From Fibrobacterota bacterium (GTDB taxonomy: Bacteria; Fibrobacterota; Fibrobacteria; UBA11236): DNA of 64,000 bases. This document shows positions 1 to 64,000 of the stretch, piece by piece. Every line of letters begins with the position of its first letter. Within the stretch, counting starts at the first letter, position 1. The position numbers and the translations under genes are program-made. Below the pieces are notes generated by a model. The model had not been told where the DNA came from. It did no database searches and worked only from the letters and a program-made list of their open reading frames with translations. The stretch spans positions 1 to 64,000 of the forward strand of contig JAEKLQ010000063.1 of NCBI GenBank assembly GCA_019509785.1. Reading direction: 5' to 3'.

Positions 1-1
1 G

Positions 2-481
2 GCGTATTACAATCTCGGCAACGCGCATTTCCGCAAAGGCGAATTCGCCATCCAGAGCGGCAAGCAGGAAGGCATCGAGGACTACCGCGAGGCCATGGCC
101 AATTACAAGAAGTCCCTGGAACTGCGCCCGGAAAACAAGGACGCGAAGCGCAATATCGAGGTGGTGCAAGCCCGCATCAAGGAACTCCTCGATCGGCAGA
201 AGCAGGATCAGAAGCAGCAGGGCAATCACCAGAAGCCGCCCGAGCCCAGCGAAGAGGCCAAGAAGGTACTGGCGCGCGCCCTGCAACTGGTCCAAGAACG
301 CCGCTATTCCGAGGCCAAGACCCTGCTCGAGGACATCATCCAGAAGGACCGCACCGCGGCGACCTTCCAAGCCTACGTGCAACGCATCGACGACGTGCTG
401 AAGATCATGCGCGGTGAGACGCCCACGCATCCCAACGCCCAGGATCCGCGCGCCGCCCAACCCGGGGTCGGGGTCATATGA
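2..481 (+). CDS. TPR protein of a Bat operon, 5' end outside window
   Basis: The reading frame is open from the first bases of the window, so the true start lies upstream; at least 159 codons are visible. The first 50 residues form a tetratricopeptide unit (YYNLGNAHFRKGEF, then YKKSLELRPENKDAKRN), followed by a Gln/Lys-rich linker and a second helical hairpin near residues 85-125. TPR proteins of this kind sit beside BatD and BatE in Bat (aerotolerance) operons and are thought to act in a periplasm-facing assembly complex. The stop overlaps the next start as ATGA, indicating translational coupling. No catalytic motif is visible. Family placement is from TPR content plus context; the missing N-terminus could carry a VWA domain as in BatB-TPR fusions, which cannot be judged here. 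Confidence 0.75.
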   Translation, partial: AYYNLGNAHFRKGEFAIQSGKQEGIEDYREAMANYKKSLELRPENKDAKRNIEVVQARIKELLDRQKQDQKQQGNHQKPPEPSEEAKKVLARALQLVQERRYSEAKTLLEDIIQKDRTAATFQAYVQRIDDVLKIMRGETPTHPNAQDPRAAQPGVGVI

Positions 482-1131
482 TCTCCCTTCGCAATGCGAT
501 CCTGGCGCTGGCCCTGGCGGCCGGACTCGCCGCCGCGAAAGGCGCCGAGGACTATCTCCATGGCGGCGCCTCGTTGTACATACAGGGCCGCCTGCAAGAA
601 GCCTCCGTCGAAGTCGAAGACGGCTTGTCCAAATATCCCAACGACGCCCGCCTCAAGGCCCTCGCGAACCAACTGAAGTCCATGAAGGACCAGCAGAAGA
701 AGGACCAGGGCGGAGGCGAAAGCCAAGGCGGGCAGGGCAGCCAGCAAAAGCAGGACAAGCAGGATTCCTCCCGGAACAAGGATGGGCAAGGGAAGCAGGA
801 CCAGAACCAGTCCAAGCAGCAACAGAAGGAGCAGCAGAAAAAGGATCAGGACAAGGACAAGCAGGATAAGGATAAGCAGGGCGGCGACAAGGACCAGGAC
901 AAGGATAAAGACAAGGATCAGAACGGTCAGCAGAACGGCCCTCCGCCGGAGGCCCAGCCGGGAAAGCAAGGCGACTCGACCGGCAAGGGCGCCGCGCCCG
1001 TGCCTCCGGGGCAGATGAGTAAGGAAGAGGCGGAACGATTGCTAAATTCCTACCAGGACGACGAGAAGCGCGAGCAGAAGAACATGCAGAAGCGCTCTCG
1101 CAAGCAGGTGGAAGTCGAGGAGGATTGGTGA
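478..1131 (+). CDS. BatC-like exported low-complexity protein
   Basis: A 217-residue protein starting with a clear signal peptide (hydrophobic stretch, residues 7-22) and a short TPR-like hairpin (SLYIQGRLQEASVEVEDG). It then runs into about 110 residues made almost only of Lys, Gln, Asp and Gly, and closes with a charged helix ending in EEDW. The last block (EEAERLLNSYQDDEKREQKN) resembles the conserved C-terminus of BatC proteins, where Lys-rich segments precede a terminal Trp. It overlaps the genes on both sides by 4 nt, so it belongs to the same coupled operon. The low-complexity tract spans about positions 690-960 and will attract spurious database hits. The function is inferred to be in the Bat complex; no enzyme activity is suggested. 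Confidence 0.72.
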   Translation: MISLRNAILALALAAGLAAAKGAEDYLHGGASLYIQGRLQEASVEVEDGLSKYPNDARLKALANQLKSMKDQQKKDQGGGESQGGQGSQQKQDKQDSSRNKDGQGKQDQNQSKQQQKEQQKKDQDKDKQDKDKQGGDKDQDKDKDKDQNGQQNGPPPEAQPGKQGDSTGKGAAPVPPGQMSKEEAERLLNSYQDDEKREQKNMQKRSRKQVEVEEDW

Positions 1132-2906
1132 GGCTTACCCTGGCCCTATGCCTTACCTTGCTGGCGGCCGGCGCGGCGCGCGCCGAGATCGCGGCCCAAG
1201 CCTCGCTCACGGCCAGCCAGGTCGGCACCGGGGAGCCGTTCCAGCTGATCGTGCAGGTAACTTCCGACGAGAAGCCGGCGGACCTTCCCTGGCCGCAGGT
1301 GGAGGGCCTACAGAACTTCACGGTCGCCAAGAACATGGCGAATTCCCAAAGCTCCCAGACCACCATCGTCAACGGCCGGGTGAGCAGCAAGAACCTCTAC
1401 ATCGTCAACTTCACATACACCCTTACGGCGCATAAGCCGGGCGCCTTCCAATTAGGACCCATCAAGTACGCCTATAAGGACTACGAACGCAACATGGGTT
1501 CGGCCCAGGTCACCGTCGCCAAGCAAGAGCCGGGGCTCACCAGTACGCCGACCTTGAGCAAGCGCAAGGCCTATGTCGGCGAGCAGGTCTTCTACAACCT
1601 GCGCCTCGTCGCGGGTGCAGGCGTGCAGCAAATCAACCTGGTTCAGGATTTGCAAAAGCTCATCGGCGAGAAGTTCTGGTTCCAAAGGCTGGACAAGCAG
1701 GTGGAAGGGAAGACCATGAAAATCAACGGGGAGAACGCCCGCGTGTACGACATGCGCATCGTGCTCTTCCCGTTGCTGGCGGGCAAGGCCGACTTGGCGG
1801 GCATCCCCATCGAATACACCCAGGCGAGCCGCACCCAGCGCCGCCGACAGGGCTCGGTCTTCGACATGTTCGACGACGAGTTCTTCGGGAACGGCGGATC
1901 CGCGGTCAACATGTCGGCCATGGCCAGCCCCATCGATATGGAAGTCCTACCGTTGCCCGCCGGGGCCCCCGACGGATTCACGGGATCGGTCGGAATCTAT
2001 TCCTTGTCTGCGACGGTGGATAAGACCAGCGTCGCCGCCGGCGATGCGGTTACCCTGACCGTGACGGTCAAGGGCGATGGCGAGCCGAAAACCATCACCA
2101 AGCCGAAGCTTCCCGACCTGGGGCAGTTCGAAGTCTTCGAACCGGAAGTCGCCACGAACTCGGCGCCGCAGGGGAACACCCTGATCACCGTCAAGACCTT
2201 CAAGTACGTGATGGTTCCCCATCGCCGCGGCGACTACGATTTGGGCGCCATCGCCTTCCCCTATTTCGATCCGGAGCGTAAAGAGTACGTAGAAGCGAAA
2301 TCGCAACCCATCCGTATCGCGGTGACCGCCGGCAAGGAAAGCGAATATACGCCGGCCCGGGTCATGAGCCAGCGCGAAATCGCGGACATCGGTTCGGACA
2401 TCCGCCACATCAAGACCTCCGGGGAGCTGAAAAGCCAGGACGATTTCGTGTACCGGCGGGCCTGGTATTGGCTGCTGTTCCCGCCCACCCCGGTCGCCTT
2501 CGCCATGCTCCTGCTGGTTCGCACGCGCAGCCGCCGTCTGGCCGCCGACGCCACCTTCAAGCGCAAGACCCTGGCGGGCCCCCAACTCAAACGCCGCCTG
2601 AGGGAGGCGGAGGATTCGCTTAAGCAACGCGATGCGCGGGGCTTTTACCGGGCCCTGTCCCAGGCGGTGGTGGGCTTCGCGAGCGACAAGACCAATGTCG
2701 AGTTCCGCGGCTTGACCGTCGAGGACGCGCAAGCGCGCCTGAAAGCCAACGGGGCCGGCGAGGCCGCCGCGACGGAATACGCCAAGGTGCTGCAAGCTTG
2801 CGACTTCGGCCAATTCGGAGGCGGGGAACGGGACGAGAAGGCTTGGAAAGCGGCGTTGGCAGCGGCCGAGAACCTGTTGCGCATATTGGACCGGGAGTTG
2901 GGATGA
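1128..2906 (+). CDS. batD: BatD family protein
   Basis: A 592-residue envelope protein with a signal peptide (residues 1-20, ending ARAE) and tandem Ig-like BatD domains of the pattern 'ASLTASQVGTGEPFQLIVQV' and 'SATVDKTSVAAGDAVTLTVT'. One transmembrane helix (about 445-465, AWYWLLFPPTPVAFAMLLLV) is followed by a cytoplasmic C-terminal helical region. BatD is known from aerotolerance operons of Bacteroides and Leptospira and likely helps anchor a protein complex at the membrane. I chose GTG at 1128 because the GAGGAGG ribosome binding site at 1117-1123 is well spaced from it; TTG at 1125 would be too close. The start overlaps the previous stop (GTGA) and the stop overlaps batE (ATGA). Confidence 0.88.
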   Translation: MRLTLALCLTLLAAGAARAEIAAQASLTASQVGTGEPFQLIVQVTSDEKPADLPWPQVEGLQNFTVAKNMANSQSSQTTIVNGRVSSKNLYIVNFTYTLTAHKPGAFQLGPIKYAYKDYERNMGSAQVTVAKQEPGLTSTPTLSKRKAYVGEQVFYNLRLVAGAGVQQINLVQDLQKLIGEKFWFQRLDKQVEGKTMKINGENARVYDMRIVLFPLLAGKADLAGIPIEYTQASRTQRRRQGSVFDMFDDEFFGNGGSAVNMSAMASPIDMEVLPLPAGAPDGFTGSVGIYSLSATVDKTSVAAGDAVTLTVTVKGDGEPKTITKPKLPDLGQFEVFEPEVATNSAPQGNTLITVKTFKYVMVPHRRGDYDLGAIAFPYFDPERKEYVEAKSQPIRIAVTAGKESEYTPARVMSQREIADIGSDIRHIKTSGELKSQDDFVYRRAWYWLLFPPTPVAFAMLLLVRTRSRRLAADATFKRKTLAGPQLKRRLREAEDSLKQRDARGFYRALSQAVVGFASDKTNVEFRGLTVEDAQARLKANGAGEAAATEYAKVLQACDFGQFGGGERDEKAWKAALAAAENLLRILDRELG

Positions 2907-3673
2907 AGAAGCTATTCGGCTTGGCCCTTCTCATGGGCCTGTTCGCGAACGCGGGTGCCGTTACGCCCGAGGCCATGGCCCGGGCCAATCAGGCCTTCCA
3001 CCAGGCCAATGCCGCCTATGAGAAGAACGATTACGCCCAGGCGGCCGATCTCTACCGCCGCGCCCTCGACGAAGGCGTCGCCGATTCCCGCCTGTATTTC
3101 GACTATGCCAATTGCCTGTTCCGCCAGAACCAGCTGGGGATGGCCATCCTTTATTACGAGAAGGCCCGCAAGCTCGATCCCAACGATCCCGACATCGCGT
3201 ATAACCTCCGCTTCGTCAACGCGCAGATCCAGGACAAGATTCCCGCGCCCGAGGAAAACTTCCTGACGCGGGCGCTCGCCTACGCCCATGCCGCTTTTTC
3301 CATCAACGAAGGCCTGTGGATCGAGCTGGGCCTTTTCACCTTCCTGGGCCTGGCGGCCATCCTCTGCCTCTACGCCGGCGCCGCCCTGCGTACCGCCCTG
3401 GCGGTTTTGATGGTGGTCGCGGGATTGGGCATGCTTTCCCTCGCTCCCTCCCTGGTCCTCAAGATCAAGGACCAGGAAACCCTTCGCTTCGCCATCGTAC
3501 TAAAGCCTTCCATCGAGATGTACAGCGGTCCCGGCGAGAACTTCCAGGTGCTCACCCAAGTCCACGAAGGCACCCGGTTCGAAATCGTCGAGACCCACGG
3601 GGACTGGGTATCGGTAAAGTTGGCGAATGGCAAAGGCGGCTTCGTCCGCCTCGCCGACGTCGGCAAAGTCTGA
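2903..3673 (+). CDS. batE: BatE-like TPR/SH3 membrane protein
   Basis: A 256-residue protein beginning MKKLFGLALLMGLFANAGAV, a signal peptide or N-terminal anchor. TPR units follow at about 28-115 (AYEKNDYAQAADLYRRALD, then MAILYYEKARKLDPNDPDIA). Two hydrophobic segments come next, at about 137-160 and 165-183. A bacterial SH3 domain closes the protein at about 200-253 (MYSGPGENFQVL, VKLANGKGGFVRL). TPR plus two membrane helices plus SH3 is the BatE layout. The start at 2903 overlaps the batD stop by ATGA; a longer frame opens upstream but its extension has no signal peptide and lies inside batD. It is the last gene of the operon, followed by 380 bp without a gene. Confidence 0.85.
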   Translation: MKKLFGLALLMGLFANAGAVTPEAMARANQAFHQANAAYEKNDYAQAADLYRRALDEGVADSRLYFDYANCLFRQNQLGMAILYYEKARKLDPNDPDIAYNLRFVNAQIQDKIPAPEENFLTRALAYAHAAFSINEGLWIELGLFTFLGLAAILCLYAGAALRTALAVLMVVAGLGMLSLAPSLVLKIKDQETLRFAIVLKPSIEMYSGPGENFQVLTQVHEGTRFEIVETHGDWVSVKLANGKGGFVRLADVGKV

Positions 3674-4056
3674 TCGCGACATTGCCGCACCCTTGATGGA
3701 TCCGGATTCGGTCGCGAAAAAGGCTGCTGGATCCCATCCATCGGTGAATCGCGCCAAGCCTTGATTGGCTCCGGAATCGGGAATCAGCCAAAACCCCATA
3801 CCCGGGCAAGCCCGTTATATCGGCCCCTCCTGCCGATGCCGGGCCTTCCAGCTTCCCAAATTCCCGCCATCCCGCAAGCCTCATGGGGCTGATTTGACTT
3901 GAGTTGCGAAATCCTCGCGCCCATAATGGACTTGGGAAATTCGACGATCTGTCTTAGTGGATTCGGATATGGTATGATTTTGGGGATCTTGTGTCCGGGG
4001 GCCTTATGCGGCTAGATTGCATTCGCGTTCATCCCGGAATCGAAATGGAGAACATC
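3674..4056. other. Gene-free spacer between batE and the giant VWA protein gene
   Basis: No convincing ORF is present. Just after batE lies an imperfect inverted repeat (GATGGATCC near 3694 against GGATCCCATCCATC near 3729) that could weakly terminate transcription, but there is no T-run. The 3' half is richer in AT and holds the promoter candidate listed separately. Confidence 0.5.
3899..3927 (+). promoter_or_regulatory. Candidate sigma-70 promoter for the giant VWA protein gene
   Basis: TTGAGT at 3899-3904 and CATAAT at 3922-3927 are separated by exactly 17 bp. Initiation would fall near 3934 and leave a leader of about 120 nt before the proposed start at 4057. This is only a consensus match. 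Confidence 0.35.
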
Positions 4057-7000
4057 ATGTTGCGCACCGCGTACCCCTGCCATGCCAATCGGTCATCCAC
4101 GCATCGGATGCCGAACGGGTCCCGACCCTCGCGTCTCGGCAGAATGGTTCTTCTTACGATCGCCGCCGCCCTCGCCTCATCGTTGGCGCAAGCGCAGACC
4201 AAGCGCTGCGACCTGGTGGGCCGGGATACCACCGTTTCCGGCAACCCCGCGTCCTTCAAGCGATGCCTGGATTTGTCGTCGCTGGATGGGAAGACGGTGA
4301 ACGTGCCGTTGAACGTGACGCGCATCGACAACGACGGATTATCGCTTTGCAAGGGCGCCGTGCAAGCGGGCGGCGATGCCGATATCGTTTACGTCTACGA
4401 TAACTCGGGAAGCATGCGCGCCGGTTCGGCCTACATCAATTCGGGGACCGGGGACACGACCTACTACTACGACGTGTGCGGGACTTCGGCGGGCGATTCA
4501 ATCTCCTTCTACCAGTGGAACGACAACGGAACCAGCCAGGTCTTGCGGAAAATCCCGCATTTGTCCGCAAACGGGGGTTGCTCCAACATCTCGGGCGATC
4601 CGTACAATGCCCGCGCCAGGGCATTTTATCTGGGGATCCAGGATCAGGCGGCGCGGGCGCCGCAATCCACCGCAGGCATAATGGGATTCGAGAATGGGAC
4701 CGAACCGGTGGTCCGGCCAAGAGTTTTGAACAGTACCGCCAACATAACCGCGGTCCAAGGAGGCATCAATACCGCTTTCACCGGCGGGACGAATTACAAT
4801 CCGCCGCTGGACTCCGCACGGAAGTGGCTGACAACATCCACCATCACCTCCAATCCAAAGAAAGCGATCATTTTCCTTTCCGACGGCAGGCCCAGCGACA
4901 GCCCTAACTTCGGTTCCGGCACTCCGCCCATCTACGGTATTTTCCTGGGCCGCCCACGCAGCGACACCGCCGTCCTCTCCAACATGTCCCTGAGCACTGG
5001 CGGCAAATTCTTCATCATCCCCCCGGACGATCCCGACAGCCTGAAATCGGTGGTCGCATCCATCCTCAATATCGTCCTTCTGCAATATTCCCCGCAGAGC
5101 GCTTCGGTCACCAATTCCAGCATCGCCCCTGCGCAAACGGCTACCAGCGCCGCCGCCGACTTCATCCCGCAACCCGATGGGAGTTGGCTCATGAAATTGA
5201 GCGACATCATCGGCCTCAACGCCAACGGGTCGAATGTCATCTCGGTCAGCACCAGCTTCAAGGAGAAAACCTCCGGAAACGTGGATACGAAGACCATCAG
5301 CTTCACGGTTTCCACCACCTTGCCCGCGTCCAGTACGACCCAGAAAATCGGGACCACCCAATTCGGGATGACGTGCTACGATCGTTCCTCCCTGCTCATC
5401 CTCGATGCGGGGAACGCCCGGCCGGCTTACTTCACCGACTCCAACACCATCTACCAAGTCCGCATCCGGACTTCGCCATCGCCTCTCGATTCGGCGGTGG
5501 CCGCCGCCACGACGCGCGCCCAGGCCGACACCGAGGCTCCGCATCTCAAGCCCCCCATCATATCCAACGCGGATAGCCTGGTCTTCCGGAACGCCTTTCC
5601 GTTCCAGGGGACGGGAGCGGCACGCGTATTGCGCAACGGCACCTTGGAGTCGTCGGCATTCGATTCCATTATCGTGGCTTGGTCGCATCCGCGTGACCCG
5701 CAGGATTTCGTGGCCGATACCATGCGCGTGAGGCCCAAAGGGCAGGCCTCGCAAGTTTGGTTCGCGCAATCGAACGGCGGCGCGGCGGTTACCCAATTCC
5801 CGGCCAGCACCTCGGTCGTATACATCGTGGTGAAGGATCAAGCCCCGGACGCCCATAAATCCTATACCGCCATCGTCACATCGGAAACATTCAGCATAGA
5901 CAAGGAGACCGTGGTTTTAACTCCGCTTACGCCGGGCTCGGGAACCCTGGTCGGGCAGCTTACGGTGGCCAACGACACCAAGACTCAGGGCAACGGGAAA
6001 CTCGAGGTCTCGGTGGGCGGCGATCAATTGCGCGTCGTCTATAAGGACCCGGTGGACATAGGCGATTCGGCGCAGGCCACCGCCGGCTTCGATCAGAGCG
6101 TTGAAGAAGCACCCGCCCTGCGTTTTACCGACGCTTCCGGCAATCCGCTCCCGGCCGGCACCATCTGGTCCCCGGCCAACGGTAAGCTTTATTTCGATTA
6201 CAGCGACGATGCCGTGAACGGCACGCTCGCGACCGAGCAAATCTTCCTCACCCTCGCGAGCAAGAAGTACGGCGTCCAGCTGGCCGCGGATCATGAACGG
6301 ATCGCGGCCGATTACGTAGCCAAGCTGACCGATACGCGAGGCCATTGGAAAGGCTCCATCGACTTGGCCGATGCGATGCCCACCGACTCCAACGGCAAAG
6401 CGGAAACCCGCTTCCGCGGCGAAGCCACCATTTCCGCCAATGCCCATGACAATAAGGGCGCCAGCCAGAACCTTACCGTTACGGATTTCCTGGTCATCGC
6501 CTATCCGGATTCCCAAGCGAGCATCCAATGGAAGATGGACACCACCGTAACCTCGAACGAAGGCATGATCTTCACCGTCCGCGATCAGAGTTTCACCAAA
6601 GACAACGATACCGTGCTCGTGAACGTGGCCTGCGTCAAGTCGGGCGACAGCGTCGCCAATTTTCCCGCCGGGGAAGGCCCTACCCCCCTTTCCGGGCAAT
6701 ACACCACCGGTACCCTGCCCAAAGATGAAGGCACCCCGAACCTCGGCGATCGGATCCTTTCCTGCCTCACCACCGATCAGATCCGCGTGCGGTATACGGA
6801 TCCCGTCTATGGCGGCATTACGGAAATAATCATCGAGGAAGTCGCCAAGCCCGTGGCTACGCCCGCCGGGAACAAATTCGTCACCAGCGAATCGGTTGAG
6901 CTGACGAGCGAAACCCCCGGAGCCGTCATCTGGTACACCCTGGACGGCTCCAAGCCGGTGCCGGGCCAAAGCCTGCTTTACTCCGATCCCATCCGCATCG

Positions 7001-10000
7001 GCGTAACTACCACCCTGAAAGCCATCGCCGTCAAGCCCGGCTTTAAGGACAGCAAGATCCTGACCACGGTTTACACGAAGGAAACGGTGGCCTCGCGGCT
7101 GGAGATCCTCGACGAGAACGGAAACGCCATACCCGGGAACGTCCTTACGGGAGCCTCGAAGGCGATTACCATCAAGCTGATCACCACTCAGGATAACCTC
7201 ACGTCAGCGGACGTGCCCACGGTGACCCGGGCGGCAGGGGATTCGGAAACCGCGCTGCTCCGCTTCAACGGGTCCCTGGGAAACGCCATCGAGTTGTCCT
7301 CTAAATTGCCGCTGCTCTCGCCGGCCACGCGTTCATTGAGGAACGATACCTTGGATGCCGCCGGGAACGATACCATAGTGGTGCGCTGGGTGAATCCGTA
7401 TAACCCCGCCGACGTCGCCGCCGATACCCTCGTGATCAAGCCCGCCTTCGTGGCGGCCGAAGTCTACTTCTCCGCCACCGAGAACGGCCCTAAGATCACC
7501 CAGTACCCCGTCAATACCGACACGGTCTACATCGTCGTGAAAACCCGCCCGCGCGATCCTTCCCTCACCTATAACGTGGTCCTCACCTCCAGCGACGGCA
7601 GCAGCGATACCGAGGTGATTGTCTTGACCGAACTCTCCCCCGGGGTCTTTTCGGGCAAGGCGCCGGTCGGCACGGGTGCCAAAGCCAAGGGCGATCACGT
7701 GATCCAGGTAGCGGCGGCCGGGGACCAGCTTACCGCGGTCTTCACCGATCCGGTTTACCACGATCCGTATCGCGGCGACGCCGGTTTCGCCCAGCAAGTG
7801 CAAGAGTCGGCGCAACTGGATTTCATCGATGAGAACGGGGATGCCGTCGCTCCCGGGGCCGTCTGGAGCCCCGCCAAAGGCAAGGTCTTCGTGCGCTACT
7901 CCGACGATTGGAACGCCGGCATCGATTCCCTGGTCCATTCCAAGACGGTCCGCTTCAGCTTGGTGAACTGGAAGTCGGGCGATTCCGTGGGCGCCGATAA
8001 CGAGACGCTCGTCATCTCGCTCAAGTCCCACACCGTCAGCCGCGGGACCTGGGAAGGCTCCATCACCCTGGCGGATTCGTCGAAAGCGAAAGCCGGCGAC
8101 AACATCCTGGAGACCTATTATCTCGGGAAGCTCCGCGCCGCCGTCACCCCGCATGACAATGCGGGCGCGGACCTCAACGGGGAGGTGACGGATACCTTGG
8201 CCATCGCCTATCCCGACCAACCCGCCGAGATCATCGTGCGCGACACCTCGGGCGGCACGGTGCAACGGAAAACCGATCAGGTCGAGATCGTCATCCATGA
8301 TCAGCTCGTGACGAAATCCGGGGAAGCCACCATCACGGCCACGGTTTCCTGCAGCCAAAGCGGCGACCAAGTCCAAAACGTGGTCTTGGTCTGGAACGGG
8401 ACGGAATACGTGGCCAAGCCGCCGGTGGAAAAGGGCGAGTTGAATTCCGGCACTCCGAACAAATCGGACGCGATCCTGCAATGCCGCCAAAACGACATCT
8501 TCGTCGTGAACTATACGGACCCGGTCTTCGGCACTCCCCGCAGCACCGAGGTGCGTTGGATCGACGATACCCCGCCCGAAATGTGGTATGCCTCGGTTAA
8601 GGACGGCTCCCGCATCGCATCGGTTACCGATGGCTCGGCCAACTCTTTCGTAATCGTGGTAAAAGGGGTCAGCCCTACGCGCGATAAGGTGGACACCATC
8701 TCGGTGACGTTATCCATCGGCGCTGATGAAAGCGAGATTTTCAAAGCCGTGGAAACCGGCCCTTTCACCGGGGAGTTCCGCACCACCGCCACCTTCCGCT
8801 TCCAGACCGGTTCTCCCCAACCCGGCGACGGAACGATCGAGGCCCGTCTCGACCCCAAGGCGCGCATCAACCAGGCGGTCGTGAACGGCAAGGCCACGAT
8901 ATCGGGTAGCGACGTCAAAGCCGATCTCACCTTGTTGTCCATCTTCGATTTGGCGGTCTCGGCCTGGGCCGCGGACGTCGACGGGGACGGTCGCGCCGAT
9001 CATCTTTACTTCCGCTTCGATCATAGCCTAGCCCGGCTGCCGGATGGGCTCACTGCGGCATACTGGAATGCCGTCTCCCCGGATTTGAAGCAAAAGGCCG
9101 AGGCTTCGCAGCTCAGCTTCGCGAAGGGAGATTCTTCGCTCATCATCGCCGATTTCTCGAAGTCGCAGTTCGGCCTAGGCCTCACCGGCATCCCGGACGG
9201 CAAACCGGCGCCTTACGCCCTTTTCCCGGACGACAATCTCTTCGGCGGCCAACAGGCCCTCCTGGCCGACTCGGTCGGGCCCATACCCCTCACGGCCATG
9301 AAGCTGCCGTCCAATGGCCAGACCTATGCGGTCACCCAAACCGAAAGGCGCTTCACTCCGGATACCCTAGTCATCACGGTTTCGGAAAAGCTGCGCACCA
9401 GCACGTCCTTCTCCGCGGTCTTCCGCTTCTCCAAAGGGTGCCGGGACTATTCCGAAAGCGTTCCCTTGCTGTTGTTCAGCCTGCCCGAAACCTCCCCGGA
9501 CGGCATCACCTATAAGGCCATCGTGGACAACGCCCTGGAAACCCAGACGCCCCTGGTCGGCGATTGCATCTTCCTGGAAACCGACGGGCGCTTCTCGGAC
9601 TTGGCCGGGAATCTGCCCTCCAAGGTGGGCGCGCCCATCACGGGGGCCGACCCGAAACTCGTGATCCGGGCCTTCAAGGGCTATCCTCCGGTGGCCGGCA
9701 TCGACGCCGGAAGCGTGGGCTTCACCACCGCGAACCAGGACAAGCTTTCCGACGGCACCTACCGCCAGGAAACGGGGATCGACCAGACCGTACAAGTCAT
9801 CTGGGTGCCGCCGGTGGGATTCGACGTATCCAACCCCATCGGTTCCCTGGAAAACGTGGCCCGGGACTTCGGGAACTCGCAGACCGGCAACCGGGCCGGC
9901 GAGAGCGCGCATCCCCAACCCATGCCCCCCGGAATCAGTACGGTTCAAGTCATCACTTCCGCGGCCTACCTGGCCCACATCACCATCTTCGACAACCTGG

Positions 10001-10233
10001 GCAACTTCGTCCGCACCATGAACCAGTCTTTCGGGCATAATGGGGAATTACGGAACGGGTCGCGTACGGTGGAAGGGGGCCAAGTCAGCTTCCTGGTCTG
10101 GGATATGAAGGATTCCCACGGATCAATGGTGGGCCAAGGCGTCTACGTGTGGAAGGTGAACTTCACCTTCGAGGACACTAATCGGAAGTCCGAAGTGCGC
10201 TTTACGCGGACGGGCGTGCTGCGGCAAAACTAG
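4057..10233 (+). CDS. Giant secreted VWA-domain surface protein
   Basis: About 2058 residues. The ATG at 4057 is preceded by GGAG (4047-4050) with 6-nt spacing; it gives a long basic n-region and then a signal peptide (MVLLTIAAALASSLAQAQ). A von Willebrand A domain follows; DNSGSM at residues 115-120 is an intact MIDAS motif, and a central domain segment reads AIIFLSDGRPSD. The long middle holds two copies of a 400-450 residue repeat module (about 5461-6834 and 7084-8544), with a chitobiase/hexosaminidase C-terminal-like fold before the second (about 6880-7074, VIWYTLDGSKP). The protein ends in an FlgD-Ig-like domain (ITIFDNLGNFVRTM, GQGVYVWKVNF) that resembles C-terminal sorting or anchoring domains. 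No enzyme motif is seen. A role in adhesion or the cell surface is inferred. The next gene is a paralogue with a different N-terminus. Confidence 0.85.
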   Translation: MLRTAYPCHANRSSTHRMPNGSRPSRLGRMVLLTIAAALASSLAQAQTKRCDLVGRDTTVSGNPASFKRCLDLSSLDGKTVNVPLNVTRIDNDGLSLCKGAVQAGGDADIVYVYDNSGSMRAGSAYINSGTGDTTYYYDVCGTSAGDSISFYQWNDNGTSQVLRKIPHLSANGGCSNISGDPYNARARAFYLGIQDQAARAPQSTAGIMGFENGTEPVVRPRVLNSTANITAVQGGINTAFTGGTNYNPPLDSARKWLTTSTITSNPKKAIIFLSDGRPSDSPNFGSGTPPIYGIFLGRPRSDTAVLSNMSLSTGGKFFIIPPDDPDSLKSVVASILNIVLLQYSPQSASVTNSSIAPAQTATSAAADFIPQPDGSWLMKLSDIIGLNANGSNVISVSTSFKEKTSGNVDTKTISFTVSTTLPASSTTQKIGTTQFGMTCYDRSSLLILDAGNARPAYFTDSNTIYQVRIRTSPSPLDSAVAAATTRAQADTEAPHLKPPIISNADSLVFRNAFPFQGTGAARVLRNGTLESSAFDSIIVAWSHPRDPQDFVADTMRVRPKGQASQVWFAQSNGGAAVTQFPASTSVVYIVVKDQAPDAHKSYTAIVTSETFSIDKETVVLTPLTPGSGTLVGQLTVANDTKTQGNGKLEVSVGGDQLRVVYKDPVDIGDSAQATAGFDQSVEEAPALRFTDASGNPLPAGTIWSPANGKLYFDYSDDAVNGTLATEQIFLTLASKKYGVQLAADHERIAADYVAKLTDTRGHWKGSIDLADAMPTDSNGKAETRFRGEATISANAHDNKGASQNLTVTDFLVIAYPDSQASIQWKMDTTVTSNEGMIFTVRDQSFTKDNDTVLVNVACVKSGDSVANFPAGEGPTPLSGQYTTGTLPKDEGTPNLGDRILSCLTTDQIRVRYTDPVYGGITEIIIEEVAKPVATPAGNKFVTSESVELTSETPGAVIWYTLDGSKPVPGQSLLYSDPIRIGVTTTLKAIAVKPGFKDSKILTTVYTKETVASRLEILDENGNAIPGNVLTGASKAITIKLITTQDNLTSADVPTVTRAAGDSETALLRFNGSLGNAIELSSKLPLLSPATRSLRNDTLDAAGNDTIVVRWVNPYNPADVAADTLVIKPAFVAAEVYFSATENGPKITQYPVNTDTVYIVVKTRPRDPSLTYNVVLTSSDGSSDTEVIVLTELSPGVFSGKAPVGTGAKAKGDHVIQVAAAGDQLTAVFTDPVYHDPYRGDAGFAQQVQESAQLDFIDENGDAVAPGAVWSPAKGKVFVRYSDDWNAGIDSLVHSKTVRFSLVNWKSGDSVGADNETLVISLKSHTVSRGTWEGSITLADSSKAKAGDNILETYYLGKLRAAVTPHDNAGADLNGEVTDTLAIAYPDQPAEIIVRDTSGGTVQRKTDQVEIVIHDQLVTKSGEATITATVSCSQSGDQVQNVVLVWNGTEYVAKPPVEKGELNSGTPNKSDAILQCRQNDIFVVNYTDPVFGTPRSTEVRWIDDTPPEMWYASVKDGSRIASVTDGSANSFVIVVKGVSPTRDKVDTISVTLSIGADESEIFKAVETGPFTGEFRTTATFRFQTGSPQPGDGTIEARLDPKARINQAVVNGKATISGSDVKADLTLLSIFDLAVSAWAADVDGDGRADHLYFRFDHSLARLPDGLTAAYWNAVSPDLKQKAEASQLSFAKGDSSLIIADFSKSQFGLGLTGIPDGKPAPYALFPDDNLFGGQQALLADSVGPIPLTAMKLPSNGQTYAVTQTERRFTPDTLVITVSEKLRTSTSFSAVFRFSKGCRDYSESVPLLLFSLPETSPDGITYKAIVDNALETQTPLVGDCIFLETDGRFSDLAGNLPSKVGAPITGADPKLVIRAFKGYPPVAGIDAGSVGFTTANQDKLSDGTYRQETGIDQTVQVIWVPPVGFDVSNPIGSLENVARDFGNSQTGNRAGESAHPQPMPPGISTVQVITSAAYLAHITIFDNLGNFVRTMNQSFGHNGELRNGSRTVEGGQVSFLVWDMKDSHGSMVGQGVYVWKVNFTFEDTNRKSEVRFTRTGVLRQN
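5461..6834 (+). repeat. Coding repeat module, copy 1
   Basis: This is the first of three related protein modules across the two giant genes. Landmarks recurring in order are VRPKGQASQVWFAQ, VVYIVVKD, GDQLRVVYKDPV, AGFDQSVEEAPALRF, GTIWSPANGKLYF, HWKGSIDLAD and YTDPVYGG. The boundaries are approximate. Confidence 0.7.
6880..7074 (+). repeat. Chitobiase/beta-hexosaminidase C-terminal-like module
   Basis: The encoded stretch (SVELTSETPGAVIWYTLDGS, then TTLKAIAVKPGFKDS) matches the known CHB_HEX_C-type pattern. A second copy lies at about 11491-11712 in the fibro-slime protein (GAVIHYTTDGSVPD, TTTIKAIGIKAGWKTS). In both genes it sits directly before a large repeat module. Confidence 0.7.
7084..8544 (+). 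repeat. Coding repeat module, copy 2
   Basis: This second module carries the same ordered landmarks as copy 1: VIKPAFVAAEVYFSA, TVYIVVKT, GDQLTAVFTDPV, AGFAQQVQESAQLDF, GAVWSPAKGKVFVRY, TWEGSITLAD and YTDPVFGTP. It adds an N-terminal segment (LEILDENGNAIPGN) that is clearest here and in copy 3. Confidence 0.7.
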
Positions 10234-10579
10234 TGGTGGATTCCGCTCTGTGAGGCTTGTGAGCATTCGCTTTCGGCCCATGCCGGAGGGAATGCGAGCC
10301 CTGGAAGCCTTTTCATCTAGGGCTTTTGGGGCCTAGCCCGATTATTGAGCGATTACCTTCCGAATCCAGGGGCGGAACATCCCCATCAACATGCGGAAAT
10401 CCCGCAATTTTTCCTACTATTTCGAGCCTGGAAAACCGGTACAGGGTCGAGGGGTCCAACACCGCTGCATTTTTGAGAGCGGAAAGTATGCTTTCCCACG
10501 CGCTCGTTTCGGTTTTTTCGCATATCTTTGCTTAGCGCTAGGGAGGCCCGCCCTGAAAACACCTGCAAAAGGATCCGCC
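10234..10579. other. Gene-free spacer between the two giant genes, with hairpins
   Basis: Two hairpins follow the VWA gene. GCATTC (10263-10268) pairs with GAATGC (10290-10295) and has an inner GGC/GCC stem. AGCCCT (about 10297-10302) pairs with AGGGCT (about 10319-10324) and is followed by TTTT. The second is a plausible weak rho-independent terminator. The 3' half contains T-rich stretches, probably the promoter of the fibro-slime gene, but no convincing -35/-10 pair was found. Short ORFs here lack ribosome binding sites and similarity. Confidence 0.45.
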
Positions 10580-13500
10580 GTGAAGTCCAGACACTTCCTG
10601 TTCACCGCTCTTGTCTTTGGGTTTATCCTCTCCGCGTGGGAATCGCCCCTGGCCCAGACCCCTCCGAATATCCTGACCTTGACGGCGAAGGTCCGGGACT
10701 TCGCCGAGCTGCCGAATGCATCCAACCCTTGCACGGGCGCCAACTGCCCCAACCATCCGGATTTCAATACCTTCAATGGCGATTGCAGGAACGCGGTAAA
10801 TCCTGTGATCGACACGACCGGCTCCGTCACTCCTGCGGTTTTCGCGTTCGATAACCGGAATCCCAAGATCCCGCGCGCAGTCACGGGATGCTACACGAGC
10901 ACCGGCAATTTCGACGACTGGTATAACGATCGCATCACCGATGCCTTGCCCCACCAGAATAAACCATTCCTTTACAACATGATTTTCACGCGCAACGCCC
11001 AGGGCTTGTATGTGTACGACAACTCGAGCTTCTTCCCTCTTGATGACGATTCGGTGACTCGGGGAATCACTCGCCCCATCCCCGGTGGTCCCACGAAAAC
11101 CTTCGGGCATTTGAATACCGTTAACCAAGGTGGCGTGAACACGGCGCTGCATAACTTCGGATTCACCACCGAATTCCATGCGACCTTTACCTATATCGCC
11201 TCGGAAACTTCCCCCCAGACTTTCGATTTCAGAGGCGATGACGATGTCTGGGTCTTCATCAACGGCAAGCTGGTAATCGACCTCGGGGGCGTGCATGCGG
11301 CCGAAGCCCTGGGAGTGACCTTGAATCAGGCGACCATCGATGCAAAGGGACTGGGCCTGGAGAACGGCAAGAGCTACATGCTGGACTTCTTCCTGGCCGA
11401 ACGCCACATCGTCGCTTCGGACTGTAAAATCACCACCAGCCTCCAGCTACAGACCAATCAGGTTGACCCGCCCACGGCCGATCCCCGAACCGAAAACTTC
11501 GCTTCCCAAGTATCCGTAAGATTGAGCGAAACAACTCCGGGGGCAGTCATCCATTACACTACCGACGGCTCCGTCCCGGATAGCACTTCCCCGATATACG
11601 ATACCGATCCTGCCAAGAATTTTTCCATCCTCGTCACCAAAACGACCACCATTAAGGCCATCGGGATCAAGGCGGGTTGGAAAACGAGCACGGTGATGAG
11701 CGAGACCTATACTAAGGTGTCCCCTGCCTCGACCCTGGATATCCTGGACCAGAATGGGAATACCCTGCCCGGCTACCTGAGCGAACTCAACACCGCTTAT
11801 ACGATTAAGCTGGTTACGTCGCAGGCCCAATTAACCACGGCCTCCGTGGCCGCATCCACCCAGGCGGCGGTGGACAAGGAGACGGTCAGCATCCCTAATC
11901 CGGTCTTCGCGAATGATCGATTCACCTTTACCGGGACGGAGCCGCTCGTCATCGGCGCCGCTACGGCCAATGACGGGAAATCCCAGGCTTCGCCCTACGA
12001 TAGCCTCATCGTTCGTTGGGTCAATCCGCAAGACCCCACCGACATCGCCGAGAAGCATGTCTGGGTGCGGCCCGCGCCTAAACAGGCTAAGGTCTTCTTC
12101 GCCACCAATCCGGATGGCACGGGCGCGACCGATTCGATCTCGGGCACCGCGACCCAGGTATACGTTTTCGTTACGGATGAGATCCTGCGATCGACCGATC
12201 AACCTACCATCAAGCTGGTGACTTCGACCCCGACCGGTTCCGGCCGGACCGGGGATTCCTTGACCCTGAACCTGACCGTCGTTTCTCCCGGGCTGTACCG
12301 CGCGAAGGTTACGCTTTCAATCGTACCCGTATCCGTTCCTGCCGACACGATCATCCAGGTCCAGCTTGGCGACCAGATCAAAGCCAGCTATACGGATCCC
12401 CTCGACAAGGATGTCGCCAGCGCCAATGCCGGCTTCGGCAAGCAACCTGAAATCGATGGCGTCTTGACCTTCACCAACAAGGCCGGGGTGGCCGTACCCA
12501 ACGGAACCCATTACGATCCGGCCCAAGACTCGCTCTTTATCACTTACATGGATGATTTCATCCTCGGCTTGAATTCGATTCCCGTGACCCTATCGATCGT
12601 GAACTACAATGGCACGGCGGATCCCGATCTGGAAACCGTACAGCTGAAATTCGTCCAGCAGACGGGCAGCACCGGCGTTTGGAAGGGATCCATCAAGCTG
12701 ATGGACTCGCCGCACATCCTGAAGAACAACGACACGGCCGATACCTATGTGATCGGCGAGGTGCATGGCGAAGTCACCTCGCATACCAAGAACGGCGGCG
12801 CGGGCGCCAAAGCCACGGCCGATCTACTGGTGGCCAATCCCAATCAACCTCCGGGAATCGACATCACTAATCCGAACGGGGACGTGGTCATTAAGCGTAC
12901 CGACTCCAGCATCGTAGTCACCATTACCGATCAGTCGTTGTCCTCGGCGATCGACACCCTTTATTTCAACGTGTCCTGTACGGGAAGCCGGGACGGGCTT
13001 GTCGACTATATGGCGGTGGAAACGGCGCCTGGTTCGGGGAAATACGTATCGACCCCGATTCCCAAGAGCGAAGGCCCGGCCGTCAACGACAAAAGCCTCC
13101 AATGCTTGTCCCACGACGTAATCCAGGTCACCTACACGGACCCGGTCTACAAGGACGGCAAGAGCGTACAGGTGGACATCAACGAGCCGATGACTCCCAC
13201 CCTCTCCTTCTCCAGCGATCCGGCCGGCAAGAATCCGATCTTGTCGATATCGGACGCCGATGCGGATTCCTTTTACGTGGTGGTCACCGGACGCAATCCC
13301 GATATCAATGCCGTGGATAACGAAACCGTTACCATGACCATCGGTACCGAATCCGAGAATTTCATCGCGGTGGAGACGGGGAAGGCGACCAATATCTTCA
13401 TCGCCAAGGTCCCGTTCAAGTTCGTGACCGGGGCGCAGACGCCGAACAACGGCATCCTGGAAGGCAAGGTCGCTTCGGGCAATCTCAACGGCCAAGTCAC

Positions 13501-14746
13501 CGCCGTCGGAAAGGTGACCATCGACGCGGCGGTGGCGACCGGGTCCATCATCCTGAGCGCCGCCTATGACCAGGTCGTGAAGGCTTATATCAAGGATACC
13601 AACGGGGACGGCCGCGGCGACAAGGTCTACATCGTGTTCCAGAATCAACTGAGCCATCTTCCGGGTGCGGACACGGCCCATTGGAATTCGGAACTGTTGC
13701 CCGGGAAGCTGGCCGACAAGGCCAAAATCTCCTTCCTCAATTCCGATTCCACCACGGTGGTGCTGGATTACACCTCGAACCAGTTCGATCTTTACAAGAC
13801 GGCCCTGGACCAGGCCAATCCGCCGATGGTGACCTTGCCTTCGGATGATGCGCTCTTCAAGGGCCAACATCCTTTCATCGATGATTCCATCGGGCCGGTG
13901 ATCGTTTCCGCGGTCAAGCATCCGGTCAACGCCAACCTGATCGCGAAGGGCGACAAATCCTTGAACCAGGATACCCTTTACGTGAAGCTTTCCGAACCGT
14001 TGAAGCTCGGCGACTTCACCCAGATGCTGAAATTCGGCGGCAGCTGCACCGATTACAGCAGCGCCAAAGTCATCACCGCCTCCTCTCCGCCGGCGACGCA
14101 GACCAACCCGCCCGATCCGACCACCTATATCGTCATCATCGACAACAATACCGGGCTTTCCCCGGCGGCCGGCAAGGATTGCATCTTCCTCAACGCCGAT
14201 GGAAAGTATACGGACACCTCCGGGAACATTCCGCCCAAGTACGGCGTGAAGCTCGAGGGAGACGACGGCAGAAGGCTGATCGAGCTTTTCCGCGGCTACC
14301 CGCCCGTGGCAGGCTTGAATCCGACGAACCCCGCTTACCAGGTTTCGAACCAGGATTCCCGCGATGATAACAAGGGTGGAATCGCCCAGGAAACCGCTCC
14401 CGGTTCGGACAAGTACGCCGTGTACTGGATTCCCCCCGTGGGATTCGTCCCCGGTAGCGCCACGAAATTCGATGGGTCGAAGACGGCCTCAGGGCGTACG
14501 GTGGCCATCAATGATCTGCCTTCCGGATCGGATCCCGGCGCGATCCAATGCGGGACAAGAACGGCCAGATCGCGGCCAATGGCGTGTACGTTTGGAAAGT
14601 CACCTTCCAGTTCCAGGGCGGCAAGCAAGAGGTCGAGTACACGCGTACCGGTATCCTGCGTAAGAATTAATCGGGATCCGAAAGGACCGGATGGGATAGG
14701 CCCCGCCTCAGGCGGGGCCTTTTTCGTTGGCAGCCGGGAAGGCTAG
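10580..14746 (+). CDS. Giant fibro-slime domain secreted protein, C-terminus frameshifted
   Basis: About 1388 codons as read. GTG at 10580 has AAAGGA (10568-10573) 6 nt upstream and gives a signal peptide (LFTALVFGFILSAW); a longer upstream frame adds only non-signal sequence. Residues about 33-290 form a fibro-slime/PA14-type domain: FDDWYNDR, FDFRGDDDVWVFINGKLVID and GKSYMLDFFLAERH are its hallmark segments. A chitobiase-like module (about 304-377), one copy of the shared repeat module (11719-13155) and a C-terminal half parallel to the VWA protein follow. At about 14547 the frame breaks: the FlgD-Ig-like C-terminus continues in another frame and ends at TAA 14668-14670, while this frame runs through the terminator. 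The signal peptide indicates an exported protein; adhesion is inferred. Confidence 0.85.
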   Translation: MKSRHFLFTALVFGFILSAWESPLAQTPPNILTLTAKVRDFAELPNASNPCTGANCPNHPDFNTFNGDCRNAVNPVIDTTGSVTPAVFAFDNRNPKIPRAVTGCYTSTGNFDDWYNDRITDALPHQNKPFLYNMIFTRNAQGLYVYDNSSFFPLDDDSVTRGITRPIPGGPTKTFGHLNTVNQGGVNTALHNFGFTTEFHATFTYIASETSPQTFDFRGDDDVWVFINGKLVIDLGGVHAAEALGVTLNQATIDAKGLGLENGKSYMLDFFLAERHIVASDCKITTSLQLQTNQVDPPTADPRTENFASQVSVRLSETTPGAVIHYTTDGSVPDSTSPIYDTDPAKNFSILVTKTTTIKAIGIKAGWKTSTVMSETYTKVSPASTLDILDQNGNTLPGYLSELNTAYTIKLVTSQAQLTTASVAASTQAAVDKETVSIPNPVFANDRFTFTGTEPLVIGAATANDGKSQASPYDSLIVRWVNPQDPTDIAEKHVWVRPAPKQAKVFFATNPDGTGATDSISGTATQVYVFVTDEILRSTDQPTIKLVTSTPTGSGRTGDSLTLNLTVVSPGLYRAKVTLSIVPVSVPADTIIQVQLGDQIKASYTDPLDKDVASANAGFGKQPEIDGVLTFTNKAGVAVPNGTHYDPAQDSLFITYMDDFILGLNSIPVTLSIVNYNGTADPDLETVQLKFVQQTGSTGVWKGSIKLMDSPHILKNNDTADTYVIGEVHGEVTSHTKNGGAGAKATADLLVANPNQPPGIDITNPNGDVVIKRTDSSIVVTITDQSLSSAIDTLYFNVSCTGSRDGLVDYMAVETAPGSGKYVSTPIPKSEGPAVNDKSLQCLSHDVIQVTYTDPVYKDGKSVQVDINEPMTPTLSFSSDPAGKNPILSISDADADSFYVVVTGRNPDINAVDNETVTMTIGTESENFIAVETGKATNIFIAKVPFKFVTGAQTPNNGILEGKVASGNLNGQVTAVGKVTIDAAVATGSIILSAAYDQVVKAYIKDTNGDGRGDKVYIVFQNQLSHLPGADTAHWNSELLPGKLADKAKISFLNSDSTTVVLDYTSNQFDLYKTALDQANPPMVTLPSDDALFKGQHPFIDDSIGPVIVSAVKHPVNANLIAKGDKSLNQDTLYVKLSEPLKLGDFTQMLKFGGSCTDYSSAKVITASSPPATQTNPPDPTTYIVIIDNNTGLSPAAGKDCIFLNADGKYTDTSGNIPPKYGVKLEGDDGRRLIELFRGYPPVAGLNPTNPAYQVSNQDSRDDNKGGIAQETAPGSDKYAVYWIPPVGFVPGSATKFDGSKTASGRTVAINDLPSGSDPGAIQCGTRTARSRPMACTFGKSPSSSRAASKRSSTRVPVSCVRINRDPKGPDGIGPASGGAFFVGSREG
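11719..13155 (+). repeat. Coding repeat module, copy 3
   Basis: This is the counterpart of copies 1 and 2 in the preceding gene: LDILDQNGNTLPGYL, VRPAPKQAKVFFAT, GDQIKASYTDPL, AGFGKQPEIDGVLTF, GVWKGSIKLMD and VTYTDPVYKDG occur in the same order. The boundaries are approximate. Confidence 0.7.
14548..14670 (+). pseudogene. Displaced C-terminal fragment of the fibro-slime protein
   Basis: Read in the +1 frame, this stretch encodes MRDKNGQIAANGVYVWKVTF and ends TRTGILRKN before TAA. It aligns with the end of the VWA paralogue (MKDSHGSMVGQGVYVWKVNF ... TRTGVLRQN). By comparison with that gene, about 52 codons (its positions 9949-10104) are missing upstream of the fragment, and the loss is not a multiple of three. 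The TAA lies 28 nt before a strong terminator, which supports it as the original stop. Confidence 0.75.
14699..14724. terminator. Strong rho-independent terminator
   Basis: A 9-bp perfect GC stem (GGCCCCGCC / GGCGGGGCC) with a TCA loop is followed by TTTTT. It terminates the fibro-slime gene on the plus strand. The minus-strand rdgB stop lies just beyond it, at 14743. Confidence 0.9.
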
Positions 14747-15405
14747 GTTCCGAGGGCAGCCAAGAATGCGGACACCGCCAGGCCGCGGTGGCTGATGGCA
14801 TCCTTCACTTCGCCCGGAAGCTCGGCAAAGGTTTGCGCATAACCGCGCGGAATGATAATGGGATCGTACCCGAAGCCTCCCCCGCCCCGCTCTTCCCGGA
14901 TGACCTCCCCTTCGCAGACCCCTTCGAAGTAGGCCGGAGCGGCTCCGGGAGCCAGGAAGCAAAGCACGCAGCGAAAGCGGGCGCGCCTGTCAGGAACGCC
15001 TTCCAGCGCCTTGAGCAGCTTGGCCCGGTTGGCGGCCGCCATGGGCAGGGCTTTGCCCGCCGGGTCTAGCCAAGGGCCCGGGGGGCCGCTTTCCAGGGCG
15101 GAATAACGGGCGGAGTAGAGGCCCGGGGCGCCGCCCAAGGCGTCCACTTCCAGGCCGCTATCATCGGAAAGGACGGGATGCCGGGTCAGGGCCGCCAGGG
15201 CCCGGGCCTTGAGGAGGGCGTTCTCCCGGAAAGTGGTCCCTGTCTCCTCCACGTCTTCGTGGAAGCCGATATCGGCAGGGGTGAGCAAGGAGAAGCCGGC
15301 AGGACCCAGCAGGGCCTGGAATTCGGCCACCTTGCCCTTATTGCCCGTGGCGATGACCAGGGCCTTATGGTTCTCGGGCAAGCCTTGGGATAAGTCCGAA
15401 CGCAT
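14743..15405 (-). CDS. rdgB: XTP/dITP diphosphatase (RdgB/HAM1 family)
   Basis: This 220-residue house-cleaning pyrophosphatase hydrolyses non-canonical purine nucleoside triphosphates (ITP, XTP, dITP) to monophosphates and so keeps them out of DNA and RNA. Family marks are the N-terminal nucleotide-binding motif ATGNKGKVAEF, the acidic metal site SDDSGLEVDALGGAPGLYSA, GGGGFGYDPI and the C-terminal DAISHRG. Length is normal, with a modest N-terminal extension before KALVIATGN. It lies 11 nt downstream of leuS on the same strand, so co-transcription is likely. The stop faces the terminator at 14699-14724. Confidence 0.95.
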   Translation of the reverse strand: MRSDLSQGLPENHKALVIATGNKGKVAEFQALLGPAGFSLLTPADIGFHEDVEETGTTFRENALLKARALAALTRHPVLSDDSGLEVDALGGAPGLYSARYSALESGPPGPWLDPAGKALPMAAANRAKLLKALEGVPDRRARFRCVLCFLAPGAAPAYFEGVCEGEVIREERGGGGFGYDPIIIPRGYAQTFAELPGEVKDAISHRGLAVSAFLAALGT

Positions 15406-15416
15406 GCCCGGCCACC

Positions 15417-17978
15417 CTACTTCGGCTTGAGGACGAAGTTCACCAGCTTATCCGGCACGGCGATGACCTTGACCACGTCCGCGCATTCCAGGTAGGCCTT
15501 GAACTTGGGATGATTGCGGGCCAGCGCCTCCAGGTTTTCCTTGGAGGTGCCTTTGGCCACCGGTTGTTCCACGCGGACCTTGCCGTTGGTCTGGAAAACC
15601 ACGTTCACGGTATCCTCCACCGTGAGGGCCTCATCCCAGGCGGGCCAGGGCGCGTAGGCCAGGCTTTCCTTATGGCCCAGGTTCTCCCACATCTCTTCGG
15701 CGATATGGGGCGCGAAGGGCGCGAGCAATTTCACCAGGGTCTCGGCGGCCGAGCGGCTGGTGGCGCCGGCCTGCTCCGATTCGCTCCCGATGTCGCTCAC
15801 GAAGATCATCAATTGGGAGATGGCGGTGTTGAAGCGCAATCCCTCGATGTCTTCGGTGACCTTCTTGATGGTCTGGTGCATTCGCTTGGTCAGGGTCGCG
15901 GAGGGCGGCGCATCCGCGATGGCCGCGTCCGCCTTGTCATCCCCCACCACCGCGCGCCAGGCCTTGTTCAGGAAGCGCCACAGGCCTTCGATGCCGGCGG
16001 TCTGCCAGGGCTTTTGGCGTTCCAACGGCCCCATGAACATTTCGTACAGGCGCATGGAATCGGCCCCGTAGCGCTCGATCACGTCGTCCGGGTTGACCAC
16101 GTTACCGCGGGACTTGGACATCTTCTCGCCATCCTCGCCGAGGATCAGGCCCTGGTTGACGAGCTTCTGGAACGGTTCGGCCTGGGATACCAGCCCCAAG
16201 TCGAAGAGGAATTTCTGCCAGAAGCGCGCGTACAGCAGATGCAAGACCGCATGCTCGGCCCCGCCGATGTAAAGGTCCACCGGCATCCAATACCGTTCGG
16301 CCTCGCGGCTGAAAGGTTCCTTATCGTTGCGCGCGTCCACGAAGCGCAGGAAGTACCAGCTCGATCCCGCCCACTGGGGCATGGTATTCAACTCGCGCTT
16401 GCCCGCGGGCACGGGGCCCTGGCCGGGATCGGGCGCGCCGGTGGACCCCGGGTATTCGGCCCAGGCGACGGCCTTGCCGAGCGGCGGCTCGAAAGTCCCC
16501 GTGGGGCGGTAATCCTGGACATCCGGCAGTATCAAAGGCAGTTCGGAGTCCGGGAGGGAGCGGACGCCCTCCGCGGTATTGACCAAGGGAAATGGTTCTC
16601 CCCAATAGCGTTGCCGGGCGAAAAGCCAGTCCCGCAGGCGGTACTGGATACGCGCCTTGCCCAAGCCCTTCTCTTCCAGCCAGGCGTTCATCTTGGCTTT
16701 GGCCGACTCCACGTCCAAGCCGTCCAGGAAGCCGGAGTTCACCAGCTTACCGTCGCCCGTCCAGGCTTGCTTGGCGATGTCGCCGCCTTGGATCACTTCG
16801 ATGATGGGCAAGCCCATCACCCTGGCGAAGGCGTAATCGCGCTCGTCATGGGCGGGCACCGCCATGATGGCGCCGGTCCCGTAGCTCATCATCACGTAAT
16901 CGGAAGTCCAAATCGGGATGCGCTTGCCGGTGGCCGGATTGATCGCGAAAGCTCCGGTGGCTTCCCCGGTCTTATCCTTGTCCAACCCGCGCTCGAAATC
17001 CGATTTGCTGCCGGAAGCCCTTCGGTAGGCGTCCACGGCGGCCCTGCGATCGGGCGTCACGATCGCGGCCAGGATTGGATGCTCGGGTGCCACGACCATA
17101 TAGGTGGCGCCGAACAAGGTGTCCGGGCGCGTGGTGAAAACGGTGAGCGGCTGGCCATGGCCTTCCACTTGAAAGCGCACCTCGGCGCCGCTGGAGCGGC
17201 CAATCCAATTGCGCTGCATGGCCTTGATGGATTCGGGCCACTCGAGCCCGTCGAGATCCTTGATCAGGCGTTCGGCGTACGCGGTGATGCGCAACATCCA
17301 TTGCCGCATGGGGCGGCGTTCGCACGGGAAGTCCCCGCGTTCCGAACGCCCATCGGTCACTTCCTCGTTGGCCAAGACCGTACCCAAGTCCTGGCACCAC
17401 CAGACCGGCGCCTCGGCGATATAAGCCATGCGCTTGGAATCGCGGTAACGGGCGATCCCGGCCGCGCCCTGCGATTGCACTTCCGCGGGAATTGGCAGCT
17501 CGGCCATGGGCCGGGCCTTATCGGCCGCGAAATCGTACCAGCTCTCGAACAGGCGCTTGAAGATCCATTGTGTCCACTTGAAGTAGCCCGGATCGGTGGT
17601 GCTGATCTCGCGATCCCAATCGTAGGAAAAGCCGAGCGCGCGGATCTGCCGGCGGAAATTGTCGATATTGGAAAGGGTGGTGGCCGCGGGATGCGTCCCG
17701 GTCTTGATGGCATGCTGCTCGGCGGGAAGGCCGAAAGCATCCCAACCCATGGGATGCAGGACGTTGAAGCCCTTCGCCCGCTTGTAGCGGCAAACGATGT
17801 CGGTGGCCGTGTAGCCTTCGGGATGGCCCACGTGCAGCCCATTGGCCGATGGGTACGGGAACATGTCGAGGGCGTAGAATTTGGGTTTTGACCGATCGAG
17901 GGTGGCCGTGAAGGTCTTCTTTTGCAGCCAATGGTCCTGCCATTTGGGCTCGACGGTCTTTGGATTGTATCGGGGCAC
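15417..17978 (-). CDS. leuS: Leucyl-tRNA synthetase
   Basis: An 853-residue class I synthetase that charges tRNA-Leu in the cytoplasm. The HIGH-type motif appears as HVGH near residue 47 ([15 protein letters not shown]), the KMSKS loop near residue 620 ([11 protein letters not shown]), and the editing domain between them contains [13 protein letters not shown]. Length matches bacterial LeuS. I chose GTG at 17978 ([14 protein letters not shown]), where family similarity begins; the frame extends 46 codons further upstream but that part is Arg/Pro-rich and unlike LeuS. The 380 bp upstream contain no gene. Confidence 0.95.
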
Positions 17979-18360
17979 GAGGTACCTGGGTGTGTGGTTT
18001 GAGGGGAAAAAGATAGCTAAACAAGGGATTTCCCGTGATTGCTTAATGGCCCGCCGCGACCCCCGCCCCGCGGGAACGGGTCGGCATCGGGACGGGGTTG
18101 AACCGGCGCTCTCCAACGCATAGGATGGCGTACGCGGAAAAGGGTCGGCGAAATCCCATTTACACCAATATTAATGGTCTTAATATCGAATCACCGCGGT
18201 TGGCCGCTTCCCTGGACCCCGGGATTTGCGGCAAAAGTATCCCTCCCGCCGAACCCCGCCCGAATGGCGATTCGCGAGCTAAGGCGCCGCCGATGAAACC
18301 GCGGCATGGGCCCGGATTGCTAGCATTTATCCCCTATTCACGGGAACGGAGGCCTGAGCT
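17979..18360. other. Divergent spacer between leuS and the aldo/keto reductase gene
   Basis: About 380 bp with no supported gene. The centre (about 18160-18195) is unusually AT-rich for this genome (CACCAATATTAATGG, CTTAATATCG) and most likely holds promoters for both directions. A GC-rich stretch at 18050-18110 belongs to the leuS leader on the minus strand. I could not recognise a T-box or another known riboswitch. Confidence 0.4.
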
Positions 18361-19341
18361 ATGCGGTTAAGGGAATTCGGGAAATCGGGATTGCGCGTGT
18401 CGGAAATCGGCTTCGGCGCTTGGGCCTTGGGGGAATCATGGTGGGGTAAGCAGGATGACAAAGAATCATTGAAGTCCCTCCACCGGGCCGCCGAACTGGG
18501 CGCCAACTTCATCGATACGGCGCAGGTCTACGGCGATGGCCGCAGCGAATCCATCATCGCCCGCTTCCGCAAGGAATGGAAGGGCGAACTCATCGTCGCC
18601 ACCAAGACCCCTCCCGAAGCGGGCGAATGGCCGCCATCCCCATACGATCCGCCCTCGGTATCCTATTCGCCGGCCTACCTGCGCGCCAACGTGGAGAAGC
18701 GGCTCAAGGCGTTGGACGTCGAGCGCATCGATATCCTGCAATTGCATAGCTGGACCCGGGCCTGGAACCGGAATCCCGCGCCTTTCGAAACCTTGCGCCG
18801 GCTGCGCGAGGAGGGCAAGATCGGCCTCATCGGGGTCTCCACCCCCGAGCATGATCAGAATTCGGTGGTCGATTTGATCAAAGGCGGTTGGGTCGATTCG
18901 GTGCAGGTCATCTTCAACCTCTTCGAACAGGAGCCCGCGGCGGAGATCCTGCCGGCGGCGGCGGAGCATGGCGTGGGCATCATCGTGCGCATGGCATTCG
19001 ACGAAGGCGCCTTGACCGGCAAGTTCAATCGCCAAACCGTTTTCCCCGCGGGGGATTTCCGTTCCGACTACTTCCGGGGCGAGCGCCTGGGCCGGGTGGT
19101 GGATCGAGTGGAACGCATCCGGAAGGATTTGGAAGGAAGCGGCTATACCATGCCGCAGGCTGCGCTCAAATTCTCCCTGGGCCATCCCGCCGTAAGCACG
19201 GTGATAGCGGGCATCCGTAATCCCGCGCAGGCGGAGATGAACCTGGCGGTCTCCGATCTGCCAGACCTCCCTAAAGTCCTGCAGGAGAAGTTGCGGAGGC
19301 ATAATTGGCGCAGGGGGATCTGGTATGCTGACCATTGGTGA
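18361..19341 (+). CDS. Aldo/keto reductase
   Basis: A 326-residue NADPH-dependent oxidoreductase of the AKR superfamily, cytoplasmic. The catalytic tetrad is visible: Asp52 and Tyr57 in FIDTAQVYGDG, Lys82 in VATKTPP and His129 in ILQLHSW. The C-terminal cofactor-binding segment (STVIAGIRNPAQAEMNL) is also present. The overall pattern (GKSGLRVSEIGFGAWALG) fits the YghZ/YajO-like group acting on small aldehydes or sugar-derived carbonyls; the substrate cannot be told from sequence. It stands alone on the plus strand between a divergent spacer and a palindromic repeat element that begins 14 nt after its stop. Confidence 0.9.
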   Translation: MRLREFGKSGLRVSEIGFGAWALGESWWGKQDDKESLKSLHRAAELGANFIDTAQVYGDGRSESIIARFRKEWKGELIVATKTPPEAGEWPPSPYDPPSVSYSPAYLRANVEKRLKALDVERIDILQLHSWTRAWNRNPAPFETLRRLREEGKIGLIGVSTPEHDQNSVVDLIKGGWVDSVQVIFNLFEQEPAAEILPAAAEHGVGIIVRMAFDEGALTGKFNRQTVFPAGDFRSDYFRGERLGRVVDRVERIRKDLEGSGYTMPQAALKFSLGHPAVSTVIAGIRNPAQAEMNLAVSDLPDLPKVLQEKLRRHNWRRGIWYADHW

Positions 19342-19354
19342 ATGAGGTGGGTCT

Positions 19355-19556
19355 GGGCGGGGCCGCGAGCCGGTGGGGCGGCTCGGATGCTCGCTTTCGG
19401 TAAAGCGGTCCTTCCGCGGCTTGGGAACGCGACGCCCGCGAACCGCACTGCCGGTCTCTCGCCGGCTGACGCGGGCTTTCGAATTTTCCGGGCTGAATCG
19501 CTTTCCCGAGCCGCGACGCTTGCAACTCGCCGCCCCACCGTCTCGCGGCCCCGCCC
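19355..19556. repeat. Nested palindromic element A
   Basis: A 202-bp structure of three nested inverted repeats. The outer arms, 19355-19382 and 19529-19556, match at 27 of 28 positions. The middle arms, 19415-19432 and 19498-19515, match at 16 of 18 and carry the TCGCTTTCCCGAGCCG motif. The inner arms are GCCCGCG (19434-19440) and CGCGGGC (19470-19476), around a small GCCGG/CCGGC hairpin. It has no ORF with a ribosome binding site. The core aligns with element C near 55.4 kb. Confidence 0.8.
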
Positions 19557-19707
19557 GTCCCCGCTCTTCTCCCCATGTTCCGCATACCCGTTCATGATGC
19601 GTTCGAAGGGAACGGGGTTGCCGGTGCCCTTGGCTTGTGGCCGCGAAGATTGCGGCCTCGAAGATTGCCGAGTCTGATTGCCTGCCGGGGCGCCCGGGCT
19701 GTAGGAT

Positions 19708-20106
19708 ATGGATGATATGGAGAGGGATACCCGGCGACTGGCGATCGTGAGCGTTAGCTTGGGGATTTGCGTCGCTACCTTGATGCCCGTGCAGGCCGGG
19801 CTCCTCGATGCGTTGAAGCATGCCGGGTTGCCCTGGCGCGCTATCGCTCACGGCAGCAATGTCCTTTCCTTCTTCGATGCGGCGCAGAATATCCTTCTCT
19901 TTCTGCCATTGGGATTCCTCCTGGGGTCTGATGCGGACGGGTTGCCGGGGAAGTCGCCCAAGCGGGCCGCTGCCTTGTGCCTGCTCTTTAGCGCGGCCAT
20001 CGAGTGCGCGCAAGCCTGGATTCCCGGACGCTTTCCCTCGATCTGGGACGTTACCTTCAATTCGATAGGCAGCGGCGATCCCCGGGGCGCGAATTCCCTT
20101 GCTTAA
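19708..20106 (+). CDS. VanZ-like membrane protein, short
   Basis: A 132-residue membrane protein with hydrophobic segments near residues 11-28, 62-72 and 88-97. The VanZ-family signature reads AAQNILLFLPLGFLLG, then IECAQAWIPGRFPSIWDVTF and NSIG. VanZ-like proteins are small integral membrane proteins; the founding member gives low-level teicoplanin resistance, but most homologues have no known role. The usual last helix after NSIG is missing: the frame ends ten residues later in polar sequence, so this copy may be truncated or frameshifted at its 3' end. It follows palindromic element A after about 150 bp. Confidence 0.6.
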   Translation: MDDMERDTRRLAIVSVSLGICVATLMPVQAGLLDALKHAGLPWRAIAHGSNVLSFFDAAQNILLFLPLGFLLGSDADGLPGKSPKRAAALCLLFSAAIECAQAWIPGRFPSIWDVTFNSIGSGDPRGANSLA

Positions 20107-20173
20107 CCGGGGGCCGGCAGATGATTTTCTTATTAACCCCCTTCCGGTTCCCTTTACTTCTCCGGAGGTACCA

Positions 20174-20758
20174 ATGCGTATCCGCGGTTGGCTCGTTGCC
20201 CTTTTAGTCCTAAGCGCGATATACCGGCTTTCGGCCCATGAAGATTCGTGGCTCCGTTCCAACGATCCGGAGAATGCCTCTTATTTCGCGCCTAAGCTTA
20301 GGGTCTCGCATTTGCAGGATTCCCTGGCTTTTTGGCCCGGCGTGGGCATCGGTTGGATTGTCGGTTCGGTCATCTCGGTCGGGTTCGAAGGCTATATGTT
20401 GGCCACCGATCCGCGCGGCCCGAACGCCTCGGGGCGATTATCCATGGCTTTGGGCGGCATGTCCTTCGAAGCCACGCCCTTTCCCGAACGCCGGACCCAT
20501 ATGTCCTTCAACGTGCTCGTCGGGGCCGGCGGATCGCAAACCGAAGGCGAGGTGGGCCTCGACAGCCTATCGAACCATACCTTCTTTTTCGCGGCGCCCG
20601 GCGCTAAGCTGGAATTCAATCTGACGCCGAATATCCGGTTGTGCCCCGGCATCAGTTATTTATGGTCACCCGATCCCGTTTGGGGATTGCCGGGCAACGG
20701 GCTTCAGGAACCCATGCTCACCTTCGATTTGCTTTTGAAGAAGCGCGATCCGGATTGA
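20174..20758 (+). CDS. Exported protein of unknown function, possible outer-membrane barrel
   Basis: A 194-residue protein with a signal peptide (RGWLVALLVLSAIYRLSAHE). The ATG at 20174 is chosen because GGAGG lies at 20164-20168; the frame opens earlier but without a ribosome binding site. The mature part alternates hydrophobic and polar residues in strand-like blocks (GRLSMALGGMSFEA, HMSFNVLVGAGGSQ, HTFFFAAPGAKLEFNLTPNIRL), and the last residues read LTFDLLLKKRDPD. This is compatible with a small beta-barrel or beta-sandwich in the envelope. I do not recognise the family. Its stop faces trmH with only 10 nt between them. Confidence 0.6.
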   Translation: MRIRGWLVALLVLSAIYRLSAHEDSWLRSNDPENASYFAPKLRVSHLQDSLAFWPGVGIGWIVGSVISVGFEGYMLATDPRGPNASGRLSMALGGMSFEATPFPERRTHMSFNVLVGAGGSQTEGEVGLDSLSNHTFFFAAPGAKLEFNLTPNIRLCPGISYLWSPDPVWGLPGNGLQEPMLTFDLLLKKRDPD

Positions 20759-20768
20759 TCGACCGCGC

Positions 20769-21434
20769 TCAATCGATCATGTGAATGGGCGAATTGCGAT
20801 CGATCCCCACGGCGCTGCGCTCGTAGAAATCGGCGAGAAGCTTATCGCGCTCCATCGCCGGCAACGCGAACTTATCCCGTCCCCTGGATTTCAGGAAAGC
20901 GTCCAGGTTGGCCGCCAAAACGCCCGCGCAGACCGAGACGTTCATCGATTCGGTGAGGCCGTATTGCGGGATGCGGAAGCGCACGTCCGCGGCGGCTAAG
21001 GTGTCGGGGTGGTTGCCCATGACCTCGGATCCGAGATAGAAAGCCGTGGGGCGCGACAGATCGACCTGGTCCAGGGGCAAGGACTCGGGCGCCGTGGAGG
21101 CGACGGCGATGCGGTAGCCCTTGGCCTTCAGCCCTTCCAGGCAGCGCACCCGCTTGGAATAGCTGTAAATATCCAGCCATTTGTAGCTGCCTTTCAGCAC
21201 GGAACGGCCTACGCGATAGGGATTCACTTCGGATATGACGTGCACGTCCTGGAACCCGAAGACCTCGCTGGTGCGGATGACCGCGCTGATGTTATGGGGA
21301 TCCTTCAGATCCTCCAATACGAAAGCGAAATGGCGGATACGTTGATCCACCACGCCTTTGAGGAGCTCCCGCCGGTGCTCGGTGAGCTTATGGCCGTATT
21401 TCTCGATGAGGGCGGATATGTTCTCGGATTCCAT
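20769..21434 (-). CDS. trmH: TrmH-type (SpoU) RNA 2'-O-methyltransferase
   Basis: This 221-residue SPOUT methylase transfers a methyl group from S-adenosylmethionine to a ribose 2'-OH. The knotted-fold motifs are visible: VLEDLKDPHNISAVIRTSEV (motif 1, with the catalytic Asn and Arg), FYLGSEVMGNHP (motif 2) and IPQYGLTESMNVSVCAGVLA (motif 3). Size and N-terminus fit TrmH, which modifies guanosine 18 in tRNA; an rRNA-specific relative such as RlmB cannot be fully excluded. I start at 21434 (MESENISALIEKYG), because the longer frame upstream is low-complexity and unlike the family. The gene lies downstream of the esterase gene on the same strand. Confidence 0.85.
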   Translation of the reverse strand: MESENISALIEKYGHKLTEHRRELLKGVVDQRIRHFAFVLEDLKDPHNISAVIRTSEVFGFQDVHVISEVNPYRVGRSVLKGSYKWLDIYSYSKRVRCLEGLKAKGYRIAVASTAPESLPLDQVDLSRPTAFYLGSEVMGNHPDTLAAADVRFRIPQYGLTESMNVSVCAGVLAANLDAFLKSRGRDKFALPAMERDKLLADFYERSAVGIDRNSPIHMID

Positions 21435-21519
21435 TGGCAGCTCACCGGGATGCCGGGATCGCGCAGGGATCCCGGGGCCGGCGGGGGCCAATATAGGAAA
21501 GGCAGCGCCTTCCAATCCG

Positions 21520-22527
21520 TTACTGGATGTGGATACCGTCGAACAAGGACGCTTCCGGGAAAGCGGGTAGCGCGCGGCCGTCCAAGGAGACCACGCCTTT
21601 ACCATCCGGACGGGCGACCAGGATTTGGTTCGCGCCTGAGGCGCCGCGGCCGAAGAGCACCGAAGCGCGCGTGCTCTTCGCCAAGGGACGAATCTCGATG
21701 CCCGTAGCCGACCCGAGGAAAATCTTCTGCGCGAAATTGTAGAAGCTACGATCCCATACCCGCTTTTCATGCCCCAGGTTGGCCTCGATCTGCCAGACAT
21801 GGGTGACGTTGTTCTGGTCGAAATAGTCATGGTATTTTTGGCCGTTGGTGACCAGGCCGTCCGTGCTTCCGTAAGACATGTAGATGAACTTCACGTTCTT
21901 CTTGATGACGGAGACATCCTTGATGGTCGCGGTGGGCGCTTGCGTATTGGGCGCGGCCGAGTAGGGCCCGAGATAGTGGAATAGCTCGGTATGCGGGAAC
22001 CCGAAGTTGAAGGTCTGCCCGCCGCCCATGGATAGGCCGGCGAGGGCGCGCGAATCGGGATCGGTCGCCACGGAATACGTCTTCTCGACCCAGGGGATCA
22101 AGTCGCCGATGAGGACGTCCCCGAAAGCGGCGAAGCCATCCGAAGCGCCCTTGGTATTCCCGTCGGGCATGACCACGACGAAGGGTTTGATCAGGTTTTT
22201 CGAAAGCAGGTAATCCATGATGTTGGCGGCATCGCCTTCGTTGCTGCCCTGCCCGATCCAGGAAACCTCGTTCCCACCGATTCCATGCATCAGGTAAACC
22301 ACAGGGTACTTCTGGCTGGTCGAATATCCCGGCGGCGTATATACGGTCACCTTTTGCGTGCTGTATTTCTGCGTCTGATAAGACTGGGAAGCCGTCACCG
22401 TTCCATGGGGAATGCTCGAGCTCTTGGAATCGAATCCATTAGGGGGAACCGGAAGATTGGCCGGATCGCTGGAGAAGGCCAGTACCGGAAGCAGAATCAA
22501 TCCGAGGGTCGAAATCTTACCAATCAT
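21520..22527 (-). CDS. Secreted esterase of the esterase D / CE1 type
   Basis: A 335-residue alpha/beta hydrolase with a signal peptide (ISTLGLILLPVLAF). The nucleophile elbow is GLSMGGG with Ser166, the oxyanion region is VVYLMHGIGGNEVSW, and likely partners are Asp223 (YGSTDGLV) and His253 (LGHEKRVW). The family includes feruloyl and acetyl-xylan esterases that remove side groups from plant cell-wall xylan, as well as other esterases; the natural substrate is unproven. Past the hydrolase fold (after about residue 270) is a 65-residue extension (IEIRPLAKSTRASVLFGRG) that could be part of a sorting or binding domain. The ATG at 22527 is preceded by AGGAGA. Confidence 0.82.
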   Translation of the reverse strand: MIGKISTLGLILLPVLAFSSDPANLPVPPNGFDSKSSSIPHGTVTASQSYQTQKYSTQKVTVYTPPGYSTSQKYPVVYLMHGIGGNEVSWIGQGSNEGDAANIMDYLLSKNLIKPFVVVMPDGNTKGASDGFAAFGDVLIGDLIPWVEKTYSVATDPDSRALAGLSMGGGQTFNFGFPHTELFHYLGPYSAAPNTQAPTATIKDVSVIKKNVKFIYMSYGSTDGLVTNGQKYHDYFDQNNVTHVWQIEANLGHEKRVWDRSFYNFAQKIFLGSATGIEIRPLAKSTRASVLFGRGASGANQILVARPDGKGVVSLDGRALPAFPEASLFDGIHIQ

Positions 22528-22784
22528 GATATTTTCTCCTGAGTGCGATTCGGAAAACGCGCCCCTACGGGTGCGCCGCAAATGCCGCATACCGGATCCG
22601 TTCCAAGAACCCTGCGTATGTGAAGATACGGGAAAAGCCGCTTTCCTGCGTTCGGAGAATGCGCGGAAAATCGCGACTCTTCATGACTCAAACGGATTTT
22701 TCCGAAACCGGAAAACATCTTCAAGTCATGATCAGCCGAGAAGCGCGACAAAGTTCACGAATCGGGAATTTGCGCTTGCGTTTT

Positions 22785-22802
22785 ACCTGGAGCGTTCCAG
22801 GT
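22785..22802. other. Small perfect hairpin downstream of the 22.8 kb gene
   Basis: ACCTGGA and TCCAGGT form a 7-bp stem with a GCGT loop in the 290-bp spacer between the esterase gene and the next minus-strand gene. It lacks a T-run on the minus strand, so a terminator role is only possible. Nothing else recognisable was found in 22528-22817. Confidence 0.4.
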
Positions 22803-22817
22803 GCGCCGAATCTCTTG

Positions 22818-23729
22818 CTAGGGAAGCTTGAGGAATTCGGAAATCTTCTTCTTCTCTTCCGGAGTCCAATCGGTCGCAGCTTGCAGCTTTTCCGCCGCGC
22901 CCGGCACAGCCAATTTCTTGGCTGTGTCGGTGATATCGTTGAGGACGTCCTTCACCTTGGATAGGACCACCTTGCGGAATAGCCCAAGGTTCATGATCCC
23001 GTTGATGACCCCATTGCCGGGGAAGACCAACAGGTTCATGCGGTACTTGAGTATGCGCGGCCGCGATGGATCGGGATAGTAGGAGAAGTCCATCAAGGAA
23101 GGCCCCTTCAAGGTCCACCAGGCCACGGTGGCGATGCCGTAGCCGAAATAGAAAAGACGCTTTTCCTGGGAAGAGCCGGAGATCAGGACCGCATCGCCCC
23201 GCAAACGCTTGCCCTTGGTCCCTTTGAAATGGCGCCGCTCGGCATCGACGTATTCCGCGGTGTAAGGCTCGTTCTGGAAATGGCTTACCAAACGCGCCGA
23301 CAGGGGCAGGTCCGCGAGCAGATAAGCCAAACGCTCCTGCGAAATGGGAAGCTCATCCTCGATGACGTAAAGGGTGCGGTATTCCATTCCCAGGAAGCGG
23401 TAGAGGTTGTAGCCATAAAGCGGATGGCCCGGCGTGATGCCGCGCGAGTTGAGCAGGCGGGCCTCGGAACAACGCGTGCTGTCGAATTTGAAATCCGGCT
23501 TGGGGATGTATTTGGGGTCGGGGCAATAGCCCTGGGGCATCGGCAGGCCGCAGCCGGAAACGAGATTGCAGAAGTCGCGCTGCCCGGCAGTGACCTTGGG
23601 GGCGGGCGCGGGGCCCGGGGACGCGGGCGCCCCGGCCTTAGCCTGCGGAGCCGGCATCGGCTTGGCGGCGTACGCGATGAAGAGAGGGATGACCAGTAAA
23701 GCTGGCCATCGTACCGGTCCCTTCCCCAC
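22818..23729 (-). CDS. Exported protein of unknown function
   Basis: A 303-residue protein with an N-terminal signal or anchor (ALLVIPLFIAYA), a Pro/Ala-rich linker to about residue 45 and a mature domain with four Cys within about 50 residues (FCNLVSGCGLPMPQGYCPDP, then STRCSEA). Later blocks are YNLYRFLGMEYRTLYVIEDE, FYFGYGIATVAWWTL and a charged C-terminal helix (DWTPEEKKKISEFL). The Cys cluster suggests disulfides and a periplasmic or surface location. I do not recognise the family and see no catalytic motif. It begins 13 nt after fabF on the same strand, so it is probably co-transcribed with fabF and the protease genes upstream. Confidence 0.65.
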   Translation of the reverse strand: MGKGPVRWPALLVIPLFIAYAAKPMPAPQAKAGAPASPGPAPAPKVTAGQRDFCNLVSGCGLPMPQGYCPDPKYIPKPDFKFDSTRCSEARLLNSRGITPGHPLYGYNLYRFLGMEYRTLYVIEDELPISQERLAYLLADLPLSARLVSHFQNEPYTAEYVDAERRHFKGTKGKRLRGDAVLISGSSQEKRLFYFGYGIATVAWWTLKGPSLMDFSYYPDPSRPRILKYRMNLLVFPGNGVINGIMNLGLFRKVVLSKVKDVLNDITDTAKKLAVPGAAEKLQAATDWTPEEKKKISEFLKLP

Positions 23730-23742
23730 TTTTCCCTCCAGG

Positions 23743-24981
23743 TTACTGGAATTTCTTGAAAATAAGGGTGGCGTTGTGACCGCCGAACCCGAAAGAATTC
23801 GAGAGGAAGGTCTTGATGGGCTCCTCGCGCGCCTGGTTAGGGACGTAATCCAGATCGCATTCCGGATCGGATTCGAACTGATTGATGGTAGGATGCACCA
23901 CGTTGCGGTTGAACGCCATGAGGCCCGCCACCGCCTCGGCCGCGCCGGCCGCGCCCAGCAAGTGCCCGATCATGGATTTGGTGGAATGCACCATCACCTT
24001 GCGGGCATGGTCACCCAGGGCGCGCTTGATCGCCAACGTCTCGCCCGCATCCCCGCGCGGCGTCGAAGTGCCGTGGGCGTTCACGAGATCGATGTCGGAA
24101 GGATTCATGCCCGCCGATTGCAAGGCGTTACGCATGGCGCGGTATCCGCCGGCCCCGTCCTCGCAAGGCGCGGTGATATGATGCGCGTCGCAGCCCATCC
24201 CGTAACCGGCGAACTCGCCATAGATCTTGGCGCCGCGCTTCTTGGCGTGTTCGAGCTCTTCGAGTACCAGTACGGCGGAGCCTTCCCCCATCACGAAGCC
24301 GTCGCGACCCTTGTCCCAAGGACGCGAGGCGGTCTTGGGATCCTCGTTACGGGTGGAAAGGGCCTTCATGTTGGCGAAGCCGGCGTAGATCACTTCGATC
24401 ATGGAGGCTTCGGATCCCCCGGTGAACATGATGTCGGCGGCGCCGCGCTTGATGATTTCGTAAGCCTCGCCCATGCTGTGGTTGGAGCTGGCGCAGGCCG
24501 ACAGGATGGTGTAATTGGGGCCCTGCAGGTTGTTCTCGATGGCGAAGTAGGCGGCCACCGTATTGGGCAGGATCATGGGGATGAAGAAAGGGGATACGCG
24601 CTTATGGCCCCGCTCCACCATCACCTTGGTATCGGACTCGAATGTGGAGACGCCTCCCATGCCGGTGGCGATGATGGCCCCGGCCCGCTCGGGATCGAAT
24701 TTGCCTTCGAGTCCCGAATCGGCCATGGCCTGGTGGGACGCCACGTGGGCGTAAATGATGGCCCGGTCCAGGCGCCTGGCCATCTTCTGGTCCTTGAAGT
24801 AAGGCATCCATTCGAAGTCCCGCACCTGCCCGCCGATGCGGCTCGACATCGTTTCGTTCGGGAAGCGGTTCACCATCCCGATCCCGGATTCGCCGAGGGC
24901 CAGCCGCCGCCAATACTCGTCCACGCTCAAGGCCAGGGGATTGACGGTTCCCAGGCCGGTGATCACCACGCGTCTCGACAT
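23743..24981 (-). CDS. fabF: 3-oxoacyl-ACP synthase II
   Basis: This 412-residue condensing enzyme elongates fatty acids by joining malonyl-ACP to acyl-ACP. The thiolase-fold active site is complete: Cys in ILSACASSNHS, first His in NAHGTSTPRGDAGE, second His in KSMIGHLLGAAGA, plus the end motif NSFGFGGHNATL. Length is that of FabF rather than FabH. The gene is not in the fab cluster at 35-39 kb, but sits behind two M16-family genes in another operon. GAGGAA precedes the ATG at 24981. Confidence 0.95.
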   Translation of the reverse strand: MSRRVVITGLGTVNPLALSVDEYWRRLALGESGIGMVNRFPNETMSSRIGGQVRDFEWMPYFKDQKMARRLDRAIIYAHVASHQAMADSGLEGKFDPERAGAIIATGMGGVSTFESDTKVMVERGHKRVSPFFIPMILPNTVAAYFAIENNLQGPNYTILSACASSNHSMGEAYEIIKRGAADIMFTGGSEASMIEVIYAGFANMKALSTRNEDPKTASRPWDKGRDGFVMGEGSAVLVLEELEHAKKRGAKIYGEFAGYGMGCDAHHITAPCEDGAGGYRAMRNALQSAGMNPSDIDLVNAHGTSTPRGDAGETLAIKRALGDHARKVMVHSTKSMIGHLLGAAGAAEAVAGLMAFNRNVVHPTINQFESDPECDLDYVPNQAREEPIKTFLSNSFGFGGHNATLIFKKFQ

Positions 24982-25005
24982 AACCGTTCCTCTTTCCCTA
25001 GCGTG

Positions 25006-26655
25006 TTACTTACGCGCCTCGATATCCGCGATGGTCATCTCGTGCACGGGCCCGAAATGCGAAAGGGCCGCCTGGTTGCGCTCATCCGTCTTCATCAGTT
25101 CCGCCTTGTTGCCCACCACGATGATGCGCATGGAATCGGGATCGAAATACTTGCGGAAGGCGGTTTCCACCTCGGCCTTGTTCATGCCGGAAATGGTTTT
25201 GATGTACTCGGTGAAATGGTCGGGGCTGCGGTGCCATATCTCGCCTTGGGCGAAGATATGGGCCGTGGCCGCGGGCGTGTCGAAGGTGGCGGGCAGGCTC
25301 TTGATCAGGCCGTCCTTGGCGCGCTGCAATTCCTCGTCCGTGACCCCGTCCTTGGCCATGCGCTTCATTTCGGAGAGCACCAACTTCACGGCATAAGCGG
25401 CGGTTTCCACCTTGGTCTGCAAGGATACGTTCACCGTGGATTTGCGGTAATAATCGCTTCCCACGTCGCTATCGATCCCGTAGGCCAGGCCCTCGTTGGA
25501 GCGAACCTTCTCCATCAGCCGGGAAGTGAAGCCGCCGTCCCCGAAGATGTAGCTGGCCACGATCAAGCGGTAGTAATCCGGATCGGGTCGTTTCACACCC
25601 GGCGCGCCCAGGCGGATGGTGGCCTGGGTGAAAGGCTTGTCGATGACGTAGACGCCGGGGGCTTGCGGCCCCGGGAACGGCGGAAGCGAATCGGTTCCGC
25701 CCTTGTAATCGGGGGGGAACTTGGCGATGAGCTTGTTGAGCTGGGCGATCATTTCCTGGCGATCGAATTGCCCCGAGACCCCGATGACCATGCCCTTGGT
25801 CGAGTAGCCCGAACCGATCCAGGTCTTGAGCTTGGCGGTGGTTACGGCTTCCACTTCTTTGGCATTGGCCAACCAGTTGATCGCGTTCGGGCCGAACATG
25901 ACGTGCTCGTAGGCGACCCCCATTACCCCGTTGGGCGTGTCATAACGGTGCTTCAGGTTCTCGAGATAGGCGCGCTTCTGCACCTTGAAGACCTCGGGGT
26001 CGAGTCCGGGCCGCAAGGCCACCTCGGGCAGCAGATCAAATAGCGCGTAAGCATCCTTCTTGAGGGCGTCCAGGGAGAGTTCGGCCTGATAACGGCCGAT
26101 ACCGGCCCCCACGGATGCGGCCACGAACTCCAGGCTGTCTTCCAGTTGTTCGGGCTTGAGGCGGGCAGTGCCGCCCGATTTGAGCATGGCGGAATAGAGT
26201 CCCAAGGGGGCCACGTCGGCGGGCTGCTTGGGGAGATCGGGGTGGCCGAACAGGATTTGCATCTGGATCAAGGCCAGGGTGCTGTCCGGGACCAGGTAGG
26301 CTACCACTCCGCGATCCAGGACCACGCGATGATCCTTGGGATGCGGCGGTTGGTAGGTGAACTCGGGAAAGACGATTTTCGAGTAATGATCGGGAATGCC
26401 GGAGGAGGACATGGCGCCCGTCACCTTGGCTGTAGCCGTCTTGACCATTTCCTTTGTCTGGACGGCGGCGGTCTTGACCGCCTGGCCGGTAGCCTTGGCG
26501 GCCGTAGCGACGGCGTTACCGGGATGGGCGAGCGCCTGCTTCGCCTCGACGGCGGCCTGCTTAGGCCCCGAAGCGTGGGCCTTGGAAGAATCCACAGGGG
26601 CGGCGGCCCATGCGGCGCAGGCGATGAAAGGCACTAGTGCGGCGAAGCGGTTCAT
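25006..26655 (-). CDS. M16-family protein lacking the zinc motif
   Basis: A 549-residue exported protein: signal peptide (AALVPFIACAAWAA), an Ala/Lys/Thr-rich stretch to about residue 100, then tandem M16 (insulinase/pitrilysin) folds. The first half has no HxxEH zinc-binding motif; the expected position carries unrelated sequence (PADVAPLGLYSAMLKSGG). The second half retains the substrate-grip pattern (RLMEKVRSNEGLAYGIDSDV). M16 proteins often act as pairs in which one subunit is catalytic and one only binds substrate, and the gene upstream supplies an intact HLLEH. The ATGA overlap at 26652-26655 supports one heteromeric periplasmic peptidase. Confidence 0.85.
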   Translation of the reverse strand: MNRFAALVPFIACAAWAAAPVDSSKAHASGPKQAAVEAKQALAHPGNAVATAAKATGQAVKTAAVQTKEMVKTATAKVTGAMSSSGIPDHYSKIVFPEFTYQPPHPKDHRVVLDRGVVAYLVPDSTLALIQMQILFGHPDLPKQPADVAPLGLYSAMLKSGGTARLKPEQLEDSLEFVAASVGAGIGRYQAELSLDALKKDAYALFDLLPEVALRPGLDPEVFKVQKRAYLENLKHRYDTPNGVMGVAYEHVMFGPNAINWLANAKEVEAVTTAKLKTWIGSGYSTKGMVIGVSGQFDRQEMIAQLNKLIAKFPPDYKGGTDSLPPFPGPQAPGVYVIDKPFTQATIRLGAPGVKRPDPDYYRLIVASYIFGDGGFTSRLMEKVRSNEGLAYGIDSDVGSDYYRKSTVNVSLQTKVETAAYAVKLVLSEMKRMAKDGVTDEELQRAKDGLIKSLPATFDTPAATAHIFAQGEIWHRSPDHFTEYIKTISGMNKAEVETAFRKYFDPDSMRIIVVGNKAELMKTDERNQAALSHFGPVHEMTIADIEARK

Positions 26656-28226
26656 TGCGCGCCTCCTTCCTGGGCGGCAGCGGCTTTCGGCTTGGCCGCC
26701 TTGGGGGTCTTAGCCTTCCCACCGGCTGCGCCGGTGGGACCCAAAGCCCCATGCGCGCCGGGAACGGGCGCTTCGGGCAGGATCAAGCCGGTCGTCGAGT
26801 TTTGCACGGTGAAATATTTCTTGCATACGTCCTGCACCTGCTGGGCGGTCACTTTCTCTACGCCGTCGGGGAAGCGGTTGATGTAGTCCCAGCCGCCGCG
26901 CATTTCCCAGAAGGCGAGCTCGGTGGCCAACTCTTCCTTGTCCAACAACTGCCGTTGGGTGCGGGCCACCACCTGGTTCTTGGCCCGGGTGAGTTCGCGC
27001 TCCGTGATGGGCTTCTGCCCCAAATCGGTAAGCACTTCCCAAACGGCCTTTTCCACTTTTTCCGGCTGGGGATTGCCATCCAGATCCGCCTCGATGGAGA
27101 AGTTCGACGTGTACTTATCCACGCCGTTGCCGCCCGCGGCGTTCAGCGCGATTTTCTTTTCCTTCACCAACTTCTTGTAGAGCCTGCCGCTCTTCCCCGA
27201 AAGCACGCCTTCCACGATATCGAGGGCGTACAGATCGGGATGATCGAAACCGGGCGTGTGGAAGAGGATGTCCATGCGGGGCTTGGCCGAGTTCTTCAGT
27301 ACCGTCATGCGCTTGGCGCCCGGCTGCTGGGGTTCTTCCACCACCACCGGCGGGAATTCCGACCCGCGCGGGATGCCGCCGAAGTATTTCTTGATATCGG
27401 CCAGGGTGGATGCCGGATCGAAGTCCCCCACCAGCACCAGGATGGCGTTGTTGGGCTTGTAGTATTTGCGATAGTGCTCGTCCGCCATCTCCCGGGTCAG
27501 GTTGCGGATGTTGGAAGGATATCCGATGGTGGGCAGGCGGAAGGGATGGGCTTCGTAGAACAAGGCCATCAGGCTTTCCCAATAGCGGCCGGTGGGGCTA
27601 TCCTCCACGCGCATCCGGCGCTCTTCCATCACCACGTCCCGTTCCGAATAGAACTCGCGCAAGACCGCGTTCTGCATGCGATCCGATTCCAGCCACAAGT
27701 AGAGATCGATCTTGTTCTTGGGCAAGGTCACGAAATATGCCGTCATCAGATCCGAGGTGAAGGCGTTGAGGCCGGTGCCGCCGTTCTTCTCGTAGGCTTC
27801 CCACAGCTCGTACTTGATCATCAGCTTGCGCTCTTCGGCGATGAGGGAGTCGTAACGACGCTTGAGAGCCACGCGCGAGGCCGTGTCCGCGGGCGGCAGG
27901 CTGCGGTATTTTTCCATCAAGGCATCGATGGCCGTGATGTACTCGGCGTCCTTTTCGGGATCCTTCACGCCCACCTTCTTGGTGCCCTTGAAGAGCATGT
28001 GCTCGAGGAGATGCGCGATGCCGTTGTTCTCGAAATTCTCGTGCACCGATCCGGTGACGTAAAACAAGCGGCACGCCACCGTGGGCGCCTGCTTATCCTG
28101 GAACAGGATGACCTTGAGGCCGTTGTCGAGCACGGTATAGTCGGCGCGGATGGCGGCGCGCGCAGGCGCGAAAGCCGCCAGGGCCAGCGCCCCGATCGAG
28201 ATCCAAACCCGCATGCGTCCCTTCAT
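26652..28226 (-). CDS. M16-family zinc peptidase, catalytic member
   Basis: A 524-residue exported metallopeptidase. The start at 28226 follows GGAGGAG and encodes a signal peptide (VWISIGALALAAFAPARA). The inverted zinc motif HxxEH is intact in GIAHLLEHMLFKGTKKVG, and the downstream region NAFTSDLMTAYFVTLP fits the family. The C-terminal half is the usual inactive duplicate, and the protein ends in an Ala/Pro/Lys-rich tail. The likely role is degradation of peptides in the periplasm or at the outer membrane, together with the zinc-less partner that overlaps its stop. Its own start overlaps the stop of the helicase gene by ATGA, a surprising coupling of unrelated functions. Confidence 0.92.
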   Translation of the reverse strand: MKGRMRVWISIGALALAAFAPARAAIRADYTVLDNGLKVILFQDKQAPTVACRLFYVTGSVHENFENNGIAHLLEHMLFKGTKKVGVKDPEKDAEYITAIDALMEKYRSLPPADTASRVALKRRYDSLIAEERKLMIKYELWEAYEKNGGTGLNAFTSDLMTAYFVTLPKNKIDLYLWLESDRMQNAVLREFYSERDVVMEERRMRVEDSPTGRYWESLMALFYEAHPFRLPTIGYPSNIRNLTREMADEHYRKYYKPNNAILVLVGDFDPASTLADIKKYFGGIPRGSEFPPVVVEEPQQPGAKRMTVLKNSAKPRMDILFHTPGFDHPDLYALDIVEGVLSGKSGRLYKKLVKEKKIALNAAGGNGVDKYTSNFSIEADLDGNPQPEKVEKAVWEVLTDLGQKPITERELTRAKNQVVARTQRQLLDKEELATELAFWEMRGGWDYINRFPDGVEKVTAQQVQDVCKKYFTVQNSTTGLILPEAPVPGAHGALGPTGAAGGKAKTPKAAKPKAAAAQEGGAQ

Positions 28227-29935
28227 ATCTGTTTCTCCTCCAGCATGGAGCGATTCCAATCCACGATGGCATAGGAATAGCCTTGCTCTGTGAGGAACAG
28301 TTGCCGGTTCATCCCGAACTCCTGTTCCTTGGTGTCTTTGGTGATGATGGTATAGAAGTGCGCCAGGGATCCGTTGGCTTTGGGGCGCAGCACGCGGCCC
28401 AGGCGCTGGGCCTCTTCTTGCCGGCTGCCGAAGGTCCCGGAGATCTGGATCAGGACGTTCGCATCGGGGATGTCCACGGCGAAATTCCCGACCTTGGAGA
28501 CCATCAAGGTCTCGATCCTGCCATCTCGGAATTCCTTGTAAAGGACCTCGCGCTCGGAATTCGGCGTGGCGCCGGTGATAAGCGGCACCTTGACGGCCGC
28601 GGCGAGGGAATCCAATTGATCCAGGTATTGCCCGATGATGAGAACGCGATCGTGGTTGTGCTTTACGAGCAGTTCCTTCACCACCTTGAACTTCTCTGGA
28701 TTACAAGCCGCGATCGCCATCTTCTTGCGCAAATCCGCCATAGCGTACGACATCTTCTCGTCGGGGCGCAATCCCACGCGGATCTCGGTGCAGGTGGCGG
28801 TGGCGATCCAACCTTGGGATTCCAGCACCTTCCAGGGGACTTCGAATTTCTTGGGGCCGATGAGCGAGAATACGTCCTTCTGGCGCCCGTCCTCGCGGAT
28901 GAGGGTGGCGGTGAGGCCCAGCCGGCGCGTGGCCTGCATGTCCGCGGAAATGCGGAACACCGGCGCGGGCAGGAGATGCACCTCATCGTAAATGATCAAT
29001 CCCCAATTGTTCTTCGAGAAGATTTCGAAATGGGGGAAGTCCTCGCTCTGCCGTTTGCGGTAGGTGATGATCTGGTAGGTCGCCACGGTGACCGGAGCCA
29101 GCTTCTTGCTGTCCCCCGTATACTCGGCGACTTGGTCGGCCTTGAGCGTGGTCTTGTCGAGGATTTCGCGGATCCATTGCCGCGCGGCGGTCACGTTGGT
29201 CGTGAGGATAAGGGTATGGCAGCGCACCTTGGCCATGGTCGCCAACCCCACCAGGGTCTTGCCCGCGCCGCAGGGGAGCACGATCACGCCGGAGCCGCCC
29301 TTGTCGCTTCCGCCCGCGTGGAAGACCTGGACCGCATCGTTCTGGTACTGGCGGAGGTTCAGCGGCTTGCCTTCCAATGTCTTCTCGCGGACGTCCACCT
29401 CCAGAGGCGCGCCGGTAACGTAACCCGCGAGATCCTCCGCCGGGAATCCGATGTTGGTTAACGCCATCTTGACCGCCCCGCGCGTATGCGGGAAAAGGGT
29501 CACGCGACGATCATCGAGAACGGAATCGATAAGGGGCGCCGTCTGCCGATGGTTGCGGATCTCGGTAAGCAAGGCCGGATCCAGCGTCTCCAGGATCATG
29601 CGGCCGTCCTCGCGGAGGATGCGCACCTGGCCGTACCGCTCCATGAAGGTTTCGACCTCGAAGATGAGGTTGTGCGGCAGATCGAAACGGGAATAGGCCC
29701 GCAAGGTGTCGAGGACCTCCTTGGCGCTATGCCCGGACGAAGCGGCGTTCCAAAGGGACAAGTGCGATATGCCGTAGGTATGCATATGTTCCGGGCTCTT
29801 GAGGAGCTCGGTGAAGGGGGCGATCTTGTCGCGGGCCTCGGCGTACATCGGATGGGCGACTTCCAGCAGGATAGTCATGTCGCCCTGGACGATCAGCGGT
29901 CCGGAGACCGCCGACCCGTTGGCAGAACTCGTCAA
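28223..29935 (-). CDS. XPB-type DNA repair helicase
   Basis: A 570-residue superfamily 2 helicase of the bacterial XPB/Rad25 group. The order is an N-terminal helicase-C-like domain (PLIVQGDMTILLEVAHP, ISHLSLWNAASSG), damage-recognition and ATPase domain 1 with Walker A VLPCGAGKT and a DEVH box (IIYDEVHLLPA), motif III LTATLIREDG, and helicase domain 2 ending in the arginine-finger region EEAQRLGRVLRPK. In eukaryotes XPB opens DNA at lesions and promoters; bacterial forms are 3'-5' helicases with a less clear role. TTG at 29935 is chosen because it has GTGAGGA upstream and keeps the conserved PLIVQ segment, which ATG 29878 would remove. Confidence 0.92.
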   Translation of the reverse strand: MTSSANGSAVSGPLIVQGDMTILLEVAHPMYAEARDKIAPFTELLKSPEHMHTYGISHLSLWNAASSGHSAKEVLDTLRAYSRFDLPHNLIFEVETFMERYGQVRILREDGRMILETLDPALLTEIRNHRQTAPLIDSVLDDRRVTLFPHTRGAVKMALTNIGFPAEDLAGYVTGAPLEVDVREKTLEGKPLNLRQYQNDAVQVFHAGGSDKGGSGVIVLPCGAGKTLVGLATMAKVRCHTLILTTNVTAARQWIREILDKTTLKADQVAEYTGDSKKLAPVTVATYQIITYRKRQSEDFPHFEIFSKNNWGLIIYDEVHLLPAPVFRISADMQATRRLGLTATLIREDGRQKDVFSLIGPKKFEVPWKVLESQGWIATATCTEIRVGLRPDEKMSYAMADLRKKMAIAACNPEKFKVVKELLVKHNHDRVLIIGQYLDQLDSLAAAVKVPLITGATPNSEREVLYKEFRDGRIETLMVSKVGNFAVDIPDANVLIQISGTFGSRQEEAQRLGRVLRPKANGSLAHFYTIITKDTKEQEFGMNRQLFLTEQGYSYAIVDWNRSMLEEKQI

Positions 29936-30110
29936 TATGTCCTCACGCGAAAGCGCGTAATTTATAAAAAACGGCGATTTCCGGCACGTTTGCGGCGGAT
30001 CCCTGCCAAAATCACGGGATCAGGGGATGGCTACGGGCAGGTTCGCCCTTCATCAAGCGACGGATGGAGCGGGACCCGGGAAAGGATTCCCGCCAGGGCT
30101 CCCATTCCGA

Positions 30111-30905
30111 TCAGCTGGCGCTTCTTCCGGGTATGGCGTCGAGCAATGCGCGGGTATAAGGATGCTCCGGAGCGCGGTAAAGCGCCTCCGTCTCCTTACG
30201 TTCCACGATTTCGCCGCGCTGCATCACCGCCACCTCGTGGGCGATATGCTTCACGACCCGCAAATCATGGGAGATGAACAGGTAAGAGAGCCCCAGGCGT
30301 TCCTGCAAATCCATCAACAGGTTCAGGATCTGCGCCTGGATGGAAACGTCCAGGGAGGAAACGGGTTCGTCGCAAATGAGGAACTCGGGCTCGACGCAAA
30401 GGGCCCGGGCGATCCCGATGCGCTGGCGCTGGCCTCCCGAGAATTCGTGGGGGTAACGGCTGAGATACTCCGGGGCCAGGCCCACCAGCAGCATCTTTTC
30501 CTCGAGGATGCCTTCCCAATCCGCGCTTTCGCCCGGGTGCCCCAATTCCAAGGCTTCGCGCAAGGTCGCCCGGATGGACAGGCGGGGATCCAATGAGCTA
30601 TAGGGATCCTGGAAGATCATCTGGATTTTCTTGCGGTAGGGACGGAAAGCCGAATCGCCCAGGGAGGTAAGCTCGGTTCCCGCGAAACGGATGGACCCGG
30701 CGGCGGGTTTGGCCAAGCGGATGACGGCGCGGCCCACCGTGGTCTTGCCGCTCCCGCTCTCCCCTACCAGTCCCAAGGTGCGATTGCGCCCCAGGCTAAG
30801 GTCCACGCCCTTTACGGCCTCGACCCGGTTTTTCCCGTGCCCGAAAACCACCCGCAGCCCTGAGACCTCCATCAAGGGATGGGGGATTTCCGCGCCCGTG
30901 GTCAT
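30111..30905 (-). CDS. Oligopeptide-type ABC transporter ATPase (OppF/DppF-like)
   Basis: This 264-residue ATPase has Walker [18 protein letters not shown], signature SGGQRQRIGIARAL, Walker B FLICDEPVSSLDVS and a switch His (FISHDL). The C-terminal extension (VERKETEALYRAPEHPYTRA) is typical of the peptide/nickel import subfamily. It would power import of oligopeptides or similar solutes together with a permease pair and a binding protein, but none is in the window. It is the last gene of a three-gene operon and overlaps the glycosyltransferase gene by ATGA at 30902-30905. Confidence 0.92.
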   Translation of the reverse strand: MTTGAEIPHPLMEVSGLRVVFGHGKNRVEAVKGVDLSLGRNRTLGLVGESGSGKTTVGRAVIRLAKPAAGSIRFAGTELTSLGDSAFRPYRKKIQMIFQDPYSSLDPRLSIRATLREALELGHPGESADWEGILEEKMLLVGLAPEYLSRYPHEFSGGQRQRIGIARALCVEPEFLICDEPVSSLDVSIQAQILNLLMDLQERLGLSYLFISHDLRVVKHIAHEVAVMQRGEIVERKETEALYRAPEHPYTRALLDAIPGRSAS

Positions 30906-32149
30906 GTCTCGGTTCTTTCCGTGGTTTGCGGTTGCGGCTCGGCCATCGCTTTGCGGCCCTTGCGGACGCGAACGGGAGACGCCGCGGCCGGATGGTACAG
31001 CGCCCGATAGCCTAAGGCTGCGCGACCCCAGCTATACCGCGAGCGCACGTATTCCCGCTGGCGATGCCGTTGCGGCCATTCGATGGCGCTGCGCAATTCG
31101 GCTTCCAGGGCCCGCGCCAGCGCTTCCTCATCATCGGGTTCGACCAGCCGGCCCCAGGGCCCGGCCACTTCCGGGATCGATCCCGCGCGCGTGCTCACCA
31201 GGCCTTGTCCCAAGGCCAAGGTTTCGGCCACCGCGTTGCCGAAGGATTCCTCGCGGCTGGGAAGGCAAACCGCCTTCGAATCCTGGATGGCCCTGGCCAG
31301 ATCCCGTCCCGCCAGCCAGGGCGAAAAGCTGACTTCCACGCCCAAGATGCGGGCCCTGGTTTCGAGCTCCTTCTGGATGGGCCCGTTGCCGATGATTTTG
31401 AGGGGATGACGGGCCTTCAGATCCTCGGGCAGGCGCGCGTAGGCCGCGAGGGCGAGGTCGGCGCCCTTGGCCCGGGTTAAGCGGCCGAAGAAAAGCACTC
31501 CCCGGCCGGCGCCGTCTTCCAGCGGCAAATCCAGGAATTGGGGATCGATTCCGTTGGGCACCACGCTGATGGCCGCGGGATCGAGGCCGAAGGCTCGGAC
31601 CACCTGGTCGCGGGAATGCTCGCTGGTGACCGTGACCTTGTCGGCCCGGCGCAACCCTAAGGCGATGGCCACGAATCGGGGTTCCCGGAGAAAGACGGCG
31701 ATCCAGGTCGTGAAACGCGACCAGGCGCGCCCGCCCCGGGAAAACATGAAGGCGGGGAACTCCGGATAGCGGTTGGTGTAGATGAAGCGGGCCTTGTTCG
31801 GGACCAGCCACAACAGGCTGGCCTCGTCCCCGTTGGCGTGGATTATGGTATCGGAACAGGACAGCGAGCGAACCTTGAGCCAGAACAGGATCCCGTTCAG
31901 AAAGCGCAGCGGCGAAGAAATATCGGGCCGGATGCCGAAGAAACCCGCCCAATGCACGTCGTACCCCGTCTCGGGATGCGGCTTAATGCATTCCCACCGG
32001 CCCTTGCTATACACCGCAGCCACCCGCAACCCCTGCTTCGCCATGGCCGTGGCCAGCATGTGGACCGACTTCTGGCCGCCTCCGCAATAGGATGACCAAG
32101 GGGAATAATTGCAAGTCAGGATGACGTCGTAGCTACGCCGGGGATTCAT
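30902..32149 (-). CDS. GT4-like glycosyltransferase
   Basis: A 415-residue retaining GT-B glycosyltransferase of the GT4 type. The N-terminal half has acceptor-side features (CNYSPWSSYCGGGQKSVHML). The C-terminal half carries VPNGIDPQFL, VLFFGRLTRAKGADLALAAY and the nucleotide-sugar E-x7-E motif in SREESFGNAVAETLALGQG. It transfers a sugar from a nucleotide donor, most often onto a cell-envelope glycan; donor and acceptor are unknown. The tail (about residues 385-415) is basic and low in complexity. It lies between the two peptide-transporter ATPase genes and overlaps both by 4 nt. The start at 32149 was chosen for this overlap and because the family domain begins there. Confidence 0.88.
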   Translation of the reverse strand: MNPRRSYDVILTCNYSPWSSYCGGGQKSVHMLATAMAKQGLRVAAVYSKGRWECIKPHPETGYDVHWAGFFGIRPDISSPLRFLNGILFWLKVRSLSCSDTIIHANGDEASLLWLVPNKARFIYTNRYPEFPAFMFSRGGRAWSRFTTWIAVFLREPRFVAIALGLRRADKVTVTSEHSRDQVVRAFGLDPAAISVVPNGIDPQFLDLPLEDGAGRGVLFFGRLTRAKGADLALAAYARLPEDLKARHPLKIIGNGPIQKELETRARILGVEVSFSPWLAGRDLARAIQDSKAVCLPSREESFGNAVAETLALGQGLVSTRAGSIPEVAGPWGRLVEPDDEEALARALEAELRSAIEWPQRHRQREYVRSRYSWGRAALGYRALYHPAAASPVRVRKGRKAMAEPQPQTTERTET

Positions 32150-33120
32150 GCCGCATCCTTCAGGAGTTCTTCGCGGCGGATGCAAGCCGAAGCCTGCCCG
32201 GCCTCGCCCACGAGAGGCGGCTCCGCCCGTTTGCAAGCCTCCACGCTCATGAAGCAACGGGGATGGAAGCGGCAGCCCGGAACCGTATCCGAGGGCTTAG
32301 GCACCACGCCTTCGATGGAAGCCAGGCGTTCGGATTTCCCCGAGAGGGAAGGGATGGAACGCAACAGCCCCAGGGTGTAAGGATGCGATGGCCGCTTGAG
32401 CAACTGCGCCGCCTTGCCCCGCTCGACGATACGGCCCGCGTACATCACCAGCAGGTCTTCCACGGTGTCCTTCACGATGCCGAGATCGTGGGTGATGAGC
32501 ATGAGGGCCATGCCGAAGTCCTTTTGCAACTCGCGGATGAGGCGCAGGATCTGGGCTTGGATGGTCACGTCCAGGGCCGTGGTGGGTTCATCGGCGATGA
32601 GGAGCTTGGGCCGGCAGGAAAGGGCGATCGCGATCATGACGCGCTGGCGCATGCCTCCGCTCATCTCGAACGGATAGGTGCGCGAGCGCTTCCCGGGATC
32701 GGGAATGCCCATCCGGTCCAATAGGGCCACGGCTTCCAGCTTGGCTTGGCCCCGGCCTTTCCCCTGGTGGAAACGGATGGTCTCCGCGATCTGCTCCCCG
32801 CAACGCATGAGGGGATTGAGGGAGGTCATGGGATCCTGGAAAACCATGGCGATGTCCTTGCCGCGCAGGGCGCGCATCTCGCGGGGCGGCAAGGCGAGCA
32901 GGTCCTTGCCCGCGAAAGCCATCCGCGTAGCAGTAACACGCGCGCTACGTCTGGGGAGCAGTCCCATCAATGCCAGGGAAGTAACCGATTTGCCGCTGCC
33001 GGATTCGCCCACGATGCCGAGGGTGGCCCCCGGGGCGAGATCGAAGGATACGCCCTTGGTCACGGGCACGAAATCGCGTTCCCCTTTGAAGGCTACGGTC
33101 AGGTCGGATACTTGCAGCAT
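32146..33120 (-). CDS. Oligopeptide-type ABC transporter ATPase (OppD/DppD-like)
   Basis: This 324-residue ATPase has Walker [20 protein letters not shown], signature [14 protein letters not shown], Walker [15 protein letters not shown] and switch His in LITHDLGI. The C-terminal segment [20 protein letters not shown] has the Cys-rich pattern seen in OppD/DppD, where it can bind an Fe-S cluster. With the OppF-like gene it would form the heterodimeric motor of a peptide-class importer. It is the first gene of the operon, with a good promoter candidate about 75 bp upstream. No permease gene follows; a glycosyltransferase does. Confidence 0.93.
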
Positions 33121-33195
33121 AGTCCCCGGAGTCCAGTCCTTGGGTTCGAAGGCCAGTCCATACTTAGGTAGCCAAGTCCGGCCCCGAGTTCCATT

Positions 33196-33223
33196 ATCAT
33201 ATTCGTTTTTATCGGGAGTTCAA
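33196..33223 (-). promoter_or_regulatory. Candidate sigma-70 promoter of the oppD-GT-oppF operon
   Basis: On the minus strand TTGAAC (33223-33218) and TATGAT (33201-33196) are 16 bp apart, a near-consensus pair. It lies in a local AT-rich patch between lplA and the oppD-like gene. Transcription would start near 33188, about 70 nt before the ATG at 33120. Confidence 0.5.
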
Positions 33224-33242
33224 CCACCGATTTTCCGGAAAT

Positions 33243-34061
33243 TCAACCGACGATCGAAAGCGCCCTCGCCTTTTCCGCCGACTTCAGCCCATCCCTCTCA
33301 TCGGCGTTCAGGCCCATCGGCCGCCCTTCCACTCCCAGCGCAAGGGCGATGCGCTCGGCGAAGCCCATTGACAAATCCTGCCATCGGACCGGCCGGTCCC
33401 ATGCGATGTCCAAGGACACCGCATTCCGATCCAATATATCCAAGTACCCGGCGCGTTTCCCGGCGTCCAGCTTCAAGCAAGCGACGATGTCCCGATGCTT
33501 GCGGGATACGAGGATGGATCCATGCTGCAGGAAGGCTTCCCGCGTGCGACGTTGCGCCGAACCGACCACTTTCCGATCCCCGAAGACCACTTCGGAACGC
33601 GCCGTGGATGCGAAGCATGGGGTCATGGCGCGCAGGCCTTGCGGCTTTTCAACGGGATAGCCGCGATCCAAGGATAAGCCGAACCCCGCTTCCGAAAGCG
33701 CCTGGGCGACCGCCTGGGAGATGGCCCGGTAGGACAGGCCCTGGGACGCGCACCAGGCGGCGGAATCGGCCCGGGCGACGATGGAATAGGTGAGCTCATC
33801 GATGTGGAGGACGGCGCGGCCCCCGGTGGCCCGCTTCACGACGTCATAGCCGCGGGCGGCGACGGCTGCGAGGTCCAGTTCGCGGGAAGGATCCTGGGAA
33901 TGCCCCAAGCTGATGCACGGCGGCGACCAACCGTAGACGCGAAGGGTGGGCGGGGATCGGCCGGCCTCGACCGAAGCCAAGAGGACTTCATCGATGGCCA
34001 TATTGCGCGCGCCCGGCAACCCTGTCGCAGGATCGGACTCGGACAAGATGCGCCAGATCAT
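33243..34061 (-). CDS. Lipoate-protein ligase A family protein
   Basis: A 272-residue member of the biotin/lipoate A/B ligase fold. Conserved segments are ARNMAIDEVLL, PCISLGHSQDP, VKRATGGRAVLHIDELTYS (lipoyl-binding loop) and GDRKVVGSAQRRTREAFLQHGS with the catalytic-type Lys. It either ligates free lipoate or octanoate to carrier domains or acts as an octanoyltransferase (LipM type); sequence alone does not decide, so I leave the symbol empty. It begins 24 nt after rnc on the same strand and is probably the last gene of the fatty-acid cluster, which would supply octanoyl-ACP. Confidence 0.85.
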   Translation of the reverse strand: MIWRILSESDPATGLPGARNMAIDEVLLASVEAGRSPPTLRVYGWSPPCISLGHSQDPSRELDLAAVAARGYDVVKRATGGRAVLHIDELTYSIVARADSAAWCASQGLSYRAISQAVAQALSEAGFGLSLDRGYPVEKPQGLRAMTPCFASTARSEVVFGDRKVVGSAQRRTREAFLQHGSILVSRKHRDIVACLKLDAGKRAGYLDILDRNAVSLDIAWDRPVRWQDLSMGFAERIALALGVEGRPMGLNADERDGLKSAEKARALSIVG

Positions 34062-34085
34062 GCCGGATGGACGGGACGTGGCGGG

Positions 34086-34901
34086 TTACCCGGCAGCCTG
34101 GGCGCCATTCCCGTCCTTGCGGGGATCGGGCCCGCGGGAGGAGCCTTCGGCCGCCTTCTCGACGCTGCCTGTCATATTGGCCAGCGCCACGCGCGCGCCC
34201 GCTTGCTCGGCGCTCTTCTTGGAATTGCCGGTGCCCCGGCCCCATTCCTGGTTCTGCACGTACACTCCCACCACGAAGCTCTTCTGATGCTCCGGACCCG
34301 ATTCCTGCAGCACGTCGTAGCCGGGGATGCCCAGGCCGCGGGACTGGGTGTATTCCAAAAGCTTGCTCTTGTAGTTCGCCAACTCCTCGTCGTCCAGTAC
34401 TTCGTCCATGATCTTCATGAGCGAACCGTGGATAAGCTTGCGGGCGGCCTCCAGCCCCCCATCGAGATAGACGGCTCCGATCACGGCCTCATAAGCGTCC
34501 GCCAGGATGCTCAGGCGCTTGCGGCCGCCGGATTTCTCTTCGCTGCGGGAAAGCAGGATGAATTCCCCCAGCTTCCAGGCGTCGGCGCAAAGGCCCAGCA
34601 CCTTGGAGCTGACCACCAGGGACTTCATCTTGGACATGCGCCCCTCTTCCCTATCCGGGTATTCGCGGAAGAGGTAATCGGTGACGACGATGTTCAGCAC
34701 GGCGTCCCCCAGGAATTCCATGCGCTCGTTGGAATCCAGCTTCTTATCGGTCCGTTGGCTATTGACGTAGGAACGGTGCGAAAGGGCGGTGACCAGGAAC
34801 TCGTTGTTCTGGAACCGGTAGCCGAGGGTCCGCTCCAGTTCGGAGAGGGACGGCTCCTTGCGGGCGCTTTTAAAGAATTTGCGCAGGAATGCGAATAGCA
34901 T
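34086..34901 (-). CDS. rnc: Ribonuclease III
   Basis: A 271-residue double-strand-specific endoribonuclease that processes rRNA precursors and structured mRNAs. The RNase III signature is NERMEFLGDAVLNIVVTDYLF, with a second acidic site in ADAYEAVIGAVYLDGG. A double-stranded RNA-binding domain follows (QSRGLGIPGYDVLQESGPEH, GTGNSKKSAEQAGARVALAN). A Ser/Gly-rich tail extends it beyond the usual 225-235 residues. It lies downstream of acpP, as in many bacteria. The bases just before the ATG are pyrimidine-rich, with no Shine-Dalgarno match, and a hairpin ends 8 nt upstream. Confidence 0.95.
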   Translation of the reverse strand: MLFAFLRKFFKSARKEPSLSELERTLGYRFQNNEFLVTALSHRSYVNSQRTDKKLDSNERMEFLGDAVLNIVVTDYLFREYPDREEGRMSKMKSLVVSSKVLGLCADAWKLGEFILLSRSEEKSGGRKRLSILADAYEAVIGAVYLDGGLEAARKLIHGSLMKIMDEVLDDEELANYKSKLLEYTQSRGLGIPGYDVLQESGPEHQKSFVVGVYVQNQEWGRGTGNSKKSAEQAGARVALANMTGSVEKAAEGSSRGPDPRKDGNGAQAAG

Positions 34902-34909
34902 GGAGGGGA

Positions 34910-34936
34910 GGCGCCCGTCCGAACGGCCGGAGCGCC
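34910..34936 (-). promoter_or_regulatory. Hairpin directly upstream of rnc
   Basis: On the transcribed strand GGCGC..CCG pairs with CGG..GCGCC, about 8 bp with one bulged base and further CC/GG pairing inside. It sits in the acpP-rnc spacer next to a start codon that lacks a Shine-Dalgarno sequence. RNase III of other bacteria cleaves a hairpin in its own leader; a similar role here is only a guess. Confidence 0.4.
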
Positions 34937-34962
34937 TGCGTCCTATCGTAGGTAAGGGGGAA

Positions 34963-35199
34963 TCAGGCCTTGGAGTTGACGTAAGCGATGACGTCGCTGA
35001 CCTTCTTCAGCTTCTCGGCTTCCTCGTCGGGGATTTCGATGTCGAACTCGTCTTCCAGGGCCATCACCAATTCCACCTGATCCAGGGAATCGGCGCCCAG
35101 GTCGTCGATGAAAGCGGCCTCGGGCTTGACCTGATCCTCGGACACGCCGAGCTTCTCGACGATGACCTTGGTGATTTTCTGGTTGATATCCTCAGACAT
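34963..35199 (-). CDS. acpP: Acyl carrier protein
   Basis: A 78-residue acidic carrier protein. Ser38 in [20 protein letters not shown] is the attachment site for 4'-phosphopantetheine, and growing acyl chains are held there during fatty-acid synthesis. The fold pattern ([15 protein letters not shown], then [10 protein letters not shown] and [19 protein letters not shown]) is textbook. AAGGAG stands before the ATG. Upstream on the minus strand TATATT at 35231-35226 is a fair -10 element, so acpP may have its own promoter in the 109-bp spacer after fabG. Confidence 0.97.
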
Positions 35200-35274
35200 T
35201 CAATGCTCCTTAGAAAGGTAGGGTAAATATAATCGAAAAACACGGCCTGACCAGGCTTCGAGGCGCAAGGGATC

Positions 35275-35306
35275 CCCGAAATCCGCTCAATATCGAGGCT
35301 TTCGGG
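35275..35306. other. Inverted repeat in the fabG-acpP spacer
   Basis: CCCGAAA (35275-35281) and TTTCGGG (35300-35306) form a 7-bp inverted repeat around 18 nt, just after the fabG stop. It may attenuate or terminate the fabG transcript; no T-run is present. Confidence 0.35.
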
Positions 35307-35308
35307 CG

Positions 35309-36061
35309 TTAAATGCCCATGCCCCCGTCAATGCCGAAAACCTGTCCGGTGAGATATCCCGCCTCCTTCGAGGCGAGAAAGGCGATCAGCGCCGCGACCT
35401 CGTCGGGCGAGCCCATGCGGCCCATGGGAATGCCCGCGATAATGCCCGCCTTCTGATCGTCGGTGAGGACCTTGGTCATATCCGAATCGATGAAGCCCGG
35501 CGCCACCGCGTTGCAGGTGATGTTGCGGGAAGCCACTTCCTTGGCCGTGCTCTTGGTAAAGCCGATGATGCCGGCCTTGGAAGCCGCGTAATTGGCCTGC
35601 CCGGCCTGCCCATGCACGCCTACGATGGATGTCAGGTTGAGGATGCGGCCGTACTTCTGCTTGATCATGGTCCGCAGCACGCCGCGCGTCCCCAGGAACA
35701 CCGAACGCAAGTTGATGCGGATGACCTCGTCGAAGTCCTCGTCCTTCATGCGCATGAGCAACCCGTCGCGGGTAATGCCGGCATTGTTCACCAGGATTTC
35801 CACCGAGGGGGATTCCTTCAAGATGGCCGCGAAGGCGGCGCCGGCCGATTCCGCATCGCCCACGTCGGCGGCCCAAGCCTTAGCCGTTCCGCCGGTGGCC
35901 GCGGAAAGCTTGGCCGCCGCTTCTTCCACGCCCGCCAGGTTCCGTGCGATCATATGCACCTTCGCCCCGGCCCTGGCCAGGCGCTCGGCGATGGCATAGC
36001 CCAGCCCGCGGCTGGCGCCGGTTACGATGGCGGTTTGTCCTTGCAGGTCGGCCATGGTCAT
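35309..36061 (-). CDS. fabG: 3-oxoacyl-ACP reductase
   Basis: A 250-residue short-chain dehydrogenase that reduces 3-oxoacyl-ACP with NADPH in each fatty-acid elongation round. Seen are the cofactor motif TGASRGLGYAIAE, NNAGITRDGLLMRMKDEDF, catalytic Tyr and Lys in ANYAASKAGI and the C-terminal GQVFGIDGGMGI. The start at 36061 overlaps the fabD stop by ATGA; nearby ATGs at 36067 and 36055 are alternatives. It lies between fabD and acpP in the standard order. Confidence 0.95.
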   Translation of the reverse strand: MTMADLQGQTAIVTGASRGLGYAIAERLARAGAKVHMIARNLAGVEEAAAKLSAATGGTAKAWAADVGDAESAGAAFAAILKESPSVEILVNNAGITRDGLLMRMKDEDFDEVIRINLRSVFLGTRGVLRTMIKQKYGRILNLTSIVGVHGQAGQANYAASKAGIIGFTKSTAKEVASRNITCNAVAPGFIDSDMTKVLTDDQKAGIIAGIPMGRMGSPDEVAALIAFLASKEAGYLTGQVFGIDGGMGI

Positions 36062-36969
36062 TTCCAATCTTCCGGGTTCTCGACGGGGGTCACCTTCATA
36101 TCGCGGCTGATGCCGCGGGCCAAGCCCATGAGGACCTTACCGGGCCCGACTTCATAGGCTTCCTTGGCATCCAGCCCTAAGGCCTGTTGCATCGATTCGA
36201 CCCAACGCACGGGCGAGGTGAGCTGACGCAAGAGCAAAGCGCGGATGGCCTCGGCATCGGAGACGGGCTTCGCCTCCACGTTGCTGATGAGCGGGACCGA
36301 GGGAGCCTGGATGGCCGTTTTGGCCAGGCCCTCTTTGAGGCCGGGGACGGCGAATTCCATGAGCGGGGAATGGAAGGCGCCGCTCACCGCGAGTACGACC
36401 ACCTTCTTCGCCCCGGCGGCTTCCGCCCCCTTGGCGGCGGCCTGCACTCCGGCCACCGATCCGGAAATAACGATCTGCGACGGGCTGTTGAAATTGGCGG
36501 CCACTACGATTCCAGCGGTTGCGGCCTCTTTGAGGACGGCGCCGAGTTTATCGGCTTCGAGACCGAGGATGGCGGCCATGGATCCGGGGCTCTTGTCGCC
36601 GGCCTGGGCCATCAATTGCCCGCGCAAGCGAACGAGGGCGAGGCCGTCCTCGAAGGAGAAGGCGCCCGCGGCGCACAGAGCGGAATATTCCCCCAGGGAA
36701 TGTCCCGCTACGTAATCGAAAGCGCCGCCGTTGGCCTTCACCACCTCCATGGCCATCATGGAAACCGTGAAGATGGCGGGCTGAGTGATTTCAGTGCGGG
36801 TCAGCTTGTCCTCGGGGCCGTTGAACAGGATGTCCGCCAGATCGAAACCGAGCACCGTATTGGCGCGATCGAGTATCGCTTTGGCCTTGGGCAGGGAATC
36901 GGCGAGCTTCTTGCCCATGCCGACGTATTGGGAGCCTTGGCCGGGAAAGAGTAGGATGCGTTTGGACAT
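36058..36969 (-). CDS. fabD: Malonyl-CoA:ACP transacylase
   Basis: A 303-residue transferase that loads malonyl groups onto ACP. Motifs are FPGQGSQYVGMGKKL at the N-terminus, the nucleophile Ser in AGHSLGEYSALCAAG, the substrate-binding Arg in ALVRLRGQLM and His in SGAFHSPLMEFA. Length is normal. Between it and the upstream fabH lies a 142-bp spacer carrying a heptamer-based inverted repeat, the only large gap in an otherwise tight gene run. Confidence 0.96.
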   Translation of the reverse strand: MSKRILLFPGQGSQYVGMGKKLADSLPKAKAILDRANTVLGFDLADILFNGPEDKLTRTEITQPAIFTVSMMAMEVVKANGGAFDYVAGHSLGEYSALCAAGAFSFEDGLALVRLRGQLMAQAGDKSPGSMAAILGLEADKLGAVLKEAATAGIVVAANFNSPSQIVISGSVAGVQAAAKGAEAAGAKKVVVLAVSGAFHSPLMEFAVPGLKEGLAKTAIQAPSVPLISNVEAKPVSDAEAIRALLLRQLTSPVRWVESMQQALGLDAKEAYEVGPGKVLMGLARGISRDMKVTPVENPEDWK

Positions 36970-37002
36970 GGTCTATTCTCTGTGATCGAAGTTTAAAGAT
37001 TA

Positions 37003-37093
37003 GGGTAAAGGGTAAAGGGTACAGGGTAAAGGGTGGAGAAGATGCATTGATTTGGTTTTCCCCTGTACCCTTAACCCTTTACCCTGTACCCTT
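37003..37093. repeat. Inverted repeat built from GGGTAAA-like heptamers
   Basis: The left block is a tandem array of 7-nt units: GGGTAAA at 37003 and 37010, GGGTACA at 37017, GGGTAAA at 37024 and part of a fifth at 37031. The right block (37062-37093) is the same kind of array inverted (CCCTGTA, CCCTTAA, CCCTTTA, CCCTGTA). A 20-bp perfect inverted repeat, 37015-37034 against 37074-37093, encloses a 39-nt loop. It would fold in the fabH-fabD transcript. Confidence 0.85.
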
Positions 37094-37111
37094 CTTCGCG
37101 GTCTTTCGCTG

Positions 37112-38074
37112 TCACCACCGCATCAAATTGCAGCCCCAGCTCATACCTCCCCCGACCCCTGCCAGTGCCACCAGTTTTCCTGGTTGCAGCTTCCCTTGCG
37201 ACTCGGCCTCATGCAAGGCCAGGGGGATGGAGGCCGAAGAGGTATTCCCGAAGCGCTCGACGTTGATGATCATCTTCTCCGGAGGCAGTTCCAGCTTTTC
37301 GGCGACGGCGTTGAGGATGCGCACATTGGCCTGGTGCATCACCAGCAAATCGAGATCGCGCAGGGTAAGCCCCGCCTTGGCCACCGAGCTCTTGACGATG
37401 TTCGTAATCTCCGTGACGGCGGCCTTGAAAACCTGCTTGCCGTCCATGGCCATGCCCTTTCCCGCCGTGGCCGCCCCGCCGGAAAGGCAATCCAGGTAAA
37501 GCGCATCCGCCTGGGTGCCGTCGCTCTTGAGTTGGGAGAGGATGACTCCCCGATCCTTCGGGCCGGGCGAAAAGACCACGGCGCCGGCGGCGTCCCCGAA
37601 GAGGATGCAGGTATTCCGATCGTTCCAGTCCAGGACGCGGGAAATGATTTCCGCACCGATCACCAGGACATGCTTCGCCTGGCCCGCGTCGATGAGCAGA
37701 TGGGCCATGTTGGCCGCGTATACGAATCCGGCGCAGGCGGCGGTCACGTCATAGGCGAAGGCGTTCTTGGCCCCCAGCTTGGCCTGGATGAAACAGGCGG
37801 TGGCCGGGAATTGCTTGTCCGGGCTGATATTGGCGCAGATAATCCCGTCGATCTCCTCGGCGGTGACGCCGGCCTTAGCCATCGCGGCCCGGGCGGCGAA
37901 GGTCCCGAAGTCCGACGACTTGAGGGGCGAGTCCTTCGGGAGGATATGCCGCTGCTTGATGCCGGTACGGGTGGTGATCCACTCGTCGGTGGTATCCACC
38001 CTCTTCTCGAGATCCGCGTTGGTGAGGATTTCTTCGGGATAGTAGACCCCGATGCCGCGGATCACCGCGCCCAT
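37112..38074 (-). CDS. fabH: 3-oxoacyl-ACP synthase III
   Basis: This 320-residue enzyme starts fatty-acid synthesis by condensing acetyl-CoA (or another primer) with malonyl-ACP. The active-site Cys is in YDVTAACAGFVYAANMA, His in MHQANVRILNAV and Asn in ERFGNTSSASIPLAL. It opens with the usual IRGIGVYYPEEILTN. Its ATG overlaps the plsX stop as TGATG. Primer preference, and so whether the cell makes branched or straight chains, cannot be told here. Confidence 0.96.
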   Translation of the reverse strand: MGAVIRGIGVYYPEEILTNADLEKRVDTTDEWITTRTGIKQRHILPKDSPLKSSDFGTFAARAAMAKAGVTAEEIDGIICANISPDKQFPATACFIQAKLGAKNAFAYDVTAACAGFVYAANMAHLLIDAGQAKHVLVIGAEIISRVLDWNDRNTCILFGDAAGAVVFSPGPKDRGVILSQLKSDGTQADALYLDCLSGGAATAGKGMAMDGKQVFKAAVTEITNIVKSSVAKAGLTLRDLDLLVMHQANVRILNAVAEKLELPPEKMIINVERFGNTSSASIPLALHEAESQGKLQPGKLVALAGVGGGMSWGCNLMRW

Positions 38075-39036
38075 CAGGCGACCTGGCTCAGCTTCTCGGC
38101 GATCTTGGCGGCCACTCCGGCTTCGGCCAGCCGGTACGCCTGATCCAACCCGTTCTTGATCACTTTCGAGTCGGCGCGCCCATGGGTGATGAGGCCGGTG
38201 CCCTTAAGCCCGAGCAGCATCGCCGCCCCGAAATTGGCGTAATCCCAATCGTGATGGAACTGCTTCGCGCCGGGGACGTCGAGCTTTCCGAAGGTCTTCA
38301 TATGGTACTCGTAAAACCCTTCCATGAGCTTGAGCACCACGTTTCCCGTGTATCCGCCGGTTACGATCACGTCGGCCTCGCCGAGCATGATGTCCCTGCC
38401 CTCCACGTTCCCGATGAAGTTGATGGGCGCCTGCTTCAGGAGCTGGTAGGCCTCTTGCAGGACCTCGGTGCCCTTCTTTTCCTCCTCGCCCATGTTGAGC
38501 AAGCCCACCTTGGGGTTCTTACGCCCGAGCATGGTTTCGGAATAGATGGAGCCGCAAATGCCGAAGTGGACCAGGACCGGCGCCTTTTCATCCACGTTGG
38601 CGCCGCAGTCGAGCAGGGTCACCTTGTGCTTCAAGGAGGGGACGTCGCAAGCGATGGCGGGACGGGGCATGCTGCCCACGCGGCCCAGGACCATGAGGCA
38701 AGCAGCCATCATTCCGCCGGAATTGCCCGCGCTGATGGACGCCTGTACGACCCCGGCCTTTTGCAGGGCGACGCAGGCGAATAACCCTGAGTTTTGCTTC
38801 TGCTTTAGGACGACCGTGGGCGAATCCTCCATGGTGACCACTTCGGGCGCATGGTGGATCTCCATGCCCTTCCCGTCGTAACCGAAGGAGGCTAGTTCCG
38901 CCTTGATAATGTCCTCGGGACCGGTGAGAACGATCCCGTACTTACCCTGGGCTTCTTTGGCGGCCAGGATGGCGCCTTCCACGATCGCCTTGGGGGCATG
39001 GTCGCCCCCCATGGCGTCTAGGGCGACTTTAATCAT
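38074..39036 (-). CDS. plsX: Phosphate acyltransferase PlsX
   Basis: This 320-residue enzyme makes acyl-phosphate from acyl-ACP, the first committed step of phospholipid synthesis through PlsY. The family start KVALDAMGGDHAPKAIVEG, the segment SAGNSGGMMAACLMVLGRV and DVIVTGGYTGNVVLKLMEG are all present. Length is normal. It follows rpmF after 10 nt and overlaps fabH by one base, the standard gene order rpmF-plsX-fabH. Confidence 0.96.
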   Translation of the reverse strand: MIKVALDAMGGDHAPKAIVEGAILAAKEAQGKYGIVLTGPEDIIKAELASFGYDGKGMEIHHAPEVVTMEDSPTVVLKQKQNSGLFACVALQKAGVVQASISAGNSGGMMAACLMVLGRVGSMPRPAIACDVPSLKHKVTLLDCGANVDEKAPVLVHFGICGSIYSETMLGRKNPKVGLLNMGEEEKKGTEVLQEAYQLLKQAPINFIGNVEGRDIMLGEADVIVTGGYTGNVVLKLMEGFYEYHMKTFGKLDVPGAKQFHHDWDYANFGAAMLLGLKGTGLITHGRADSKVIKNGLDQAYRLAEAGVAAKIAEKLSQVA

Positions 39037-39046
39037 GATGCCTGGA

Positions 39047-39226
39047 TTACTCGGCCGGTTGGCGGACTTCCGCCCCTGCGTAGTATCCGCAGTTGGAACA
39101 CACCCGGTGGGAAATCTTGGTCTGCCCGCAATGGGAGCACTTGGTGACGGCGGGCGCCTTCAGCTTATAATGCGTCTTGCGCTTATCGCGGCGGGCGGTT
39201 GAGGTTTTGCGTTTGGGAACTGCCAT
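39047..39226 (-). CDS. rpmF: Ribosomal protein L32
   Basis: A 59-residue basic protein of the large ribosomal subunit. It begins [20 protein letters not shown], the conserved L32 start, and has four Cys in two CxxC pairs (CSHCG and CSNCG), so this is the zinc-binding form. Position between yceD and plsX confirms it; this neighbourhood is conserved widely across bacteria. Confidence 0.95.
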
Positions 39227-39273
39227 GTTCGACTCCAGTTAATTTTCGTGTCTGCCGCGGTTTCCCGCTTCCG

Positions 39274-39840
39274 TCATTTTCCTTTGGGGGGATCCTGCTC
39301 CGGCTTCTTCAGCCCCTGGAGCTTTTCCCACCGCGGGTCCACCCTGTCCTTCCGGACGGCTTCCGCTTGGAAAGCCTGCCGGCCGCATTGGATGCATCGA
39401 TCCTTCTCGTCCAGCGAAGGTAGGGGATTGAGGTTGTAGTTGAGAATGATCTGCTCGGCGATGAGATGCTCCAGGGGTATCTCCTGGACGTCCGGTCCTA
39501 TCTGGACCAAGTACTCATCGATTCCGAGAGCCTCGCTCTCCTCCCACTCCAGTCCCTGCTTATCTCGCTTTTCGATCAGAATGCGCAGCTTTACCCGGAA
39601 GGCGCCCGTCAGCTTATCCAAGCAGCGGCCGCAATCCAGAGTGATAGATCCCTGAACCGACATATCCATCAAGAGATGGGTAAGAGTCGGTATGGACTTG
39701 ACCGTAGCCGCCAACGGGCCGCTACACCCAAGTTCAAATAATTCGGGAAGATCTTCACTTAAGCCATCGAGCGTGAACTCGGTAGGCTCGCTACCCGTCG
39801 AACTTAGAGAAAGTACCAAAACGGGGAATAACTTAGTCAA
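39274..39840 (-). CDS. YceD/DUF177 family protein
   Basis: A protein of up to 188 residues with the DUF177 core: GSITLDCGRCLDKLTGAFRV, then IDEYLVQIGPDVQEIPLEHLIAEQIILNYN, with the CxxC pair (CIQC) near the end. YceD-like proteins accompany rpmF in most bacteria and have been tied to 23S rRNA metabolism in other organisms. The start is uncertain: TTG at 39840 is the first in frame, TTG at 39819 would begin closer to the family pattern, and neither has a strong ribosome binding site. It lies 47 nt upstream of rpmF and shares its transcript. A GT2 gene is divergent, 51 bp away. Confidence 0.85.
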   Translation of the reverse strand: MTKLFPVLVLSLSSTGSEPTEFTLDGLSEDLPELFELGCSGPLAATVKSIPTLTHLLMDMSVQGSITLDCGRCLDKLTGAFRVKLRILIEKRDKQGLEWEESEALGIDEYLVQIGPDVQEIPLEHLIAEQIILNYNLNPLPSLDEKDRCIQCGRQAFQAEAVRKDRVDPRWEKLQGLKKPEQDPPKGK

Positions 39841-39891
39841 AATGGCCGAAATCCGTCAAATGAAGCCGGACTTTCCGAGTATATTGAACCG

Positions 39892-41073
39892 ATGCCCATT
39901 TCCCCCGTTTGGCTCCTTTTAGGGGCCGCCAATGGCGTTTATGCCGTTTTGAACGGTCAGCTGGTCCGGGGTCTGGATAATTTAGGCAAAAAATCCCGCC
40001 CGAAATCGGGTTCGCCTCGGCCCAAGGTTTCGGTTCTCATCGCCGCCCGCAACGAGGAGTTCCGCATCCGCAAATGCCTGGAGTGTCTGGCTGCGCAGGA
40101 CTACCCGCGCGAACTGACCCAAATCCTGGTGGTGGACGATCGATCCACGGATGGGACCGCCGGCATCCTGGACGAATACGTGGCGCGCGTGCCGGGGTTC
40201 CAGTATCTATCCGTGAGCGAGAAGGCGGCGGGGATCAGCCCGAAGAAAAATGCCTTGAGCCAGGGGTTGCGGCTCGCCACCGGTGAAATCATCATCACCA
40301 CCGACGCGGATTGCATCATGGCCCCGCAATGGATCAGTTCCTTGATCTCCGAGTTCGGGCCGGAGACCGGTTTGGTATCCGGGTTGACCACTTATTATGA
40401 TGCGGGACCGGGCGTTTGGAACGGGGTGCAGGCCCTGGAGTTCTTTTCCTACGCCGTGGTTGCCGCCGCGCTCATCGGCCTCAACTTCCCGGTCAACGGC
40501 AACGCCAACAATCTGGCCTACCGTCGCGAGGTCTTCGACCAGGTCTCCGGCTTCGCATCGCATGGCGGCATCGTGAGCGGCGACGACGACTTCCTGATCC
40601 AAGCCATCCACAAGCAAGGCCGTTGGGCCATCCGCTACGCGGTAACCCCGGAAAGCCAGGTGCGGACCGAGCCGCCCGAGGATCTGCGGCAATTCTGGGA
40701 GCAGAGGAAGCGCTGGGCGAGCAAGTGCGGACTTTACCAGCCCAAGCAAGTCGCCTTCCTGGCCTTGATTTTCGCCTATTACCTTTCCATCCCGCTTTTC
40801 GTGCTGGCAGGGCTGTATTATCGCCCTTGGCTATACGTCGGGCTGGCCGGCTTCGCCGTGAAGACCGTCAGCGATGGAATGGTGATGCGCCGGGCGGCGA
40901 AACTATTCGGTAAGCAGAGCTTGATGCGCGCCTTCCTGCCTGCGGCCTTGTTGCATATCCCCCTCATCATCGCGGCGGTGGCGGCCGGGAGCTTCGGCGA
41001 GTTCACTTGGAAGGGCGAAACCCATCGCCGTAAGGTCAAGGTTCCGCAAATCAAGGGCGCGACCGCGCGTTAA
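39892..41073 (+). CDS. Membrane glycosyltransferase, GT2 family
   Basis: A 393-residue enzyme with an N-terminal hydrophobic segment and two or three C-terminal transmembrane helices (about residues 285-305, 305-325 and 345-365). The GT-A catalytic core shows VSVLIAARNEEFRIRKCLE, QILVVDDRSTDGTAG, the DxD-like TTDADCIMAP, the acceptor Asp in GDDDFLIQA and a QRKRW motif. This pattern is typical of membrane-bound transferases that make envelope polysaccharide or glycolipid. Donor and product are unknown. It is a single plus-strand gene, divergent from yceD and convergent with rlpA; a 5-bp hairpin (AAGCG/CGCTT, 41072-41085) lies at the meeting point. Confidence 0.88.
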   Translation: MPISPVWLLLGAANGVYAVLNGQLVRGLDNLGKKSRPKSGSPRPKVSVLIAARNEEFRIRKCLECLAAQDYPRELTQILVVDDRSTDGTAGILDEYVARVPGFQYLSVSEKAAGISPKKNALSQGLRLATGEIIITTDADCIMAPQWISSLISEFGPETGLVSGLTTYYDAGPGVWNGVQALEFFSYAVVAAALIGLNFPVNGNANNLAYRREVFDQVSGFASHGGIVSGDDDFLIQAIHKQGRWAIRYAVTPESQVRTEPPEDLRQFWEQRKRWASKCGLYQPKQVAFLALIFAYYLSIPLFVLAGLYYRPWLYVGLAGFAVKTVSDGMVMRRAAKLFGKQSLMRAFLPAALLHIPLIIAAVAAGSFGEFTWKGETHRRKVKVPQIKGATAR

Positions 41074-41084
41074 GCGTCGTCGCT

Positions 41085-41519
41085 TCACTGAACCTCGATC
41101 TTGGCTTTCACGGTCCCCCGTCCTAGCAACCCGATTTTGCGCGCGGCCGCCGGGGATAGGTCGAGGATGCGATCTTCCGAGTAAGGTCCGCGATCGTTGA
41201 TCTCCACGATCACGCTTTTCCCGTTCGCGAGATTGGTCACGTTCACCTTGGTGCCGAAGGGAAGCGATCGATGGGCCGCGGTGAAGGCGTTCTTATCGAA
41301 GCGCCGGCCGCTCGCGGTCTTGCGGCCCTGGAATTTGTCCGCGTAGTAGGAAATGATCCCCTCTTGGGACCAACCTGATTCGCGCGCTTTGGTATTCTCG
41401 GAATGCTGACCCATATCCCGATCATAGCCGCCGCGCTCCGGCCCGGGGTGCATGGTGCAAGCCCCCAAGAGCAAGGCGCCGCCGAGAAGCGCTGCCAACC
41501 GTAGATCAGTATTGGTCAA
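41085..41519 (-). CDS. rlpA: RlpA-like lipoprotein
   Basis: A 144-residue lipoprotein with signal peptide and lipobox (ALLGGALLLGAC) and a double-psi beta-barrel domain: GIISYYADKFQGRKTASGRR, SLPFGTKVNVTNLANGKSV and VEINDRGPYSEDRILDLS, where the Asp is the presumed catalytic residue. RlpA proteins cleave denuded peptidoglycan at the septum in Pseudomonas; here the C-terminal SPOR domain is absent, as in many shorter homologues. TTG at 41519 is proposed because it directly precedes the signal peptide; it overlaps the end of the TPR lipoprotein gene by 14 nt. Confidence 0.85.
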   Translation of the reverse strand: MTNTDLRLAALLGGALLLGACTMHPGPERGGYDRDMGQHSENTKARESGWSQEGIISYYADKFQGRKTASGRRFDKNAFTAAHRSLPFGTKVNVTNLANGKSVIVEINDRGPYSEDRILDLSPAAARKIGLLGRGTVKAKIEVQ

Positions 41520-43536
41520 CGTTCTCGTACCCGTTGTCGAGGATTTCCTTCGTCTTGCCTTCCGGCGCGGCGGTGGCGGTATCGGAAGCCGGGGGAGCGG
41601 GAGTATCGGGAGAAGGGACGGTTTCGTGAGGGTTGGTCTGGGCCGCGCTTGGCGCCGGCGATCCGCCATGGGCCTGGGGGGACGGGGAAGCGGGCGTGGT
41701 GGTGGAAGTAGCCGCGGCCGGAGCGGCCCCCGTGGCGGGCGGGGCCGCGGCCGGGGACGGAGCCGCAGGGGACGGGGCGCCGGGAGCCTTCGCTGCCGGG
41801 GTCTTCGCGGCGGCATTGGGAGCGGCGGATCGGACGGGAGGTTTGATGCCCGCGGCCGACAACTTCGCTTGCGCGACCTCGCCTTGGGGGGATCGCGCAT
41901 ACCGTTCGCGCAGGATCTGATAGGCCGCCACCGCCGAATCCAGGCTGCCGGGGACTTTCTCCTCTCCTTGGGACATCTGTTCGTATAGCATGGCGATGGC
42001 GAATTCGGCGCGGGCCGCTTCCCGGGTATCGGGATATTCGCCGGCCACCTTCGCATAGGCGGGAATCACCTCGGACTTGAGGTCATGCCCTCCGTAGCGC
42101 GCGGCCTCGGCATCCAGGAAGAGCTGGTGCGCCTTATCCTCGCGGGTCTGCACGGTCGGCTTCAGCCCCAGGTTCCGTTCCGCCTGCTTGGCGTATTCGG
42201 TATTCGGGTATTTATCCAGAACGTAACGGTACAGGGAATCGCTGATCGGCTTCTTGCCCTTGAACTCGTCCTGGATGAAGGCGCGCGCGTAGGCGGCCCG
42301 CATGGAATGGGACGAATCCTGGCGCGGATCGGCGACGATCCGATCGAGATGGGTCAGGGCGCTGTCCACGTCGTCGAGACGGAATAGGAAGAGCTCGGCA
42401 ATCATGAAGTCGCGGTAATGCTTTTCGGAAGACGCGGTGTCCACGGAGGGCTTGCGCAAGTCGGCGAGGCGGCCCAGGGCGGCCGATCGCTCGGCGCCCA
42501 GGATGGCGTACTCGAAGGTGGAACCGGCCGCCGCCGCGGAGTCGAAGAAGATCTTCGCTTGCTTCTCGTCCTTCAGATCCCGGAGCTGATGATCGCCCAG
42601 GCGATAGAAGGCTTCGGCCGACCAAGCGGACTTGGGGGCCTGCTTAGGCACGCCGGCCAACAGCGCCACGGCTTTCTCCGGTTGCTTAAGTTGGAAATAG
42701 CCTTTGGCCAGCTGTAAATCGATCTCGGGGAAGGAAGGGTAATAGAGGCGGTTTTTCTTCATCGCCTCGAATTCGCGTATCCCGTCCGCCGGCCGCTCCA
42801 GCCGGTAAAGGCAAACGGCGGCCAAGGTATCGCAACGATAGTGGAGCTTGGTGGGCAGCGCTTTTACGTTCTTGTCGGTGGCATGACCGCGCGCCCGTTC
42901 CCACTGCTTCAGATCGAAAGCCAGCTTGGCGGCCTCGAAATGGGCCGTGCCGCGCGCCTCGGGCGTGCGCGCGTTCTCGCGTAAAAGCTTTTCGTAAAGT
43001 TCCAAAGCCGCGGCGGGGGAATTGCCGGCGAGCTCCAGCTTGGCCAGCAGAGACATGGCCTCGAGGCGGAAGTCCGGATTCGGGGATCCGTTCATAACCG
43101 TTTCCAGCGCCGGGCGCGCCGCCAGGTATTGGCCGTTCAGGAACAGGCATTTGGCGCGGTGGAAATCCGCCGTGGGCATTTCGGCCGCGTTCGGGTAATA
43201 CCTGGCAAGCTCTTCGTACTTGGTGATGGCTTTGGAGTATTCGCCCAGGACCAGGTAGCTTTCGCCGATGAGGAACAAGGCTTTGGGCTGGTATTTTTTC
43301 TTATCCGGGTAGAGCTCCAGAACCTTGGAGGATTTGGCGATGCTGCGTTCGAGCTTGGTCTTCTCGTCGGCGGCGACCAGCAGGGTATCTTCCGGATTCT
43401 TGTCGAGGCGCTTTTCGCGCAGGCGCATGGCGTCGTCGTACGCCTTCTGCGCATTGTAGTAGGTATTGAAATAAACGCAGCCCGTGAAGGACATCCCCAG
43501 TAAAAGCAGGATAAGGCGCAAGTACCCGGATTTCAT
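41506..43536 (-). CDS. TPR lipoprotein with Pro/Ala-rich tail
   Basis: A 676-residue protein starting with a lipoprotein signal (LRLILLLLGMSFTGC) followed by VYFNTYYNAQKAYDDA. About ten TPR-like hairpins run to residue 530 (KALFLIGESYLVLGEYSKAI, then AAALELYEKLLREN, EAFYRLGDHQLRDLKDEKQA and others). The last 130 residues are Pro/Ala/Ser/Thr-rich linker ending DNGYENVDQY. Tandem TPR lipoproteins act as scaffolds in outer-membrane assembly or surface export; the exact role here is unknown. Its stop lies within the rlpA coding region, so both lipoproteins are made from one transcript and may work together at the cell wall. Confidence 0.82.
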   Translation of the reverse strand: MKSGYLRLILLLLGMSFTGCVYFNTYYNAQKAYDDAMRLREKRLDKNPEDTLLVAADEKTKLERSIAKSSKVLELYPDKKKYQPKALFLIGESYLVLGEYSKAITKYEELARYYPNAAEMPTADFHRAKCLFLNGQYLAARPALETVMNGSPNPDFRLEAMSLLAKLELAGNSPAAALELYEKLLRENARTPEARGTAHFEAAKLAFDLKQWERARGHATDKNVKALPTKLHYRCDTLAAVCLYRLERPADGIREFEAMKKNRLYYPSFPEIDLQLAKGYFQLKQPEKAVALLAGVPKQAPKSAWSAEAFYRLGDHQLRDLKDEKQAKIFFDSAAAAGSTFEYAILGAERSAALGRLADLRKPSVDTASSEKHYRDFMIAELFLFRLDDVDSALTHLDRIVADPRQDSSHSMRAAYARAFIQDEFKGKKPISDSLYRYVLDKYPNTEYAKQAERNLGLKPTVQTREDKAHQLFLDAEAARYGGHDLKSEVIPAYAKVAGEYPDTREAARAEFAIAMLYEQMSQGEEKVPGSLDSAVAAYQILRERYARSPQGEVAQAKLSAAGIKPPVRSAAPNAAAKTPAAKAPGAPSPAAPSPAAAPPATGAAPAAATSTTTPASPSPQAHGGSPAPSAAQTNPHETVPSPDTPAPPASDTATAAPEGKTKEILDNGYENVDQY

Positions 43537-43561
43537 GCGAGTATAGTGTACGAATTCGGGC

Positions 43562-43590
43562 GGGAAAGGACCCCCAAGTTATGGGGGTCC
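43562..43590 (-). terminator. Terminator-like hairpin after carB
   Basis: GGACCCCC (43568-43575) pairs perfectly with GGGGGTCC (43583-43590) around a 7-nt loop; on the minus strand TTTCCC follows. It lies 12 nt past the carB stop and before the TPR lipoprotein gene. The T-run is short. Confidence 0.65.
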
Positions 43591-43601
43591 CGGCTCAGGA
43601 A

Positions 43602-46600
43602 TCAGGCCGTGACCGGCATCTGGATCAGGCCCTTCACCTCGGGAATGCCTGCCAAACGGTAGTATTCCTGCAAGGAGCAGACGTCCAGTTCCCCTTCCCG
43701 CAGGGCGGCGATGGCCTCTACGGCCGCCTCGGCGGCCGAAAGCGTGGTCGTATAGGGTATCTGGGCCAGCAGGGCGGCCTTGCGGATTACCCCGTCGTCA
43801 TCCTTGGAGAGTTTGCTCAAGGGCGTGTTGATGATGAGGGAGAACTCCTTGCGCGCGATGAGTTCGGCCACGTTGGGATGGCCCTCGGAAACCTTTTTCA
43901 CCACGGCGGCAGGGATCTTGTTCGCCTCCAGGACGGCGACCGTGCCCGAAGTGGCCATGATTTCGAAACCGAATCCGTGGAGCTTGCGCGCGAGGGAAAC
44001 CACTTTCTCCTTGTCGCGATTGTTCACGGATATGAAGACCTTGCCGGAACGCGGCAGGGAATTGCCGGCTCCCATCTGGGCCTTGGCGAAGGCGACGCCG
44101 AAGCCGCGAGCGATGCCCATAACTTCTCCCGTGGATTTCATTTCCGGGCTGAGCAGGGTATCCACGCCGTGGAACTTGGCGAAGGGGAAAACGCTCTCCT
44201 TGACCGCGACATACGGGGGCATGCGGCTTTCGGTGAATCCGAGATCGACCAGGGTGCGGCCGATCATGACCTTGGTCGCCAGCTTGGTGAGGGGAACGCC
44301 GATGGTTTTGCTCACGAAGGGCACCGTGCGGCTGCCGCGCGGATTCACCTCGAGGATGTAGACCAGTTCGTCCTTGATGGCGTATTGCACGTTCATCAGT
44401 CCGATGACCTTGAGTTCCTTCGCCATCGCGATGGTCTGGCGTTCCAGTTCGCGCAGCAGGCGCGGGGAAAGGTCCTGCGGCGGGAGGATGCAGGCCGAAT
44501 CGCCGGAATGGATGCCGGCTTCTTCGATATGCTGCATGATGCCCGCCACCACCACGGTCTCGCCGTCGGAAATGGCGTCCACGTCCACTTCCATGGCCGA
44601 GTCCAGGAACTTGTCGACCAGCACGGGGCGCTCGGCGGAAGCCTCCACGGCGGTCGCCATGTACTTGCGGAGTTCGTCCTCGGAATACACGATCATCATG
44701 GCGCGGCCGCCCAGCACGAAGGAAGGCCGGATGAGGACCGGATAGGTGAGTCGGGTCGCGATGGCCACGGCTTCATCGGTATTGGTCGCGATGCCGTTGG
44801 CGGGCTGCCGGAAACCCAGCCGCTCCACCATGTCGGAGAAGAGCTTGCGGTCCTCCGCGATGTCGATGGAGGTGGGCGACGTGCCGATGATGGGGGCCTT
44901 GGCGGCCTCCAGGGGCTTAGCCAGCTTGAGCGGCGTCTGCCCGCCGAACTGGAGGATGATGCCGTCGGGCCGTTCCAGCTCGACGATGTTGAGGATGTCC
45001 TCGCGGGTGAGCGGCTCGAAATACAGTTTATCCGACGTATCGTAATCGGTGCTCACGGTCTCCGGGTTGGAGTTGACCATGATGGACTCGTAGCCTTCTT
45101 CTTGCAAGGCGAAGGAGGCCTGGCAGCAGGCATAGTCGAATTCGATTCCCTGCCCGATGCGGTTGGGCCCGCCGCCGACGATCAGCACCTTCTTGCGCGG
45201 GCTGCGGATTGATTCGTTTTCCTCGTCGTAGCTGGAATAATGGTAGGGCGTGAAAGCCTTGAACTCGGCCGCGCAAGTGTCCACCGTCTTGAACACGGGG
45301 ATGATACCATCGGCCTTGCGGCGTTGCCGCACCGCCTCCTCGTTGGACTTCAGCAGGAAACCGAGCTGATAATCGCTATAGCCCCATTGCTTCGCCTTCT
45401 TGAGGACCGCTTTCGGCAAGGCCGCCAGGGTCTTTCCGGTTAGCTCGGCCTTTTCGAATAGGACCAGATCGCGCATCTGGTTCAGGAACCACGGATCGAT
45501 CTTGCTGATATCATGCAGCTTCTCGATGCTCCAGCCGAGCTCGAAACCGCGGCGTACGGAAAATACGCGATTGATGCCCGGCCGCCGGTAATCGAGGTTG
45601 GCTTCGATCTGATCCTCGGGAATCTCTTTTTTGCCGTCGGCCCCCAGGCCCATGCGATCGTTCTCCATGGAGCGTAGGGCCTTTTGCAAGCTTTCCTTGA
45701 AGGTGCGGCCGATGGCCATGGCCTCGCCCACCGACTTCATCTGGGTGCCCAACACGGGTTCGGCCTGCGGGAACTTCTCGAAGGTGAAACGCGGTACCTT
45801 GGTCACCACGTAGTCGATGGTGGGCTCGAAGCAAGCCGGCGTCACGCGGGTGATGTCGTTGAGTAATTCGTCGAGGGTGTAGCCGACCGCAAGCTTGGCG
45901 GCGATCTTGGCGATGGGGAAACCGGTGGCCTTGGAAGCGAGGGCCGAGCTGCGCGACACGCGCGGATTCATCTCGATGATGATCATGCGGCCGTCGGCGG
46001 GGTTCACGGCGAATTGCACGTTGGAACCCCCGGTCTCGACGCCGATCTCGCGGATGCAGGCGATGGACGCGTCCCGCATGCGCTGGTATTCCTTATCCGT
46101 CAGCGTCTGCGCCGGTGCCACGGTGATGGAGTCGCCGGTATGGATGCCCATGGCGTCCAGGTTCTCGATGGAACAGATGATGACGACGTTGTCGGCCTTG
46201 TCGCGCATGACCTCCATCTCGAATTCCTTCCATCCCACGATGGATTCCTCGATCAGGATTTCGGAGATGGGGCTGAGTTGCAGGCCGCTGGCGGCGATGC
46301 GCTCGAACTCTTCTTCGGTGTAGGCGAAGCCGCCGCCGGCGCCGCCCAAGGTGAAGGCGGGACGCACGACGATGGGCAGGCCGATCTTATCCTTGCCTTC
46401 GCGGGCTTCTTCGATGGTGCGGGCCACGTAGGAACGGGCCGACTCGATGCCGATCTTCTCCATCGCGACCTTGAATTGCTGGCGCGATTCGGCCTTCTCG
46501 ATGGCTTCCAGGTTGGCCCCGATCATTTCGACGCCGTATTTCTTCAGGATGCCGCGCTTGGCCAATTCCACCGCGGTGTTGAGGCCGGTCTGCCCGCCCA

Positions 46601-46868
46601 AGGTGGGCAAGAGCGCGTCCGGCCTTTCCTTGGCGATGATCTTCTCGCACATCTCCCAGGTGATGGGCTCGATGTAGGTCGCATCCGCCAGGCCGGGATC
46701 GGTCATGATGGTGGCGGGATTGGAATTAATCAGGACGACCTGGTAGCCTTCCTCCTTCAGGGCCTTGCACGCCTGGGTGCCGGAATAATCGAATTCGCAG
46801 GCCTGCCCGATGACGATGGGGCCGCTGCCGATGAGCATGATTTTCTGGAGGTCGGTTCTTTTGGGCAT
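43602..46868 (-). CDS. carB: Carbamoyl-phosphate synthase large subunit
   Basis: A 1088-residue enzyme that makes carbamoyl phosphate for arginine and pyrimidine synthesis from glutamine-derived ammonia, bicarbonate and two ATP. Both ATP-grasp halves are seen: [20 protein letters not shown] in the first and [20 protein letters not shown] in the second. The oligomerisation region and the C-terminal MGS-like allosteric domain ([20 protein letters not shown]) are complete. Length is normal. The small subunit gene carA is not adjacent. The 134-bp spacer before it contains nested hairpins (46891-46938), a possible leader structure. Confidence 0.97.
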
Positions 46869-46890
46869 CGGCGGGGAAAGATAACAAAGG

Positions 46891-46938
46891 GGCCTGGAGT
46901 TTGCTGGGCTGGTAGGGCGCGAAGCGCGATTCCAGGCC
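46891..46938 (-). promoter_or_regulatory. Nested hairpin upstream of carB
   Basis: GGCCTGGA (46891-46898) and TCCAGGCC (46931-46938) enclose GCGC-GAA-GCGC (46917-46927). The structure ends 23 nt before the carB ATG on the minus strand and follows the TfoX-N gene. It may be a carB leader element or a terminator of the upstream gene. Confidence 0.4.
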
Positions 46939-47002
46939 GGATCCGGAGCATGGATGGGCCTCTTGCTCGCCGGCCTACGAGGATGGGGCCGCCAAGGCCC
47001 GG

Positions 47003-47398
47003 TTAGCGGAGCGGGACCTTTTTCGCGCCGGCAGTCTTCTTTCCCGCTTTCTTTCCCGAACTCTTTCCCGTCTTGGGCGGCTTCGACAGCGCATGCGCCA
47101 CCGAGGTCTCCACCCAGGAGCGCAGATCCTTGGCCGCCTTCACCCCTACGGGTCCCACGTAGAGGATGCCCTTCATGGGCCGGCCGGAGAAATCGAAAGG
47201 GCGGGCGCCGGGCTTTTTCAGCAGGGCGTCATGGCGTTCCGGATCCACCTTGGCGATCAAGTCACCGTTCAGTACGCCGCAGGCCATGTTTCCGTTGATC
47301 AGGAAGCAAAGGCCGCCGAACATTTTCTTGGCCTCGAGATCGGTGCGTGGGCCGAGGAGGTCGCGGATGCGCGCTTCCAGTTTCTGGTCGTATGCCAT
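47003..47398 (-). CDS. TfoX N-terminal domain protein
   Basis: A 131-residue protein with the TfoX-N fold: [34 protein letters not shown] and [20 protein letters not shown]. The last 25 residues are Lys-rich ([20 protein letters not shown]), suggesting nucleic-acid contact. Full TfoX/Sxy proteins regulate competence in Gammaproteobacteria, but stand-alone N-terminal-domain proteins are widespread and without known function. The ATG at 47398 is chosen for the GGGAG upstream; a longer frame adds unrelated sequence. It is probably a single gene, with carB 134 bp downstream. Confidence 0.82.
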
Positions 47399-47538
47399 TG
47401 AATCTCCCTCTCCTACGGGGCGGCGGCCCCCGGAAAAAGTTAGCAACGGACCAGAGTCCGATAGAAGCTTGCGCAGAAACCATTCTTGATCCATCGCCCA
47501 GTCGCGAACCGCAAACCGAGGGTATGAGTCAACTGGAA

Positions 47539-47575
47539 GACTTCGCGCGTCGGAACTTGAATACCGCGCGAAGTC
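47539..47575. promoter_or_regulatory. 11-bp inverted repeat upstream of the beta-helix gene
   Basis: GACTTCGCGCG (47539-47549) and CGCGCGAAGTC (47565-47575) match perfectly around a 15-nt loop, 54 bp before the start codon at 47629. There is no T-run. It could be an operator or a leader stem. Confidence 0.45.
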
Positions 47576-47628
47576 TCCCCAACGAGGTGCAGACCGGTAT
47601 CATCATTCTATACAGAGGGGCGAAATCA

Positions 47629-49545
47629 ATGAGTCAAAAACACTTCTCCGTCATTTCAGGCGGAATTTCCGGGCGGGCCGCCCTGTTGGCGGCCTGTCTC
47701 GCAGCCGCGGCGCAAGCCACCACCTACAGCATCAATACCACCAACATGGGCTTTGTCAACGACGGCAATTGCGGGCTTAGGGAGGCCATCGATGCCATCA
47801 ATACGCAGACTCGGAGATGGGGTTGTCCCGGCCCAGACGGATCGAGTGATGGCATCTTTTTACAGGCAGGCACCTATACCGCCCCGGTGGGGATGACCCT
47901 GGACCGGTCGGCCAGCATCAATTGCCCCGTAGGGACATGTATCGTCGATGCCGGAAGCATCAATACGAACTTCATCACCCTCTCCAGTTTAGGCCCGACC
48001 GTCTTCGTCAACGACATTACCTTGAGGCAATCCTCAGGAAATACCAACAACATCAACGGTTTGAAGGTGCTGGGCGGAACCGTGAACCTGTACCATACCG
48101 TGGTCACCGGTTTTAAGCTCGCCGGAGTCTCCATCCAAGCCGGGAGCAATCATACTATCTCGCACAGTACGTTCACCGGCAACAAATGGGGCTTCTACCT
48201 TTCCGACGGGACAGGGATCCAGTCGGATCACAACACCATTTCCAATAATTGGCAGGGTATCCGGGCGGGGAATGTTGTCGGATTCAATGACGATGGTAGC
48301 GTCATCTCCGATAACGCCGATGCGGGCGTTGAGATTCCCAATGGCGGCAGTCTGGCCTGGATAAATACAACCATAAGCCGGAACCGGAACCGGGGAATCC
48401 ACATGGGGGAACCCGGTAGCCTATTCACCCTCTTCGGTTGCACCATCGATGGAAATACGACTTCGGGGGACGGGGCAGGCCTATACGTCCCAGGCCCTTC
48501 CAGCGGCTCCAACATCGAGGTCGATCTCAAAAGTTCCACGATTTCGAACAATCGGGCCCAGGGGGATGGCGGAGGAGTGTATTGTACCGCCACGGTCCTT
48601 CTAACCAACTGCACCATCAGTAATGATACGGCCAAACGAGGAGGGGGCGCATTCGCCAGCGGCGTTTCCAGCAATGCCTACCTGAGCATTACAACGAGCA
48701 CGATTGCCTTCAACCGCGCCGTGGATTCGGGAGGAGGCCTGTACTACATAGGAACCCCCCTGGCCCACGATAACTTCATCGGCGTTGCCGGTTGCATCGT
48801 GGCGCGAAATACCGCCGGCCTTAAGTATCCTGACATGTGCGGGGCGGCCTCAGGCGTTCGCTCCCTGTTCGGTGACTGGACGGGCTCCACGGGCCACTCC
48901 GAGGATTTAACCCCTGCCGATCCGCTTCTCGGGCCTTTGATGGACAATGCCGGCCCCATCCACGTCAAGACCCGGGCTCTGCTCAAAGGCAGCCCGGCAG
49001 TCAACAGGAATCAACGCGGCTTCTCTCAACTAATCGATAATAGGGGGATCCCCCGCCCCACCCCTCCCGACCAGGCGATATCGGATTGGGATGTAGGCGC
49101 GTATGAAGTGGCGCCCTTCGAAACCGAGGTCCTGGATTTGGCCGCGGCATCGGGATCGGTTGGCATCTTCAGTGATGCTACTTTCAGTAACGGCGCCGGC
49201 ACGCGGATAGAAAACGGCACCGTGGGCAACTATGCGACCTACATCGTGGCGGTTCCGCACGCCGTATCGACCGGCACACAGTATACCGTCCTATTACGGG
49301 CCAGAGCCCTTCCCAACGGGGCCAAGATTGAACTGGCCAGCGCTCCCGCTTCCCCGACGCCGCAGTTCACCACCATAGGCACGGCCGACTTGTACGCGCC
49401 TGCCCCCGAGTATGATACCTACGCCTTCTTCTTCAAATTTACGTCGGTGGGCACCAAATATTTCCGTCTCAAGATCATCGGCAAGAATGCCAAAAGCACC
49501 GGCTACGCGGCGGACTTCGACAACATCGAGATCACCGAGCAATAG
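47629..49545 (+). CDS. Secreted right-handed beta-helix protein
   Basis: A 638-residue exported protein. The ATG at 47629 has GAGGGG upstream and gives a signal peptide (GRAALLAACLAAAAQATT). The mature start NDGNCGLREAIDAIN is a motif common at the head of parallel beta-helix surface proteins. Pectate-lyase-like coils with NTI/STI rungs follow (SHSTFTGNKWGFYLSDGT, STISNNRAQGDGGG, NCTISNDTAKRGGG). A closing block with DNRGIPRP and SDWDVGAYEV resembles the choice-of-anchor Q type. The last 140 residues look like a jelly-roll carbohydrate-binding domain (YFRLKIIGKNAKS, DFDNIEITE). It may bind or cleave polysaccharide; no lyase active site could be assigned. Confidence 0.82.
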   Translation: MSQKHFSVISGGISGRAALLAACLAAAAQATTYSINTTNMGFVNDGNCGLREAIDAINTQTRRWGCPGPDGSSDGIFLQAGTYTAPVGMTLDRSASINCPVGTCIVDAGSINTNFITLSSLGPTVFVNDITLRQSSGNTNNINGLKVLGGTVNLYHTVVTGFKLAGVSIQAGSNHTISHSTFTGNKWGFYLSDGTGIQSDHNTISNNWQGIRAGNVVGFNDDGSVISDNADAGVEIPNGGSLAWINTTISRNRNRGIHMGEPGSLFTLFGCTIDGNTTSGDGAGLYVPGPSSGSNIEVDLKSSTISNNRAQGDGGGVYCTATVLLTNCTISNDTAKRGGGAFASGVSSNAYLSITTSTIAFNRAVDSGGGLYYIGTPLAHDNFIGVAGCIVARNTAGLKYPDMCGAASGVRSLFGDWTGSTGHSEDLTPADPLLGPLMDNAGPIHVKTRALLKGSPAVNRNQRGFSQLIDNRGIPRPTPPDQAISDWDVGAYEVAPFETEVLDLAAASGSVGIFSDATFSNGAGTRIENGTVGNYATYIVAVPHAVSTGTQYTVLLRARALPNGAKIELASAPASPTPQFTTIGTADLYAPAPEYDTYAFFFKFTSVGTKYFRLKIIGKNAKSTGYAADFDNIEITEQ

Positions 49546-49557
49546 CCTGTTAAGGTG

Positions 49558-49583
49558 AAGGCCGGATGCCTATCCGGCCTTTT
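49558..49583. terminator. Terminator between the beta-helix gene and recG
   Basis: AAGGCCGGAT (49558-49567) and ATCCGGCCTT (49572-49581) form a 10-bp stem with a GCCT loop, followed by T residues on the plus strand and preceded by A/T on the other, so it may serve both converging genes. Confidence 0.85.
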
Positions 49584-49667
49584 CCGAAACCTCCAGCCAG
49601 GGCTGGCATGCCGTGCAGGACGACCCAAGCCTCGGCAATGGCGCAGGAACGGTGATGTGCTCCGGCG

Positions 49668-51722
49668 TCATCGGCGATGTGGCGGGGCAGCCGCCGCCGC
49701 GGCCGGAATTCCGATATCCGTCTCCGTCAGGCCCTCCGCATACTTCCGGATCTCCTGGGTGAGCGCGAAGTCCTCGATCAAATCGGTGAAGCGCAGCCCC
49801 CCGTAACCGCTCTGTTCCGTCCCTTCCAAAGCCCCAGCCCCGCGCGACTTCAGATCCATTTCGGCGATGGCGAACCCGTCCGAAGTCTCCGCGAAGGAAG
49901 CCAAACGCTCGTAGGTTTCGGGAGGGATTTCCTTCGGCGGCAAGGAGAGGAAGCACCAGGCCTGCGCCGTTCCGCGTCCTGTGCGGCCGCGCAGCTGATG
50001 CAACTGCGCCAGGCCGAAGCGATCCGGCCCCTCGATGACCATCAGGTTGGCCTGGGGCACGTCCACGCCCACCTCGATCACGGTGGTCGCGACCAGGGCA
50101 TGCAACTCGCCGCGCCGGAAAGCGGAGAGCGCCGCCTCCTTCTTTTCCGCAGGCATCTTGCCATTCACCATCCCTACCTTCCAGTCCCGCGAGAAGGCTT
50201 CCAGCTCGGCTTTCACCTTGTCCACCGTCGCGAGATCCTCCACGGGGCGCTGGGCGGGAACGAAGATATCCGGATCCTCGGCGGCCTTGCCTTTCGGCGC
50301 CGAGGCGCCGATCTGCGGAACCACCCAGAACAATTGGTTCCCGCCCAGCGCCTCCTTCACCAGGAAGCCCAGCATATCCTTGCGCTTCTCCGGCCCCACC
50401 AGGCGCGTCTTCACGGGCAACCGGCCCGCGGGCTTATCCCGGAGCACGAACGTCTCCAGATCGCCGAACACGGTCTGCGCCAAGGTGCGGGGGATGGGCG
50501 TAGCCGACATGTAGAGGATGTCCGGATGGCCGCCTTTTTTCGCCAGGGCCTCGCGTTGCGCCACCCCGAATCGATGCTGCTCGTCGACGATGGCCAACCC
50601 CAGTTTCGCGAAGACGATGTCGCCGGAATAGAGCGCATGGGTGCCGACCACCATGGGCAAGGTTCCATTTCCCAATTCGGCCACGAGCGCATCCCGCTCG
50701 GCCTTGGGCGTATCGCCCGTGAGCAGGGCGACGCGCAAGCCGGCCTGCGCGAGGAAGGGAGACAAGGTCTGGAAGTGCTGCACGGCCAGGATTTCCGTGG
50801 GGGCCATCAAGGCCGCCTGTCCCCCGTTCCCGATCACGTTGGCGGCCGCCAACATGGCCACCACGGTTTTGCCCGAACCCACGTCCCCCATAAGCAGGCC
50901 GCAGAACTGGCCGGTCGAAGCTTGACACGCGGAGATCCCGGCCACGGCCTCGACTTGCCCGGAGGTCAATTCGAACGGTAAAGCGGCCCGCAACTTTTTC
51001 CGCAGTTCCAGGGCCTCGGGCCAGGCGCGGCCGACCTTGCGGCGCGCGCGCCGGACGGCTTCGAGCTTGCAGGATAAGGGCAGCAGCTCGCGCACCTTGA
51101 GTTGCCGGCGCAGGAGGGGGATGCCTTCGACCTGATCCGGCCGATGGAGGGAGCGCAGCAATTCGACCTCGGGCAAAAGGCTCAGCGCCTTGCGATGGGG
51201 CTCGGAGACGGCATCGGTAAAGCCGAATCCATCCAAGGTCTCCAGCGCGATTTGCTGGAGGAACTTATGGCCGACATGCGCCTCGGACATGTCCACGGTC
51301 AAGGGATAGCGCGGAAGGACCTCGCGCTTCGGCTCCTGGCCCTCCGCCAAGGATTCGAATTCGGGATGCACCATCTGAACGTCGCGGAAAAAGCTAGGCA
51401 CGCCGGCCACGGCCAGCCGTTGCCCTTCGTGGAAGCGCTTGCGCAAGAACTGCACGCCATTGAAAAAGACGAGCTCGATGCTGCCCGTCTGATCCGCGAC
51501 CTCGATCACCATCCGCGATTGGATCATATTGATGGAAGCGACCGTCGCGACGAAGAGGGCGTCCTCCCCCACCTTGAGGCCGGCGATGGGAGTCAGCTTA
51601 GTGCGATCGAGGTAGCGGCGCGGGAGATGGTAAACCAAGTCGCGCAAAGTGGCGATGCCGGCATCCGCGAGGATCCGGACGCGCTTGGGACCGACTCCGG
51701 AAAGGCGCGCGAGATCGGACAT
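49668..51722 (-). CDS. recG: ATP-dependent DNA helicase RecG
   Basis: A 684-residue superfamily 2 helicase that reverses stalled replication forks and acts on Holliday junctions. The wedge domain spans roughly residues 60-170. The helicase core shows Walker A LLMGDVGSGKTVVAML, the DEQH box (IVDEQHRFGVAQREAL), YMSATPIPRTLAQT, VIEVGVDVPQANLM and QLHQLRGRTGRG. The start at 51722 (MSDLARLSGVGPKR) is preferred over TTG at 51746 because the helix-hairpin-helix start is conserved there. The C-terminus ends in an Ala-rich tail. It lies 63 bp downstream of the sigma-54 activator gene on the same strand. Confidence 0.95.
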   Translation of the reverse strand: MSDLARLSGVGPKRVRILADAGIATLRDLVYHLPRRYLDRTKLTPIAGLKVGEDALFVATVASINMIQSRMVIEVADQTGSIELVFFNGVQFLRKRFHEGQRLAVAGVPSFFRDVQMVHPEFESLAEGQEPKREVLPRYPLTVDMSEAHVGHKFLQQIALETLDGFGFTDAVSEPHRKALSLLPEVELLRSLHRPDQVEGIPLLRRQLKVRELLPLSCKLEAVRRARRKVGRAWPEALELRKKLRAALPFELTSGQVEAVAGISACQASTGQFCGLLMGDVGSGKTVVAMLAAANVIGNGGQAALMAPTEILAVQHFQTLSPFLAQAGLRVALLTGDTPKAERDALVAELGNGTLPMVVGTHALYSGDIVFAKLGLAIVDEQHRFGVAQREALAKKGGHPDILYMSATPIPRTLAQTVFGDLETFVLRDKPAGRLPVKTRLVGPEKRKDMLGFLVKEALGGNQLFWVVPQIGASAPKGKAAEDPDIFVPAQRPVEDLATVDKVKAELEAFSRDWKVGMVNGKMPAEKKEAALSAFRRGELHALVATTVIEVGVDVPQANLMVIEGPDRFGLAQLHQLRGRTGRGTAQAWCFLSLPPKEIPPETYERLASFAETSDGFAIAEMDLKSRGAGALEGTEQSGYGGLRFTDLIEDFALTQEIRKYAEGLTETDIGIPAAAAAAPPHRR

Positions 51723-51785
51723 GGCCCCAAAATAGGAAAAGCCCAATCGCGCGCGAGCCGCTTCGCCGGACGAGGTCCGGGGGCG

Positions 51786-53381
51786 TCAATACTTGAATTC
51801 GGTGGCCTTGATCCCGAACCGGCTCAACGCGTACCGCAATTGCCGCAGCGACACGCCCAGCATGCGGGCCGCATGGGTTTGGATTCCGCCCGCATTGTGC
51901 ATGGCCTCGCGGATGTCCTTTTCCCGTAATGGCACCCTCTCGTAGAGTTGCCGCTCCTTGGAACGGCGGCTCAAAGGCGAAAAGGTGACCACCCCGTTCG
52001 CCGGCGGCTGCGGCACGAGGGCCGGCTCCGGGGATTCGACCATGGAGTTGAGGATGGGGATGTCCTTGGCGGTAAGGGCCTCGCTGCCGGCCAGCACCAC
52101 GGTGCGCTCGATGGTGTTTTCCAGCTCGCGTACGTTTCCCGGCCAGGGATAGCCTTCCAGGAATTCCATTACCTCCCGCGAGATGGAAATGCGCTTGTTG
52201 TACTTGGTGGTGAACTTTTTCAGGAAATAGCTCGCCAAGGGCAGGATATCCTCGCGGCGGCTGCGCAGCGGCGGCACGTTGATGGGCACCACCATCAATC
52301 GGTAGTACAGATCTTCGCGGAACAATTTATCGCGCACCAGTTGCTCGAGATTGGCGTTGGTCGCGCAAATGAGACGCACGTCGGCGGTCATGGTCTTGGA
52401 AGAGCCCACGCGCTCGAAGGTTCCGTCCTGGATCACCCGGAGCAATTTCGCCTGGGTTTCCGTGGGAATCTCCCCGATTTCATCGAGGAAGATGCTACCC
52501 GAGTCGGCGGCTTCGAATCGGCCGATGCGTTGATTAAGGGCGCCCGTGAACGCGCCTTTCTCATGGCCGAACAGCTCGCTTTCGATAAGGTTGGCGGGCA
52601 GGGCGGCGCAGTTTACGATGACGAAAGGATTCTTCTGGCGCGGGCTGACGTAATGGATGGAACGCGCCAGCAAGGTTTTACCGGTCCCGCTCTCCCCCCG
52701 CAGCAGGACGGACGCATCCGTTCCCGATACGCGCTTCACCATCGCCAGGGTTTTGGCCATGGCCGAGGAGTTGCTGATCAGGTTGTCGGGATTGAAGCGT
52801 TCCTCCAGCTCGGCATGCAGCTCCTTGTTCTCTTGCACCAGCTTCGAGTTTTCTTCCCGGATCATTTCGGCGATGCGCAGGGTTTGCGAGAGCAACGAAG
52901 CCACGATCTTCATGACCTTGATGTCCTCGTCCACCATGGTGGTGCTGCGAGTGGTGCGATGCGCGGTGATGACCCCGATAGGACGGGAATCAAGGATGAC
53001 GGGCACGGCGACGAAACCGATACGGTACAACTTGAAATCGTCGATGTTTTCCTTGGGGGTGGGAATGCCATCGAATTCCTCGCCGTCGGGCACGGCCATG
53101 GGCAGGCAATTGCTGAAGACCTTGCCTACGAAGTCCTCGCCTATCTTATAGACCGAACTGCGGATTTCCTCCGGACTGAACCCACTGCTCGCCTTGATGA
53201 CAAGGAACTTGCGATCGGTGGTGGGCATGAGCAGGGTACCCCGCTCCAACTCCAAGGTTTCCGAGAGGGTCCGCAAGCATTGGTGGGCCACCTCCCGGTA
53301 ATCCAGGGAGGAGCTGAACAACTTGCTGATTTCCGTTAAGGCCGACATGGTGCGGGCCTGATGGACCATGAAATCTTTCAT
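51786..53381 (-). CDS. Sigma-54-dependent transcriptional activator with GAF domain
   Basis: A 531-residue enhancer-binding protein. The order is an N-terminal GAF sensor (about 10-165), a coiled linker (about 170-200), an AAA+ domain with Walker A GESGTGKT (about 227-234), the sigma-54 contact loop GAFTGA (about 275-280) and [12 protein letters not shown], then a Fis-type helix-turn-helix at the end ([20 protein letters not shown]). It uses ATP to open promoters held by sigma-54 RNA polymerase in response to a small-molecule signal bound by GAF; the ligand is unknown. There is no receiver domain, so it is not a two-component regulator. ATG 53381 is preferred to TTG 53411 because of AGGA upstream. 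A palindrome begins 14 bp before the start. Confidence 0.92.
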
Positions 53382-53394
53382 TACCTCTTTCCTA

Positions 53395-53411
53395 TTGTCA
53401 ATTATTGACAA
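53395..53411. promoter_or_regulatory. Palindromic operator candidate
   Basis: TTGTCAA-TTA-TTGACAA is a perfect 7-bp inverted repeat around 3 nt. Further TTGTC/GACAA half-sites occur at about 53417-53421 and 53434-53438 in the same AT-rich divergent spacer. It is a plausible binding site for the adjacent Fis-type regulator (autoregulation). Confidence 0.55.
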
Positions 53412-53534
53412 ATGATTTAGACAATTCCCTCTTTTGTCATTTTTTATTTTTAATTCGAGTCTATTCTGGCTTCTTCTTTACAGAACCTTGTCCTGGAAGC
53501 CTTAGAAAAGGCTAATACTGAGGCGTTACCCGCC

Positions 53535-54962
53535 TTGGTTCTGCTCGCCGAACAAGAAAAATTGCTGGGGGAGCTGCCAAAAGACCGTTCCAGACTGCAA
53601 AGCCAAGTTTCAGCCGTCCTCAAAAATCAAACCGGAAAGGTACTCAGCGACCCCCTGGAATTGGTTTTCACGACGGACTGCATTATCGGCATTTTGCAGA
53701 TTCCCCAGAAAAAGGGTCTATCCCGGGAAGATCGGTTACGCTTGGCGGCCTCCCGCATTGGGGACCTCCAGAAAAGTCGCTCTTGGCCCAAAACCGCGAT
53801 CTCGGCGGATGGGCTGACGATTCCGGAAATGAAGGCCCTGGCCGAAGGCCTTCATCTCTCGTCCTACGAATTCCGTAAGTACAAATCCGAAAAGAAGCCG
53901 GAAAAATCCGAAGCCGAAACCATCCTATGGGTCGCGGGCGAGAATATGAAAAAGGCGACGGTCGCATTGGCCGAAGCCGAAACGGTATCCCGTCTGATCA
54001 ATTCCTGTCGCGATCTGGTGAACGAACCGGGTTCGCACCTCGATCCCGACGATTTCACCGAAGCGGCGCGGCGCGCCGCCAAGGAATTCGGCCTGACCAT
54101 CAAGGTTCGGGACGAGAAGAAGCTGCAAAGCGAAGGCTTCTTGGGCTTATGGACGGTGGGCAAGGGTTCCGATCGGCCTCCGCGCATGGTGACTTTGGGC
54201 TATGAAGGCAAAGCCGCGAAGAAAGGCGGTAAGGCGCCGCACCTGGTGCTGGTGGGAAAGGGCGTCACCTTCGACACCGGCGGCATCAGCATCAAGCCGA
54301 GCCAGGGAATGTGGGAAATGAAAAGCGACATGGCTGGCGCCGCCACGGTGCTCTCCGCGCTCTGCGCCATCGCCGCCCTGAAGCTTCCCATCAAGGCCAG
54401 CGCCGTGCTCTGCCTGGCGGAAAATCGCCCCGGTAACGCAGCCGTGCTTCCCGGCGACATCTTTACCGCCAAGAACGGCAAGACCGTAATGGTGGACAAT
54501 ACCGACGCCGAAGGCCGCCTCATCCTCTCGGACGGGCTGGCGGAAGCCGGGGCCATCGGCGCGACCCATATCATCGATTTGGCGACCCTGACCGGCGCCA
54601 TCATCCGCGCCATCGGCCCGTCCATCGCCGGCCTGTTCTGCAATGACGAGGACTTCACCCGCCTGATGCTCCAGGCTGGAGGGACCGCATCGGAGAAGTT
54701 CTGCGTGATGCCGCTCGAGGAAGAGTACCGCGAATACCTGGATGACCCCGTGGCGGACATGAAGAACGTGGGCAAGCCGGAAGCGGGCGCCATCACCGCC
54801 GCCTTGTTCCTGCAGGAATTCGTCCCACCCAAGACCGCTTGGTCCCATTGGGATATCGCGGGGACGGCGTTTACCACGTCGCCTTGGAAATATTTCAAGG
54901 CTGGGGCGACGGGCTGGGGCGTGCGTTCGCTTGTGGAAGTTGCGCGGATGCTTGCTGGGTAG
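53535..54962 (+). CDS. pepA: Leucyl aminopeptidase (M17)
   Basis: A cytoplasmic M17 exopeptidase of at least 475 residues that removes N-terminal amino acids, using two metal ions. The C-terminal catalytic domain has the metal and catalytic sites LVGKGVTFDTGGISIKP, KSDMAGAATVLSAL and VDNTDAEGRLILSDGL with the Arg. The N-terminal domain is divergent, as usual. The start is unclear: TTG at 53535 is the first canonical start in frame but has poor ribosome-binding spacing, while the open frame runs back to 53454 with helix-like sequence ([20 protein letters not shown]) that would need a CTG (53466) or ATT (53463) start. It is divergent from the sigma-54 activator gene. Confidence 0.92.
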   Translation: MVLLAEQEKLLGELPKDRSRLQSQVSAVLKNQTGKVLSDPLELVFTTDCIIGILQIPQKKGLSREDRLRLAASRIGDLQKSRSWPKTAISADGLTIPEMKALAEGLHLSSYEFRKYKSEKKPEKSEAETILWVAGENMKKATVALAEAETVSRLINSCRDLVNEPGSHLDPDDFTEAARRAAKEFGLTIKVRDEKKLQSEGFLGLWTVGKGSDRPPRMVTLGYEGKAAKKGGKAPHLVLVGKGVTFDTGGISIKPSQGMWEMKSDMAGAATVLSALCAIAALKLPIKASAVLCLAENRPGNAAVLPGDIFTAKNGKTVMVDNTDAEGRLILSDGLAEAGAIGATHIIDLATLTGAIIRAIGPSIAGLFCNDEDFTRLMLQAGGTASEKFCVMPLEEEYREYLDDPVADMKNVGKPEAGAITAALFLQEFVPPKTAWSHWDIAGTAFTTSPWKYFKAGATGWGVRSLVEVARMLAG

Positions 54963-54968
54963 GTCTCT

Positions 54969-55149
54969 GGGCGGTGCGGCGCGTCGGTTTCGGCGCGGGG
55001 TCGGCTCACCGTTGAATGGAATCGATGTTCGGCCCGGAAAAGGGACGGCCGCGCATTTGAAGAGCGCGGCCTTTCGACTGAAGTAATCGTTCCCTTTTCC
55101 GGGCCTCCTTCCGCCTCGCATGCGCCGAAACCGCCGCGCCCCACCGCCC
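54969..55149. repeat. Nested palindromic element B
   Basis: A 181-bp nested inverted repeat starting 7 nt after pepA. The outer arms, 54969-54996 and 55122-55149, match at 26 of 28. The middle arms GGCCCGGAAAAGGG (55031-55044) and CCCTTTTCCGGGCC (55092-55105) are perfect. The inner stem GGCCGCGC (55047-55054) and GCGCGGCC (55064-55071) has a 9-nt loop, ATTTGAAGA. The inner hairpin is followed by TTT and may also terminate pepA. Its core resembles element C in inverted orientation. Confidence 0.85.
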
Positions 55150-55226
55150 CGGACCCCGCCCCGCAGCCCGCACGCTTTTTGCGCGAAGACCCACCACGGT
55201 TCGACAGCCAATAATTTTGGTCGAAT

Positions 55227-55281
55227 GGAGAACTTTCCCGCGGCGGAGGCCCAAGGAGTGCGGCCGTGCACCGCTGTTCTC
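55227..55281. repeat. Small nested inverted repeat between elements B and C
   Basis: GGAGAAC (55227-55233) and GTTCTCC (55275-55281) enclose partial GCGG/CCGC pairing. It is weaker than elements B and C and may be a remnant. Together B, this repeat and C fill most of the 670-bp gene-free spacer 54963-55630. Confidence 0.45.
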
Positions 55282-55355
55282 CTGCAGGCCCGAGTCGATG
55301 CGCCCGCAGGGGTGGGCTGGATCGGGCGCGCGCACGGGGGAAAGGGCGGGGGCGG

Positions 55356-55515
55356 GGCTCCGGGCCGGCGAGTTATGCGCGCGCGGCTTCCGGGAAAGCG
55401 AATGGTTCCCAGGGAATCGACAGCCCGCGCTCCCCAAATGCGCGGGCGACCGCTTTCCCGGAAACCGCAACGACCGCCTGGCACGGAAAGCGCATAGCCG
55501 AGCCGTCCCGGAGCC
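55356..55515. repeat. Nested palindromic element C
   Basis: A 160-bp nested inverted repeat. The outer arms, about 55356-55380 and 55490-55515, start with GGCTCCGGG/CCCGGAGCC and end with TATGCGC/GCGCATA. The middle arms TTCCGGGAAAGCG (55388-55400) and CGCTTTCCCGGAA (55451-55463) are perfect. The inner stem GCCCGCGC (55423-55430) and GCGCGGGC (55440-55447) has a 9-nt loop. Read on the minus strand, its core (CGCCCGCG, loop, CGCGGGCT, then TCGCTTTCCCG) matches element A. Confidence 0.85.
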
Positions 55516-55630
55516 ACGGACACGCCCGGAGCCACAGCCGAGCCCGCTCCAGCCCGCCGACCGAGCAGCGCGCAACGACCCACCAGTAGGAGACCCCGCG
55601 CGCCCAGCCTTTTCTATCTTGGAAGAGCCT

Positions 55631-57415
55631 ATGGAAAAGATCGCAATCGTCGATTTCGGAGGCCAATACACCCACTTGATCGCCCGCCGCGTGCGTCAGT
55701 TGGGCGTGTACTCGGAAGTGGTGGGCCCCCACTCGGGCGCCGAAGAGGTGAAAGGCTTCAAAGGGCTCATCTTCTCGGGCGGGCCGGCCTCCGTGTACGA
55801 GAAGGGCGCGCCCCAGGCCAATCCCGCGCTGTTGAAATCCGGACTGCCCATTTTGGGCCTGTGCTACGGCCATCAATTGATTTGCCGCGATCTGGGCGGG
55901 GAAGTGAAGCAGGGCAAGGTGCATGAGTTCGGGCCCGCCGAGTTCCATCCTGACCGCAGCCATCCGCTTTTCGCGGGAATGTCGGACGCTTCAACCGTGT
56001 GGATGAGCCACGGCGATGAGGTCTCCAAACTGCCCTCAGGCTTCCGCCGTATCGGTTATACGGTGAATTGCGATTTGGCCGCGGTGGCCAACGACGCGCG
56101 GAAGATCTTCTGCGTGCAGTTCCATCCCGAAGTGACCCATACCGAAGAGGGGATGATCCTCCTCAAGAATTACCTGACCCATATCGGTTGCAAATTCGAA
56201 TGGAAGGTGGCGGATTACCTGAAGGGCCTGGAAGAGAAGTTGCGCCTTCAATGCGAGGGCAAACGGGTGTTCCTGCTGGTATCCGGCGGGGTGGATTCCA
56301 CCGTGGCCTTCGCGCTGTTGAACAAGGCCCTGGGCCCCGAGCGCGTGCTGGGATTGCATATCGACAATGGCTTGATGCGGAAGAACGAGAGCGCCGACGT
56401 GATCGAGTTCATGAATAAGGAGGGGTTCCGCAACCTCAAGGTCCGGGATGCCGCGAAGGATTTCCTGAAGGCCTTGGAAGGCGTGCATGCGCCGGAGGCC
56501 AAGCGCAAAATCATCGGCGAAACCTTCCTGACCGTGAAGGACGATGCCCTGGCGGCGTTAAACCTCGATCCGGACGGATGGCTTTTGGCGCAAGGCACCA
56601 TTTACCCGGATACCATCGAGAGCGGCGGAACCAAGAACGCGGCCGTCATCAAGACCCACCATAACCGGGTGGGCGCGATATTGGAACTGCTGGCGAAAGG
56701 CTTGGTGGTGGAACCGCTGGCCGATCTGTATAAGGACGAGGTGCGCGAACTGGGTGAGTTGTTGGGAATCCCGCATCGGCTGGTGTGGCGGCATCCCTTC
56801 CCGGGCCCGGGCCTAGGCGTCCGGCTATTGTGCAGCGCCAAGGCGGATCGCAAGGTGGACCCCGGGGTAACCGCCAAGGTACTGGCTACCTTGGCCCCCG
56901 AAGGCTTGGATGGCGAAGTGCTGCCGGTGGAAAGCGTGGGCGTGCAGGGCGATGCGCGCACCTATGCCCATCCTTTGCTGCTACGGGGCCTGCGCGATTG
57001 GGAGAAATCCGATAAGTTGGCCGTGGCCCTGGCCAATCGCATTCGCGAGGTGAACCGCGTGGTGCTGGAATTGGGCGCGTTGCCCGGGCCCTACAAGACC
57101 GTAGCCGCTCAATGCGACAAGCCGCGGCTGGATCTTCTGCGCGAGGCCGATGACATTTGCACGCGCTTCCTGGAAGCGGAGAATTTGTACGCCACCTTGT
57201 GGCAGATGCCCGTGGTGCTGCTGCCTTTGGAGAAAGGCGGCCAGCCGGTTTTCGTCCTGCGCCCGGTGATTTCCTCGGAAGCCATGACCGCGCGCTTCGC
57301 GGCCCTGCCGTTCCCCTTGCTGGACAAGCTTTGGACGGCGCTCAAGGCCGCCGGGGCCGGGGCCATGCTATACGATATCACGCATAAGCCCCCAGGGACG
57401 ATCGAATGGGAATGA
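55631..57415 (+). CDS. guaA: GMP synthase (glutamine-hydrolysing), long form
   Basis: A 594-residue enzyme that converts XMP to GMP, using glutamine and ATP. The glutaminase domain has Cys78 in GLCYGHQLICRDLGG and His/Glu in VQFHPEVTHTEEG. The ATP-pyrophosphatase P-loop is LVSGGVDSTVAFALL, and the domain also contains RHPFPGPGLGVRLLC. Typical bacterial GuaA has 510-530 residues; the extra length lies in the C-terminal dimerisation part (VESVGVQGDARTYAHPLLLR), which resembles the long form known from eukaryotes and some bacteria. The ATG at 55631 follows GGAAGAG; upstream frame is in repeat sequence. It overlaps hflX by ATGA. Confidence 0.95.
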   Translation: MEKIAIVDFGGQYTHLIARRVRQLGVYSEVVGPHSGAEEVKGFKGLIFSGGPASVYEKGAPQANPALLKSGLPILGLCYGHQLICRDLGGEVKQGKVHEFGPAEFHPDRSHPLFAGMSDASTVWMSHGDEVSKLPSGFRRIGYTVNCDLAAVANDARKIFCVQFHPEVTHTEEGMILLKNYLTHIGCKFEWKVADYLKGLEEKLRLQCEGKRVFLLVSGGVDSTVAFALLNKALGPERVLGLHIDNGLMRKNESADVIEFMNKEGFRNLKVRDAAKDFLKALEGVHAPEAKRKIIGETFLTVKDDALAALNLDPDGWLLAQGTIYPDTIESGGTKNAAVIKTHHNRVGAILELLAKGLVVEPLADLYKDEVRELGELLGIPHRLVWRHPFPGPGLGVRLLCSAKADRKVDPGVTAKVLATLAPEGLDGEVLPVESVGVQGDARTYAHPLLLRGLRDWEKSDKLAVALANRIREVNRVVLELGALPGPYKTVAAQCDKPRLDLLREADDICTRFLEAENLYATLWQMPVVLLPLEKGGQPVFVLRPVISSEAMTARFAALPFPLLDKLWTALKAAGAGAMLYDITHKPPGTIEWE

Positions 57416-58695
57416 ACGGCGCCCATGCCCGTTCCTCCCCAGGCCATCGCCATCGCGACCGCATCGTGAGCAAATCCCAGGACATCCGCAAGCAGAAGGA
57501 AAAGGCCATCCTCGTGGGCGTAGCCACGAAATCGGTCACCATCAAGATGGCCCGCGAGCATATGGAAGAGCTGGGCCGGCTGGCGGACACCGCCGGCGCG
57601 GTGGTGGTGGACAGCACCTTGCAGCGTCGCGAGACCCTGGATCCCGCGACCCTGGTGGGAGCGGGCAAGGTGGAGGAGATCGCGGCCATGGTGACGGCGC
57701 ATCAGGCGGACCTGGTCATCTTCGACGAGGACCTGAGCGGCTCGCAGGTGAAGAAGCTGGAGACCAAGATCGCATGCAAGATCCTGGACCGCAGCGGCAT
57801 CATCCTGGACATTTTCGCCAAGCATGCCAAGACCGCGGAAGCGAAGGTGCAGGTCGAGGTCGCCCAGTTGGAATACATGCTGCCGCGCTTGACCAACGCC
57901 TGGAGCCATTTGTCGCGCCAGGCGGGCGGCGTGGGCATCGGCATGAAGGGGCCGGGCGAGACGCAGCTCGAGACCGATAAGCGATTGGTGCGTAAGCGCA
58001 TCGCCGAGTTGACGAAGAAGCTGGAAAAGATGGAAGACATCCGCGCGGCCCAGCATGATCGGCGGCTTCCCACCTTCCATGCGGCCATGGTGGGATATAC
58101 CAACGCTGGCAAGTCCACCTTGATGAATTCCCTGACCAAGGCGGGCGTGGAGGCCGCGGATAAGCTGTTCGCCACCCTGGACCCTACCACGCGTAAGGTA
58201 TATCTGGGGCCCAAGCGGCCCGCCGTGATCTCGGATACGGTAGGCTTTATCCGCAAGCTGCCGGTGGGCCTGGTCTCGTCCTTCAAGAGCACGCTTTCCG
58301 TAGTGGCGCAGGCCACCCTGATCCTGCACGTGGTGGACGCCCACGCCGCCGACTTCGAGGAACAAATGGAAATCACCGCGCGCATCCTCGGGGAGCTGTG
58401 CCCGGAGTCGGTTCCGCGGGTAACCGTCTACAACAAAATCGATCTGCTTGATCCGGAACGCCTGGAGTACCTGCGTACCCATCATCCGCAGGCGGTGTTC
58501 GTTTCCGCCGAGGCCAAGCTGGGCCTGGACGCGCTTAAGGATCGCATGCTGGAGCACTACGAGGCCGGGCGCTTCGCGGATGCGCTGGGGGAAGCCTCCC
58601 AGGCCGCGGGCGCGGCGCCCGTCGGCATGGCGCCATGGAACGGGGCGCCAGGGACATCGGACGGCGGCGCCCGCGACGATGACGGGATCGGCTAG
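57412..58695 (+). CDS. hflX: GTPase HflX
   Basis: A 427-residue ribosome-associated GTPase that helps recycle stalled ribosomes in other bacteria. The N-terminal HflX domain shows RRETLDPATLVGAGKVEEIA and IFAKHAKTAEAKVQVEVAQL, followed by the glycine-rich GGVGIGMKGPGETQLETDK. The G domain has G1 GYTNAGKSTLMN (about 227), G3 DTVGFIRKLP and G4 NKID. The Gly/Ala/Asp-rich tail of 45 residues is not conserved. The start at 57412 overlaps the guaA stop; 57406 is equally possible and GTG at 57467 less so. Confidence 0.94.
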   Translation: MNGAHARSSPGHRHRDRIVSKSQDIRKQKEKAILVGVATKSVTIKMAREHMEELGRLADTAGAVVVDSTLQRRETLDPATLVGAGKVEEIAAMVTAHQADLVIFDEDLSGSQVKKLETKIACKILDRSGIILDIFAKHAKTAEAKVQVEVAQLEYMLPRLTNAWSHLSRQAGGVGIGMKGPGETQLETDKRLVRKRIAELTKKLEKMEDIRAAQHDRRLPTFHAAMVGYTNAGKSTLMNSLTKAGVEAADKLFATLDPTTRKVYLGPKRPAVISDTVGFIRKLPVGLVSSFKSTLSVVAQATLILHVVDAHAADFEEQMEITARILGELCPESVPRVTVYNKIDLLDPERLEYLRTHHPQAVFVSAEAKLGLDALKDRMLEHYEAGRFADALGEASQAAGAAPVGMAPWNGAPGTSDGGARDDDGIG

Positions 58696-58704
58696 GTACC
58701 CCTT

Positions 58705-59586
58705 TTGGATTTGAACCAGGTCCTAAGCCCCGCCTATCTCTCCAGCCTGAAGGGGCTGGCCCTCAAAGCGCGCATGGTGCTGGAAGGGACCATGGCCGGT
58801 CGGCACCTCTCCCCCTTCCACGGATTCTCTTCGGAGTTCGCGCAATACAAGGGTTACGTGCCCGGGGACGATCTGAAGTTCCTGGATTGGAAGGTGTACG
58901 GCCGCAACGATCAATTGGTGACCCGGCAGTATCGCGACGAGACCAATGCCAGCGTGTACCTGGTGCTGGACAGTTCCGACTCGATGGGTTACGCGGGCGG
59001 GGGGCCGGTGACCAAGTTGGAGTATGCCGCCGTGCTGGCGGCCTCCCTGGCCATGATGGCCTTCTCCCAACGCGACGCCGTCTCCATCGCCTTCGGGGCC
59101 GACGGGCCGGAGGGATTCCTGCCGCCTCGGAACAATGCCGCCCATCTGCGCCTGGCCCTCCAGATGTTGGAAGACATGCGGCCCCACGGCCGCACCGATC
59201 TGGAATCGCTTTTCGGGAAAGTGGCCGCCCGCCTGAAGTCGGGAAGCATGACCTTTCTCTTCACCGATTTGTGGCAGGATCCGAAGGCCATCCTGACCGG
59301 CCTCAAGGAGGTTCGCTTCAAGAACCAGGCGGCCTCCCTGGTGCAGATCCTGGCTCCGGCCGAGATCGCCTTCCTGGACGGCAACAACATGGAACTGATC
59401 GACATGGAGACCAAGGAGTCGGTGCGGTTGTCGGCCCGCCATATGAAGGAACAGTACCTGGAGACCTTACGGGCGCATACGGAAGCGTTGCGGGCGGAGT
59501 GCTTCAACCTGGACGTGAAGTTCCTGCGGGCGGAAACGACCCGGCCCTACTACCAAGCCATGCGCGACCTGCTGCACCGGTCCTGA
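58705..59586 (+). CDS. DUF58/VWA-like protein
   Basis: A 293-residue cytoplasmic protein of the DUF58 family. It carries the hallmark GEFSEYxxG-like segment as HGFSSEFAQYKGYVPGDDLK, the follow-on LDWKVYGRNDQLVTRQY, a VWA-like metal site LDSSDSMGY (about 88-96) and FLFTDLWQDPKAIL. DUF58 proteins are typically encoded with a MoxR ATPase and BatA-like genes and are thought to act in assembly or metal insertion of envelope complexes; MoxR is not in this window. The start is TTG at 58705, 10 nt after hflX. The BatA-like gene follows after 3 nt, supporting a functional pair. Confidence 0.88.
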   Translation: MDLNQVLSPAYLSSLKGLALKARMVLEGTMAGRHLSPFHGFSSEFAQYKGYVPGDDLKFLDWKVYGRNDQLVTRQYRDETNASVYLVLDSSDSMGYAGGGPVTKLEYAAVLAASLAMMAFSQRDAVSIAFGADGPEGFLPPRNNAAHLRLALQMLEDMRPHGRTDLESLFGKVAARLKSGSMTFLFTDLWQDPKAILTGLKEVRFKNQAASLVQILAPAEIAFLDGNNMELIDMETKESVRLSARHMKEQYLETLRAHTEALRAECFNLDVKFLRAETTRPYYQAMRDLLHRS

Positions 59587-59589
59587 TCC

Positions 59590-61635
59590 GTGTTCTCCCT
59601 GCTTAGCCCCATCAGCCTGTGGTTCGGCGCATTGCTGGCGGTGCCCTTGGCCATCCACTTCCTGGGCCGGCAACGGTTGGAGCGGCAGCCCTTCCCCAGC
59701 CTGTTGCTGGTGAAGGAAGGCTTCGCGAATTCCATGCGGCGCCACCGCCTGAAGAATCTTCTCCTTCTGATCATCCGTACCTTGCTGATCGCTTGCATCC
59801 TGCTGGCCTTGTCCAATCCCGCCATGGAATCGAAGCGGGCGGGCGCCAAACCCGATCAAAGCCTGGCCTTGATCCATAACGGCATCTACGGCAAGTTGGC
59901 CCCCATCGAAGGCGCGCCGGCCTTCGGAGGGACGGCATCGCCGCGCGGCAAGGATCTCCTGGAAACCCAACGCCTGCGCGTGCATGGCTTGGACTCGGCG
60001 CAAGGGACCCGTACGCGGATCTTTACCGTGATCGAGGATGGGCCGGGCGCCGGCGAAGTCGCCGAGCGCTTCGGCGATTACGGGGACGCGGTCCGCCGCT
60101 TATTGTCGGCCTTGGGGCCCGGGACCGCCCTGATCAACCTTCCCGTCTTCGCCTGGAAGGACGTATCCGCTTGCCAGGCCGATCTCCTGCGCGCGCTGCA
60201 AGAAAATACCGGGCTGCAACTGGCGCTTACCGACTTCTCGACCTTGTCCCCGCGCGTATCCGCGTTCGAGGGCTTGCGCGCGACCCCCGCCGCCGATGCG
60301 CCCACCGTCGCCTTATCGGCCCGCCTATCCCCTGCCGCCGCCGCGGGGGGCAAATCCCAGGTCTGGCTCGACGGGCGCCTGTTCCAGGAGGCAGCCGCCG
60401 CCGGGGGTCGCGTGGAGGTTACCCTGCCTTTGGGCGCGGGGCCGCGCACCGAGGGCCGCTTCGCATTCTCCGGCGGCTTCGCGACGGCCGATTTCCATTT
60501 CTGCTTTCCCCAAGCGGGAGCCTGGTCGCTGGCGCATGCGGGTAGCGCCCTGGTCTCCTTGCCCAGCCTGGGCCGGGAGACTTATTTCCGTCGCATTGTC
60601 CACGTGGCTTCGGCCGGGGAAGTGCCTTGGGGAGGGATTTCCCCTGCATCGGGAGGCAAAGCCGCCGCCCCGGCCCCATTGCGGCTGGTCTATTTGGCGG
60701 CCGAGCGCGCGGCTTCGCCCGAGGCCTACTCCCGCGCGGTCGAGTTCGTAAAGCGGGGCGGCCGCCTGATCGTGGCGGCGGGACGCGAAAGCGACATCCC
60801 CGGGCTCAACCGTTTCCTGCTGCAGCCCTTACGCTTGGGTCACCTGGGGAACCTGGTGGATACGTCCGGGCCGGTCAGCGCCGATCGCGCGGCGCTCGCT
60901 CGCGTCGGGAGGGCTTCCGGGGATCCCGCGGCCGCCGCGGGGAACCTGGGAACCGTGCGTAAACGTTATGCCTTCTCCCCCGATTCCGGGACCGTCGTCC
61001 TGCTGGCGCAGGGAGGGGCGGCGGTACTGGCCGAACGGGACTTCCACCAAGGCCATGCGTTGCTCTGGACCACCGACATCGATGATCTGGAATGGACGGA
61101 TTTAGGGGTGAGCGCTTTGGTTCCCCTCTTGCATCAGGCGTTCCAGGAGGCGGCCGCGGGCGAACGCGCGGCCAACCTGGCGGTCGCGTCCGATTCGATC
61201 TACGCGTTGAACCTGGCCGAGGGGGAGGAAAACTCCCGGCCCGAGGCGCGCGATCCCCTAGGGCGTCCCTTCTCCCGGGTCCGCATCGACGGGGGCCGGA
61301 TGCGGCTGGGGCCATTCGACAAGCTCGGCCTGTACCGGGTGATCCGCGGCGAGGACACGAACGCCTTCGCGGTGAACCTGATCCCCGCGGGGACGGCAAC
61401 GCCTACGCCGGCTTCGGAGGAATGGGCTGCCGCCGACGCGGCCGCGAAGGAAGCTTTCCTGGCCGCGTGCAAGCCTTTCTCCGGAAGGATCGCCGTGCTG
61501 GGGCAGGACGATGCGATGGCCGCGCGGACTTCGGTGCGCCGACTCTGGCCCGCGTTCCTGCTGGGCGCGTTATTGTTACTTTTCCTGGAAGGTTTGGTCT
61601 CTTCCCGCTTTTCGGCGCGACGGACACCTAACTAA
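59590..61635 (+). CDS. BatA-domain membrane protein
   Basis: A 681-residue membrane protein whose first 76 residues match the BatA N-terminal domain: first helix SLWFGALLAVPLAIHFLG, then RQRLERQPFPSLLLVKE and second helix LKNLLLLIIRTLLIACILLAL. The large exported middle (about 80-640) is Ala/Gly-rich and includes AVEFVKRGGRLIVAAGRESD, a glutamine-amidotransferase-like or DUF4159-like pattern; one C-terminal helix (LWPAFLLGALLLLFLEGLV) anchors it. It starts with GTG at 59590, 3 nt after the DUF58 gene. The same functional group (BatC, D and E) lies at the other end of the window. Confidence 0.85.
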   Translation: MFSLLSPISLWFGALLAVPLAIHFLGRQRLERQPFPSLLLVKEGFANSMRRHRLKNLLLLIIRTLLIACILLALSNPAMESKRAGAKPDQSLALIHNGIYGKLAPIEGAPAFGGTASPRGKDLLETQRLRVHGLDSAQGTRTRIFTVIEDGPGAGEVAERFGDYGDAVRRLLSALGPGTALINLPVFAWKDVSACQADLLRALQENTGLQLALTDFSTLSPRVSAFEGLRATPAADAPTVALSARLSPAAAAGGKSQVWLDGRLFQEAAAAGGRVEVTLPLGAGPRTEGRFAFSGGFATADFHFCFPQAGAWSLAHAGSALVSLPSLGRETYFRRIVHVASAGEVPWGGISPASGGKAAAPAPLRLVYLAAERAASPEAYSRAVEFVKRGGRLIVAAGRESDIPGLNRFLLQPLRLGHLGNLVDTSGPVSADRAALARVGRASGDPAAAAGNLGTVRKRYAFSPDSGTVVLLAQGGAAVLAERDFHQGHALLWTTDIDDLEWTDLGVSALVPLLHQAFQEAAAGERAANLAVASDSIYALNLAEGEENSRPEARDPLGRPFSRVRIDGGRMRLGPFDKLGLYRVIRGEDTNAFAVNLIPAGTATPTPASEEWAAADAAAKEAFLAACKPFSGRIAVLGQDDAMAARTSVRRLWPAFLLGALLLLFLEGLVSSRFSARRTPN

Positions 61636-61645
61636 ACCACTACGC

Positions 61646-62593
61646 ATGGAAATCCTAGGTACCACCCGTCTCATCGCCTTGCTGGGGGATCCCGTTTCCC
61701 ATTCCCTCTCGCCGGCCATGCACAACGCCGCCTTCGATCAATACGGGTTGGACTTCGCCTACGTTCCCCTCCGCGTGCAGGCCGCGGGGCTCAAGACCGC
61801 GCTGGATGCCCTGCGCGTCTTCAACTTCCGCGGGGCCAACGTTACCTTGCCGCACAAGACCGCGGTCATCCCCTATGTCGATCAGCTTACGGACATCGCC
61901 CAGGTTATCGGCGCGGTGAACACCATCGTCAACGAGGACGGGCGGCTGGTCGGCACCACCACCGATCCCGAAGGCTTCCTGGAAGGCTACCGGGAACAGG
62001 GCCATAGCTTCATCGGACAAGCGGTGGCCATCCTCGGCAACGGCGGATCGGCGCGCACCATCGCATACTCGTTGCTGATGCGGGACCGGCCCAAGCGCGT
62101 GGTGATCGTGGCCCGGGATATGGAGAAGTCCCGGCGCCTGGCGGCGGAGATCACGGAACGCCTGGGACTCGGGCAAGGCGGGGCCTTGCCGACGCCGGAA
62201 ACCGTCGCCCTGTCCGACTACGCCTCGGTTCGCGATGGCATCGACGTGGTGGTGAATACCACCCCGGTGGGCATGCATCTCATGGTGGAGATCTCCCCCT
62301 TGGCGCCCGGGAACCTGATGGCGGGCCAGGTGGTGTACGATATCGTATACGCGCCCGAACGCACGTGCCTGATCCGCGACGCCGAGGCGCGCGGCCTGAA
62401 AACCGTGGGCGGCCTGGGGATGCTGGTGCACCAAGGCCGCGCCGCTTTCGAAATCTGGACCGGCATCAAACCGGAAGCGCGCGCCTACTATGCCGCGGCC
62501 CGGGAAAAACTGTCCAGCTGCATCGGGGAACCGCGCCCGGCCCCGACCGTCCCTTCCCCCGCGGCCGGCCGCAGCGTGGCCGAGGATCCTTAA
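61646..62593 (+). CDS. aroE: Shikimate dehydrogenase
   Basis: A 315-residue NADPH-dependent enzyme that reduces 3-dehydroshikimate to shikimate in aromatic amino-acid synthesis. Substrate residues are seen in SHSLSPAMHNAAFDQ and RGANVTLPHKTAVI (catalytic Lys), the cofactor loop in AILGNGGSARTIAYSLL and NTTPVGMH, and QGRAAFEIWTG at the end. About 35 residues past the normal end are Pro/Ala-rich. ATG 61646 lies 10 nt after the BatA-like stop, and aroKB follows after 7 nt. Confidence 0.94.
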   Translation: MEILGTTRLIALLGDPVSHSLSPAMHNAAFDQYGLDFAYVPLRVQAAGLKTALDALRVFNFRGANVTLPHKTAVIPYVDQLTDIAQVIGAVNTIVNEDGRLVGTTTDPEGFLEGYREQGHSFIGQAVAILGNGGSARTIAYSLLMRDRPKRVVIVARDMEKSRRLAAEITERLGLGQGGALPTPETVALSDYASVRDGIDVVVNTTPVGMHLMVEISPLAPGNLMAGQVVYDIVYAPERTCLIRDAEARGLKTVGGLGMLVHQGRAAFEIWTGIKPEARAYYAAAREKLSSCIGEPRPAPTVPSPAAGRSVAEDP

Positions 62594-62600
62594 GCCCGCG

Positions 62601-64000
62601 ATGCCCTTCCCCCTCAAGCGCAACATCTGGTTCACCGGCTTCATGGCCTCGGGCAAAAGCCGCATCGGCTCGCTCACGGCCGCATCCCTGGGATGGAAGT
62701 TCGCCGATCTGGACAAGGTGATCGAAGAAAAAACCGGTAAGACCATTCCGCAGATATTCGCCGACGAGGGCGAAACCGCTTTCCGCCGCATGGAAGTGGA
62801 AGCCTTGCGCGAGCTGGCGGGACAAGGCCCCATGGTGGCCTCCTTGGGCGGAGGGACCCTCACCAATCCCGAAGCCATCGAACTCGTGCGGCAAACCGGC
62901 GTGTTGGTGGGCCTATACGCCTCGCCCGAAGTGATCCTGGAACGGGTGAACCGCAAGGAAGGCTCGCGGCCGCTGCTGGCCGGCCTGGACGATGCCGCCA
63001 AGATGGCCAAGATCAAGGACCTCTTGGCGGCGCGCAAGCCCCTCTATGAACTCGCCGATCTCCAGTTCGAATCGGACGAGAAGATCCCCCATCATGTCCT
63101 CACCCGCCGCATCATCCATCGCTTGCAGGTGGAGGAGATGGTACCGCTGAAGGTGGATCTGGGCCCCCGCAGCTATCCCATCTACGTCGAGACTGATCTC
63201 TCGGGCCATATGGACGCCATCGCGGCCAAGGCGGGATGCCCGGCGGAATTCCTGATCGTCACCGACGCCAACCTGAAGTCCCATCAGAAGCGCATGCTGG
63301 AGCAATTGCGCGCGAGCCTGGGCGAATGCCGGATCTTCTTCTTCAAGCCCGGCGAAGAGGAGAAGAACCTCAAGTCCCTGAACAAGCTTTTCACCTTCAT
63401 GCTCCGCCACCAATACGCCCGCAAAACCACCTTGGTCGCCTTCGGCGGCGGCGTGGTGGGCGATATGGCCGGCTTCGCGGCTTCGGTCTACATGCGCGGC
63501 ATCCCCTTCCTGCAGGCCCCCACCACCTTGCTTTCCATGGTGGACAGCAGCGTGGGCGGCAAGACGGCGGTGAACCATCCCCTGGGCAAGAACATGCTGG
63601 GCGCCTTCTACCAACCCAAGGCCGTAGCCATCGGCCTGGACGCCTTGTCCAGCCTGCCTGATCGGGAATTCCTCTCCGGCCTCGCCGAGGTCGTGAAGTA
63701 CGGCGTCATCCGCGATGAAGCGTTTTTCCGTTACCTGGAAGACAATGCGGATGCCATCCTGGCCCGCAAGCCGGAAGCCTTGAGGGAAATCGTATTGCGT
63801 TCGTGCGCCATCAAGGCGGACGTGGTGGGAAAGGACGAGCGCGAGACGGCGGAGGGCGGGCGCGCCATCCTGAACTACGGGCATACCTTCGGGCACGCCT
63901 TCGAGGTGCTGGGCGGCTATGGCCTGCTGCCGCATGGCTTGGCGATAGCTTTGGGCATGCGCGTGGCCGCGCGCCTGGCAGTATCCCTGGGCATGCTCGG
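62601..64000 (+). CDS. aroKB: Shikimate kinase / 3-dehydroquinate synthase fusion, 3' end outside window
   Basis: The open frame runs from ATG 62601 to the window edge (466 codons visible). Residues 1 to about 175 are shikimate kinase: P-loop TGFMASGKSRIGS, DLDKVIEEKTGK, ASLGGGTLTNP and the lid Arg region EGSRPLL. After a short linker, residues from about 185 are 3-dehydroquinate synthase: VAFGGGVVGDMAGFAASVYM, PTTLLSMVDSSVGGKTAVNH, EVVKYGVI and the metal site NYGHTFGHAFEVL. Fused AroK-AroB proteins are known in several bacterial groups and join two non-adjacent steps of the shikimate pathway. With aroE upstream it forms an aromatic-synthesis pair behind the guaA-hflX-Bat genes. Confidence 0.93.
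   Translation, partial: MPFPLKRNIWFTGFMASGKSRIGSLTAASLGWKFADLDKVIEEKTGKTIPQIFADEGETAFRRMEVEALRELAGQGPMVASLGGGTLTNPEAIELVRQTGVLVGLYASPEVILERVNRKEGSRPLLAGLDDAAKMAKIKDLLAARKPLYELADLQFESDEKIPHHVLTRRIIHRLQVEEMVPLKVDLGPRSYPIYVETDLSGHMDAIAAKAGCPAEFLIVTDANLKSHQKRMLEQLRASLGECRIFFFKPGEEEKNLKSLNKLFTFMLRHQYARKTTLVAFGGGVVGDMAGFAASVYMRGIPFLQAPTTLLSMVDSSVGGKTAVNHPLGKNMLGAFYQPKAVAIGLDALSSLPDREFLSGLAEVVKYGVIRDEAFFRYLEDNADAILARKPEALREIVLRSCAIKADVVGKDERETAEGGRAILNYGHTFGHAFEVLGGYGLLPHGLAIALGMRVAARLAVSLGML

Follow-up and report, generated by a model that had tools for sequence, protein, structure and literature searches.

A genus-wide family of large tagged palindromes at gene boundaries in Fibrobacterota, with arm pairing possibly maintained at the DNA level

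Three long nested palindromes, here called A, B and C, were found in the window (the whole 64,000-nt stretch of DNA analysed), and our best call is that the family to which they belong represents a new, large form of tagged extragenic palindromes. We give about even chances to the fuller reading, in which A, B and C are large tagged DNA-hairpin repeats at gene boundaries, arranged in a REPIN-like layout and with arms kept complementary at the DNA level. The evidence comes from the anatomy, covariation, placement and inheritance of the copies in the source genome (G000) and five sister species (G001 to G005).

Results

The initial annotation had placed the nested arms of the three elements correctly. 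Element A (19344-19560, forward strand; covariance-model match 19373-19548, 121 bits) begins 2 nt past the stop codon (19339-19341) of an aldo/keto reductase gene (18361-19341) and contains all parts of the unit: the tag GGTGGGTCTGG, located outside the main stem at 19346-19356, the 28-nt 5' arm of the outer stem P1 (19355-19382, pairing with 19529-19556 at 96%), an internal loop, the 5' arm of the middle stem P2 (19415-19432, partner 19498-19515) and the inner hairpin P3 (19434-19476), whose GCCCGCG...CGCGGGC stem encloses a long loop of variable sequence. Element B (54963-55155, forward strand; match 54985-55143, 101 bits) begins directly past the pepA stop codon TAG (54960-54962), with P1 at 54969-54996 (partner 55122-55149, 93%), P2 at 55031-55045 (partner 55091-55105, 15/15) and P3, GGCCGCGC-ATTTGAAGA-GCGCGGCC, at 55047-55071. 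B and C form a convergent pair whose 3' ends are separated by a spacer (55156-55343) with no clear conservation of its own.

Element C (55344-55527) lies in reverse orientation with its 5' side towards guaA (minus-strand match 55350-55511, 149 bits). Its outer arms (about 55356-55371 and 55499-55515) are part of a longer imperfect arm, P2 at 55383-55400 pairs with 55451-55468, and P3 reads GCCCGCGC-ATTTGGGGA-GCGCGGGC on the minus strand (55423-55447). The element is placed just upstream of the promoter-like TTTTCTATCTT (55610-55620, forward strand), the probable -10 region of guaA, and outside the mRNA leader of this gene, whose ATG is at 55631; a TTTCTATATT/TTTTCTATCTT-like sequence occurs there in the five genus members compared. 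The identities of pepA and guaA were confirmed. The pepA protein assigns the window to a Fibrobacterota MAG, its closest named records coming from 'Fibrobacteres bacterium' and 'Fibrobacteria bacterium' MAGs (73-78% identity). Besides, several genes of the same genome have TTTCTATATT/TTTTCTATCTT some 10-20 nt ahead of their start codons, which suggests a TATATT-like -10 element and very short mRNA leaders.

When folded as single-stranded DNA, A, B and C gave z scores of -8.9, -8.3 and -5.0 against dinucleotide shuffles, and for each of them none of 200 shuffles folded as well. Only nine inverted repeats of comparable score were found in 464 kb of the genome, all of them intergenic, and A was the strongest.

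Searches by blastn with A, B and C separately returned overlapping sets of dispersed places and one covariance model matched all three, which upholds their assignment to a single family with a shared architecture. The family is nevertheless not one of three members, as was first thought: a model built from 26 copies (R1) detected at least 42 copies in the source genome, and a model rebuilt from 68 copies (R2) detected at least 48 there, in addition to at least 20 in G005, 9 in G002, 7 in G004 and 2 in G003, all copy counts being lower bounds. No copy was detected with R2 in the fifth sister species, G001, or in 34 genomes outside the genus, although the models were trained inside the genus and more distant relatives could escape them; the nested-palindrome family looks genus-specific. 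The covariance-model search recommended in the initial annotation yielded many further copies with compensatory changes in the source genome and four sister species, and the outcome that would have spoken against a family, namely no further copies and no covariation, is clearly not what was found.

At about 180-230 nt, the unit exceeds REP units and ordinary terminators in size, as had been remarked. Read in the direction of A, it consists of the tag, P1, the internal loop, P2, P3, a bulge rich in TTTCGA and finally the return arms. The tag GGTGGGTCTGG stands just outside the stem on the 5' side in 28 of 42 source-genome copies, about 21 of them at one fixed offset, and on the 3' side in five (chance expectation 0.013 per 60 nt); it reads neither GTAG nor CGTC. 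The internal loop between P1 and P2 has conserved CTCGG, GCT..GGTC and AACTCGCCG, while the GCCCGCG...CGCGGGC stem of P3 is near-invariant and encloses a loop of almost none to about 80 nt. Several P1 stems of the source genome carry 1x1 mismatches at recurring distances; in sister species the P1 arms can match perfectly over 23-45 bp (56/57 in one case), and their sequences are unrelated. Over the core, identity between copies averages 48% and reaches at most 82%. The proposed core alignment of A and C was reproduced, but only with C read on the minus strand.

Two additional segments were observed around the units. Beyond the tag, a sub-family carries a further module of about 130 nt (GGGCGCGTCGGGCCGGGGGCGGGG...GGTTGCGGTCCGCGG) that lengthens the palindrome on its outer side, as in the source-genome copies at C57:40983-41152, C24 beside 24953, C54:5219-5387, C73:17069-17200 and C56:18374-18550. 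Moreover, a hairpin-like segment, GGCGCACTCTAAAGTT / GAGAGTGCGCC, recurs between gene promoters and the tagged end of elements, with examples between divergent promoters and elements in G005 (C292 right side, C309 and C298) and in G000 (C54:86003).

The claim that pairing is conserved while the arm sequences vary was strongly supported. In the 68-copy alignment both sides vary in 37 of 43 pairs, and 632 double-change cells were counted where shuffles gave 186 +/- 13. Pairing holds in 91.8% of the cells, a value that falls to 48% or less once the partners are displaced from each other by one to three columns. The 68-copy alignment was fitted to the covariance model, and an independent MAFFT alignment of 26 copies gave the same picture.

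The type of mismatch that is tolerated can distinguish pairing in RNA from pairing in DNA, since selection on an RNA made from one strand should tolerate G.U better than A.C, the form that the same mutation takes on the other strand. With arms aligned locally and every mismatch type equally penalised, P1 cells comprised 1559 Watson-Crick, 8 G.U and 23 A.C, a weak lean to A.C (p 0.011), and P2 cells comprised 1035, 12 and 12, giving totals of 2594, 20 and 35. The acceptor and T stems of tRNAs from the same group, a small control sample of 21 tRNAs, contained 239 Watson-Crick, 13 G.U and no A.C cells, and the contrast with the elements in G.U/A.C was significant (Fisher p = 2e-5). Similarly, copies at orthologous genes showed 202 changes from one Watson-Crick pair to another versus 12 G.U and 11 A.C states. 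Because G.U is as rare as A.C, DNA-level repair of the arms by template switching fits better than a structured RNA, and we infer that arm complementarity is kept mainly in DNA and not by selection on a one-strand RNA.

Template switching is a documented origin of paired changes without intermediates, and it should also make G-C and U-A pairs more frequent than C-G and A-U pairs (PMC8794818). The P1 pairs show such an orientation excess (G-C to C-G 1625:873; U-A to A-U 355:169), to which we give little weight because conserved G-rich stretches could produce the same. Template switching alone cannot account for the conserved loops, for which some selection, or ectopic exchange among the copies, has to be invoked as well. 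Rfam covariance models gave no match to the elements at the gathering score and nothing relevant at permissive thresholds, where the best sub-threshold match (E 0.14) was to an unrelated miRNA model.

All 42 source-genome copies that were placed are intergenic and none lies inside a gene predicted by a codon-usage gene finder, in agreement with the initial view that the elements encode nothing. Their polarity is nearly uniform: of the two ends, the tagged one is the closer to its gene in 40 of 42 source-genome copies and in 20 of 21 copies of the relatives (60/63 overall). The tagged-side neighbour presents its end in 17 and its start in 25 of the 42 copies. Genes ending at an element do so at a distance of -6 to 19 nt in 13 of the 17 cases, and those copies would consequently be within the mRNA; genes starting at an element keep a distance of at least 20 nt, which leaves room for a promoter. 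Pairs separated by less than 1 kb are always convergent with their tags outward, as B and C are.

Most tagged-side genes are conserved ones (uvrB, ffh, ftsY, argG, IMPDH, guaA and pepA, and also a class I tRNA synthetase, uvrD, GAPDH and the T6SS genes hcp and tssC), and it is our impression that those on the other side are more accessory in character. A rule placing the elements in 3'-UTRs was rejected, as the tagged-side neighbour is a gene start in 25 of 42 copies, and a regulon was rejected because the tagged-side genes form a mixed housekeeping set.

Comparison among species indicated that many copies are old and inherited, since the tagged-side gene of 19 of 27 copies in relatives is the orthologue, in the same orientation, of a tagged-side gene of the source genome (5/5 copies in G004, 3/3 in G002 and 11/19 in G005; p about 1e-30, assuming about 4,000 genes). 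In the GuaA tree the deepest split of the genus separates G000 and G005 from G002, G003 and G004, and several shared loci span it. The maximum core identity of 82% points to the absence of a recent burst. Pair mates or orthologues were considered as closest relatives and mostly are not; the similarity ranks scatter, so that the sequences show neither a clean descent by orthology nor simple concerted evolution at individual loci. Broken synteny at C57:41153 and C57:41486 was dropped as evidence that elements follow their genes, because the contigs of G005 break off within the spacer or shortly past it.

No RAYT (Y1_Tnp) transposase was found in the copy-bearing genomes (G000 and G002 to G005), and RAYT was accordingly rejected as the mobiliser; RAYT-like Y1_Tnp genes were confined to G001, the genus member without a detected copy, at C47:25212-25571 and at C51:28492-28850, the latter with an internal stop codon. 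The phages, plasmids and viral contigs searched gave no match to the element, and spread through them was rejected. No transposase was present among the annotated flanking genes, no target duplication was seen at the copies, and no mobilising enzyme or excision product was found.

Discussion

REP and REPIN sequences are dispersed extragenic imperfect palindromes with an unpaired tag at one end, inverted dimers and long persistence (PMC3733652, PMC3116915, PMC8049555). The family described here resembles the GTAG- or CGTC-tagged REP/REPIN (BIME) sequences in consisting of many extragenic imperfect palindromes, often with a one-sided unpaired tag, in its frequent opposite-orientation dimers around a spacer with the tags outward, and in its long persistence. 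It differs in the size of the unit (about 180-230 nt versus 20-40 nt for REP), in the tag, in having three nested stems with conserved internal loops and arms almost wholly different between copies, in its occurrence also between divergent genes, and in the absence of RAYT from the copy-bearing genomes. Membership of REP/REPIN is not claimed, because unit length and transposase do not agree with it. Covarying RNA hairpins attributed to template switching share with our elements the paired changes without intermediates and the renewal of perfect stems in one step (PMC8794818), but those hairpins belong to RNA genes, and the G.U/A.C symmetry of the present family argues against RNA pairing as the constraint.

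The arms may stay matched because template switching in replication rewrites one of them from the other (quasipalindrome copying), because a DNA hairpin or cruciform is under selection, or for both reasons, and the core would be kept through selection or exchange between copies. We favour an origin by old single-strand or hairpin transposition with a putative enzyme, the copies now being vertically inherited and retained at the edges of conserved genes. A hairpin at a gene edge would probably serve as a boundary, either topological or against read-through, or else simply be tolerated; polarity and position make a boundary role plausible. A more specific version appears rather unlikely to us: polar DNA boundary elements, large hairpins whose arms undergo constant renewal by template switching in replication, whose protein-recognised loops and P3 are fixed, and which are set tag-first on conserved genes and inherited for the length of the genus. 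If it were true, the elements would be selected for DNA structure and not for RNA structure.

A bidirectional transcription terminator or polar insulator, in which the hairpin would halt polymerase whichever strand is read and so shield conserved genes from read-through coming from the spacer side, is an unlikely explanation, although G.U and A.C would be equally unfavourable if the hairpin had to form in the RNA of either strand, in keeping with the symmetric counts, and the position at transcription-unit edges, the fixed polarity and the mostly conserved housekeeping genes on the tagged side all agree with it. Against it, the U-tract is missing on both strands, and a separate canonical intrinsic terminator precedes some copies (C26:840, G004 C73:234869, G005 C309:25526 and G005 C108:17275), for which reasons an intrinsic terminator was rejected; moreover, a symmetric terminator would not predict polarity and leaves the conserved internal loops unexplained. 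These loops could also be read as RNA motifs, and together with the conserved architecture and the strong covariation they speak for a family of structured RNAs, located in 3'-UTRs or acting as small RNAs, with selection on the fold and with pairing changes that arose by ordinary compensatory evolution. The copies adjacent to stop codons (13/17) would be transcribed with the upstream gene, and the A.C lean of P1 would weakly fit a constraint on an RNA from the opposite strand. Nevertheless, structured RNAs at gene ends, one of the two initial proposals, have lost ground and seem to us unlikely, given that G.U is not favoured over A.C (20 versus 35, compared with 13 versus 0 in tRNAs), that 25 of 42 copies lie beside and antisense to a gene start, that C is upstream of the guaA promoter, that Rfam gave no match and that the long perfect arms of the relatives are unrelated in sequence.

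The other initial proposal, a MITE-like element, is possible as an origin, but no near-identical copy, target duplication or REP transposase was found and 19 of 27 copies in relatives are at orthologous genes. As an active or recent non-autonomous foldback/MITE transposon, in which a convergent pair would be the whole element, the hairpins its terminal inverted repeats and single copies solo ends, the family could explain the dispersed copies, the outward tags of every pair, the range from 0-2 to at least 48 copies among sister species and the pepA-guaA spacer of G004, which is element-free and 113 bp long compared with 669 bp in G000. Where copies are paired, and only there, the two oppositely oriented hairpins provide terminal inverted repeats. 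We consider such a transposon unlikely: a mean core identity of 48% and a best value of 82% do not fit recent spread with similar copies, no predicted gene is disrupted, and neither the annotated flanking genes nor the phage, plasmid and viral-contig searches revealed a transposase or a match, respectively. ERIC and RU-type enterobacterial MITEs and NEMIS are non-coding intergenic imperfect palindromes of 100-200 nt with tens of copies or more, and their copies are similar in sequence. Our family is likewise non-coding, intergenic and present in tens of imperfectly palindromic copies; unlike them, it combines 48% core identity with 92% pairing, and no target duplication was seen.

Covariation is usually regarded as the best sequence evidence of a functional RNA. 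The present family shows near-perfect covariation, with covariance-model scores of up to 150 bits in one genome, yet its G.U/A.C balance points to DNA, and counting G.U versus A.C offers a simple check on other RNA claims based on covariation. The family also provides a natural test bed for the survival and renewal of long palindromes in bacteria, and it shows that large tagged palindromes extend beyond the groups and transposases known for REP/REPIN.

Three species share a convergent pair at the same place, between the T6SS gene hcp and tssC/vipB, which encodes the sheath (G000 C26:1-2588; G004 C73, about 234100-236500; G005 C309, about 24600-27200). The interval between pepA and guaA has undergone turnover: both elements are present in G000 and G005, the short spacer of G004 is too diverged to align, and unrelated palindromes stand in place of the elements in G002 and G003. 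The palindrome of G003 has TTTTGCCTTTTGCACTTTGCACTT arms (L072 6431-6640; G003 C8, about 109836-109974), a motif that has ten near-matches in G003 but no more than one in any of the ten other genomes searched, and that of G002, a third unrelated palindrome, is built of GGGCGTC/GTCGGGC repeats (L075 6490-6640; same sequence in L301).
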